DNA of 41,802 nt. It comes from Clostridia bacterium (GTDB taxonomy: Bacteria; Bacillota; Clostridia; UBA1381). The stretch covers positions 1 to 41,802 of the forward strand of contig JAOAAV010000045.1 in NCBI GenBank assembly GCA_026418715.1, given 5' to 3'. The translations under genes and the position numbers were made by a program. The notes under the pieces are model-generated. The model did not search any database and was not told where the DNA came from. It saw nothing but the letters and a program-made list of their open reading frames with translations. Positions 1 to 41,802 of this stretch are shown one piece after another (within the stretch, counting starts at the first letter, position 1; each line of letters begins with the position of its first letter).

Positions 1-28
1 ACTTTGCTATTGATGTTATACTGTTCAT
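1..28 (-). CDS. Start of a leftward gene cut by the window edge
   Basis: Only the first nine codons (MNSITSIAK) lie in the window; the rest is off the left end, so no function can be given. The call rests on start signals on the minus strand: an ATG at 28-26, an AAAGGAGC ribosome binding site at about 37-44 with spacing of about 8, and a TG-extended -10 box (TGATATAAT) at about 73-81. It is divergent from ppa. A chance ATG behind an RBS-like run cannot be excluded. Confidence 0.4.
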
Positions 29-72
29 AGAAAATAGCTCCTTTTGATACTTTGTTTTTTTTGTCACTTAAC

Positions 73-81
73 ATTATATCA
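73..81 (-). promoter_or_regulatory. Extended -10 promoter for the leftward edge gene
   Basis: On the minus strand the sequence reads TGATATAAT, a perfect extended -10. No good -35 box sits 17 bases upstream, which extended -10 promoters can tolerate. It precedes the start at 28 by about 45 bases. Confidence 0.4.
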
Positions 82-171
82 TATTGGAGTCTATTTTCTT
101 TTTTATTTGTCACCCATCAATTGTATCACAACATTTTTAAATATTTTTGGCGATTTTTTATAGGCTTGCAT

Positions 172-200
172 TTTACAAACAACATAATTTGTGGTATAAT
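172..200 (+). promoter_or_regulatory. Sigma-A promoter of ppa
   Basis: The -35 box is TTTACA at 172-177. A 17-base spacer is followed by a consensus TATAAT at 195-200, preceded by an extended TG (TGGTATAAT). The start codon of ppa is about 60 bases downstream. Confidence 0.75.
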
Positions 201-261
201 ATGCGTATGTATTTAGGATTGTAAAACACAGCTATATTTTCAGAAGGGGACGATAAAATTT

Positions 262-792
262 ATGTCTAATATTTGGCACGACATCAGCCCAAAACGTATT
301 TCTCCCGAAGATTTCATTGCGGTAATAGAAATTCCCAAAGGCGGCAAAAATAAATATGAAATGGATAAGGAAACGGGACTTTTGATTTTAGATCGGGTTT
401 TATACACATCCACTCACTATCCTGCAAACTACGGCTTTATCCCCCGCACGCTTGCGTCCGACAAAGACCCGCTTGACGTTTTGGTACTCTGTCAGGAATC
501 AATACTTCCGCTGACATTGGTCAGATGCTACCCCATTGGCGTTATAAAAATGATTGACGATGAAAAGGTAGATGAAAAAATCATAGCTATTCCTTTTGAG
601 GATCCTTCTCTTAAGCAATATACCGACATATCCCAGCTTCCTCTGCACACCTTTGACGAAATTTCACACTTTTTTACGGTATATAAGTCCTTGGAGGGCA
701 AAGAAACGGTGGTCAAAGAAACTCAAGGCAGGGAAGAAGCAATGCAGATTATAAGAAACTGCATGAACTCCTACAGAGATAATTATTGCTGA
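262..792 (+). CDS. ppa: Family I soluble inorganic pyrophosphatase
   Basis: Hydrolyses pyrophosphate to two phosphates in the cytoplasm, pulling biosynthetic reactions such as nucleotide-sugar and nucleic acid synthesis forward. The 176 residues match the usual length of about 175. The family signature D-x-D-P-x-D is at residues 67-72 (DKDPLD), and the second acidic cluster [10 protein letters not shown] supplies D99 and D104, matching the Mg2+/PPi-binding aspartates of the family I enzyme. The start at 262 has an AGAAGGGGA-type RBS about 11 bases upstream. It is monocistronic, between its own promoter and a hairpin shared with nth. Nothing is odd about it. Confidence 0.95.
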
Positions 793-849
793 GATAGACA
801 TATTATGCTGTTAATATGAGACTTTAGAAAAATTTCTCACATATGTCGA

Positions 850-893
850 AAAGACACCTGACGATATGTCCTGTTATATCGCTAGGTGTCTTT
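850..893. terminator. Bidirectional hairpin between convergent ppa and nth
   Basis: AAAGACACCT at 850-859 pairs with AGGTGTCTTT at 884-893. An inner stem CGATAT (862-867) pairs with ATATCG (876-881), making one long hairpin. Short T runs follow on either strand, and the right arm abuts the nth stop codon, so it probably ends both convergent transcripts. Confidence 0.6.
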
Positions 894-1552
894 CAATCTA
901 TGACCATACTTGCTTTAGAGTCATTTTTACTATTTAATTTACAATATGAGGCAATCGGGCATACGCCGCATTTAGGATTTCTTGCGGTGCATATTGCCCT
1001 GCCGTGCGCCACCATTTGATGGCACATACGAAGCTGATCCTTCTCGGGAATAATTTTTCTCAAAGCAAACTCTATTTTTACAGGATCTGTTTGGGTTGTA
1101 AAACCAATACGCCGAGATAGCCTAGCAACATGCGTATCCACAACAACCGCACTTTTGCCGAAAACATCTCCAAGTACTAAGTTTGCCGTTTTTCTTCCCG
1201 TTCCGGCAAGCGTGAGCAAATCATCCATGTTGTCTGGAATTTCTCCGTTGTACGCTTCAATAAGACGCCTACAGCAGGATATAATGTTTTTCGCTTTATT
1301 CCTATAAAAACCTGTAGAGCGGATGATATCCTGAAGCTCCGAGATATCAGCATCGGCAAAATCATGCACTGTTTTGTACTTTTTGAACAATTCTTTGGTA
1401 ACAATATTTACACGTGCATCGGTGCATTGCGCCGAAAGCTGTGTGGCAATCAAAAGTTCAAGCGGCGTTGTATAGTTAAGGGAGCAGGCGGCATCTGGAT
1501 AAGTTTGATCAAAAATATCCAATACTGCGGCAACACGTTCTTTTTTTGTCAT
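893..1552 (-). CDS. nth: Endonuclease III (DNA glycosylase/AP lyase)
   Basis: Base-excision repair enzyme that removes oxidised pyrimidines and nicks the abasic site by beta-elimination. The 219 residues carry the helix-hairpin-helix [13 protein letters not shown], with the Schiff-base lysine at K121, and the GPD-loop aspartate D139 in [12 protein letters not shown]. The C-terminal [4Fe-4S] loop is intact with Cys188, 195, 198 and 204 in the C-x6-C-x2-C-x5-C pattern. The ATG at 1552 has a GGGGATG-type RBS just upstream. It is transcribed divergently from glyA and convergently with ppa. All diagnostic residues are present. Confidence 0.95.
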
Positions 1553-1585
1553 ATAAACATCCCCAATATTTTCGTATTCTCGGAT

Positions 1586-1614
1586 ATTATATTATATATC
1601 CGCTTTTTTTACAA
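1586..1614 (-). promoter_or_regulatory. nth promoter inside a palindrome
   Basis: On the minus strand a TTGTAA -35 box (1609-1614) is followed after 17 bases by TATAAT (1586-1591). The -10 lies inside a 22-base palindrome at 1581-1602 whose arms are CGGATAT and ATATCCG. Confidence 0.55.
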
Positions 1615-1631
1615 TAAATCCGTTAAAACTC

Positions 1632-1660
1632 TTGCGGTTTTTTTTTTCAATGGGTATAAT
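1632..1660 (+). promoter_or_regulatory. Sigma-A promoter of glyA
   Basis: TTGCGG at 1632-1637, a 17-base spacer, then TATAAT at 1655-1660. The glyA start is 37 bases beyond the -10 box. No purine-type riboswitch or other leader fits in this short 5' UTR. Confidence 0.7.
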
Positions 1661-1696
1661 GGTAGAATAGGAATAATTGTTACGCAGGAGGACAGT

Positions 1697-2935
1697 ATGT
1701 TTGAATTAAATGAAATTAAAAGCTTTGACATTGAAGTGTATGACGCAATACAAAATGAAATTTTGCGGCAGCAAAATAAAATCGAATTGATTGCATCCGA
1801 GAATTTTGTGTCGAAAAGAGTTATGGAAGCAATGGGTACGCCGCTTACAAACAAGTATGCCGAAGGTTATCCGGGAAAGCGTTATTACGGCGGATGCGAG
1901 TGTGTGGATGTTGTGGAAAATCTGGCGATTGAGCGTGCAAAGGAAATTTTTGGTGCGGAACATGCCAACGTTCAGGCACATTCGGGCGCTCAGGCAAATT
2001 TGGCTGTATTTTTTGCACTGCTTGAAACAGGCGATACGGTCTTGAGCATGAATTTGGCTCACGGCGGACATTTGAGTCATGGCAGTCCGGTAAACATTTC
2101 GGGCAAATACTTTAATATTGTGCCTTACGGAGTATCCGAGGGAACCAATACCATTGACTATGATGAGATTCGCCGCCTTGCGCTTGAACATAAGCCAAAG
2201 CTTATTTTGGCGGGTGCGAGTGCATATCCGAGGATAATCGATTTTGAGAGGTTTTCAGGAATAGCAAAGGAAACAGGTGCGTATTTAATGGTGGATATGG
2301 CGCATATTGCGGGACTTGTTGCGGCGGGCCTTCATCCTAATCCTGTTCCATATGCAGATGTTGTAACCACAACCACGCATAAAACGCTTCGCGGTCCGAG
2401 AGGCGGCTTGATTCTTTGCAGAGAAGAATATGCAAAAGCAATCGATAAGGCAGTGTTTCCGGGAATTCAAGGCGGACCGCTTATGCACGTAATCGCATCG
2501 AAAGCAGTATGTTTTAAAGAGGCTCTGTCACCTGAATTTAAGGAGTATCAGAAGCAAATCATAAAAAATGCAAAGGTACTTTCGGAATCCCTTTTAAAGG
2601 AGGGCTTTAAGCTTGTTTCCGGTGGAACGGACAATCACCTTATGCTCCTTGATCTTACAGATATGAACGTAACGGGAAAAGATGCGGAAAAAATGCTTGA
2701 CGAAGTGGGAATAACCGTAAATAAAAACGCTATTCCATTTGATACCAAAAGCCCGTTTATCACAAGCGGACTACGAATAGGAACACCTGCGGCAACTTCA
2801 AGAGGCTTTAAAGAAGACGATATGAAGGAAGTTGCATCTCTTATCAAGCTTGCAATAGTTGACTTTGAAAACAGCGCTGATAATGTAAGGAAAAGAGTAA
2901 AAGCGCTTTGCGACAAATATCCTCTGTATAATTAA
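1697..2935 (+). CDS. glyA: Serine hydroxymethyltransferase
   Basis: PLP enzyme that interconverts serine and glycine while charging tetrahydrofolate with a one-carbon unit; cytoplasmic. The 412 residues match the family length. The PLP lysine is K229 in [15 protein letters not shown]. Other conserved blocks include the N-terminal [27 protein letters not shown] and [13 protein letters not shown]. The reading frame is open far upstream (to 1364), but the true start is the ATG at 1697, which has GGAGGA at about 1687-1692 and a promoter at 1632-1660; the upstream extension would overlap nth and has no family similarity. A strong terminator follows. Confidence 0.97.
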
Positions 2936-2964
2936 AGGCTGACGGCTTTTGCCGTCAGCCTTTT
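2934..2964. terminator. Intrinsic terminator after glyA
   Basis: AAAGGCTGACGGC (2934-2946) pairs with GCCGTCAGCC (2951-2960) across a TTTT loop and is followed by TTTT. The near-perfect GC-rich stem probably also serves the leftward FlxA-like transcript coming from the other side. Confidence 0.9.
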
Positions 2965-3010
2965 GGCTGTTTTTGCAGAAAATATTCCGTACAACATTTT
3001 CTGCGCCAGA

Positions 3011-3379
3011 TTATACTTTTACGTTAAGTGTACCATAGCTACCATACAGATCTGAAGTATCCTCATCGTCTTCCGAATCTTTCTCTTCAGACGACGTGAC
3101 GGCTTTCTGAGCTTCGGTAGTTGTCTGGCTGCTTTGGGTCTGCTCTCTTCTAAGCTTTTGAATTTCACTTGAGATAGATTCTATCTGCGACTCAATCGCC
3201 GCTACCTTTGTCTGTTTCAAAGACTCGTCGAGCGATGTATCGCTTTGAACCTCCTTAAGCTGCGACTCAAGCTCTGTCCGCTGCTTTGTAAGTTTTTTAA
3301 TTTCTGCGCTGTTGTCAACCCCCGCCGCAGCATAAGACGAAGACGATGAGCTTACCCCCGATATTCCTCTGATACTCAT
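3011..3379 (-). CDS. FlxA-like coiled-coil protein
   Basis: A 122-residue protein beginning MSIRGISGVSSSSSSY, followed by a heptad-rich segment (about residues 28-85: EIKKLTKQRTELESQL, then ESQIESISSEIQKL) and a Ser/Thr/acidic tail. This layout resembles the FlxA-like family, whose biochemical role is poorly known; some members are linked to flagellar regulons. The ATG at 3379 was chosen because GGAAGGAGG lies 8 bases upstream; a longer frame to 3433 has no RBS and would add 18 residues. No flagellar gene lies in this window. It is probably co-transcribed with the Ca2+/H+ antiporter, which ends 80 bases upstream. The family call is moderate because the sequence is low-complexity. Confidence 0.6.
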   Translation of the reverse strand: MSIRGISGVSSSSSSYAAAGVDNSAEIKKLTKQRTELESQLKEVQSDTSLDESLKQTKVAAIESQIESISSEIQKLRREQTQSSQTTTEAQKAVTSSEEKDSEDDEDTSDLYGSYGTLNVKV

Positions 3380-3459
3380 AAAAAGCCTCCTTCCTACCCT
3401 TTCCCTGTTACTCTTTATCGTTATATTTTCCATTATCTTTAGAAAAATTTAGAAATTTT

Positions 3460-4506
3460 TTATTTTACAATAAAAAATCCTGCCGCAATAATGACATAAA
3501 CCGCCAAAAGCTTGATTCCTTCAACCCAGTTCGCTTTCCCTGACGAAACAATCTGGTTTGCAATGAGCACGCTTGCACCGAAAACAAACAGCTCAATAGG
3601 CTTGAATATAATGCTCATTGGCGTGAAGAACATACTGGAGAGCACTAAAAACGGCAAAACGAACATTGCTATCTGAAGACTTGAGCCCACGGAAATTTCA
3701 ATAGCGATGTCCATTTTATTTTTCAGCGCCATTAAAACCGCAGTTGAATTTTCAGCAGCATTGCCCACTATCGGAATCAAAATCAGTCCAACAAACAGTT
3801 CGGGAATTTTAAGCTCCTGTGTCATCGGCTTGATGTTATCGACAAGAAGTTCGGACTCTATCGCAATCAAAATGGTGCAAGCCGACAGAATCAAAATATT
3901 CGTCAGTAATCCATACCTGCACTCAAAATCTTCCGCATGCTCAACTCCATATAAATCCGCCTGTGTTTTGAAGGAATAAATCATGCCTATTATGTACATC
4001 ACGAGCAAAATGATGCTTACAGTAATACTAAAGCTTTTGTAGTTTTTCGATATCTCCGATGCGGGAATAGCATTTGACATGAAAAACACTGCAGGTATTG
4101 CAAGAGCTATAATCGCAAACATCAGCATGGTTGTTGTAAAACTGCCCTGTCTGGCGTCAAATTCTAAATTTTTGTGTTTTAGACCTCCTAAAAAAATGCT
4201 TCCGCCAAGAACCAAAAGGATGTTTCCCAAAACTGCACCCGCCAGCGACGATTCTACTACTTCAAGCATGCCTTTTTTCAGAGCGAAAAAGCTTATAATC
4301 ATCTCCGTGGAGTTGCCGAATGTTGCATTTAAGAAGCCGCCGAGTTTCGGACCCGTATATACCGCTATTTCTTCGTTCGCCTCGCCCAAATACCCTGCAA
4401 GCGGAATTATTGACAAGCAGGTCATAAAAAACATTAAAACCTCGCTCATGCGTATAAAATAACCGATAAATGTCAGCGGAATAAAAATCAACAAATATTT
4501 CTTCAT
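3460..4506 (-). CDS. cax: Calcium/proton (cation) exchanger, CaCA superfamily
   Basis: Inner membrane antiporter predicted to expel Ca2+ (or another cation) in exchange for H+. The 348 residues are almost wholly hydrophobic, with about 10-11 membrane segments and an acidic loop in the middle (GVEHAEDFECRYG). The two alpha-repeat signatures of the superfamily are visible: GGFLNATFGNSTEMIISFFAL in the first half and PIVGNAAENSTAVLMALK with EISVGSSLQIAMFVLP in the second, each with the conserved GN-x-x-E. Length agrees with bacterial and fungal CAX proteins. The RBS is AAGGAG, about 10 bases before the ATG at 4506. A terminator at 4564-4594 separates it from adhE upstream. Confidence 0.9.
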   Translation of the reverse strand: MKKYLLIFIPLTFIGYFIRMSEVLMFFMTCLSIIPLAGYLGEANEEIAVYTGPKLGGFLNATFGNSTEMIISFFALKKGMLEVVESSLAGAVLGNILLVLGGSIFLGGLKHKNLEFDARQGSFTTTMLMFAIIALAIPAVFFMSNAIPASEISKNYKSFSITVSIILLVMYIIGMIYSFKTQADLYGVEHAEDFECRYGLLTNILILSACTILIAIESELLVDNIKPMTQELKIPELFVGLILIPIVGNAAENSTAVLMALKNKMDIAIEISVGSSLQIAMFVLPFLVLSSMFFTPMSIIFKPIELFVFGASVLIANQIVSSGKANWVEGIKLLAVYVIIAAGFFIVK

Positions 4507-4563
4507 GATAAAACTGCTCCTTGGATACTTAAAATCATCCTTACATAATATGAATGATAAAAA

Positions 4564-4594
4564 AAAGCTGCTCCCTATAAAAAGGGGCAGCTTT
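4564..4594 (-). terminator. Intrinsic terminator after adhE
   Basis: AAAGCTGCTCC (4564-4574) pairs with GGGGCAGCTTT (4584-4594) over 11 bp. On the minus strand the stem is followed by a run of eight T, as expected for ending the leftward adhE transcript. Confidence 0.9.
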
Positions 4595-4629
4595 AAAAAT
4601 ATATATTATAAAATCATTAAAGGAGGAAT

Positions 4630-7203
4630 CTATTCTCCATATGCCGCAATCATGATTTCTTCAATTTCCTTGACGAGCGGAAGTCTTGGATTTGCGGTCG
4701 TACATTGGTCTTCAAACGCTTTATCCGCAATATCCGAAAGCTTTGACATATACTCATCCTTGTTTATCCCGCAGGCGGCAAATGTTTCAGGCATATTGAG
4801 GTCTTTCATCAAATCACGAACCGCCTTTATCAAGCTTTTTACACCTTCTTCGGTTGTTTTTGCAGGCAGGCCCAAAAATCTTGCAATTTCGGCATATTTC
4901 TCATCCGCCGCAAATTTATCATACTTGGGGAAAGATACGAGTTTGGTGGGGGTTTTTGAGTTATACTCGATTATATGCGGCAGAAGCACCGCATTTGCAC
5001 GTCCGTGGGGGATATGATATTCTCCGCCTATTTTGTGTGCGATGGAATGATTTAAACCCAAAAATGCATTTGTAAATGCCATGCCCGCTATACAGCTTGC
5101 ATTGTGCATTTTTTCCCTTGCGATTTTGTCACCGTCTTTATAGGAGCGCGGGAGGTATTCAAATACCAGCTGAATTGCTTTCATGGCAAGACCGTCTGTG
5201 TAATCGGATGCCATAACCGACACATAAGCCTCAATCGCATGCGTCAGCACGTCAAGTCCTGTATCGGCGGTCACGCTCGGCGGCACAGTCATCACAAACT
5301 GCGGGTCAATAATTGCAATATCCGGAGTCAATTCGTAATCTGCCAAAGGATATTTCATATTGTTTTTCTTGTCTGAAATTACGGCGAAACTGGTAACTTC
5401 AGAGCCTGTTCCGCTGGTTGTGGGAATTGCGACAAGTTTCGCTTTATGACCCATTTTAGGGAATTTGTATACTCTCTTTCTGATATCCAAAAATCTAAGT
5501 CTAAGCGCTGAAAAATCCTCATCCGGATGCTCATAGTAAAGCCACATACCCTTAGCCGCATCCATGGCACTTCCTCCGCCGAGTGCAATAATCACATCAG
5601 GTTCGAATTTTTTCATCATATCCGCACCCTTCATAACTGTTTCCACAGACGGATCAGGCTCAACCTCGGAAAAAATTTCACAGTGCACATAATCTTGACG
5701 CTTTCTCAAATAGTATAAAACCTTATCCACATATCCAAGTTTCACCATGCCGGGATCTGTAACGATGAACGCCTTAGAAATATTGGGCATCTTTTCAAGG
5801 TACTGAATCGAGTTATATTCAAAGTAAATTCTTTCTGGAATTTTAAACCATTGCATATTAACTCTCCTCTTTGCTACTCTTTTTTTGTTGATCAGATTTG
5901 CGGTTGTAACATTTCCGCTAACTGAATTTCCGCCGTATGTTCCGCAGCCAAGTGTAAGCGACGGCATATTTGTATTGTATATATCACCTATTGCTCCATG
6001 CGAAGACGGTGAGTTTATAATCAGTCGGCTTGCTTTCATGGTATTGGCGAACTTTTCGATAATTTCTTTGTCTGTAGCATGAATTACGGCAGAATGTCCC
6101 ATTCCATAAAATTCAAGCATTTGCTCTGAAAGCCTAAGTCCCATTTCCTCCGTATCCGCAACAAAATATGCCAAAACCGGACTAAGCTTTTCTCTCGACA
6201 AAGGATATTCGGGGCCAACACCGCTTAATTTGGCAAGAAGAATTTTTGTGTTTTCAGGAACTGTAATCCCTGCCTGCTGTGCAATCCAAGATGCCGGTTT
6301 GCCTACAATATCAGGATTAATTGCACCCTTTTCACTATTTACACAAAAATCGGAAAGCGCCTTAATCTCTTTTTGCTTTACAAAATAGCAGCCCATCTTT
6401 GTCATAAGTTTTTCAAATTCATCGGCAATCTCTTTATCTACAATTGCCGCCTGCTCAGAGGCGCAAATCATGCCGTTGTCAAAGGTTTTTGATAGAATAA
6501 GGTCGTTTACGGCAGACTTTATGTTTGCACTTTTGTGAATATAGCAGGGAACATTTCCAGGTCCCACGCCAAGCGCTGGTTTTCCGGTAGAATATGCCGC
6601 TTTTACCATGGCGCTTCCTCCTGTCGCAAGTACAATCGCCACGCCTGGATGATTCATAAGTGCATTTGTTGCTTCAAGTGATGGCACCTCAATCCACTGA
6701 ATGCAGTTTTCGGGAGCGCCTGCCTTAATTGCCGCATCACGCACTATTCTTGCCGCCTCAGCACTACACTTTTGTGCTGCGGGATGAAATCCGAAAATAA
6801 CTGGATTTCGTGCCTTTATGCAAATAAGAGATTTAAACAACGTTGTGGATGTGGGGTTGGTAACAGGTGTAACACCGCATACAACACCGACAGGTTCTGC
6901 AATTTCCTCGTAATCCTCCAAGTCATTTTCGTCAATTACTCCCACAGTCTTTTCATTTTTGATGGAATGATAAACATACTCGGTGGCAAACATATTCTTT
7001 GTGATTTTGTCCTCGTAAATTCCTCTTCCTGTTTCCTCGACAGCCATTTTTGCAAGACGCATATGATTGTCAAGCCCCGCAATGGTCATTGCTTTTACAA
7101 TTTCGTCCACTTGCTCTTGATTTAGCGACATAAATTCCTTTAACGCAGTCTGTGCCTTCTCAACAAGGCCGTTAATCATTTCTTGTACATTAATTTCAGC
7201 CAT
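4630..7203 (-). CDS. adhE: Bifunctional acetaldehyde-CoA/alcohol dehydrogenase
   Basis: Fermentative enzyme reducing acetyl-CoA to acetaldehyde and on to ethanol with two NADH; AdhE proteins assemble into cytoplasmic spirosomes. The 857 residues contain an N-terminal CoA-acylating aldehyde dehydrogenase domain (about 1-440, catalytic Cys247 in DNGMICASEQ) and a C-terminal iron-dependent alcohol dehydrogenase (about 450-857). The latter has the nucleotide-binding GGGSAMDAAKGMW block and the iron-ligand blocks DVLTHAIEAYVS, GLNHSIAHKIGGEYHIPHG and LLPHIIEYNS. Length is close to the usual 860-890. The ATG has GGAAGGGA upstream. It is monocistronic, with a consensus promoter overlapped by a Rex-like operator, implying NADH/NAD+ control. 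Confidence 0.97.
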   Translation of the reverse strand: MAEINVQEMINGLVEKAQTALKEFMSLNQEQVDEIVKAMTIAGLDNHMRLAKMAVEETGRGIYEDKITKNMFATEYVYHSIKNEKTVGVIDENDLEDYEEIAEPVGVVCGVTPVTNPTSTTLFKSLICIKARNPVIFGFHPAAQKCSAEAARIVRDAAIKAGAPENCIQWIEVPSLEATNALMNHPGVAIVLATGGSAMVKAAYSTGKPALGVGPGNVPCYIHKSANIKSAVNDLILSKTFDNGMICASEQAAIVDKEIADEFEKLMTKMGCYFVKQKEIKALSDFCVNSEKGAINPDIVGKPASWIAQQAGITVPENTKILLAKLSGVGPEYPLSREKLSPVLAYFVADTEEMGLRLSEQMLEFYGMGHSAVIHATDKEIIEKFANTMKASRLIINSPSSHGAIGDIYNTNMPSLTLGCGTYGGNSVSGNVTTANLINKKRVAKRRVNMQWFKIPERIYFEYNSIQYLEKMPNISKAFIVTDPGMVKLGYVDKVLYYLRKRQDYVHCEIFSEVEPDPSVETVMKGADMMKKFEPDVIIALGGGSAMDAAKGMWLYYEHPDEDFSALRLRFLDIRKRVYKFPKMGHKAKLVAIPTTSGTGSEVTSFAVISDKKNNMKYPLADYELTPDIAIIDPQFVMTVPPSVTADTGLDVLTHAIEAYVSVMASDYTDGLAMKAIQLVFEYLPRSYKDGDKIAREKMHNASCIAGMAFTNAFLGLNHSIAHKIGGEYHIPHGRANAVLLPHIIEYNSKTPTKLVSFPKYDKFAADEKYAEIARFLGLPAKTTEEGVKSLIKAVRDLMKDLNMPETFAACGINKDEYMSKLSDIADKAFEDQCTTANPRLPLVKEIEEIMIAAYGE

Positions 7204-7270
7204 AATAATCCCTTCCTTTCAGAGTATCGTTAAAAAAATATCGTTAATTATTTATCAATATTGCAATGTT

Positions 7271-7299
7271 ATTATATGCCATTGTTAAACTTTTGTCAA
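7271..7299 (-). promoter_or_regulatory. Consensus sigma-A promoter of adhE
   Basis: Read on the minus strand: TTGACA (7294-7299), a 17-base spacer, then TATAAT (7271-7276). This is a perfect consensus match, so a repressor is probably needed to hold it down. The untranslated leader is about 60 bases. Confidence 0.85.
7282..7299 (-). promoter_or_regulatory. Rex-type redox operator in the adhE promoter
   Basis: The 18-mer TTGACAAAAGTTTAACAA on the minus strand matches the clostridial Rex pattern TTGTTAAN4TTAACAA at 12 of 14 fixed positions; the right half is exact. It begins at the -35 box and covers most of the spacer, so binding would block RNA polymerase. The rex gene is not in the window. 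Confidence 0.6.
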
Positions 7300-7415
7300 T
7301 ACATTCTCCACAAATAAATATATATAAAAATACCTCAAAAAACATACTGTTTTTATAATGTTTTATCTAAACGGCACCATCATTAGTATGTGCTTTTTTT
7401 ATGTTGTAATTCAAT

Positions 7416-7478
7416 AAAAAATAACCCCCAATATTGATATAACGCTCAAAGCAAAACACCATAAGGAAGTTATTTTTT
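7416..7478 (-). terminator. Long-loop hairpin after the beta-helix gene
   Basis: AAAAAATAACCCCC (7416-7429) pairs with GGAAGTTATTTTTT (7465-7478), giving 14 pairs on the minus strand including two G-U. The loop is about 35 bases. It sits immediately after the stop codon of the leftward gene ending at 7483. Confidence 0.5.
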
Positions 7479-7482
7479 AATT

Positions 7483-8529
7483 TTATAGCTTTATTGTAGT
7501 TTCTATGAAGTCAATTACAGAATTTGTACTATCGGTTTCAAACTTGGCATTCAATTTGTTTTTTTCAAATATTGATTTTTCAAAGCTGATCTTGCTTGTA
7601 TTGACAATATCAAGCATACTGTCTGCATTATTATCATGTATGTTGCAGCTTACATATTTTATATTGTGTGAATTGCTTACAGAAATTCCTCCATTACAGC
7701 TTCTGAATTCGCTGTTTTTAAATAAACAATCTTCACATCTATTTAAAGACATAATCCCATATGAGCAATCTTCAATAACAGTACTATTGAAAACTAGATT
7801 TTCCACATCATACGCTTCTATTCCCAAAATACCGCAGCCATAAAGCAGGCAGTCGTCTATTTGTATATTTTTCGAACTGTCTGCTTTTAAAACTCCGCCC
7901 ACGCATTCTCCCTGTTCTGATGTATGCCCCATTTTGATGCCCTTTATAACAATATTGTCGCTGTCCATAATAGAAATCACGTTTGCATATCTAGGGTCCG
8001 TGGAAATCAAAACATTTTCATATCCCGAGCCTTCTATGACCAGATTTTCAATATTGCGCAATACAAGTTGTTTGCCATCATAAACATCTTCGAAAAAAGC
8101 ATGGCTGCTCGATAATTTATCAATGTTTAGTGACGATAAATTGTATACGCCATCTTTCAGCTTGATATGCGTGTTTGATGCCATTGCATTTACCAGCTGC
8201 TCAACAGTGGAAACTTCAACTGTCGTCACTTCTTTCGGCAAATCTCCGATATAAATTTCTTTGCTTTCTTCATTCCATGCAACTTCTTTTCCAAACGCCT
8301 CTCCAACAGCCCTTGCCGGAAGATATGTTGTGCCGTCATAAATAAAAGGCTCGACACTGTTTCCGTTTTCATCCTTAGGGTCTATTTGTTTTCCGTCAAC
8401 AAATATTTTTATGCCGTTGTAAAATGCAGTTATATTCTTTTCAAGCGGTTGTGCAAAAACAAGGCCTCCCATAATTCCCGCCGCCAAAAATCCACAGATG
8501 AACCACTTTGCTTTGTCCAATTTTCTCAC
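7483..8529 (-). CDS. Secreted copper-amine-oxidase-N plus beta-helix protein
   Basis: Predicted exported protein of 348 residues. A signal peptide or N-terminal anchor spans about residues 9-27 (FICGFLAAGIMGGLVFA). Residues 36-95 form a copper amine oxidase N-terminal-like domain (ending LPARAVGEAFGKEVAWNEESKEIYIG), a stalk-like domain common on clostridial surface proteins and not itself an enzyme. Residues 105-348 show rungs of a right-handed parallel beta-helix (repeated pattern such as NIENLVIEGSG, NIVIKGIKMG, NIQIDDCLLYGCG, NLVFNSTVIEDC). Such helices often bind or cleave polysaccharide, but no catalytic residues can be assigned. The start is GTG at 8529 with AGGAGGA 7-8 bases upstream. 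Confidence 0.75.
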   Translation of the reverse strand: MRKLDKAKWFICGFLAAGIMGGLVFAQPLEKNITAFYNGIKIFVDGKQIDPKDENGNSVEPFIYDGTTYLPARAVGEAFGKEVAWNEESKEIYIGDLPKEVTTVEVSTVEQLVNAMASNTHIKLKDGVYNLSSLNIDKLSSSHAFFEDVYDGKQLVLRNIENLVIEGSGYENVLISTDPRYANVISIMDSDNIVIKGIKMGHTSEQGECVGGVLKADSSKNIQIDDCLLYGCGILGIEAYDVENLVFNSTVIEDCSYGIMSLNRCEDCLFKNSEFRSCNGGISVSNSHNIKYVSCNIHDNNADSMLDIVNTSKISFEKSIFEKNKLNAKFETDSTNSVIDFIETTIKL

Positions 8530-8630
8530 TGCAAATTCCTCCTGCCTTTACAATATAAATTTTTTATTACATACTTTATTTTTACATATGTTAACAATTT
8601 ATTTGCATGCTTCAAATTAAGTATATTGTT

Positions 8631-8659
8631 GTTATATCATATTTTTTATACGGAATCAA
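8631..8659 (-). promoter_or_regulatory. Promoter of the beta-helix gene
   Basis: On the minus strand TTGATT (8654-8659) is followed after 17 bases by TATAAC (8631-8636) with an extended TG (TGATATAAC). The GTG start lies about 100 bases downstream. Confidence 0.55.
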
Positions 8660-8728
8660 GGTTATTTTCCAATTTCATAATAATTTAAAAATCAAAAAAT
8701 GAGTTTAGGTTTTGAAAAATTAACTTTA

Positions 8729-8759
8729 GGGTCTTTGAGCATATTGCAATGCAGACCCT
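8729..8759. repeat. Imperfect inverted repeat in the divergent intergenic region
   Basis: GGGTCT and AGACCC form the outer stem, with a second inner stem GCAT/ATGC between them. It lies between the divergent promoters of the beta-helix gene and the capEFG operon in a gene-free 325-base stretch. It could be an operator or an RNA hairpin; there is no clear T tract. Confidence 0.35.
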
Positions 8760-8783
8760 TAAAATACACAAAATAAAAACCGC

Positions 8784-8813
8784 TTGTAAAAAAATAGCTT
8801 TATATGATACAAT
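8784..8813 (+). promoter_or_regulatory. Promoter of the capEFG operon
   Basis: TTGTAA at 8784-8789, an 18-base spacer, and a TG-extended -10 (TGATACAAT, 8805-8813). The -10 overlaps the inverted repeat at 8796-8828. Confidence 0.6.
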
Positions 8814-8828
8814 AAACCATATAAAGCT
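8796..8828. repeat. Perfect 11-bp inverted repeat over the capE -10 box
   Basis: AGCTTTATATG (8796-8806) and CATATAAAGCT (8818-8828) are exact inverted copies separated by 11 bases that hold the -10 element. A T6 run follows. Because transcription from the overlapping promoter would start within the repeat, it is better explained as a DNA operator than as an attenuator of that transcript; it could also stop upstream read-through. Confidence 0.65.
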
Positions 8829-8854
8829 GTTTTTTATGCAAAGGAGATGGCGTT

Positions 8855-9874
8855 ATGTTTCGTGACAGCACACTGCTTATTACGGGCGGAACGGGTTCTT
8901 TCGGACATGCTGTTTTAGGTCGGTTTTTAAATGCCGATATTAAGGAAATCCGAATATTCTCACGTGATGAAAAGAAACAGGAAGATATGAGAAATTTATA
9001 TCGCAGTGATAAAATAAAGTTTTACATAGGCGATGTTCGAGATCAGCAGAGTATTAAAAATGCGATGTACGGTGTGGACTATGTTTTTCACGCCGCCGCG
9101 CTCAAGCAAGTGCCATCATGCGAATTTTTCCCTATAGAGGCGGTTAAAACCAATATATTGGGTACGGAAAATGTTTTGAATGCCGCAATTGATGCTAAAG
9201 TGAAAAAAGTAATTTGCCTTTCGACGGACAAAGCCGCATATCCAGTAAACGCAATGGGAGCGTCAAAGGCAATGATGGAGAAAGTGGCGGTGGCAAAGGC
9301 GAGAACGTCTGATGAAACCTTGATTTGCTGTACAAGATATGGAAATGTAATGTGTTCAAGAGGCTCAGTCATACCGCTTTTTATCGAACAGATCAAAAGT
9401 GGAAAGCCTCTTACCGTAACCGAACCTAAAATGACAAGATATATTATGAGCTTGGATGAGGCGGTGGAACTGGTGCTTTTTGCTTTTCAAAACGCCAAAA
9501 CAGGCGATATCTTGGTGCAAAAGGCACCTGCTTGCACGATAGGGAATCTGGCTTTGGCAGTGAAGGAGTTGTTTGGGTCAAATGCGGATATAAGGATTAT
9601 CGGAATACGTCACGGAGAGAAGTTGTATGAAACGCTCCTTACAAACGAGGAATGTGCAAACGCGGTTGATATGGGAAGCTTTTACCGTGTGCCCATGGAC
9701 AGGAGAGATTTGAATTATGATAAGTATTTTGCCGTGGGTGATAAAAACAGGGAGATTATGAAAGAATACAATTCGAACAATACGGAGCTTTTGGATGTGG
9801 AAGAAATAAAGAAAAAGCTTATGGAGATTGATTACATCAAGTCAGAGCTGGCAGTCTGGAGGAGAAGAAAATGA
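8855..9874 (+). CDS. capE: UDP-GlcNAc 4,6-dehydratase/5-epimerase (CapE/FnlA type)
   Basis: First step of UDP-N-acetyl-L-fucosamine synthesis: dehydrates UDP-GlcNAc at C4-C6 and inverts C5. The extended SDR of 339 residues has the NAD(P) loop ITGGTGSFG at 9-17. The active-site segment STDKAAYPVNAMGASK has Met134 where most SDRs have Tyr (MxxxK, K138), with D125 and K126 before it. The Met substitution is characteristic of the CapE/FnlA/WbjB branch and separates it from the Tyr-bearing FlaA1/PseB dehydratases. The tail PMDRRDLNYDKYF is also typical. The start has AAAGGAGATGG upstream. It overlaps capF by 4 bases (ATGA), implying translational coupling. Confidence 0.9.
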   Translation: MFRDSTLLITGGTGSFGHAVLGRFLNADIKEIRIFSRDEKKQEDMRNLYRSDKIKFYIGDVRDQQSIKNAMYGVDYVFHAAALKQVPSCEFFPIEAVKTNILGTENVLNAAIDAKVKKVICLSTDKAAYPVNAMGASKAMMEKVAVAKARTSDETLICCTRYGNVMCSRGSVIPLFIEQIKSGKPLTVTEPKMTRYIMSLDEAVELVLFAFQNAKTGDILVQKAPACTIGNLALAVKELFGSNADIRIIGIRHGEKLYETLLTNEECANAVDMGSFYRVPMDRRDLNYDKYFAVGDKNREIMKEYNSNNTELLDVEEIKKKLMEIDYIKSELAVWRRRK

Positions 9875-10974
9875 AGATATTGGTTACGGGCGCAGATGGC
9901 TTTATTGGCAAAAATCTTGTCCGTGAGTTTAAGAATCAAGATTGTGCCGATATTTTAGAGTTTCACAAAAATGGCAAAAGCTTAGAGGAATATACGCGAA
10001 AATGCAAGTTCATTTTCCATCTTGCTGGAGTAAACCGACCGAAGAATGAAAAGGATTTTGCAAAGAACAACATAGGGTTTACGTCAGATTTAATCGGATT
10101 GCTTGAAAAATATGAAAAGAAGGTGCCTATTGTGTTTGCTTCATCTGTTCAGGCAAAGCTTAACAATCCTTATGGAAGAAGCAAAAGAATAGCCGAAAAA
10201 TTAATTTTGGGATATGCAAAAAGAAATGATACAAAGGCTTTTATATACCGATTGCCGAATGTTTTCGGCAAATGGGCAAGACCGAATTACAACAGCGTGG
10301 TGGCAACATTCTGCCACAATATATCGCACGATATGCCCATAAGCGTAAATGAAGAAGCGGATGCTTTAGAATTTGCTTATATTGACGATGTGGTAAGTGA
10401 ATTTACCAATTTATTTTCCGAATGGGAAAACCGCACAGGGGGATATTGTCATATAAAAAATACATATGAAGCAAAACCCTTGGATATTGCAGCACTTTTG
10501 TATTCTTTCAAGGAAGGCAGGAAAAACTTCAATATTCCCAATATGAGCGACGTATTTGCAAGAAAGCTTTATTCTACTTACCTTAGCTATTTGCCTAAAA
10601 ATGCATTTTCCTACTCCCTTAAAAAGAATACCGATGAAAGAGGCTCTTTTTCAGAATTTATAAAGGCAGAAGATTTTGGACAGGTATCGGTTAATATCAT
10701 AAATCCTGGGGCGATAAAAGGAAATCATTGGCACCACACTAAAAGCGAGAAATTTCTTGTGGTGAGGGGAAAGGGAGTTATACGGCTTCGCAACATTTTG
10801 GAAAGCGAGATTGTGGAATACTTTGTAGAAGGAGATAAATTGGAAGTTGTTGATATTCCTCCTGGCTATGTACATAACATCGAGAATTTAGGAAATACGG
10901 ATATGGTAACAATTATGTGGGCAAGCGAACCCTTTAATCCTCAAAGGGCGGATACTTATTTTTCGGAGGTATAG
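9871..10974 (+). CDS. capF: UDP-sugar 4-reductase with C-terminal cupin (CapF/FnlB type)
   Basis: Second step of UDP-L-FucNAc synthesis: NADPH-dependent reduction of the CapE product to a UDP-6-deoxy-talose intermediate. The 367 residues split into an N-terminal SDR domain (about 1-245) with the nucleotide motif TGADGFIGKNL (7-17) and catalytic YGRSK, and a C-terminal cupin (about 255-367) with the metal-binding GNHWHHTKSEKF and IPPGYVHNIEN motifs. This two-domain build is diagnostic of CapF. In the S. aureus enzyme the cupin carries out an additional epimerisation. It sits between capE (4-base overlap) and capG (2-base gap). Confidence 0.9.
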   Translation: MKILVTGADGFIGKNLVREFKNQDCADILEFHKNGKSLEEYTRKCKFIFHLAGVNRPKNEKDFAKNNIGFTSDLIGLLEKYEKKVPIVFASSVQAKLNNPYGRSKRIAEKLILGYAKRNDTKAFIYRLPNVFGKWARPNYNSVVATFCHNISHDMPISVNEEADALEFAYIDDVVSEFTNLFSEWENRTGGYCHIKNTYEAKPLDIAALLYSFKEGRKNFNIPNMSDVFARKLYSTYLSYLPKNAFSYSLKKNTDERGSFSEFIKAEDFGQVSVNIINPGAIKGNHWHHTKSEKFLVVRGKGVIRLRNILESEIVEYFVEGDKLEVVDIPPGYVHNIENLGNTDMVTIMWASEPFNPQRADTYFSEV

Positions 10975-10976
10975 AT

Positions 10977-12092
10977 ATGCTCAAAGTAATGACGATTATT
11001 GGGACAAGACCCGAAATTATAAGGCTTTCAGCCTGTATAAAAGCGTGCGATAAATATTTTGAGCATATACTCGTTCATACAGGCCAGAATTGGGACTATA
11101 CGCTCAATCAGGTGTTTTTTGATGATTTGAAGCTACGTGCGCCTGATTATTATTTAAACAGCGTAGGTGCGCATTTGGGTGAAACCATAGGGAATATCAT
11201 TGCAAAATCCTATGAGGTCATGCAAAAAGAAAAACCTGATGCCCTCCTTTTGCTTGGAGATACGAATTCTGCGCTTTCGGCGATATCAGCAAAAAGGCTT
11301 AAAATTCCGATCTTTCATATGGAGGCGGGAAACCGCTGCTGGGATTTTAATGTGCCGGAGATGATAAACCGCAAAATAGTCGACCATATTGCGGATATAA
11401 ATCTGCCGTATACGGAACATTCAAGACGCTATCTTCTGTCGGAAGGCATTGATGGAAAAACAATATTTGTGACAGGCTCGCCAATGAGGGAGGTGCTTTC
11501 GGCTCATATGGACAGCATAAGAAAAAGCAATGTACTCAAGCGATTAGGGCTTGAAAAAGGCAAATATATTTTGGTGTCCGCCCACAGAGAGGAAAATATC
11601 GACAATGAAGAAAATTTCATTTCGCTTATGAATTCGATAAATCGTATCGCCGAAAAATATAAAATGCCGGTCATATATTCAACGCATCCGAGAAGTATGA
11701 AGATTATTGAAGAGAGAAAATTCAAGTTCCATCCGTTGGTGCAAAATGTTAAGCCGTTTGGCTTTTTTGATTACAATAAGCTTCAAATAGACAGTTGTTT
11801 TGTTTTATCCGACAGCGGAACGTTATCAGAGGAAAGTGCAATACTTGGATTTTCCGGAGTTCTTATAAGAACGTCGACGGAGAGGCCGGAGGTCTTAGAC
11901 AAGGGAAGCATTATAATAGGCGGAATCAATGAAAAGGATGTGGAGGAGGCGGCAGATATCGCCGTTTCGATGAAAAGTGAAATTGTGCCAATGCCCGAGG
12001 ATTATGAGGACTCTAACGTGTCTGTGAAAGTTGTAAAGCTTATTCAAAGTTATACTCATATAGTAAACAAAACGGTCTGGGGAAAAGGATAA
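10977..12092 (+). CDS. capG: UDP-N-acetylglucosamine 2-epimerase-like enzyme (CapG/FnlC type)
   Basis: Third step: non-hydrolysing C2 epimerisation giving UDP-N-acetyl-L-fucosamine for capsule, teichoic acid or O-glycan assembly. The 371 residues show the family blocks TIIGTRPEIIRLSA, HTGQNWDYTLNQVFFDDL, HMEAGNRCWDFNVPEMINRKIVDHIAD, SAHREENI and LSDSGTLSEESAILG. The RDFNVPE-like block with Asn (NRCWDFNVPEMINR) is typical of the FnlC/WbjD subgroup as opposed to WecB, which has the NLxSPxPEE variant. It ends the three-gene operon; no terminator is obvious before the next gene, whose own promoter starts 37 bases downstream. Confidence 0.88.
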   Translation: MLKVMTIIGTRPEIIRLSACIKACDKYFEHILVHTGQNWDYTLNQVFFDDLKLRAPDYYLNSVGAHLGETIGNIIAKSYEVMQKEKPDALLLLGDTNSALSAISAKRLKIPIFHMEAGNRCWDFNVPEMINRKIVDHIADINLPYTEHSRRYLLSEGIDGKTIFVTGSPMREVLSAHMDSIRKSNVLKRLGLEKGKYILVSAHREENIDNEENFISLMNSINRIAEKYKMPVIYSTHPRSMKIIEERKFKFHPLVQNVKPFGFFDYNKLQIDSCFVLSDSGTLSEESAILGFSGVLIRTSTERPEVLDKGSIIIGGINEKDVEEAADIAVSMKSEIVPMPEDYEDSNVSVKVVKLIQSYTHIVNKTVWGKG

Positions 12093-12128
12093 TGTAAATA
12101 TTTCATTGTCGCAAATATACCAAAATTG

Positions 12129-12157
12129 TTGAAACTTGCGGTGTTTTCATGTATTAT
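12129..12157 (+). promoter_or_regulatory. Promoter of the PilJ-GAF-HD-GYP gene
   Basis: TTGAAA at 12129-12134, a 17-base spacer, TATTAT at 12152-12157. The predicted start codon is about 58 bases downstream. Confidence 0.5.
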
Positions 12158-12214
12158 ATATGCAGAGGAACTTTAAGAGTTGACATTTGAGCAAGGGTGG
12201 AAGGATTGCATAAT

Positions 12215-14167
12215 ATGAACGGGGAAAATAAAAGCTTTGACCGGCTGGTTATGAAAAAACTCGCTTTGATAGCAGCATTGGTATTTATGAGTATTTTCTC
12301 ATTGGCTGCGGTGGTTGTCGTTTCAATTAAAAGCAGCAAGGATGAGGCGGTTTTGATTGATTATTTCGGAAGGCAGCGTATGCTCACGCAAATGATTGCA
12401 AAGGACGCAAACCGCAAATATGCTCTTTTGTCAATGAAGGAGAATGGACCGTTTGTTCAGACGGATGAGGTGATAAACGAAAAAGTTTCAATGATAAATG
12501 CATCTCTTTCAGACGCGTATGAGGAATTTGAAAGCAGGTTGTTGTCTTTGCATACTCATAAGCTTCAAAACGGGGATGACGCCATTGATTTTAATACATC
12601 AAGCTACAGGCTCCGCTCGGTTTCGGACGAGCTGGATGAGGCGTGGGCACCATTTTCGGGGGCTATGCAAACGTTGATAAAAGCCGAAAAAGCGGATGAG
12701 GATACGGCGAAGGCATTAATTTACATAAATATGAATAATACGGGTCTTTTGGAGCAGTGCGATGAATTGATGCGGGAAATGATTGGCGTTCAAAAAGCTA
12801 ATGCCAACAAATATATGCTTGCGGCAATTATTCTATTTGCGGCTTCTCTGATAAGCCTTTTAATATCGATAATGCAGCTTAGAAAATACATTGTGCTCCC
12901 GCTTGGAAGGCTGTATCAGGGAATTGGAAGCATGGGAATATTGAGAGAAGAAAGGATGGATATTCCGACTCAAAACGACATAGAACCGATTGTTCAGGAG
13001 CTGAAGGACAGCTTTCACAAGCTGCATAATCTTATTGAGTTGATTGCAAATATTAACGGAGGCACTTCATTTGATGAGGTGTTAAAATATATTTACGACT
13101 CCTTTTCCCAGTTTATTCCGTATTCTCATATAGGTATAGCGCTTCTTCAGGATGACGGAAAGACATTGGAGGCATCTTACGGAATATCAAATCCTTCATT
13201 GAACGGTTTGTCAAGGAAGCTTGCGGGAATTCGAACTAACATTGATAAAACAAGTCTTAAAGGCGTTATTTTAAATGGAACACCGAGGATTATAAATGAC
13301 CTCGAAGACTATACGAAAAACAGCGGTGCAATATACAATAAAATACTTGTGCAGTCGGGAATTAAAGCGTCTATAACGTTGCCGCTTAAAACGAACAACC
13401 GTCTTTTGGGTATTATATTTTTCTCAAGCGATAAAAAAAATATCTACACAGAGGAACATATTGAATTTTTGGAAACGCTCGCAAACAGCATTGCCGTGAG
13501 CTTCAGTTCCACGATTTTCATAGAGGAGCTTTTATACAGCAGCATCCTTGCTCTTGCCAAAATGGCGGAATCAAGAGATGAGGATACCGGTGTGCACCTT
13601 GACAGAATAAAGATTTATTCAAAGGCGATTGCAGAGTTTTTGTTTGAGGATAATGTATATGCAGATATAATAGATGTGAAGTTCATAAAGGATATCGAAA
13701 GGTTTAGCCCTATGCACGATATAGGAAAGGTGGGCATAAAGGATGTTATATTGCTAAAACCCGCAAAGCTTTCCAAAGAAGAGTTTGAGGAGATGAAAAG
13801 ACACACCGTTTACGGAGCGGAAATCTTAAAAGCGGCGGAACGGAATATGGAAAAACGCAATAAGACGCTATTTAAAACAGGCATTGAAATCGCTGAGTGT
13901 CATCACGAAAAATGGAATGGAACGGGATATCCATATGGAATGGCGGGAGAAGAAATTCCGATTAGTGCAAGAATTGTTGCCGTTGCTGATGTGCTTGACG
14001 CACTTACAAGCGAAAGACCTTACAAGAAGGCATTTTCTTTTGAAAAAGCCATTGACATTATTGAACAAGAAAGCGGAGAACACTTTGACCCTGATATTGT
14101 CGATTGCCTCATAAGGCACCGTGATGATATTTTTAGGATATACGAAAGATTTTGCGCGAAAAAATAA
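12215..14167 (+). CDS. Membrane sensor with PilJ-like, GAF and HD-GYP domains
   Basis: Predicted cyclic-di-GMP (or related dinucleotide) phosphodiesterase with an extracytoplasmic sensor; 650 residues. TM1 is about 16-38, followed by an extracytoplasmic helical region with the type IV pili/NarX-like motif FGRQRMLTQMIAKDANR at 51-67; TM2 is about 200-222. A GAF domain covers about 284-432. The HD-GYP domain (about 445-640) has the metal/catalytic residues intact: H461, the HDIGK motif (H501-D502), H530, H563-H564, the GTGYP motif at 569-573 and D592. The ATG at 12215 was chosen because GGAAGGA lies 9 bases upstream; a GTG at 12197 in frame has no RBS. Confidence 0.85.
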   Translation: MNGENKSFDRLVMKKLALIAALVFMSIFSLAAVVVVSIKSSKDEAVLIDYFGRQRMLTQMIAKDANRKYALLSMKENGPFVQTDEVINEKVSMINASLSDAYEEFESRLLSLHTHKLQNGDDAIDFNTSSYRLRSVSDELDEAWAPFSGAMQTLIKAEKADEDTAKALIYINMNNTGLLEQCDELMREMIGVQKANANKYMLAAIILFAASLISLLISIMQLRKYIVLPLGRLYQGIGSMGILREERMDIPTQNDIEPIVQELKDSFHKLHNLIELIANINGGTSFDEVLKYIYDSFSQFIPYSHIGIALLQDDGKTLEASYGISNPSLNGLSRKLAGIRTNIDKTSLKGVILNGTPRIINDLEDYTKNSGAIYNKILVQSGIKASITLPLKTNNRLLGIIFFSSDKKNIYTEEHIEFLETLANSIAVSFSSTIFIEELLYSSILALAKMAESRDEDTGVHLDRIKIYSKAIAEFLFEDNVYADIIDVKFIKDIERFSPMHDIGKVGIKDVILLKPAKLSKEEFEEMKRHTVYGAEILKAAERNMEKRNKTLFKTGIEIAECHHEKWNGTGYPYGMAGEEIPISARIVAVADVLDALTSERPYKKAFSFEKAIDIIEQESGEHFDPDIVDCLIRHRDDIFRIYERFCAKK

Positions 14168-14176
14168 ATTGATGCA

Positions 14177-14230
14177 AAAAGAGAAGTTTGAAAAGGCTAA
14201 AGAAGTTTTTTCAGCTTCTCTTTTGTTTTT
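14177..14230 (+). terminator. Intrinsic terminator after the HD-GYP gene
   Basis: AAAAGAGAAG (14177-14186) pairs with CTTCTCTTTT (14215-14224), followed by GTTTTTT. A small inner GCT/AGC stem shortens the loop. Confidence 0.75.
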
Positions 14231-14239
14231 TAAAATGTA

Positions 14240-14269
14240 TTGACTTTTTGTATTAACCTGTAGTATAAT
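14240..14269 (+). promoter_or_regulatory. Promoter of the metal-transporting ATPase
   Basis: TTGACT at 14240-14245, an 18-base spacer, and consensus TATAAT at 14264-14269. A metal-repressor-type palindrome begins 9 bases further downstream, at the expected transcription start. Confidence 0.75.
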
Positions 14270-14277
14270 ATAACAAA

Positions 14278-14291
14278 TGAACAATTATTCA
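14278..14291. promoter_or_regulatory. ArsR/SmtB-type metal-responsive operator
   Basis: TGAACAATTATTCA differs at one central base from the TGAACAAATATTCA core of CzrA/SmtB-class operators and fits the 12-2-12 imperfect repeat. It sits at the transcription start of a P1B metal ATPase, exactly where this family represses. A longer inverted repeat, AATATAACAA (14267-14276) with TTGTTATATT (14301-14310), encloses it. Confidence 0.65.
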
Positions 14292-14322
14292 TATATTCAA
14301 TTGTTATATTAGGAGGTAAGAT

Positions 14323-16257
14323 ATGGGGAATAAACATGAGGAACATCATACTTGCTGCGCTTGTTCGTGCAAAGAGGAAAAAACGTCCTGCGGCTGCGGG
14401 AATTCGCAGCTTTTTTATAAACCTGAACGGATTATTGTTCGGTTAATCGTGGGAAGCATTTTATTTGTGACAGGCATTTTAGTAAAATTTCGCTTTTCGA
14501 GTATTCTTTTTTACGGGGCATATCTTATTTTAGGCTATGATGTATTAATACGCTGTGCGTCAAATATTTTGCGGGGTAAAATCTTCGACGAAAATTTTTT
14601 GATGGGAATTGCAACCTTGGGTGCGGCGGCAATAGGAGAGGTGCCAGAAGCAGTAGGGGTTATGCTGTTTTATCAACTGGGGGAATTTCTCCAAAATATT
14701 GCAGTAAATCGTTCAAGAAAGTCTATAGCTGATTTAATGAATATAAGACCAGAATACGCAAATCTTAAAAAGGGAGAAAAGTTTTACAGGGCTGCACCCG
14801 AAGAAGTGCATATCGGAGATATTATTGCGGTAAAGGCGGGGGAGAAAATTCCGCTTGACGGAGTGGTGGTGGAAGGCTCGGCTTCTGTCGATATGTCCGC
14901 ATTATCCGGTGAATCGGCGCCTGTGGATGTGGGAGAGGGAAGCGTGGTATTTAGCGGAGGAATAAATACAAACGGACTTTTGATAATAAAAGTGGAAAAG
15001 GAGTTCGGGGACTCGGCGGTATCACGCATTTTGAAATTGGTGGAAGATGCTGCAGAGAAGAAGTCACGTTCGGAAAAATTCATAACTGTTTTTGCAAGAC
15101 ATTATACTCCTGTTGTTGTGATGCTTGCCGCCATTGTCGCTCTTATTCCGCCTCTTTTTACGCACGACGGGCTTTTTGCTTGGGTTTACAGGGCATTGAC
15201 ATTTTTGGTTATATCATGTCCATGTGCTTTGGTTGTATCAGTGCCGCTCGGATTTTTCAGCGGCATAGGCTGTGCGTCGAGGGCAGGAATACTGATAAAA
15301 GGCAGCAACAGTTTGGAGGATTTGAGCAAAATCGGAACGGTGGTATTCGATAAAACAGGAACTCTCACAAAGGGTGTATTTGAAGTTTCCGATATAAAAT
15401 CAAATATAGGAAAGGAAAGATTGCTGGAAGTAGCCGCTCATGCGGAATATTACTCAAATCATCCCATCGCATCATGTATTGTAAAAGCGTACCGAGGAAA
15501 AATCAGGGAAGATGCTGTTTTTGACTACAAGGAAATGCCGGGACTCGGAATAAGTGTAACCGTGGACGGAAAAGCTGTTTTGGCTGGAAATGAAAAGCTT
15601 ATGCATTCGGAAAATATTGCTTTTGAAAAGAACTCAGAAGCTGGAAGCGTTGTCTATATTGCCGTTGACAGAGCATATGCAGGAAGCATCATAATTTCCG
15701 ATCAAATTAAGAGCGATGCTGCACTTGCTGTTCAAAGCCTAAAAAATGCAAAAATCAAAACAGCTATGCTTACTGGGGATAACAGAGCCTCTGCCGAATA
15801 TGTAGGGGAGAATGTCCATATTGATGAAATTTGGTCGCAGCTTTTTCCTGAGGATAAGGTGAGAAAAGTCGAAGAATTGCTTGGGAAAATGCCGAAGGAG
15901 AAAAAGCTTGCTTTCGTGGGCGACGGGATAAATGATGCACCTGTGCTTGCGAGGGCGGATATAGGCATCGCCATGGGCGGACTCGGAAGCGATGCGGCAA
16001 TCGAAGCGGCGGATATGGTTATTATGAATGATGAGCCTTCAAAAATAACCGATGCAATCAGAATTTCAAAAAAGACCATGCGCATCACATGGCAGAACAT
16101 AATATTTGCACTGGGTATAAAAGCCTTGATTATGTTTTTGTCCGTGCTCGGATATTCATCTATGTGGCTTGCCGTTTTCGCAGATACGGGGGTGGCGCTG
16201 CTTGCGGTGTTCAATTCATTAAGGGCGTTTTCGTATAGAAATACTCCAATAAATTAA
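14323..16257 (+). CDS. P1B-type heavy-metal ATPase (Zn/Cd/Pb class)
   Basis: Membrane pump exporting divalent soft metals at the cost of ATP; 644 residues. The metal-binding membrane motif CPC is C299-P300-C301 (VISCPCALVVSVPLG), the phosphorylated aspartate D343 lies in DKTGTLTKG, the HP locus is YYSNHPIASC, and the hinge is VGDGINDAPVLARADIGIAMG. The last membrane helix has FADTGVALLAVFNSLRAF, whose Asp is typical of the ZntA/CadA (P1B-2) class. It lacks an HMA domain (GMTCxxC); instead residues 8-26 form a short His/Cys-rich tail (HHTCCACSC, CGCG) that could bind metal. The RBS AGGAGG precedes ATG 14323. An ArsR-like operator overlaps the transcription start. Confidence 0.93.
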   Translation: MGNKHEEHHTCCACSCKEEKTSCGCGNSQLFYKPERIIVRLIVGSILFVTGILVKFRFSSILFYGAYLILGYDVLIRCASNILRGKIFDENFLMGIATLGAAAIGEVPEAVGVMLFYQLGEFLQNIAVNRSRKSIADLMNIRPEYANLKKGEKFYRAAPEEVHIGDIIAVKAGEKIPLDGVVVEGSASVDMSALSGESAPVDVGEGSVVFSGGINTNGLLIIKVEKEFGDSAVSRILKLVEDAAEKKSRSEKFITVFARHYTPVVVMLAAIVALIPPLFTHDGLFAWVYRALTFLVISCPCALVVSVPLGFFSGIGCASRAGILIKGSNSLEDLSKIGTVVFDKTGTLTKGVFEVSDIKSNIGKERLLEVAAHAEYYSNHPIASCIVKAYRGKIREDAVFDYKEMPGLGISVTVDGKAVLAGNEKLMHSENIAFEKNSEAGSVVYIAVDRAYAGSIIISDQIKSDAALAVQSLKNAKIKTAMLTGDNRASAEYVGENVHIDEIWSQLFPEDKVRKVEELLGKMPKEKKLAFVGDGINDAPVLARADIGIAMGGLGSDAAIEAADMVIMNDEPSKITDAIRISKKTMRITWQNIIFALGIKALIMFLSVLGYSSMWLAVFADTGVALLAVFNSLRAFSYRNTPIN

Positions 16258-16296
16258 AAAATCACACACTGACTAAAAAATCAGTGTGTGATTTTT
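16257..16296 (+). terminator. Intrinsic terminator after the metal ATPase
   Basis: AAAATCACACACTGA pairs with TCAGTGTGTGATTTT (right arm from 16281) around an 8-base loop, followed by further T. It is one of the strongest hairpins in the window. Confidence 0.92.
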
Positions 16297-16389
16297 TATG
16301 AACATTCAAACAATAACAAGAGACGAGTTTGGATATATTCGCAAAAATTAGACACAAACCCGTTCCTTGATTTCACTAAATCATAGGCT

Positions 16390-17637
16390 TTAAAACTTTC
16401 TCGTAAATATATCGCTATGCTCAAGAAGGCTTTCCACCGTATCAAAACCGAGTCTATGCAGAAGTTCTATAACATAGGGATTGTCAATCGGTGTTTTATA
16501 TGTTGCTTCATCCCCGTATACATTTACATTGTCCCGCCCGCTGTCACGGTCAATAATTGCCTTAGGCCCGCCCACACATCCGCCGACACAGCCCATCCCT
16601 TCAAAGAAATTCGCATTCGTTTGCCCAGAAAGCAAAGAATTTATCATTTCCTTGCACGCGGGAACCCCATCCGCCTGCTGAGTGCGAACTGTAATTTTGC
16701 GGTTGGGATTGAGCCTATCTACTGTAGCTTTCACAGCCTCGCTTACGCCGCCAGTACGGGCGTATATTCTGCCAGCACGAGAAGAATGATCTCGTTCGCT
16801 TTCTTCCATTTTATCGAGTTCAATTTGCATTGCCTCGAAAACGTCCTTGATTTCCTGAAAGGTCAGGACAAAATCAATCGCGCCTTCCAAATCCTTTTCT
16901 CTTGCTTCAGCCTTTTTCGCCATGCATGGCCCCACAAAAACGGTAACGGCATCGGGATGAAGAACCTTTATGGCACGGCCTGCAGCAATCATTGGCGAAA
17001 CGGCGCCGGGGACGTGCGGCATAAGGTCATTGTAAATTTTTCGGATCATGGCAATCCACATGGGGCAGCAGCAGCTTGTGAGCTGATAATCTGATTCGGT
17101 CTGAATATTTTTGTCAAATTCAAGAGCCTCTTTTAACGTGAGAACATCGGCAAACAACGCAACTTCAATCATTCCGTCAAAACCCACTTTTTTGAGTGCG
17201 GAGCGCAGTTTGCCCGGAGTGACACTGCTTCCGAACTGTCCTAAAAATGCAGGCGCAACCAAGGCATAAACAAGCCCTTTGTGGGATTGTAAGGTTTTTA
17301 AAACGGAAATAATGTCACGGCTGTAAGTAAGTTTATTTAAGCTGCAGGCATCAATGCACGCATGACAGCCGACGCATTTTGACTCGTCTATGCCAATTCC
17401 ACCATCAGCTGCATAAATGGCGTCAAACTCACAGTCCGCGGCACATTTTCCCTGCCTGTCTTGCGAGCAGTCACAATCGCCTATGCGCCATACGACGGGG
17501 TGTTTTTCGGGGTGCAGTAGGCAATGAAGGTGCTTCGGGTCATAATGTCCGGCGAAAGCTTCTTCAATTTCACTTTCAGTTTTTCCAGCCGCAAAATTGG
17601 ATATTAACTTTAGGTACAGCTCTTTGAATGTAAGCAT
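16390..17637 (-). CDS. [FeFe]-hydrogenase-like protein with two N-terminal FeS motifs
   Basis: Predicted iron hydrogenase catalytic subunit, short monomeric type; 415 residues. All H-cluster motifs keep their cysteines: L1 TSCCCP (187-192), L2 GPCMAKKAE (C238), L3 EGMGCVGGC (C350 and C354). The TSCCCP/GPCxAKKxE variants resemble group B (CpIII-like) rather than the classical TSCCP/MPCxxKxxE of CpI. Two ferredoxin-like motifs precede them: a regular C88-x2-C91-x2-C94-x3-C98, and an unusual C55-x-C57-x7-C65-x3-C69. Function could be H2 evolution or uptake, or sensing. The ATG at 17637 has AAGGAGGAT upstream. It stands alone behind its own promoter; no maturation genes (hydE, hydF, hydG) are in the window. 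Confidence 0.85.
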   Translation of the reverse strand: MLTFKELYLKLISNFAAGKTESEIEEAFAGHYDPKHLHCLLHPEKHPVVWRIGDCDCSQDRQGKCAADCEFDAIYAADGGIGIDESKCVGCHACIDACSLNKLTYSRDIISVLKTLQSHKGLVYALVAPAFLGQFGSSVTPGKLRSALKKVGFDGMIEVALFADVLTLKEALEFDKNIQTESDYQLTSCCCPMWIAMIRKIYNDLMPHVPGAVSPMIAAGRAIKVLHPDAVTVFVGPCMAKKAEAREKDLEGAIDFVLTFQEIKDVFEAMQIELDKMEESERDHSSRAGRIYARTGGVSEAVKATVDRLNPNRKITVRTQQADGVPACKEMINSLLSGQTNANFFEGMGCVGGCVGGPKAIIDRDSGRDNVNVYGDEATYKTPIDNPYVIELLHRLGFDTVESLLEHSDIFTRKF

Positions 17638-17689
17638 TTTATCCTCCTTAGATTTTCCATATGATGAAATTATTATACTCTCTTAATCT

Positions 17690-17719
17690 ATTATAAAACC
17701 ATCTTTTGCATTTAGTCAA
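17690..17719 (-). promoter_or_regulatory. Promoter of the hydrogenase-like gene
   Basis: On the minus strand TTGACT (17714-17719), an 18-base spacer, then TATAAT (17690-17695). The start codon is about 53 bases downstream. Confidence 0.7.
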
Positions 17720-17874
17720 CATTATTTGAAAAAACATATAGAAAATTATGGTTGGAGAATAACCCAAAATACTATATACCTACATTTCAAAAAATTTTAA
17801 TCTTTCAAATAAAATTCAAAATATAGCAGCATGAGGAGGGATTACAAAAACAAATCGAAAAGGAGGATGCCTAT

Positions 17875-18098
17875 ATGGGTGACAAAAAGCTGCAGCGGCT
17901 TATATTCATTATTATCTGAAACGCTTAAAGCGCAAACTGGAGAATATGAAAAAGTCTTCCGCAGTCATTGTTGAAGAGCCTTCAAGATGCAAAAAGACTA
18001 TTGCCTGTTATTGGGTTGCATTTAATTTTACAACGAATTTTATAAGTATTCGCGAAAATATATTGATTTTTCTTTTAAGAGATGATATATTTATATAA
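17875..18098 (+). pseudogene. Possible small gene broken by a frameshift in an A5 run
   Basis: An ATG at 17875 with a perfect AAGGAGG (17860-17866, spacing 8) opens a frame that stops after 14 codons (MGDKKLQRLIFIII, TGA at 17917). If the A5 run at 17884-17888 had one more base, the frame would read MGDKKAAAAYIHYYLKRLKR, continue as a basic amphipathic stretch, and stay open to 18098 (about 74 residues). The Ala-rich to Lys/Arg-rich change looks protein-like. The last 30 codons are AT-rich and run into the next promoter, so the true end may be earlier. No family is recognised. It could be a decayed gene, a phase-variable or frameshifted gene, or an assembly error. Confidence 0.35.
18063..18091 (+). 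promoter_or_regulatory. Promoter of the repeat-protein/TrhA operon
   Basis: TTGATT at 18063-18068, a 17-base spacer and a TG-extended TATATT (TGATATATT, -10 at 18086-18091). The next start codon is 75-95 bases downstream. Confidence 0.5.
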
Positions 18099-18185
18099 TT
18101 AGGAGTGTGCGCATAATTATGAGATGTATGAAATCAAATTGCTGCACATAAAAGAGCATCTTATATGAAGGGAGAAAACGCACGG

Positions 18186-18863
18186 ATGAATCAAAAAAAA
18201 TCAAGGATTCAAAGAAGAGAAAATGCGCAGACGCAGCGTACTCATAAATACGTTGATAAAAGCAATGTGACGGCAAATATCATAGCCGCGGTGATTATTG
18301 TTGCTTTTTTAGGTTTGGGTGCGTATGCGGTTGGAGATAAAATAGCAAAAGACAAGCAAAACCAGGCTGCCCAAACACAGACGGGAACTACTCAAACGGA
18401 CGCTGCTCAGACAGATACGGAAAATGCACAGACGCAGACGGTAAAAACAGCGGCTGAAGGCGAGGGGATATCTGTAGCGGAGTATCTTGGAAAATACGGC
18501 CTGCCGGCGGATTTGTCGGAGGACACCACAATTGCGGAAGCGTATTCTCTTATGACTGTTGAAAATATCGCTAAGGTGAATGGAAAGAGTGTTGAGGAAT
18601 TCAGAACCGAGAATTTTGTTCCGGACAGTGTTTCAAACGATACGCCTTGGGGGGAGGCGGTCGAGGAGCTTCCGTTTAAGGCGATTGTGGGCGAAGAAAA
18701 TGTGGCTAAGATGAAGGAAACGTACGGCTTGCCTGACAGCATTACGGCGGAAACAAAATGGGCGGATGTAAGCCCGATTTTGCAGGAGAAGCAAGCAGAG
18801 ATCCAGCAAGCACAGCAGAATGCGTCGGCTGGAGAGGCTGCGGAGCAGAAGTCGGGAGAATAA
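18186..18863 (+). CDS. Membrane-anchored triple-repeat protein A, function unknown
   Basis: 225 residues. A basic N-terminus (KKSRIQRRENAQTQR) precedes one membrane helix at about 27-49, then a Gln/Thr/Asp-rich linker (about 56-87), so the bulk should lie outside the membrane. The rest holds three degenerate units: ISVAEYLGKYGLPADLSED, MTVENIAKVNGKSVEEF continuing to VPDSVSNDTPWGEA, and NVAKMKETYGLPDSITAET ending in KWADV. Each pairs a short helical segment with an LP-D-x-[VI]-[ST]-x-[DE]-T turn. The gene at 19615-20370 encodes a clear paralog with the same three units in the same order. The ATG at 18186 follows AAGGGAG by 11 bases; an ATG at 18165 is a weaker alternative. Such LP-D repeats occur in other clostridial membrane proteins, with no known activity. 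Confidence 0.8.
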   Translation: MNQKKSRIQRRENAQTQRTHKYVDKSNVTANIIAAVIIVAFLGLGAYAVGDKIAKDKQNQAAQTQTGTTQTDAAQTDTENAQTQTVKTAAEGEGISVAEYLGKYGLPADLSEDTTIAEAYSLMTVENIAKVNGKSVEEFRTENFVPDSVSNDTPWGEAVEELPFKAIVGEENVAKMKETYGLPDSITAETKWADVSPILQEKQAEIQQAQQNASAGEAAEQKSGE

Positions 18864-18939
18864 GGGTTTTCTCAAAATTAAGAAGCGAGCATCTATAGTC
18901 AGTAATGGTTTTTGAGGGCACAAATTGGGAGACGGTTTT

Positions 18940-19599
18940 ATGGACAATAAAAACAAGGCGATGTATACGGTGGGCGAAGAAATATTTAATGCCGTATCTC
19001 ACGGAATAGGGGCGCTTTTGTCAGCGGCGGCGTTTGCGCTGCTTGTTGTTTGTGCGGCGCTTTACGGGGACGGATATAGCATAGCCTCGGCAATTGTTTT
19101 CGGTACGTCTTTGGTTGTGCTTTATTCCATGTCTGCGGTATATCATATTGCAACTAATGCGACTGCAAAGTATGTGCTTAGGGTTTTTGACCACTGCTCA
19201 ATATTTTTGCTGATAGCGGGAACGTATACACCGTATCTTTTGGTGACTATACGCTCAGTTTTAGGCTGGACGATGTTCGGACTGATATGGGCAGCGGCGC
19301 TGGTGGGTGTTGTGCTAAATTGCATCAGTATGGAAAGGTTTCGTCGGACATCACTTATTTGTTATGTGTGTATGGGCTGGGCGATTGTATTCGCGATGAA
19401 GCCTATTGCGTCTGCAATGGAAAGTACGGGACTTGTGCTTTTGATTGCGGGTGGCATAGTTTATACCATAGGCGTCATATTTTATGTCATGAAAAAGTAT
19501 AAGTATATGCATTCGGTATGGCACTTGTTTGTGCTTGCGGGGAGCATATGCCATTATTTTTCAATACTTCTTTATGTATTGCCGAATTTAAAAAAATAG
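18940..19599 (+). CDS. trhA: Hemolysin III / TrhA family membrane protein (PAQR)
   Basis: Seven-helix integral membrane protein of the hemolysin III/PAQR superfamily, 219 residues. Diagnostic blocks are NAVSHGIGALLS near the N-terminus, SMSAVYHIA, the FDHCSIFLLIAGTYTPYLL segment and the C-terminal HSVWHLFVLAGSICHYFS, which together supply the Ser, Asp and His residues of the presumed zinc site. Despite the name, bacterial members are linked to membrane energetics and lipid homeostasis rather than haemolysis. ATG 18940 was chosen because GGGAG lies 8 bases upstream; a TTG at 18925 in frame is less likely. It lies between two paralogous anchored repeat proteins, 76 bases after the first and 15 before the second. 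Confidence 0.92.
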   Translation: MDNKNKAMYTVGEEIFNAVSHGIGALLSAAAFALLVVCAALYGDGYSIASAIVFGTSLVVLYSMSAVYHIATNATAKYVLRVFDHCSIFLLIAGTYTPYLLVTIRSVLGWTMFGLIWAAALVGVVLNCISMERFRRTSLICYVCMGWAIVFAMKPIASAMESTGLVLLIAGGIVYTIGVIFYVMKKYKYMHSVWHLFVLAGSICHYFSILLYVLPNLKK

Positions 19600-19614
19600 A
19601 AGGAGATAAATAAA

Positions 19615-20370
19615 ATGAGTGAAGACAATTTTCAGGAAAAAGAAGAGAATGAGAGCTTTGACAAGGTAGAAGAGAATGAAGTGTACGAGGCTGATTATGA
19701 AGCGTATGCGGATACTGAAGCTGAAGGAGCAGACGAGCAAGAGCCGGCTGTTTTGTATGCAGAGCAGAATGAGGAGGCTGCCGGAGATGCCGTAAAAAAT
19801 AATGCGCTTCCAAGGATTTTGGCGGCCGTGCTTGTTGTGTTGATTATTGCTGCAATAGTAATCACCGGTATTCTTTTCAGCGCCGGAGATATTTTCAAAA
19901 GAGGAAACAAATACAACAAAATGGGATATATTAACATAAGTGGCAGAACTCTGGCTGAGGTTGCACAAAGTTCGGGCAAAACCCTTGATGAATTTATTGC
20001 CGAGTACTCTTTGCCTACGGATATGCCGGGAGATACTACAGAGTCTGCCGCATATTACAGCATTCCTCTCAGCAAAATGGCAGAAATGAATGGAATGACC
20101 GTTGATGAGATTAAAGAGAGGCTGGAACTTCCTGACAGTGTTACGGGTGATACAACATGGGGTGAAGCAGAGGGCGAAGCCACATTGAGGGCCTATGTCG
20201 GCGAAGACTCCTTGGAAGAATTTAAGGAATACTATGGCTTTGGCGATGAGATTACGGCGGATACCAAATGGAAGGAAGTAAGAAATGTTGTTGATCAAAA
20301 GGCGCTGGAGGAGAGAATTGCGAGCGAGGCAGAGGCAAGTGAGAAGCCCGAGGGCGAAGCGGGGCAGTAA
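19615..20370 (+). CDS. Membrane-anchored triple-repeat protein B, function unknown
   Basis: 251 residues. An acidic N-terminal segment of about 60 residues (rich in Glu, Asp, Tyr) precedes a membrane helix at about 63-85 (ALPRILAAVLVVLIIAAIVI). The outer part repeats the plan of protein A: RTLAEVAQSSGKTLDEF with AEYSLPTDMPGDTT, then PLSKMAEMNGMTVDEI with LELPDSVTGDTTWGEA, then SLEEFKEYYGFGDEITADT ending in KWKEV. The two proteins align unit by unit and differ mostly at the N-terminus (basic in A, acidic in B). The RBS is AGAAGGAGAT, about 8 bases before the ATG. It is the third gene of the operon with trhA. No enzyme motif is seen; a protein-interaction or wall-binding role is a guess. Confidence 0.8.
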   Translation: MSEDNFQEKEENESFDKVEENEVYEADYEAYADTEAEGADEQEPAVLYAEQNEEAAGDAVKNNALPRILAAVLVVLIIAAIVITGILFSAGDIFKRGNKYNKMGYINISGRTLAEVAQSSGKTLDEFIAEYSLPTDMPGDTTESAAYYSIPLSKMAEMNGMTVDEIKERLELPDSVTGDTTWGEAEGEATLRAYVGEDSLEEFKEYYGFGDEITADTKWKEVRNVVDQKALEERIASEAEASEKPEGEAGQ

Positions 20371-20385
20371 AGATTAAGAGCGGCA

Positions 20386-20428
20386 GATAACTCGACAAGC
20401 AGTGCGAAACACTATTTGTTGAGTTATC
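20386..20428 (+). terminator. Hairpin after the repeat-protein/TrhA operon
   Basis: GATAACTCGACAA (20386-20398) pairs with TTGTTGAGTTATC (20416-20428) over 13 positions with one G-U. A weak T-rich tail (TTTGATT) follows. It probably terminates the operon. Confidence 0.65.
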
Positions 20429-20455
20429 TTTGATTAAAGTTTGTATTGCGGAGGG

Positions 20456-20592
20456 ACCTCTTAATAATTTAAAATTAGAAATGAGGTTGGATTTTTCAGA
20501 GGGAAATTGAGCCAAAGTGCTGTTTTTCTTCGGAAAACAGATTTGAAGACCAGTACCTGAAAGATAGTAGGGAGGGGATGAATCTGCCGAAG
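20456..20592 (+). promoter_or_regulatory. Structured leader region upstream of yebC
   Basis: No gene is seen in 20371-20687. Several helices can form. ACCTC (20456-20460) can pair with GAGGT (20483-20487). CTTCGG plus CAGATT (20528-20533 and 20538-20543, split by AAAA) can pair with AATCTG-CCGAAG (20581-20592), making a 12-bp helix with a four-base bulge. The segment AGGGGATGAATCTGCCGAAG recalls the AGGGGA...GCCGAAG core of lysine riboswitches, but the rest of that fold (P4, P5 and the GGAGxGCTA end) is not visible, so this is not called a riboswitch. Confidence 0.3.
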
Positions 20593-20599
20593 TCAAAAT

Positions 20600-20629
20600 G
20601 TTTTTACAAACTCAGTTTTTACAAACTCA
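20600..20629 (+). repeat. Tandem duplication, two exact 15-bp copies
   Basis: GTTTTTACAAACTCA occurs twice head to tail (20600-20614 and 20615-20629), about 60 bases upstream of the yebC start. A third, decayed copy may begin at 20630. Confidence 0.9.
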
Positions 20630-20687
20630 TTTTTCGAGATTTTAAATTCAGGGTTTCCTTAAAAAACGTTTCAAGGAGAGAATTTGA

Positions 20688-21431
20688 ATGTCGGGACATT
20701 CTAAATGGAGTACAATAAAGCGGAAAAAGGGTGCAAACGATGCTCAGAGAGCAAAGATATTCACTAAAATTTCACGTGAGATTATTGTTGCGGTAAAATC
20801 CGGAGGAGCGGATCCTGAAAATAATTCAAGGTTAAAGGATGCTATTGCAAAGGCACGTGCGAATAATGTACCCAATGATAACATAAACCGTACAATTAAG
20901 AAGGCTGCTGGTGAAAATGACGCGGACAACTATGAAAGCATTACTTATGAGGGTTACGGTCCGAACGGTGTGGCGGTTATTGTGGAAACCTTAACCGACA
21001 ACAGAAATCGTACGGCGGGAGATATGCGCCACTATTTTGATAAATTCGGCGGAAATCTCGGTCAAACAGGCTGTGTAAGCTTTTTGTTTGACAGAAAAGG
21101 GGTAATAGTTATTGAGAAAAATGCTTCTTTGGATGAGGATACCGTTACATTGGATGCATTAGAGGCAGGTGCGGATGATATTGACATAGAGGATGAATAT
21201 TTTGAAATTATCACGGCACCGGATAGCTTTGATAAGGTGCGGAGCAGTTTGGAAACGAAATATGTGGTTTCCTCGGCAGAGATAAGACTAATTCCACAAA
21301 CTATGGTGGATTTGACGGATGAGAAGCAAATTCTTATGATGAACAGGCTTTTGGAGGCTCTTGAGGATAACGATGATGTTCAAGAGGTTTATCATAACTG
21401 GAATACGCCCGAGGAAGATGATGAGGATTAA
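20688..21431 (+). CDS. yebC: YebC/PmpR family protein (TACO1-like)
   Basis: Cytoplasmic protein of the YebC/TACO1 family, long annotated as a transcriptional regulator; recent work links several members to relief of ribosome stalling at proline-rich stretches. The 247 residues begin with the hallmark MSGHSKWSTIKRKKGANDAQRAKIFTKISREI, followed by the NVPNDNINRTIKKAAGE segment and the acidic middle and C-terminal domains (YEGYGPNGVAVIVETLTDNRNRT, LEALEDNDDVQEVYHN). Length is typical. The RBS is AAGGAGAG about 9 bases upstream. It is followed by a terminator. Confidence 0.96.
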   Translation: MSGHSKWSTIKRKKGANDAQRAKIFTKISREIIVAVKSGGADPENNSRLKDAIAKARANNVPNDNINRTIKKAAGENDADNYESITYEGYGPNGVAVIVETLTDNRNRTAGDMRHYFDKFGGNLGQTGCVSFLFDRKGVIVIEKNASLDEDTVTLDALEAGADDIDIEDEYFEIITAPDSFDKVRSSLETKYVVSSAEIRLIPQTMVDLTDEKQILMMNRLLEALEDNDDVQEVYHNWNTPEEDDED

Positions 21432-21457
21432 AAAAGTGTGCTTTGGCACGCTTTTTT
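21431..21457 (+). terminator. Intrinsic terminator after yebC
   Basis: AAAAAGTGTGC (21431-21441) pairs with GCACGCTTTTT (from 21446) around a 4-base loop, ending in a T6 run. Confidence 0.88.
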
Positions 21458-21472
21458 AGGATTATGTAAAAT
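21443..21472 (+). promoter_or_regulatory. Possible promoter overlapping the yebC terminator
   Basis: TTGGCA at 21443-21448 and TAAAAT at 21467-21472 with an 18-base spacer. It would drive the hypothetical gene at 21496 and the genes behind it. The match is modest. Confidence 0.35.
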
Positions 21473-21495
21473 GTATATCAGAAGGAGGGAGTGTT

Positions 21496-22584
21496 ATGAA
21501 GCGAAAAGTATGGATATGTCCAGCTGTTGCACTCTTTATTTTTTCCGTGATATACTTGATGCCTAATCCGGTGCTTCGTACAATTGCCCCGAAAAGATAT
21601 ATATTTTTGTGCATGACAAATACCGTAAAGGAGCTTTTTTTGGATGAAAAATTTAAACCGTCGTCTCTTGAAATAGGGCTTTTGGACGGAAGCTTTTCGG
21701 CAAAAACGGTAAATACAGAGGAACGTCAAACTTTTTCATGTCAAAGTTTTTTTGATGGCAGCAAGGGCTTTAGAAAAAATTCGGGAGTTATACAAAAATA
21801 CTTGTCCTTAAAGAGCATATATAGGGATTGTGTAAACGTAAAAAAGAGCGATAAAAAGGACTTTTCCGTGATAGGAGATGGCGGCTTTCTTACGGCGTAT
21901 GGATGGCATATTGATTTCAAACCCGACTTTAAAAAGAAGCTTATGCAGCGTATCAGCGAAGCGGTCGATGACAGCTTGGTTATTGAAGGGTTACAGATGG
22001 TTTTAGATGCTGTGTCCAATGATGCGGTCATTACCGTTTATACCGATAAAAAGCATAGAATTATGAGTCTTTGCGCCGATTTTGACTGCAATCAACAAAG
22101 TGTTTTTGCACAAATTACTCTGAAAAATCAAGAAACACTCATTAATGATATAACTTTTTCCTGCAATATCGGGAAGGAAATTACAGTTAATATCCGCTCA
22201 AGCGGAAATCATTCGGGGGAAAACTTTACGGATGAAACTGACGTAGATGTCCTTTCGTATTTTGTAAAGGCGGCACAGCTTCACTCAAGCATAAATGCCG
22301 ATTCGCTCGGGAACAGCTTTAATGTTTGCATGAGTGGGAAAATTCTTGGGAAAACGGTTGGCGGGGATGCGTCAGGTAGTGTCGGTGAGGACGGCTTTGA
22401 CGGAATTTTTACAATCAGAAAAGAAAACAAAGAGGATATTAAGCTTCACATAAATTACAAAGAATATAACGGGTCGTATGTAAGAGATGAGCCTTTTGAC
22501 AAATTAGAAACTCTTACCGAGAAGGAACGGGATAATGTGGTAGATTGGTTTGAAACGTTTATAAAAAATTCGGTTATCAATTAA
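21496..22584 (+). CDS. Anchored or exported protein of unknown function
   Basis: 362 residues that I do not recognise. A short basic start (MKRK) and hydrophobic segment (about 5-24) look like a signal anchor; there is no lipobox. The exported part alternates short strands and charged loops, with FSVIGDGGFLTAYGWHIDFKPDFKKKL, LVIEGLQMVLDAVSNDAVITVYTDK and GKILGKTVGGDASGSVGEDGFDGIF as its most distinctive stretches; the overall pattern suggests a mostly beta lipoprotein-like fold. The RBS is AGAAGGAGGG before the ATG at 21496. It is followed after 17 bases by the large YhgE/Pip protein, so the two probably work together at the membrane. Confidence 0.75.
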   Translation: MKRKVWICPAVALFIFSVIYLMPNPVLRTIAPKRYIFLCMTNTVKELFLDEKFKPSSLEIGLLDGSFSAKTVNTEERQTFSCQSFFDGSKGFRKNSGVIQKYLSLKSIYRDCVNVKKSDKKDFSVIGDGGFLTAYGWHIDFKPDFKKKLMQRISEAVDDSLVIEGLQMVLDAVSNDAVITVYTDKKHRIMSLCADFDCNQQSVFAQITLKNQETLINDITFSCNIGKEITVNIRSSGNHSGENFTDETDVDVLSYFVKAAQLHSSINADSLGNSFNVCMSGKILGKTVGGDASGSVGEDGFDGIFTIRKENKEDIKLHINYKEYNGSYVRDEPFDKLETLTEKERDNVVDWFETFIKNSVIN

Positions 22585-22601
22585 CGAAGGCTGGTGATTT
22601 G

Positions 22602-25466
22602 GTGAAAAATGTATTTAAAATATATTCGTCCGATCTTGCGAAAATTATCTCAAGCTGGGCTACCGCAATAATTATTATAGGTATTACTATTCTTCCGCCG
22701 GCGTATGCGTGGATTAATATTTATGCTTCATGGGATCCGTATGGCAACACGAAGGGGATTAAGGTTGCGGTTGTCAATGAAGACAAGGGCGCAAGCATTA
22801 GGGATATTGAGCTTGACATAGGAGGAGAATTAATTTCAAGCCTAAAAACGAACGATAAGCTTGGCTGGGTTTTTTGCGACAGCAGTGAGGAAGGTATGAA
22901 AATGGTGGAGGACGGCAATGTTTATGCCACAATTATTATACCAGAAGATTTTTCACTCAGGTTGACTACTTTTGTAGATAAAAATCCGACAAAACCGGCT
23001 ATTGAATACTATGTTAATGAAAAGCAAAATGCCATTGCGCCTAAAATGACCAACGCCGCGGCTACATCTTTGCAAAACCAGATTAGTTCAACAATTATTG
23101 ATACGGTTGTAGAGAAGGTTTTTGAAAAACTCAATGAAATCGGAGTGGATACAGAGGAAAAATATCCGCAGATACAAAAGTACATAGATCTTCTTCATGT
23201 TTTAAACGACAATTTTCCGGAGTTGTCCGAAAGGCTTGACAAATTGTCAAATAAAGCAAAAGATGGAATTGTCAAGCTTGACGGCAAAGATGAGGATTTT
23301 ATATTTATACAGGATACAATTGATCAATTAGTGGACTTCAATAATAATTTTTCAGATACCATAGCGGATATGAAGGATAAAATAAGCGCTTATACTCCCG
23401 AAGTACGCAGTGATTTGGAATCAGTGCAGACTTTGCTTTTAGATGTTTCCAATGCGGCGGGAACACTCATAAACGATATTGAAACAAATAAGCCTGTTGT
23501 ATCCGATGATATTGACGATGCAATAAAGGATTTGAATACATTCCGTGAAGATGTAAATAAGATTCGCACGAAGCTTTTGAATTTTAATAATGGAGATTTG
23601 AAGGATATCATAAAGCTTACGGACAGTATTTTAAGTGACATAGAAAAAATTCAAACGCTTTTATCGGAGGTAAAGTCGAGTGCGGACGATTTGCAGAAGG
23701 TGGAAAGCCTCGCTTATGACCTTAGCATATTGTGTTCTGATATATCAAGCAGTCTGCATGATTTGAAAAATGATATTGACAGTATTTATGAACCTATAGA
23801 TAATGCATTGGATGAACTGGAAACAATAGTAAGCCAATTAGAGTCTTTGGTGGATACCATAGAAAACAGCGGGATATCCAGTGATATTTCTTTTGTCATT
23901 ACTGGATTGGAAAACAGCCTTACCACGATTAATGCTGTGCTTAGTCCGTTTTCAAAAATTTTTGGCGGGGTAATTGCTGCAAATACTGGTATTATAAGTG
24001 ATTTGCAGACCATCTCGGAAAATGTAGGAAATAACAATGCGCTGTCAAATTTGAAAACGGATTTATCAAACTTGAATACGTATATAAGCACAAGCAGAAC
24101 AAAACTTTATACCCAAAATGATAATTTGGAAGATGCTCTTGATGATGCTGAAGATATTTTTTCACAGGCAAGCGTGGTATGCAAGGATTTAAATGTTAAT
24201 TCGGCAGCGCTTCGAAAGAGCATTAATACAAATATAGACAGCATCAGTGCGACGCTTGACGATGTTTCAGGCATTCTCAAAAATGCAAATACCGAGTTGT
24301 CGGATTTGCAAAATGAAGGAGATGAAAAAATAACATCCAAAACACAGGATATTTTGGACAAGACGGATAAACTGATCAGCAGGCTTTCTGATTTTAAAAC
24401 CGATATTAATGACAGAAATACTATGGTTTCGGTACTTGGCGATACGCAGAAAGCCGCATTCAATCTTCAATCGTCCGTTGGAACTATATTAAACAACATG
24501 GATGACGAGAAAATAGAAAGGCTGCAAAGCAGACTCTCAGACGGACTGCTGCTTCTTAGCGATATCAGCACTGTGCTGAAAAACGGGAAGAAAACCGTTT
24601 CTGACTTGGCAGAATTTTCGCATGAGGCTGCGGATACGGGTGAAATTGCGGTTGAAAGGCTTGATAAAATCAGGGAGGAGTTACCGGACGCACAGAGCGA
24701 TTTAAAGTATGTGTTAAACAAAATAGATGACGTGAGCCGAGAGATCAGCTTTGATGATTTGATAAGCTTTTTAAAGAGCGATCCGGAAACAGAGGGAGAT
24801 TTTATTTCATCACCTGTTGAGCTTACTACCCACAGCGTGTATCAGATGCAAAATTACGGAACTGGACTTACTCCTTTTTATTCCGTGCTAGCGCTTTGGG
24901 TAGGCGGGCTTTTCTTGGGTGCAATGCTGACCACACAGGCAAAAAATGCGCTTATTGCCTATACACCTTCGGAGGAATATTTTGGAAAATATCTTTTATT
25001 TGCAACGATTGCATTTTTCCAAGGACTGATAACTGCACTGGGTGATTTGTTTATACTGGGCATCGGTGCGCATAATCCGATATTGTTTGTGCTGCTTTGC
25101 ATATTTACAAGCCTGATTTTCTCAATGATTATATATTCATTGGTTTCCACGCTTGGCAATGTGGGGAAAGCGGTTTCCATAATACTTTTGCTTTTGCAGA
25201 TTACAGGTTCGGGAGGTACCTTCCCTATACAGGTTACGCCTTCCTTCTTTCAGACAATACATAATATGCTTCCGTTTACTTATGCAATCAGCGGTGTGAG
25301 AGAGGCTATTTTCGGTGTGGCATTTGATCCGCTGATGAAGGATATAGGAATGCTTTTGATGTTTGGAACAATATTTACGCTGTATGGAAGGTTTTTAAAA
25401 AAGCCGCTTAACAATATTCTGGAAAGATTTTCACACGAACAGCATCAGTCGGGAGTGTTTCACTAA
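22602..25466 (+). CDS. YhgE/Pip family membrane protein with long coiled coil
   Basis: 954 residues. TM1 (about 14-36) is followed by the family signature WINIYASWDPYGNTKGIKVAVVNEDKGA; the middle (about 185-740) is a very long alpha-helical, coiled-coil region of repeated D/E/N/S heptads; the last 200 residues hold about six membrane helices in an ABC-2-permease-like arrangement (from LTPFYSVLALWVGGLFLGAML, with LLLQITGSGGTFPIQVTP typical of YhgE/Pip). Homologs include the phage infection protein Pip of lactococci and YhgE of Bacillus; their transported substrate is not settled. Start choice is between GTG 22602 and TTG 22599, both behind AAGGCTGGTGAT. No ATPase partner gene is adjacent. Confidence 0.88.
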   Translation: MKNVFKIYSSDLAKIISSWATAIIIIGITILPPAYAWINIYASWDPYGNTKGIKVAVVNEDKGASIRDIELDIGGELISSLKTNDKLGWVFCDSSEEGMKMVEDGNVYATIIIPEDFSLRLTTFVDKNPTKPAIEYYVNEKQNAIAPKMTNAAATSLQNQISSTIIDTVVEKVFEKLNEIGVDTEEKYPQIQKYIDLLHVLNDNFPELSERLDKLSNKAKDGIVKLDGKDEDFIFIQDTIDQLVDFNNNFSDTIADMKDKISAYTPEVRSDLESVQTLLLDVSNAAGTLINDIETNKPVVSDDIDDAIKDLNTFREDVNKIRTKLLNFNNGDLKDIIKLTDSILSDIEKIQTLLSEVKSSADDLQKVESLAYDLSILCSDISSSLHDLKNDIDSIYEPIDNALDELETIVSQLESLVDTIENSGISSDISFVITGLENSLTTINAVLSPFSKIFGGVIAANTGIISDLQTISENVGNNNALSNLKTDLSNLNTYISTSRTKLYTQNDNLEDALDDAEDIFSQASVVCKDLNVNSAALRKSINTNIDSISATLDDVSGILKNANTELSDLQNEGDEKITSKTQDILDKTDKLISRLSDFKTDINDRNTMVSVLGDTQKAAFNLQSSVGTILNNMDDEKIERLQSRLSDGLLLLSDISTVLKNGKKTVSDLAEFSHEAADTGEIAVERLDKIREELPDAQSDLKYVLNKIDDVSREISFDDLISFLKSDPETEGDFISSPVELTTHSVYQMQNYGTGLTPFYSVLALWVGGLFLGAMLTTQAKNALIAYTPSEEYFGKYLLFATIAFFQGLITALGDLFILGIGAHNPILFVLLCIFTSLIFSMIIYSLVSTLGNVGKAVSIILLLLQITGSGGTFPIQVTPSFFQTIHNMLPFTYAISGVREAIFGVAFDPLMKDIGMLLMFGTIFTLYGRFLKKPLNNILERFSHEQHQSGVFH

Positions 25467-25497
25467 GGGTTGCTGATTTCAAGAAAAAGGTGATATA

Positions 25498-25797
25498 ATG
25501 AATGAAAAGATAAAAGATGATAACATGGACATTTTATTTGAAGCGATTTTAAAGCTTAAGACGATAGAGGAATGTTACAATTTTTTTGAAGATCTCTGTA
25601 CGGTTTCGGAACTTAAATCTATGAGCCAAAGGCTTGAGGTTGCGCTTATGCTTGATGAAAAGCACGTATACACGGATATTGCCGCAAAAACAGGTGCAAG
25701 CACCGCAACTATCAGCAGGGTGAACCGCGCCTTGCACTACGGAGCCGAGGGCTACAGGCTTATCATTTCGAGGCTGAAGGAGAAGGGAAATGTCTAA
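25498..25797 (+). CDS. yerC: YerC/YecD family TrpR-related DNA-binding protein
   Basis: 99-residue helix-turn-helix protein of the Trp repressor superfamily. The HTH is in the C-terminal half (VYTDIAAKTGASTATISRVNRALHYGAEGY), preceded by the family block FFEDLCTVSELKSMSQRLEVALML. YerC-type proteins are common in Firmicutes; their operators and signals are poorly known, and tryptophan binding is not established for them. The RBS is AAAAAGGTGAT, about 6 bases before the ATG. It starts 31 bases after the YhgE/Pip gene and overlaps the methyltransferase by 8 bases, so the three are probably one transcript. Confidence 0.92.
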   Translation: MNEKIKDDNMDILFEAILKLKTIEECYNFFEDLCTVSELKSMSQRLEVALMLDEKHVYTDIAAKTGASTATISRVNRALHYGAEGYRLIISRLKEKGNV

Positions 25798-26527
25798 CTA
25801 TTCGAGCTTTGCATATGTTTATGACAAATTGATGGATATAGACTATAACTGTTGGGTGGACTATATTGAAAACCTGTTTTCTCACTATGACAAGTCGCCT
25901 AATCTGGTTGTGGATCTTGCCTGTGGTACGGGGAATTTTACGGTGCCCCTTGCCGAACGCGGCTATGAAATGATAGGTGTTGACCGTTCGGCCGATATGC
26001 TTTCGGTTGCGCAGGAAAAAGCAAAGAGAAAAAAACTCGATGTCTTGTTTTTAAATCAAAGCCTCGCAAAGCTTGATTTATATGGAAGCGCAGATGCGTT
26101 TTTGTGCATGATTGACGGAGTTAATTATATGCTTTCGCCGATGGCTTTGTATCACCTTTTCTGCAAAATTAAAAATTGTTTTTTAGAGCCGGGCGGAATG
26201 TTTATTTTTGATATCAGTACAAGGTATAAGCTTTCTGAAATCATAGGGAATAATACCTTCATACACAGTGGAAGGGATATCTTTTATGCATGGGAAAATA
26301 TTTATCATGCCGATAAGCATATAAGCGATATGTATTTAACGTTCTTTGAAAAAATGGGGAAAAACTACCGAAGATTTGAGGAACGTCACCTGCAAAGAGC
26401 ATACTCCGAGAAAGAACTTGTCAGATTGCTCAAAAAGGCGGGGTTTTCATCCGTAGATGTTTATGATGAATTATCGTTTTTGTCGCCTAAGACGGATAGT
26501 CAGCGGATTGTGTTTGTAGGAATGTAA
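25790..26527 (+). CDS. Class I SAM-dependent methyltransferase
   Basis: 245 residues with a Rossmann-type methyltransferase domain. Motif I is VVDLACGTGNFTVPLAERG (about 41-59), the acidic ribose-binding residue is in MIGVDRSADML, and motif IV is ADAFLCMIDGVNYMLS. This set is seen in small Firmicutes methyltransferases placed after YerC or tRNA/ribosome-maturation genes; the substrate cannot be read from the sequence. The start lies inside the yerC 3' end (8-base overlap) with GGAGAAGGGAA as RBS. A long hairpin terminator starts at the stop codon. Confidence 0.88.
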   Translation: MSNYSSFAYVYDKLMDIDYNCWVDYIENLFSHYDKSPNLVVDLACGTGNFTVPLAERGYEMIGVDRSADMLSVAQEKAKRKKLDVLFLNQSLAKLDLYGSADAFLCMIDGVNYMLSPMALYHLFCKIKNCFLEPGGMFIFDISTRYKLSEIIGNNTFIHSGRDIFYAWENIYHADKHISDMYLTFFEKMGKNYRRFEERHLQRAYSEKELVRLLKKAGFSSVDVYDELSFLSPKTDSQRIVFVGM

Positions 26528-26598
26528 AAAACACTGATTCAGTGAGGCTGAAGGGAAATTTTAAATTTCTTTATACGCCGCTGAATCAGTGTTTTTTT
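26527..26598 (+). terminator. Terminator after the methyltransferase gene
   Basis: AAAAACACTGATTCAG (26527-26542) pairs with CTGAATCAGTGTTTTT (from 26581), a 16-bp stem, followed by more T. The 38-base loop contains its own palindrome, GAAATTT-T-AAATTTC. Confidence 0.85.
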
Positions 26599-26618
26599 GA
26601 AAACTTTTTGATTAATGA

Positions 26619-26648
26619 ACCTCTTAGTAAATTAAAAATCAGAGGTTT
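26619..26648 (-). terminator. Hairpin after the 50-residue gene
   Basis: AACCTCT and AGAGGTT (ends 26619 and 26648) form a 7-bp stem with an AT-rich loop, directly downstream of the small leftward gene's stop codon. The T tract is poor, so it may be a weak terminator. Confidence 0.45.
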
Positions 26649-26649
26649 A

Positions 26650-26802
26650 TCAGCCCTGCATGGGGTCTGCTTTTTTATTTTTTGCTTTTCCTTGAAGTTC
26701 GGGGACGGGAGATACTTCATTTTTGCCCATGTGAAGCTTTTTATTGCTCTCTGTTCCGTGGGGCATGGATGGGTCCGGTCTTCTCATTCCGGATTTTGCC
26801 AC
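26650..26802 (-). CDS. Small basic Pro-rich protein (50 residues), conserved-looking
   Basis: A 50-residue frame too short for ordinary gene calling. It reads MAKSGMRRPDPSMPHGTESN, continues KKLHMGKNEVSPVPELQGKA and ends KNKKADPMQG. It is hydrophilic, basic and rich in Pro, His and Lys, with no membrane segment, so likely intrinsically disordered and possibly nucleic-acid- or protein-binding. The start is GTG at 26802 with AAGGAGGTG 6-7 bases upstream, a near-perfect ribosome site. From memory, similar short proteins with RRPDP...PHGTES...VPEIQGKAK occur in other gut Clostridia, but that is unverified. It stands alone, convergent with the methyltransferase and divergent from the fructose operon. 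Confidence 0.72.
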   Translation of the reverse strand: MAKSGMRRPDPSMPHGTESNKKLHMGKNEVSPVPELQGKAKNKKADPMQG

Positions 26803-27041
26803 AAAAACACCTCCTTAACATTTTAATCCCTTTGTTTTCCCAATGTTTTGAGATATTTATATTATTTGCTTTTTTTTAGCTTATATACTATGCAAATATA
26901 ATAATTAATTTAGGGTTATATTATAACTAAAATTATTTCCATGAAATGTCCTTGATTTTTGAATTATTCAGCCAATAGCTATTGGTTATAAATTATAAAA
27001 TAATAATAGATAATTTGTGTAATATTTTTGACTGAAAATGA

Positions 27042-27070
27042 TTGACAATGAATTATTTTGATGATAATAT
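27042..27070 (+). promoter_or_regulatory. Promoter of the fructose operon
   Basis: TTGACA at 27042-27047, a 17-base spacer and a TG-extended -10 (TGATAATAT, -10 at 27065-27070). Near-consensus, suggesting control by repression. Confidence 0.8.
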
Positions 27071-27081
27071 GTGTATAGAAA

Positions 27082-27109
27082 ACAAAAACAAATCAAAAAC
27101 AGTCAAAAA
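27082..27109 (+). promoter_or_regulatory. Candidate FruR operator: three phased A-tract repeats
   Basis: ACAAAAA (27082), TCAAAAA (27093) and TCAAAAA (27103) recur at 11 and 10 bases, one helical turn apart, just downstream of the expected transcription start. DeoR-family regulators often use short direct repeats near the start site, and the first gene of the operon encodes one. Confidence 0.4.
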
Positions 27110-27154
27110 TTTTATGCATTATAGTTATCTTTGCTGAGGGAAAGGAATGATTTT

Positions 27155-27898
27155 ATGTTGGCGGAAGAAAGGTTTTCGAAAATTTTAAAGCTTTTGGAAG
27201 AGAAAAAAGCTGTGACGGTTTTGGAACTGACGAAAATTTTAAACATATCAGAATCAACCATAAGAAGGGACTTAAATGTTTTAAACAGCATGGGCAAGCT
27301 GAACAAGGTTCACGGCGGCGCCGTATCAATTTCCGCTCTCAGCATGGAGGAAAATGATGTTTCTTTAAGATACAATCTCAATGCAGATGAAAAAATGCGT
27401 ATAGCAAAATATGCCGCACAGCTTATAAAGGAAAATGATTTTGTTTATATGGATGCGGGGACAACGACGGAAGCAATGGTTGAATATATTACAGAAAAGA
27501 ATGCGGTATATGTGACTTGCGGAATATCATTGGCAAAAAAACTTGCGTATAAAGGATGCAAGGTATATATAATAGCGGGGAAAATAAAGGCGATGACGGA
27601 AGCCGTCATAGGAGGAGAGGCTGTTGAAAGCTTGGACAGATATCATTTTAATATCGGCTTTTTTGGTGCAAATGGTATAAGCACAGACGGTGGATTTAGT
27701 ACTCCTGATATTGAGGAAGCAAGAACAAAAACAAAGGCGATGTCAAGATGCAGAAGATGCTGCGTTGTTGCCGATTCTTCAAAATTCAACAAGATGTCGG
27801 CAGTTACTTTTGCCGATATAGAGAAAGCGGAAATAATAACTTCAAAACTGGAAGATGGCAAATTTAGAACCTATACCAGTGTTATGGAGGTTGGTTGA
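27155..27898 (+). CDS. fruR: DeoR-family repressor of the fructose operon
   Basis: 247 residues. An N-terminal DeoR helix-turn-helix (about 3-57: ERFSKILKLLEEKKAVTVLELTKIL, SESTIRRDLNVLN) is followed by the HGGAV linker and a sugar-phosphate sensor domain with DAGTTTEAMVEYI and GANGISTDGGFSTPDIEEARTK motifs. In this family fructose-1-phosphate usually relieves repression; that ligand is inferred from the neighbours. The ATG at 27155 follows AAAGGA by about 8 bases; an upstream TTG (27131) in frame is unlikely. It ends two bases before fruK, so it is autoregulated as first gene of the operon. Confidence 0.9.
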   Translation: MLAEERFSKILKLLEEKKAVTVLELTKILNISESTIRRDLNVLNSMGKLNKVHGGAVSISALSMEENDVSLRYNLNADEKMRIAKYAAQLIKENDFVYMDAGTTTEAMVEYITEKNAVYVTCGISLAKKLAYKGCKVYIIAGKIKAMTEAVIGGEAVESLDRYHFNIGFFGANGISTDGGFSTPDIEEARTKTKAMSRCRRCCVVADSSKFNKMSAVTFADIEKAEIITSKLEDGKFRTYTSVMEVG

Positions 27899-27899
27899 T

Positions 27900-28802
27900 A
27901 TGATTTATACGGTAACATTTAATCCGTGTATCGATTATGTAGTAAGGGTAGGAAGTCTTAAACAGGGAGAGATAAACCGTACGGAAAAAGAGTATGTTTA
28001 TCCCGGCGGAAAGGGAATTAATGTTTCGATTGTTCTCAAAAACTTGGGAATTGAAAGCAAGGTTTTAGGATTTGCCGCAGGATTTACAGGAGATGCGATT
28101 GAAAAGCTTATAAACGATTTTGGTTGTGAATGTGATTTTGTTAAAATTGATAAGGGGTTTTCAAGAATCAATGTAAAAATAAAGGCGGAGAAAGAAACGG
28201 AAATCAACGGACAGGGACCCATAATTTCAGAAGATGATTTAAATGAGCTTATTAAAAAATTGCAAGAGCTGAAGGCGGGGGATACGCTTGTTTTGGCGGG
28301 AAGTATCCCGAATACTCTTCCCGACGATGTTTATGAAATTATTTTAAAAAGCATCGAAAATAAAAATGTTAGAGTAGTTGCCGACGCAACAAAGGATTTG
28401 CTTCTTAATGTGCTTAAATATCGTCCGTTTTTAGTAAAACCTAACAATAAAGAACTGGGAGAAATGTTTGGAGTGGATTTAAAGACAGACGATGAAATCA
28501 TCAAATATGCTAAAAAATTAAAAGAGATGGGTGCAGAAAATGTTTTAATATCCATGGCGGGTGACGGAGCTTTAATGATAGACGAAAACGGAAATATTTT
28601 AAAAAGCCGTCCTCCCGAAGGCAAGGCGGTAAACTCTGTCGGCGCAGGAGATTCAATGGTTGCAGGCTTTTTAGCGGGCTATATGAAAACACAGGATTAT
28701 CAAACTGCCTTTAAAATGGGGCTTGCGGCAGGAAGTGCATCGGCATTTGTGGATTGGCTGGCAACAGAGGAACAAATATTGGAATTATTTAAAAAACTAT
28801 GA
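27900..28802 (+). CDS. fruK: 1-phosphofructokinase
   Basis: Phosphorylates fructose-1-phosphate, the product of the fructose PTS, to fructose-1,6-bisphosphate. The 300 residues are of the PfkB/ribokinase fold: substrate-side signature GGKGINVSIVLKNLG (about 38-52), and the catalytic GAGDSMVAGFLAGY with the base Asp near the C-terminus. The N-terminal MIYTVTFNPCIDYVV is typical of FruK. The ATG at 27900 was chosen because GGAGG lies 9 bases upstream and the family begins at this methionine; an open extension to 27855 overlaps fruR and is not conserved. A 24-base gap leads to fruA. Confidence 0.95.
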   Translation: MIYTVTFNPCIDYVVRVGSLKQGEINRTEKEYVYPGGKGINVSIVLKNLGIESKVLGFAAGFTGDAIEKLINDFGCECDFVKIDKGFSRINVKIKAEKETEINGQGPIISEDDLNELIKKLQELKAGDTLVLAGSIPNTLPDDVYEIILKSIENKNVRVVADATKDLLLNVLKYRPFLVKPNNKELGEMFGVDLKTDDEIIKYAKKLKEMGAENVLISMAGDGALMIDENGNILKSRPPEGKAVNSVGAGDSMVAGFLAGYMKTQDYQTAFKMGLAAGSASAFVDWLATEEQILELFKKL

Positions 28803-28826
28803 TATTTAAAAAGGAGATGAAGTGTC

Positions 28827-30692
28827 ATGCGTATTACGGATTTATTATCAAAAGAGTCTATAAGCTTAAATGCTCAGGCTTTTTCAAAAACAGAGGCAAT
28901 AGACAAGCTTATAGAACTGATGAAAAAGACGGGTAATTTAACAGATCCGGAGGAGTACAAAAATTGCGTTCTTGAAAGAGAAAAGCTTGGAACGACGGGA
29001 GTCGGCGAGGGCGTCGCTATTCCTCATGCAAAAACAAAGAGCGTTTTAAAAGCGGGATTGAGCGCTATGGTGGTTAAAGACGGTGTTGATTTTGAGGCCA
29101 TGGATGGAAAGCCTTCAAGATTGTTGTTTTTAATTGCCGCACCAGATACGGAGGAAAATATTCATCTTGATGTTTTGGGCAGATTATCCATTTTGCTTAT
29201 GAATGAATCATTTAGAGAAAATTTGATTAATGCTAAGAATACGGAGGAGTTTTGTGAAATGATAAACAAGGCTGAATCAGAAAAATTTGGTGACGTTCAG
29301 AAAACACAGGGTAAATATAAAATACTTGCGGTAACCGCCTGCCCGACGGGCATTGCTCACACATATATGGCGGCTGAAGCTTTGGAAGAAAAAGCAAAAC
29401 AGCTTGGTGTAAGTATAAAGGTAGAGACCAACGGCTCAGGCGGAGCAAAAAACGTACTCACAAAAGAGGACATTAAAAATGCGGATTGTATCATTGTTGC
29501 TGCCGATAAAAACATCGATATGGCAAGATTTGACGGGAAAAGAGTAATTCAGACAAATGTTGCAAAGGGTATTCATAAGGCAAAGGAGTTAATAGAAGAA
29601 GCAATGAGCGGGAAAGCTCCTATTTACAATCATACCGATTCGGGACTTGGCGACGAAACCGATGAAAAAGAGGGCGTGGGACGGCAGATTTATAAGCATC
29701 TCATGAATGGCGTGTCACATATGCTTCCATTTGTAATAGGCGGCGGAATTTTAATTGCTTTGGCATTTTTGTTTGACGACTTTAAGATAGATCCTTCCAA
29801 TTTTGGTAAAAACACGCCGCTGGCGGCACTTTTAAAAACCATAGGCGAGTATTCTTTCGGCTTTATGCTGCCTGTTTTGGCAGGTTTCATAGCTATGAGC
29901 ATAGGTGACAGACCTGCTTTGGCGGTGGGATTTGTCGGAGGATTGATGGCAAAAGAAGGAGGAGCAGGATTTTTAGGTGCTTTGGTTGCAGGTTTTGCGG
30001 CGGGATATATCATTGTAGGGCTGAGAAAGTTATTTGCAGGACTTCCTAAAAGCCTTGAAGGAACAAAGCCCGTGCTGATTTATCCGCTTCTTGGAGTTTT
30101 GCTTATAGGTGTCGGAATGACGTTTGTTATAAATCCTCCTATGGCTGCATTTAATAAGTGGATTTCGGATGCATTAAGCGGAATGAGCGGAACTAGCAAA
30201 ATATTGCTGGGCTTGATTTTGGGAGGTATGATGTCAATTGATTTTGGAGGCCCGATTAACAAAGCGGCATATCTTTTCGGCACAGCTTCGCTTGCAACAG
30301 GACAGTATGAAATAATGGCAGCGGTTATGGTGGGAGGTATGGTTCCGCCTCTTGCAATAGCACTTTGTACCGTGTTTTTCAAAAACAGATTTACAGAGAA
30401 GGAAAGACAATCCGGTATTACTAACTTTATTATGGGGCTGTCATTTATTACGGAAGGTGCAATCCCATTTGCAGCATCAGATCCTCTTAGAGTAATTCCA
30501 GCTTGTGCGATAGGCTCGGCGACTGCGGGAGCACTGTCGATGGTATTCGGGTGCAGCCTTATGGCTCCACATGGCGGTATATTTGTATTCCCTGTGGTTG
30601 GACAGCCCCTTTTGTACCTTCTTGCTCTGTGCATAGGCTCGGTTGTGGGTATGCTTATTCTTGCAGTTTTGAAAAAGCCTGTTGAAAAGTAA
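28827..30692 (+). CDS. fruA: Fructose-specific PTS enzyme IIABC
   Basis: Imports fructose while phosphorylating it at C1. The 621 residues form one A-B-C chain. EIIA (about 1-150) has the phosphorylated H67 in GVAIPHAKT; EIIB (about 163-262) has the phosphocysteine C172 in VTACPTGIAHTYMAAEAL; EIIC (about 280-621) carries some nine membrane helices with GGGILIALAFLFDD, MSIDFGGPINKAAY and EGAIPFAASDPLRVIP signatures of the fructose family. All phospho-sites are intact. The RBS AAAAAGGAGATGA is strong. A strong terminator follows, between this gene and ptsH. Confidence 0.96.
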   Translation: MRITDLLSKESISLNAQAFSKTEAIDKLIELMKKTGNLTDPEEYKNCVLEREKLGTTGVGEGVAIPHAKTKSVLKAGLSAMVVKDGVDFEAMDGKPSRLLFLIAAPDTEENIHLDVLGRLSILLMNESFRENLINAKNTEEFCEMINKAESEKFGDVQKTQGKYKILAVTACPTGIAHTYMAAEALEEKAKQLGVSIKVETNGSGGAKNVLTKEDIKNADCIIVAADKNIDMARFDGKRVIQTNVAKGIHKAKELIEEAMSGKAPIYNHTDSGLGDETDEKEGVGRQIYKHLMNGVSHMLPFVIGGGILIALAFLFDDFKIDPSNFGKNTPLAALLKTIGEYSFGFMLPVLAGFIAMSIGDRPALAVGFVGGLMAKEGGAGFLGALVAGFAAGYIIVGLRKLFAGLPKSLEGTKPVLIYPLLGVLLIGVGMTFVINPPMAAFNKWISDALSGMSGTSKILLGLILGGMMSIDFGGPINKAAYLFGTASLATGQYEIMAAVMVGGMVPPLAIALCTVFFKNRFTEKERQSGITNFIMGLSFITEGAIPFAASDPLRVIPACAIGSATAGALSMVFGCSLMAPHGGIFVFPVVGQPLLYLLALCIGSVVGMLILAVLKKPVEK

Positions 30693-30715
30693 TTTAATTT
30701 TATAAAGCAAAAATC

Positions 30716-30766
30716 AAAAAGAAGCCTGAAAAATGATTTTTTGCCAATAAATTCAGGCTTCTTTTT
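30716..30766 (+). terminator. Strong hairpin between fruA and ptsH
   Basis: AAAAAGAAGCCTGAA (30716-30730) pairs exactly with TTCAGGCTTCTTTTT (30752-30766), 15 bp, with a T-rich tail in the right arm. It should terminate a fraction or most of the fruRKA transcript before ptsH. Confidence 0.85.
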
Positions 30767-30796
30767 AAATCAAGTCTATGACGGAGGATGATTGAT

Positions 30797-31054
30797 ATGA
30801 AGGAATTTAAATATGTAATAACCGATAAAGATGGAATACATGCAAGACCTGCGGGGATGCTGGTAAAGGAATGTATGAAATTTTCGTCGGATATTACCAT
30901 CAAAAAGGGGACAAATTCGGGCGACGCAAAGAGGATATTTGCCGTAATGGGTCTTGCGGCGAAAAAAGGTGAGGAAATTACAATAACAGCCGAAGGCGCT
31001 GATGAAGAACAAGCAATAGAAACGATAAAGAATTTCCTTGTGGAAAATCTTTGA
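30797..31054 (+). CDS. ptsH: HPr-like phosphocarrier with Arg at position 46
   Basis: Small cytoplasmic phosphocarrier that passes phosphate from enzyme I to EIIA. The 85 residues carry the active-site His15 in GIHARPAGMLV. At the regulatory site, where Gram-positive HPr has Ser46 for HPr kinase (K-S-I-M-x-V-M-x-L), this one reads K45-R46-I47-F48-A49-V50-M51-G52-L53, so Ser46 is replaced by Arg. It can therefore take part in transport but not in HprK/CcpA signalling. ATG 30797 follows GGAGG by 9 bases; an ATG at 30788 in frame would put the RBS against the start. It lies 38 bases before ptsI. Confidence 0.92.
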   Translation: MKEFKYVITDKDGIHARPAGMLVKECMKFSSDITIKKGTNSGDAKRIFAVMGLAAKKGEEITITAEGADEEQAIETIKNFLVENL

Positions 31055-31091
31055 GTTTGCGGAGGGTTCCGAATGAAAGAAGGTGATAAAA

Positions 31092-32756
31092 ATGACTGTT
31101 TTAAAAGGCAAGGGCGTTTCCGGAGGAATTGCTTTGGGAAGGCTTCTAATATATGAAAAAAGAGAAAAAAACATAAAGCGTTATCGTGTGGAAAATGCGG
31201 AAAATGAAATAAAAAGATTTGAGGATGCAAAAAAAGAAGCAATTTTTCAGCTTCAGCATTTGTATGACAAGGCTCTTCAGGAAGTTGGAGAAACACACGC
31301 AATGATATTTGACATACACCAAATGATGCTCAATGATTTGGACTATTGTGACTCCATAATCAATATTATCCGCTCCCAAAATGTAAATGCGGAGTATGCG
31401 GTAGCGGCGACGGCGGATAATTTTGCCATGATGTTTTCGGCTATGGATGATTCATATATGAAGGAAAGAGCCGCCGATGTCCGTGATATATCCGAAAGAG
31501 TTTTAAATATTTTATCGGATGCATCTGAAAACAGTATTTCGGGCAGTGAACCTGTCATTGTTGCGGCGGAGGATTTGACACCGAGCCAAACCGTTCAAAT
31601 GGACAAAGACAAAGTTTTAGGGTTTGTGACAATGAAAGGTTCTTCAAATTCACATACCGCCATACTCGCAAGAACCATGAACATTCCCGCTGTGGTCAAT
31701 GCAGGTGAATTTTTAAAGCCTGAATATGACGGGCAGTTTTGCATTATTGACGGATTTTCAGGAAATGTATATATAGATCCAGATGAAGCGACGATAAAAC
31801 ATTTTATCGAAAAGCAAAAGGAAGACAGATTTAAAAGAGAACTTTTATCCGAACTCAAGGGTAAGAAAAATATTACTTTGGACGGGCAAGAAATAAATAT
31901 ATATGCCAATATAGGAAACTTGTCCGACTTGGGAAGCGTTCTTCAAAATGATGCTGGGGGAGTCGGGCTATTTAGAAGTGAGTTTTTATATCTTGAAAAG
32001 TTAGATTTTCCCACGGAAGAGGAGCAATTTAACGTATATAAAACAGCGGCTGAGACCATGGCGGGGAAAAAGCTCATTATAAGGACTTTGGATATAGGAG
32101 CGGATAAACAGGCAAAATATTTCAATCTGCCAAATGAAGAAAATCCAGCAATGGGATACAGAGCCATACGCATATGCCTGCAGGAGAAGGAAATTTTTAA
32201 AACTCAGCTTAGGGCATTATACAGGGCATCGGCATACGGACAAATTGCAATTATGTTCCCTATGATTACTTCGCTAAAGGAAATAAAAGAAATTAAAAAA
32301 GTTGTCAAGGAAGTAAAATCCGAACTTTTGGCTGATGGGATACCATTTGATGAGTCTGTCGAGCTCGGCATCATGATTGAAACACCTGCCGCCGTGATAA
32401 TCAGCGATATTTTGGCGAAAGAGGTTGATTTTTTCAGTATAGGCACAAATGATTTAACTCAATATGCATTGGCGGTTGACCGTCAGAACCCGAAATTGGA
32501 TTGGTTTTATGATCCGCACCATAAGGCAATTATCAGAATGATTAAGATGGCGGCCGATAATGCACATCAAAACGGAATATGGATAGGAATATGCGGTGAA
32601 CTTGCTTCGGATTTGGAATTGACAGAAACTTTCTTGAGCATAGGCATAGATGAGCTTTCCGTATCGCCGGGGCTGATTTTAGAGCTTAGAAAAAAAGTGA
32701 GAGAGATTGATGTATCAAAAATAAGGGATGATATTATCAGAAATATTGAGCAATAA
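31092..32756 (+). CDS. ptsI: PTS enzyme I (PEP-protein phosphotransferase)
   Basis: Takes phosphate from phosphoenolpyruvate and hands it to HPr. The 554 residues are slightly shorter than the usual 570-575. The phosphorylated His is H188 in GSSNSHTAILARTMNIPAV, and the PEP-binding C-terminal barrel shows GGVGLFRSEFLYL, RTLDIGADKQ, GIMIETPAAVI, FFSIGTNDLTQYALAVDR and the catalytic Cys in GICGELASD. ATG 31092 fits the AGAAGGTGAT site; a GTG at 31083 is less likely. Being paired with a Ser46-less HPr behind fruRKA, it looks like a fructose-dedicated enzyme I or the only one in the genome; the window cannot tell. Confidence 0.95.
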   Translation: MTVLKGKGVSGGIALGRLLIYEKREKNIKRYRVENAENEIKRFEDAKKEAIFQLQHLYDKALQEVGETHAMIFDIHQMMLNDLDYCDSIINIIRSQNVNAEYAVAATADNFAMMFSAMDDSYMKERAADVRDISERVLNILSDASENSISGSEPVIVAAEDLTPSQTVQMDKDKVLGFVTMKGSSNSHTAILARTMNIPAVVNAGEFLKPEYDGQFCIIDGFSGNVYIDPDEATIKHFIEKQKEDRFKRELLSELKGKKNITLDGQEINIYANIGNLSDLGSVLQNDAGGVGLFRSEFLYLEKLDFPTEEEQFNVYKTAAETMAGKKLIIRTLDIGADKQAKYFNLPNEENPAMGYRAIRICLQEKEIFKTQLRALYRASAYGQIAIMFPMITSLKEIKEIKKVVKEVKSELLADGIPFDESVELGIMIETPAAVIISDILAKEVDFFSIGTNDLTQYALAVDRQNPKLDWFYDPHHKAIIRMIKMAADNAHQNGIWIGICGELASDLELTETFLSIGIDELSVSPGLILELRKKVREIDVSKIRDDIIRNIEQ

Positions 32757-32776
32757 ATGCAGGTAAGCTTATTTTT

Positions 32777-32830
32777 AATTGAGAAAGTACCGATTTGATA
32801 AAATCAGTGCTTTCTCAATTTTATTTTTTT
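32777..32830 (+). terminator. Intrinsic terminator after ptsI
   Basis: AATTGAGAAAG (32777-32787) pairs with CTTTCTCAATT (32810-32820); an inner stem CCGATTT/AAATCAG extends it. TTATTTTTTT follows. Confidence 0.9.
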
Positions 32831-32858
32831 GTTTTTTACATTGTTTAGAGGTTTCTTA

Positions 32859-32886
32859 AATAATGTGACTTGAATAATGTGACTTG
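32859..32886 (+). repeat. Tandem duplication, two exact 14-bp copies
   Basis: AATAATGTGACTTG occurs twice in succession (32859-32872, 32873-32886) in the gene-free stretch 32831-33193. Apart from this and the promoter at 33051-33079, I see no gene or RNA in that stretch. Confidence 0.85.
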
Positions 32887-33050
32887 CAAACAAAATAAAT
32901 TTTGTGCAAATGGCATGGTACCTATTTAAAAACCAATATTGACGGCAACGCAGGATAAAAACACACATTCCATTTAAAACTCTAAAACCTTCAGGCTTGT
33001 GTCAATAATATGCTTCATATCCCCTGCAAATCTATACAAAAAATCATATG

Positions 33051-33079
33051 TTGATGTTTCCATGAAAATAAGATATACT
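33051..33079 (+). promoter_or_regulatory. Promoter of the rfbF operon
   Basis: TTGATG at 33051-33056, a 17-base spacer, TATACT at 33074-33079. A leader of about 110 bases separates it from rfbF. It is the only promoter seen for the eight genes that follow. Confidence 0.55.
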
Positions 33080-33193
33080 TAATTTGTAAAGACGTTTTTA
33101 CTAAAGCTTTTGTGCATTTTGTCGATAGATATGTTAGTGGTTTCATGGATTTTTCTATAAAATCTATTTTAAAAAGCAGCGGGAGGCGAAATT

Positions 33194-33970
33194 GTGAAGG
33201 TTGTATTGCTTGCGGGCGGGTTCGGGACAAGAATAAGCGAAGAAAGTCATTTAAAACCTAAACCTATGATTGAAATAGGCGGCTCTCCCATTTTATGGCA
33301 TATAATGAAGTATTACTCTTATTATGGCTATAATGAATTTATTATTTGCTGCGGCTATAAGGGGTACATGATAAAGGAATATTTCGCGGATTATTATTTG
33401 CATAGATCAGATATTACGCTTGATTTTGCAAATAATAATGAAATGATTGTCCACAATAATGTTGCCGAGCCTTGGAGGGTGACGCTGGTTGATACGGGGT
33501 ATAATACCCAAACGGGCGGCAGAGTGCGGCGAGTGAGAAAGTATGTAGGAGATGAGCCTTTTATGCTCACATATGGTGACGGAGTTTCTGATGTTGATAT
33601 TTCTGAACTTGTAAAGTTTCACAATTCCCATGGTAAAATTGCGACTATGACGGCAATACAGCCTGGAGGACGGTTCGGTGTTTTGGAGATTGATGAAAAT
33701 AAGGCAATTACAAATTTTGCGGAAAAGAACAAGGAGGACGGAGGTTGGATAAACGCCGGCTTTATGGTGTTTGAGCCTGAGATATTTGAATATATAAACG
33801 ACGGGGACGCGACCGTATTGGAGAGGGCGCCCATGGAGAGGCTTGCGAGAGAAAACCAGCTTATGGCATATAAACATAATGGCTTTTGGCAGTGCATGGA
33901 TACTCTTCGCGACAAAGAGGCACTGGAGTATTTGATAGCCTCAAATCAAGCGCCATGGATGATTTGGTAA
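33194..33970 (+). CDS. rfbF: Glucose-1-phosphate cytidylyltransferase
   Basis: Makes CDP-glucose from CTP and glucose-1-phosphate, the entry step to CDP-linked 3,6-dideoxyhexoses and their branched derivatives. The 258 residues match the family (about 257). The nucleotidyltransferase signature LAGGFGTRISEESHLKPKPM is at 6-25, followed by EIGGSPILWHIMKYYSYYG and, near the C-terminus, GFWQCMDTLRDK. The start is GTG at 33194 with GGGAGG about 8 bases upstream. First gene of a long rightward operon ending off the window; CDP-glucose 4,6-dehydratase (rfbG) is absent here and may lie just beyond the right edge. Confidence 0.95.
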   Translation: MKVVLLAGGFGTRISEESHLKPKPMIEIGGSPILWHIMKYYSYYGYNEFIICCGYKGYMIKEYFADYYLHRSDITLDFANNNEMIVHNNVAEPWRVTLVDTGYNTQTGGRVRRVRKYVGDEPFMLTYGDGVSDVDISELVKFHNSHGKIATMTAIQPGGRFGVLEIDENKAITNFAEKNKEDGGWINAGFMVFEPEIFEYINDGDATVLERAPMERLARENQLMAYKHNGFWQCMDTLRDKEALEYLIASNQAPWMIW

Positions 33971-33999
33971 ATATAAGCATATAAGGAAAGGAATATGGA

Positions 34000-35799
34000 A
34001 TGAAAATTAGAGTAGCGGATTATATTGCCGATTATTTGCATGGCAATGGGATTAGAGATATATTTACAATAACGGGTGGCGGAGCGATACATTTAAATGA
34101 TGCGTTCGGACATCACAGCGGTTTAAACTGTATATACAACCACCATGAGCAGGCTTGTTCGATGGCGGCTGAAAGCTATGCAAGACTGACTGGAAATATT
34201 GCCGCCGTATGCGTTACGTCTGGCCCCGGAGGTACAAATGCCATTACAGGTGTTGTGGGTGGATGGCTTGACTCTATTCCCATGCTTATCATTTCGGGAC
34301 AGGCAAAGTTTTCAACCTGTGTGGCGTCAACAAATCTGCCGTTGAGGCAGCTTGGGGATCAAGAGGTAAATATAGTAGAATGCGTAAGGAAAATCACAAA
34401 GTATGCGGTTATGATTACGGAGCCGAAGGAAGTTGCTTATCATCTGGAAAAAGCACTATACCTGGCAAAGCATGGCAGACCGGGCCCTGTGTGGCTTGAT
34501 ATACCGGTAAATGTCCAATCGGCGGTAGTTGAAACGGATGAGCTTGCACACTACGATTGTATGGAGGACAGCAGTGAGCTGCCCCCTGAAATTTCGGATG
34601 ATACGATTAAAGCAGTGATAGAGAAAATAAAGGAGGCTAAAAAGCCGGTAATACTGGTGGGAAGTTCTGTCAGACAGTCGGGAGCGTATGATGCTTTTCT
34701 AAAATTGATTGACAAGCTTAAAATCCCTGTTGTAACTGCATGGAATGTGCATGATGCATTGTGGGACGAGCATCCTCTCTATTGTGGAAGACCAAGCAGC
34801 GTAGGAACACGCGGAGGAAACTTTGTGGTTCAAAACAGCGATTTATTGATTTCGCTGGGATGTCGGATGACTGTCAGACAGGTAAGCTATAATTGGGAAA
34901 GCTTTGCGAAAGACGCATACCTCATTTATGTGGATATTGACGAGGCAGAGCTTAAAAAGCCCACTCTTTCGGTGGATATGCCGATTCATGGGGACGTGAG
35001 GGAATTTATAGGCAAGCTGCTTGCGGCAGATTTTGAAAACAATTCCGACAAGCACGCAAAGTGGCTTGAGTGGTGCAGAAAAATTGAAAAGAAATATCCG
35101 GCGGTGCGGGAGGAGTTTTTCAAGGTAAAAACTCCTGTCAACCCGTATATATTTATGGAAAAGCTGTCCGAGCATCTCTCAGAGGGAGACGTGACGGTTG
35201 CAAGCAACGGTAGCGCATGCGTATGCTCATTTCAAGCGTTTAGGATAAAGAAAAATCAAAGGTTATATACAAATGCAGGATGCGCAAGCATGGGCTACGG
35301 TCTGCCTGCATCAATAGGAGCAGCTGTTGCCTTGAGGGGGCAGAGGGTTGTTTGCCTTGAAGGGGATGGGAGCATTCAGATGAATTTGCAGGAACTTCAA
35401 ACTTTGGTTCATAACAAGTTTAATATCAAGGTGGTTTGGCTCAATAACAACGGCTATCATTCTATAAGGCAGACGCAGATGAATATGTTCGATTCAAATT
35501 TCTGCGGAATAGATCCTGATAGCGGCATCAGCTTTCCGAGTGCGGAAAAAATAGCTTATGCCTATGGAATAGAATATATAAACATAAGCAATATAGATGA
35601 AATAGACGAAAAAATCAATATTCTTCTTTCAACTCAGGGGCCTGCAATTTGCGAGGTGGTTTTAAATCCGGAGCAGTTGTTTGAACCTAAGCTTTCATCC
35701 AAAGTAATGCCGGATGGCTCTATTGTATCTCCTTCGATTGAGGATATGTATCCGTTTTTGTCTAGAGAAGAAATGGAAGAGAATGTATTCAAGGGATAA
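34000..35799 (+). CDS. TPP-dependent acetolactate-synthase-like enzyme
   Basis: 599 residues with the three-domain build of acetolactate-synthase-type ThDP enzymes: PYR domain (about 1-170, cofactor-activating E50 in YNHHEQACSMAAESYAR), a central Rossmann domain (about 205-340), and PP domain (about 385-560) with the ThDP/Mg motif GDGSIQMN ... NNNGYHSI. The context argues for sugar chemistry, not branched amino acid synthesis: it follows rfbF and no ilvN or ilvC is near. One precedent is YerE, which adds a two-carbon unit from pyruvate to CDP-4-keto-3,6-dideoxyhexose on the way to yersiniose. Another is an IolD-like ring-cleaving activity on a cyclitol dione, given the cyclase gene nearby. 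The RBS AAGGAAAGGAA is adequate. Confidence 0.85.
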   Translation: MKIRVADYIADYLHGNGIRDIFTITGGGAIHLNDAFGHHSGLNCIYNHHEQACSMAAESYARLTGNIAAVCVTSGPGGTNAITGVVGGWLDSIPMLIISGQAKFSTCVASTNLPLRQLGDQEVNIVECVRKITKYAVMITEPKEVAYHLEKALYLAKHGRPGPVWLDIPVNVQSAVVETDELAHYDCMEDSSELPPEISDDTIKAVIEKIKEAKKPVILVGSSVRQSGAYDAFLKLIDKLKIPVVTAWNVHDALWDEHPLYCGRPSSVGTRGGNFVVQNSDLLISLGCRMTVRQVSYNWESFAKDAYLIYVDIDEAELKKPTLSVDMPIHGDVREFIGKLLAADFENNSDKHAKWLEWCRKIEKKYPAVREEFFKVKTPVNPYIFMEKLSEHLSEGDVTVASNGSACVCSFQAFRIKKNQRLYTNAGCASMGYGLPASIGAAVALRGQRVVCLEGDGSIQMNLQELQTLVHNKFNIKVVWLNNNGYHSIRQTQMNMFDSNFCGIDPDSGISFPSAEKIAYAYGIEYINISNIDEIDEKINILLSTQGPAICEVVLNPEQLFEPKLSSKVMPDGSIVSPSIEDMYPFLSREEMEENVFKG

Positions 35800-35808
35800 A
35801 GGGTAGAA

Positions 35809-36498
35809 ATGATTATGGAGATTAATTTTAACGGGAAAAGTGTTTTTTTGACTGGCGGAAGCCGTGGAATAGGGAAAGCAATAAAGGACAGATTTATCGA
35901 AAACGGAGCGGAGGTCGCCGCTCCTAAAAGGGAAGAGATGGATTTATCTGATGACGGCAGTGTTCGCAAATATATAGTAAAGAACTCGGAATACAGCCCT
36001 GATATTATGGTTTTCAACGCAGGAATAAACTTGATTTCCCCGATAGAGGAAATAAAAGCGGAGGATTTGATAAAAACGTATCAGGTAAATTTATTCTCAA
36101 GCCTTCGGCTTATTAGCGCCTTTGTGAAAGGACAAAAGCTTAAAGGAGAAGGGAAAATAGTTTTTATATCCTCATTGTATTCCATGGTTTCAAGGGAAGG
36201 AAGACTTGCCTATTCAAGTTCCAAAAACGCGGTTACCGGAGCGATGAAAACACTGGCGCTGGAACTTGCACCTTTTAATATTATGGTAAATTGCATTGCT
36301 CCGGGCTATGTTATGACGGAAATGACGAAGAAAAATCTATCTGGGGAAGAAATTGAGTCCATATCAAGAAGTATACCTACGAGAAGATTTCAGACAGAGG
36401 AAGAAATTGCCGATTTGACGATGTTTTTGTGCTCTGATTTTAACAAAAGCATCACAGGGCAACTGATAGCGGTGGATGGCGGTTTTTTGTGCAGATAG
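35809..36498 (+). CDS. Classical short-chain dehydrogenase/reductase
   Basis: 229 residues, cytoplasmic NAD(P)-dependent oxidoreductase. TGGSRGIGKA near the N-terminus is the nucleotide loop, followed by VFNAG, the catalytic Ser in FISSLYS and the YSSSK active site; the end (SITGQLIAVDGGF) is typical of FabG-like SDRs. The substrate is unknown; in the operon it may reduce the keto product of the TPP enzyme (as YerF does in yersiniose synthesis, though YerF is not of this exact type) or a keto-cyclitol. Two start codons are possible, 35809 and 35815, both behind AAAGGG. It begins 10 bases after the TPP gene. Confidence 0.88.
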   Translation: MIMEINFNGKSVFLTGGSRGIGKAIKDRFIENGAEVAAPKREEMDLSDDGSVRKYIVKNSEYSPDIMVFNAGINLISPIEEIKAEDLIKTYQVNLFSSLRLISAFVKGQKLKGEGKIVFISSLYSMVSREGRLAYSSSKNAVTGAMKTLALELAPFNIMVNCIAPGYVMTEMTKKNLSGEEIESISRSIPTRRFQTEEEIADLTMFLCSDFNKSITGQLIAVDGGFLCR

Positions 36499-36517
36499 TA
36501 TTTTAAAGGAGAATAGT

Positions 36518-37582
36518 ATGGATAAAATAGTGCTAAAATCGAAACTGTATGATTATACTGTTGAATTTATAGATGATTTCAAAAATGAGATTGAAAAGCT
36601 TGAAGGCAATTACACTTTTGTGATTGACAAAAATGTATACGAGCTGTACAAAGACAGCTTTGAAGGTATAAGCATTGATGATATTTTTCTTGTGGAACCT
36701 GTTGAAAGCAGAAAAAATATCGAACATATAATGGAATTGATTTATTTTTGGCAGAGCAGAAAAGTTAAAAAGAATTGGAAAGTTGTATGTGTAGGCGGAG
36801 GAATAACACAGGATATTGCGACATTTGCAAGCAACATATTTTTAAGAAATATGGAATGGTACTTCTTCCCCACTACACTGCTGGCCATGTGTGATTCCTG
36901 TATAGGCGGCAAATGCGGGATCAACTTGGGAGAGTTTAAAAATCAGCTTGGAGTTTTTTATCCGCCGAAGAAGATTTTTATTTATACAGGCTTTTTAAAC
37001 ACATTGACAAAAGAGGATTATGTCAACGGATGGGGAGAGCTTTTAAAATTTTCGCTGACGTCGGACGAAAATTTCTATCGTGAGATTTCGTCCTTGAGTC
37101 AGTACATTCCATGCAAGGATATTGACAGATATATTCATATGGGACTTATGGTGAAAAAGGATATTATAGAAAAAGATGAATTTGAAGGGGATTTGCGCAG
37201 GGTGCTCAATTACGGGCATACGTTCGGACATGCGCTTGAAAGCTACACCAAAAACGAGATTCCGCACGGAACCGCCGTGATATGGGGCATTGACGTTGTG
37301 AACTATCTTTCATATAAATATGGAATCTTAGACAAAGAAGTGTATGATGATGTTAAAGCTTTTATAAAAAGAGCGTTTATTGCCGAGGAGATAGTGATAA
37401 AAGCTCCTCAAAAGCTGTTTGACGCAGTGAAAATGGACAAGAAGGTAAAAAACAATACTGTTTTTCTTGCCCTGCTTGACAGGTTAAGCAATCTCATTAT
37501 CCACCCTGTGGAAATCAATGATGAATTATACGGACTGTTCTGTTCATATTTGGAGGAAACTCATGAATATTATCGCAATTGA
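36518..37582 (+). CDS. 3-dehydroquinate-synthase-family sugar phosphate cyclase
   Basis: 354 residues of the dehydroquinate synthase fold. The NAD motif is VGGGITQDIATFASNIFLR (92-110), then PTTLLAMCDSCIGGKCGINLGEFKNQLGVFYPP. The three metal ligands are kept: E174 (GWGELLKF), H234 (LNYGHTFGHALES) and H250 (IPHGTAV), as are K177 and the Arg of LRRVLNYGHT. It diverges from AroB at ring-contact positions (CDSCIGGKCGIN for VDSSVGGKTGVN), and no shikimate gene is near, so a secondary carbocycle-forming role (like the DOI or valiolone synthases) is likelier than shikimate synthesis. ATG 36518 follows AAAGGAGAA; the frame is open 14 codons further but lacks an RBS. It overlaps the next gene by 20 bases. 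Confidence 0.82.
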   Translation: MDKIVLKSKLYDYTVEFIDDFKNEIEKLEGNYTFVIDKNVYELYKDSFEGISIDDIFLVEPVESRKNIEHIMELIYFWQSRKVKKNWKVVCVGGGITQDIATFASNIFLRNMEWYFFPTTLLAMCDSCIGGKCGINLGEFKNQLGVFYPPKKIFIYTGFLNTLTKEDYVNGWGELLKFSLTSDENFYREISSLSQYIPCKDIDRYIHMGLMVKKDIIEKDEFEGDLRRVLNYGHTFGHALESYTKNEIPHGTAVIWGIDVVNYLSYKYGILDKEVYDDVKAFIKRAFIAEEIVIKAPQKLFDAVKMDKKVKNNTVFLALLDRLSNLIIHPVEINDELYGLFCSYLEETHEYYRN

Positions 37583-38897
37583 CTGCGGAGCAAGCTTTAT
37601 AAAGGGAGCATTGATAGACGATGTTCGCGAAAAAATTATAAAAACAGAATACAGAACAGTTGACATAAAACCCAATGTGTTTAATTGGGATTTGCAGAAT
37701 TCAAACATAGGTAAAACATTGAGGGCGGCTGCAGAATTGATATGCGTTTTATCAGAAGGGCTCAAAGAAGCGAAATTGTGTATATCAAATGAAATGCACG
37801 GCTTTGTTTTAACGGATGAAGACGGAGATTTGGAGACTGATTATGTTTCGTGGCAGAACGAGTGCGCTCTTGAATGTGAGGGTGGCATTAGCTATTTGCA
37901 GATGCTCGGCGAAATTGTTGACGAAGAGGATGTTATGCTTTCTGGTATGCCGCTTAAAGCGGGATTGCCGAGCAGCGGCTTGTTTTACCTGAAAAGTAAG
38001 GGGTATTTAAGCAAGGAGCGTTATTATTTTTATACTCTTGGGGATTATATTTTAAGGAGTATAAGTGGGGTGGAGCCTTATATTCATCCCACAAATGCGG
38101 CGGCGACGGGGTTGTTTGATATTGCCGGATCTTGTTGGAATCAAAGGCTGATTGAGAGCATAAGTGATGGAAAAGTTATTTTCCCTGAAATAAATGATAG
38201 CAAGTCTATCAATTTTACATATGGCAAGACAGAGTTTTCCGCCTTGCCTGCAATCGGGGATCAGCAGGCCGCATTGCTGGGCGCGGGAGTTGAAAGAAGG
38301 GGAATTCTCTCATTCAATATGGGAACGGGCGCTCAGGTGAGTGTTGTAGAAAATGAGGCGGTTTTTTCAAGAGATTTTCAGACAAGACCGTATTTTCATG
38401 GACTTTATCTGAATACAATTGTGCACATTCCGTCGGGAAGGGCGTTAAATGTATATTTTCGATTTATAAAGGGCATTTTGACGGGCTTTTGTAAAAGGAA
38501 AATAGATGATGAGGAGATTTGGAATTATATTTTGTCATTGACGAAAAAAGAAGAAACACAAAGGTTGGACGTGGATCTGAGCTTTTTTTCAAATGCAGTC
38601 ACGCAAGAGAAAACGGGGTATATAAAGAATATACAAGAGGATAACTTTTATGTTGAGGTTTTAATTCAATCCGTTTTTGAGACAATGAGCAAGAATTTTG
38701 TTTCTTTGTCCGAGAAGCTTATTTCAGACAAAGATAGTATAGATACCATTGTTTTTACAGGCGGATTGGCTAAGAAAATAGATTATTTAAGGGAATTGAT
38801 TATTGATAAATTTGGCAGAGAAGTCAATGTCAGAACAGAGGCGGAGGAGACTTTCAAAGGGCTGATGTATTACTCAAAAATGCGGAAGGATAGATAA
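37563..38897 (+). CDS. FGGY-family carbohydrate kinase
   Basis: 444 residues of the FGGY (ribulokinase/xylulokinase/sedoheptulokinase) ATPase fold. Phosphate-1 loop is IAIDCGASFIKGAL at the N-terminus; the substrate-side block is ISNEMHGFVLTDEDG with YVSWQNE, which resembles the QMHG...WQD motif of sedoheptulokinase-type members; the catalytic Asp is in PAIGDQQAALLGAG; the C-terminal adenosine motif is VFTGGLAKKIDYLRELI. The substrate is not certain, but overlap by 20 bases with the cyclase suggests it prepares or uses that enzyme's sugar phosphate or cyclitol. GGAGGAAACTC precedes the ATG at 37563, which lies inside the cyclase gene. Confidence 0.82.
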   Translation: MNIIAIDCGASFIKGALIDDVREKIIKTEYRTVDIKPNVFNWDLQNSNIGKTLRAAAELICVLSEGLKEAKLCISNEMHGFVLTDEDGDLETDYVSWQNECALECEGGISYLQMLGEIVDEEDVMLSGMPLKAGLPSSGLFYLKSKGYLSKERYYFYTLGDYILRSISGVEPYIHPTNAAATGLFDIAGSCWNQRLIESISDGKVIFPEINDSKSINFTYGKTEFSALPAIGDQQAALLGAGVERRGILSFNMGTGAQVSVVENEAVFSRDFQTRPYFHGLYLNTIVHIPSGRALNVYFRFIKGILTGFCKRKIDDEEIWNYILSLTKKEETQRLDVDLSFFSNAVTQEKTGYIKNIQEDNFYVEVLIQSVFETMSKNFVSLSEKLISDKDSIDTIVFTGGLAKKIDYLRELIIDKFGREVNVRTEAEETFKGLMYYSKMRKDR

Positions 38898-38898
38898 T

Positions 38899-39993
38899 AT
38901 GAGAACTGTTTTTTTGGAAGAGGATTTTAATTATACGTTAGGCAAACTTTCACGCAAAGAAAGAGAAAAACTTGAAAATTCGTCCGTGGTTATTACAGGC
39001 TGCGGAGGCTTTCTGGGATATTATTTTGTTAATTTTTTTCATTACCATGCGGATACGCTTAATCTGAAGAAAATAATTTGTCTTGATAACTTTATGCTGG
39101 GATATCCCGAATGGATGAGCAAAATAGCGGAAGATAAGAGATTTGAGATAAAAAAATTCGATGTTGCAAAGGATAAGATCTGCGATATCGAAGGAGCGGA
39201 AAACGCCGATTTTGTAATACATATGGCGTCGATTGCCTCTCCGATGTTTTACAGAAAATATCCGATAGAAACGCTTGACGCAAACATTTGGGGACTCAGA
39301 GGCTTGCTTGATTTTTACTCGGACAAAAATCTTCGAGGTTTTTTGTTTTTTTCATCGAGCGAGATATACGGAGATCCGTCTCCTGATGCAATTCCCACGA
39401 ATGAGGAATATCAAGGCTTTGTTTCTGCGACCGGACCGAGGGCGTGTTATGACGAATCGAAAAGATTTGGGGAAACTATGTGCATGCTGTTTAGCCAAAA
39501 ATATAATATGCCTATCGGTGTGGCAAGACCTTTCAATAATTACGGCCCCGGCATGAAGCTTAATGATAAGCGCGTACCCGCTGATTTTGCAAAAAATGTA
39601 GTTGAAAACAGGGATATAGTCATTTTATCAAACGGCAGTCCGACAAGGACTTTCTGCTATATAGCGGATGCTGCGGCTGGGTATTTGAAAATTTTGCTTC
39701 ACGGAAAGTATGATTATTTTAACATAGGGATTGAAAAGCCCGAAATAACGATATTTGAGCTTGCTCAAATTTATCAAAGGGCGGGGAGTGAGCTTTTTGA
39801 TTACAAGGGCAAAATTATTTATGATACGTCCGAGGATAAGGATTATCTTACGAACAATCCGCAAAGAAGATGCCCGAGCATTGATAAAGCGAAAAAAATA
39901 CTGGGCTACAGTCCTGAAATTTATGTTGAGGATGGAGTATATAAATTTTTGAAGTTTATTAAAGAAAGTTCGAAGGAGCAAGTGATATGGTAA
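38899..39993 (+). CDS. Extended SDR resembling UDP-glucuronate decarboxylase
   Basis: 364 residues. After an N-terminal extension of about 28 residues, the NAD loop is ITGCGGFLG (32-40). SSSEIYGD (152-159) and Y184-x3-K188 in GPRACYDESKRFGETM match the UDP-xylose synthase (UXS) active site closely, as does VARPFNNYGPGMKLNDKRV further on. UXS converts UDP-glucuronate to UDP-xylose; related enzymes yield UDP-apiose or the 4-keto-pentose. The next gene resembles UDP-glucose 6-dehydrogenase, the enzyme that would make its substrate, and overlaps it by 7 bases. A dTDP- or CDP-hexose dehydratase is a less likely alternative. The RBS GGAAGGA is 8 bases before the ATG. Confidence 0.8.
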   Translation: MRTVFLEEDFNYTLGKLSRKEREKLENSSVVITGCGGFLGYYFVNFFHYHADTLNLKKIICLDNFMLGYPEWMSKIAEDKRFEIKKFDVAKDKICDIEGAENADFVIHMASIASPMFYRKYPIETLDANIWGLRGLLDFYSDKNLRGFLFFSSSEIYGDPSPDAIPTNEEYQGFVSATGPRACYDESKRFGETMCMLFSQKYNMPIGVARPFNNYGPGMKLNDKRVPADFAKNVVENRDIVILSNGSPTRTFCYIADAAAGYLKILLHGKYDYFNIGIEKPEITIFELAQIYQRAGSELFDYKGKIIYDTSEDKDYLTNNPQRRCPSIDKAKKILGYSPEIYVEDGVYKFLKFIKESSKEQVIW

Positions 39994-41228
39994 CCGTTTT
40001 TGGACTGGGTTTTGTAGGGCTTACGACTGCACTGGGATTTGCGCATTTAGGATACGAAGTTTTTGGGGTTGATGTAGACGAAAATAGGAAGACTTTATTG
40101 AAAAATGGCAAACTGCCGTTTTTGGAGCCTCATATGGAGGACATTTTAAAAACACACATAAACAGAGACTTTTTTGTTGCCGATGATGTAAAAGAAGCAA
40201 TAAAAAAGAGCGAGTATGTTTTTTATTGTGTAGGGACTCCATATGGAGAAAACGGTGCGGCTGATTTAAAATATCTATTTTCAGCCATTGACAGTACAAT
40301 AGATGCCGCAGATGATGATAAATTCAGGGTCCTTGTGGTAAAATCAACGGTTCCCCCGTCTACGACTTCCGAAAAGGTGTTGCCTTATGTATTGTCAAAA
40401 AAGAGAATTTCACAAAAATTCGGAATTGCAAACAATCCCGAATTTTTAAGAGAAGGACATTGCTGGAAGGATTTTATCGAGGCGGACAGGATAGTTATAG
40501 GCTGCAATGATGAAAATTCAAAAGATATGCTTTTAAATTTATATAAGCCGCTTGGTGTGCCGATCATCCCTGTTTCTCACAGTACCGCGGAATTTATTAA
40601 ATATCTGTCTAATACGCTGCTTGCAACGCTTATAAGCTATTCTAATGAAATGGCGCAGATTGCTGATGCCATAGGCGGAATTGATATTGCAAAAGCTTTC
40701 AGGGTGTTGCATATGGACAAGCGCTGGGGGGATTGCGGCATGAGGGCATACGCGTATCCCGGCTGCGGATACGGAGGCTATTGCCTGCCGAAGGATACTT
40801 GCGCCCTATATTCACAGTCAATTCAAAAGGGTTTTACTCCTCAGATTCTAAAAAATGTCATTGAAACGAATGCCAACGTTGCCAAAACTGTGGCAAAGAA
40901 AATCTGCAAAAATATTTCAAGGGATAAAACCATCGGTATTTTGGGACTTTCGTTTAAGCCTGAATCAGATGATGTGAGAGATACTCCTGCTGCAAAAATC
41001 ATAAGGGAACTCAATGCTCTGGGATATAAAAACATTTGTGCATATGATCCTGTTGCAATGGATGAGTTTAAGGCAAAATATGCCGACATTGATTTGGAAT
41101 ATTGCAAGGATGCAAAAACGGTTTATGACAAATCAGAGGTTATTGCTATCGTTACGGCATGGGAGGAGTTTAAAGCAGCGGCAGGCTTTGGAGAAAAAAT
41201 TATTGTAGATTGCAGATATATGCTATAG
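39987..41228 (+). CDS. UDP-glucose/GDP-mannose dehydrogenase family enzyme
   Basis: 413 residues; two-step NAD-dependent oxidation of a nucleotide sugar at C6, most simply UDP-glucose to UDP-glucuronate. NAD loop VFGLGFVGLTTALGFA (4-19), GTPYGENGAADLKYL, the NNPEFLREGHCWKDF block, K205 in AEFIKYLSNTLLA, and the catalytic Cys266 in GCGYGGYCLPKD. The usual motif is GGSCFPKD, so the residues either side of the Cys are changed (Y and L), while Cys itself is kept. GxGLSFKPESDDVRDTP follows as in the family. It overlaps the UXS-like gene by 7 bases, supporting a joint route to a UDP-pentose or a uronic acid. Confidence 0.85.
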   Translation: MVTVFGLGFVGLTTALGFAHLGYEVFGVDVDENRKTLLKNGKLPFLEPHMEDILKTHINRDFFVADDVKEAIKKSEYVFYCVGTPYGENGAADLKYLFSAIDSTIDAADDDKFRVLVVKSTVPPSTTSEKVLPYVLSKKRISQKFGIANNPEFLREGHCWKDFIEADRIVIGCNDENSKDMLLNLYKPLGVPIIPVSHSTAEFIKYLSNTLLATLISYSNEMAQIADAIGGIDIAKAFRVLHMDKRWGDCGMRAYAYPGCGYGGYCLPKDTCALYSQSIQKGFTPQILKNVIETNANVAKTVAKKICKNISRDKTIGILGLSFKPESDDVRDTPAAKIIRELNALGYKNICAYDPVAMDEFKAKYADIDLEYCKDAKTVYDKSEVIAIVTAWEEFKAAAGFGEKIIVDCRYML

Positions 41229-41242
41229 AAGGAGAAGGATAT

Positions 41243-41802
41243 ATGGAAAAACAGCAAATTTTAGACATGGTAAAGCAGTATTACAGGGAAAACCATAAAA
41301 AAGCTGACTATAGAGAGGGCGACAGAATCAACTATGCCGGAAGAGTATATGACGAAGAGGAGCTTTGCAATCTTGTCGATTCATCGCTGGAATTTTGGCT
41401 TACCGCAGGCAGGTATACGGATGAATTTGAGGAAGGACTTGCGAAATATTTGAATGTAAGGTTCTGCTCTGCGGTAAATTCGGGGTCTTCTGCGAATTTG
41501 CTGGCGGCAGCTGCTCTTACGTCGCCGCTTCTGGGAGATAGGCAAATTAAAAGAGGGGATGAGATTATCACCGTTGCGGCGGCGTTTCCTACTACAGTTG
41601 CGCCGATTGTACAAATCGGCGCTGTTCCTGTTTTTGTAGACATTGACATACCATCATACAATATTGATCCTAAAAAGCTTGAGGATGCGGTAACTTCAAA
41701 GACGAAGGCTGTTATAGTGGCGCACAGCCTTGGCAATGTTTTCAATCTCAAGGCTGTAAAGGAATTTTGCGAAAAGTATAATCTATGGCTTGTAGAAGAC
41801 AA
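41243..41802 (+). CDS. rfbH: RfbH-type CDP-4-keto-6-deoxyglucose 3-dehydrase, partial
   Basis: Only the first 186 codons are in the window; the gene runs off the right end. PLP/[2Fe-2S] enzyme (E1) that removes the C3 hydroxyl of CDP-4-keto-6-deoxyglucose on the way to 3,6-dideoxyhexoses. The RfbH signature is clear: INYAGRVYDEEELCNLVDSS, FWLTAGRYTDEFEEGLAKYL, VNSGSSANLLAAAALTSPLL, GDRQIKRGDEIITVAAAFPT and VPVFVDIDIPSYNIDPKKLE. These distinguish it from sugar aminotransferases of the DegT family. The family's His in place of the PLP lysine and the FeS cysteines lie beyond the edge. ATG 41243 follows GGAGAAGGA. It links this end of the operon back to rfbF. Confidence 0.9.
   Translation, partial: MEKQQILDMVKQYYRENHKKADYREGDRINYAGRVYDEEELCNLVDSSLEFWLTAGRYTDEFEEGLAKYLNVRFCSAVNSGSSANLLAAAALTSPLLGDRQIKRGDEIITVAAAFPTTVAPIVQIGAVPVFVDIDIPSYNIDPKKLEDAVTSKTKAVIVAHSLGNVFNLKAVKEFCEKYNLWLVED

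Follow-up and report, generated by a model that had tools for sequence, protein, structure and literature searches.

The fructose operon and its HPr

The window, that is, the whole 41,802 nt stretch that was analysed, carries a forward-strand operon with the gene order deoR-fruK-fruA-ptsH-ptsI. Its first gene is an ORF (27155..27898) for a putative DeoR/GlpR-type regulator, which matched DeoR/GlpR-family NCBIfam models, none of them above cut-off. This is followed by fruK, encoding 1-phosphofructokinase (27900..28802; TIGR03828, 342 bits versus a cut-off of 292), fruA, encoding a fructose PTS EIIABC (28827..30692; TIGR01427, TIGR00848 and TIGR00829 above cut-off), ptsH (30797..31054) and ptsI, encoding enzyme I (31092..32756; TIGR01417, 624 bits). 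Within PF00359 and PF02378, the two families to which the EII search was limited, fruA was the genome's only match. The TIGR01417 search found no second enzyme I in the genome besides the product of the window ptsI. Other matches to this model were far under the cut-off and were rejected as enzyme I, lying within a frame of ~890 aa that reads as pyruvate phosphate dikinase.

Between fruA and ptsH, a hairpin was found on the forward strand (30716..30766), consisting of a 15 bp stem (30716–30730 paired with 30752–30766) and a 21 nt loop. An A-run on its 5′ side and a T-run on its 3′ side make it terminator-like, and the RNA fold reached −18.6 kcal/mol (z = −4.1 against shuffles). It is absent from the list produced by a simple hairpin scan of the window, which takes loops of ≤8 nt. 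The hairpin suggests that the expression level of ptsHI may differ from that of fruKA. When 48 loci were scanned crudely for hairpins, no general pattern of a conserved fruA-ptsH terminator emerged in relatives, and no Rfam matches were found within the window. Elsewhere in the window, two similar proteins (18165–18863 and 19615–20370) each have an N-terminal hydrophobic stretch and repeated motifs, and between them lies a 224 aa gene (18925–19599) whose product looks like a membrane protein of the hemolysin-III type.

The ptsH start codon (ATG, 30797) is preceded by a GGAGG ribosome-binding site at 30783–30787, and the stop codon ends at 31054, giving a product of 85 aa. This start was preferred because the longer start chosen by the ORF caller (30788) abuts the ribosome-binding site with zero spacing. 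The product matched the HPr models TIGR01003 (92.1 bits versus a cut-off of 47.9) and PF00381 (103.5 bits). An earlier note, made from the letters alone, had described an HPr with an intact His15 and with K45-R46-I47 at the HprK site, and both readings held. His15 (CAT, 30839–30841) lies within the loop G13-I14-H15-A16-R17-P18, where both active-site residues, His15 and Arg17 (HARP), are present, and Arg46 (AGG, 30932–30934) lies within D43-A44-K45-R46-I47-F48-A49-V50-M51. In an ungapped alignment with solved Ser46 HPrs, their K-S-I coincided with K45-R46-I47 without any indel. No shifted serine was seen near site 46, the closest being Ser30, Ser31 and Ser41, and a misalignment was discounted as the alignment has no gaps.

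A sequencing or assembly error at codon 46 was also discounted, since Ser46 is likewise missing from all 80 relatives in other genomes, and so was a fusion or pseudogene, the window ptsH being an intact, free-standing ORF. The absence of Ser46 is thus a confirmed, real observation and not chance. The protein therefore does not carry the Ser46 phosphorylation site of the gram-positive, HprK-regulated HPrs. Being a free-standing 85 aa ORF, it is not a FPr/DTP multiphosphoryl carrier, in which HPr is fused to EIIA-Fru or EI, and it shows the reverse of the Crh pattern, where His15 is replaced and Ser46 is kept.

Other HPr-type genes, HprK and CcpA

The source assembly (1.86 Mb, 85% complete) was found to encode three HPr-type proteins: the window HPr (His15 and Arg46), a second with His15 and Ser46, and a third with Ser46 and no His. 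The second, on contig C91, is an orphan HPr placed between recA and uvrC. The third, on contig C14, is a Crh-like protein of 76 aa (L003 1456–1686) that is alignable from position 20 onward; it lacks the His15 loop and retains a DAKSIMG motif containing Ser46. Crh-like proteins of this type are widespread in the family and order.

HprK is also encoded, as two pieces at the ends of contigs C111 and C99, with the nucleotide-binding motif GESGVGKSE and the C-terminal motif IPVKLGRN. Downstream of it are php, murB, rapZ, yvcK, whiA and dnaE, named by eye from the sequence. The genome searches proposed in the earlier note thus located both a second HPr with Ser46 and hprK. The search for ccpA came back empty: in the 85%-complete genome there was no match to the LacI-family HTH (PF00356), and the best score to the CcpA model TIGR01481 was only 24.7 bits versus a cut-off of 442, from a protein that reads as a secreted sugar-binding protein. 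CcpA is either absent or encoded in the missing 15% of the genome.

Relatives of the window HPr

The best 80 loci of a public genome collection, mostly from Lachnospiraceae and Oscillospirales-type Clostridia, were compared with the window HPr. His15 was present in all 80 and Ser46 in none; residue 46 was Arg in 64, Lys in 8 and Ala in 8. In a wider set of HPrs lacking Ser46, this residue was R, K, A, G or T. A tree of 151 HPrs placed the recA-type Ser46 HPrs in one supported clade and 92 of the 93 HPrs lacking Ser46 in the other (98% SH-aLRT). The single exception outside this fru clade, L180, has Ala46 and sits on a long branch. Residue 46 required 13 changes on the tree, with no regain of Ser inside the 92-row fru clade; the finer forks are unreliable, since only 85 columns were available and column 46 was itself among them. 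The absence of Ser46 is therefore a trait of a large clade of gut Clostridia and not a singular change. The literature searched gave no description of clostridial HPrs lacking Ser46. One further locus, L230 from Hespellia stercorisuis, encodes an HPr-type protein that combines Ser46 with an Asp at position 15, another possible Crh-like form.

Co-occurrence was then counted across 61 genomes of the family and order. An HPr lacking Ser46 was present in 33 of the 38 genomes with enzyme I versus one of the 23 without it (Fisher p about 7e-11, a descriptive value as the genomes are related). The recA-type Ser46 HPr (54/61) and HprK (58/61) were mostly independent of enzyme I. In four of the five genomes that have enzyme I and no HPr lacking Ser46 (G006, G015, G020 and G045), a different, Ser46-bearing HPr adjoins ptsI. 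The fifth, G016, has enzyme I without a partner HPr and is uninformative, its ptsI starting ~160 bases from a contig end. The sole genome that has an HPr lacking Ser46 but no enzyme I, G028, is a draft in about 440 contigs.

In G047 and G053, two related genomes that lack enzyme I, the recA-type HPr has Arg instead of His15 and retains Ser46 (L150 and L152), the mirror of the change in the window HPr; in other genomes lacking enzyme I, this protein retains His15. A LacI-family protein was missing in about half of the genomes, some of them >90% complete. Five genomes (G037, G041, G048, G050 and G052) have HprK and a Ser46 HPr, with neither enzyme I nor a LacI-family protein found.

Twelve further genomes were reached through the loci, among them Roseburia inulinivorans DSM 16841, Hespellia stercorisuis, Caproiciproducens galactitolivorans, Dorea phocaeensis and Mediterraneibacter catenae. 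Among the HPr copies read, all 12 have a fru-type HPr lacking Ser46 together with another HPr that carries Ser46 and is of the type NAKSLLGVL, SAKSLLGVL or NAKSVLSVLG, and all 12 have HprK.

Residue 46 and position 84 of enzyme I

In the E. coli EI–HPr complex, the EI residue Glu84 pairs with Lys45 and Lys49 on the HPr side, where it also forms a hydrogen bond to Ser46 (PMC3724859). A negative charge introduced by S46D in E. coli HPr weakens the binding of MtlR, whose contact near Ser46 is acidic (PMC6763467). In the window EI, an Asp is aligned with E. coli Glu84. The same Asp stood beside Arg46 HPrs in 60 of the 60 cases listed, of 67, and beside Lys46 and Ala46 HPrs in 9/11 and 6/8, respectively; beside the Ser46 HPrs that adjoin EI, position 84 was non-acidic (Asp in 0/4). 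Arg46 could thus be the opposite of a phosphoserine, offering enzyme I a permanently favourable charge. This pairing is only a lead, because common descent explains it equally well, and a 46–84 salt bridge is not general, since Asp84 is also found beside most Ala46 HPrs.

Discussion

The window HPr is very probably a PTS-dedicated HPr that has escaped HprK control and leaves regulation to its paralogues. The residues, gene order, paralogues and clade-wide, operon-linked pattern can all be read from the sequences. Enzyme I, encoded alongside, would phosphorylate His15 of the fru-operon HPr, which would hand the phosphate to the EIIA of FruA. In support, the sole enzyme I and, within the families searched, the sole EIIA and EIIC are all located in the fru operon. 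With Arg at residue 46 (Lys or Ala in most of the other relatives), HprK would not phosphorylate this site, and high glycolytic intermediates would then be unable to switch the fru-operon HPr off. It should follow closely from the missing serine that HprK no longer controls the protein at site 46; S46A HPr cannot be phosphorylated there (PMC9631020). For this protein, the earlier proposal that a basic residue would neither accept phosphate from HprK nor mimic phosphoserine is thus supported. Arg46 may also aid docking on enzyme I, facing the acidic residue that aligns with E. coli Glu84. The recA-uvrC HPr, which has both His15 and Ser46, and the Crh-like protein, which has Ser46 and no His15 loop, would be the ones to carry HprK signalling. 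Since the genomes nearly always have a second HPr that keeps Ser46, transport and regulation appear to reside in different copies, and such a division of labour between the fru-operon HPr and its Ser46 paralogues is a good inference. As a counterpoint, the four relatives' HPrs that adjoin ptsI and carry Ser46 indicate that PTS linkage alone does not exclude this residue, and the recA-type HPr, having kept His15, could also carry phosphate for FruA.

Ser46 may instead have been lost under relaxed constraint, once HprK control of the fru-operon copy had ceased to matter, with Arg, Lys and Ala being neutral. This account is compatible with a PTS-only HPr and denies only a positive role for Arg46. 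It fits the variability of residue 46 and the many changes on the tree, as well as the retention of the operon with Ala46 HPrs, whereas Arg or Lys in 72 of the 80 relatives, the lack of any return to Ser in the fru clade and the nearly constant Asp at EI residue 84 with R/K46 argue against it; on balance we consider it possible but somewhat doubtful. Phosphorylation of the window HPr by HprK on another Ser or Thr, leaving it still regulated, is very improbable. The protein does have Ser30, Ser31, Ser41 and Thr39, and the C. difficile HPr is phosphorylated at Ser11, Ser30 and Thr31 in addition to its Ser46 homologue, by a kinase that was not shown (PMC8730811). However, the window HPr has no Ser or Thr at 44–48, and its remaining Ser positions are not all conserved in the 80 relatives. 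The known target of HprK is Ser46, at the start of helix B.

The earlier note had further proposed that such an HPr would be blind to carbon catabolite signalling through HprK and CcpA. This fits the protein itself, which has no Ser46, but does not extend to the cell. A cell wholly blind to HprK-type signalling would agree with the failure to find LacI/CcpA and with a PTS-linked HPr lacking Ser46, but HprK, a Ser46 HPr and a Ser46 Crh-like protein are all encoded and recur in relatives, making this highly unlikely. HprK signalling would not be lost but carried by these other proteins of the same genome, and the part of the proposal that concerned CcpA appears moot, as the search of the 85%-complete genome yielded no LacI-family protein.

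The window HPr resembles the canonical HPr of Firmicutes (PtsH of B. subtilis and E. faecalis) in family, length, His15 loop, Arg17 and position before ptsI. It differs in lacking Ser46, in belonging to a fructose operon and in sharing the genome with a separate Ser46 HPr. Crh of B. subtilis and the Crh-like protein of C. cellulolyticum (PMC3656788) are likewise HPr paralogues minus one of the two phosphorylation sites, and are its mirror image, with Ser46 kept and His15 lost where the window HPr has kept His15 and lost Ser46; their counterpart in the source genome is the third HPr-type gene. The fructose-operon HPr of Actinobacteria is found in the same gene order, deoR-fruK-fruA-ptsH, in another lineage (PMC2405797). 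The ptsH1 (S46A) laboratory mutants (PMC9631020) share a retained His15 and a non-phosphorylatable site 46, whereas the window type is natural, clade-wide, mostly basic rather than Ala at this position and backed by paralogues.

A wider and more speculative reading, which is possible but rather unlikely, is that this clade splits the two classical jobs of HPr. The fru-operon HPrs would act solely as PTS carriers, their site 46 being charge-reversed to suit the acidic EI residue, and the near-universal recA-uvrC HPr and the Crh-like protein would make up an HprK pathway that operates with neither enzyme I nor CcpA, via other partners.

In textbook models of gram-positive bacteria, a single HPr joins sugar transport with catabolite signalling. 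Should this split be real, fructose import in gut Clostridia, Roseburia, Dorea and Mediterraneibacter among them, would be free of the HprK brake, and work on catabolite control in these organisms should turn to the separate Ser46 HPr. The order-level relatives that lack enzyme I and have HprK and a Ser46 HPr would offer a natural test of a PTS-independent role for HprK.
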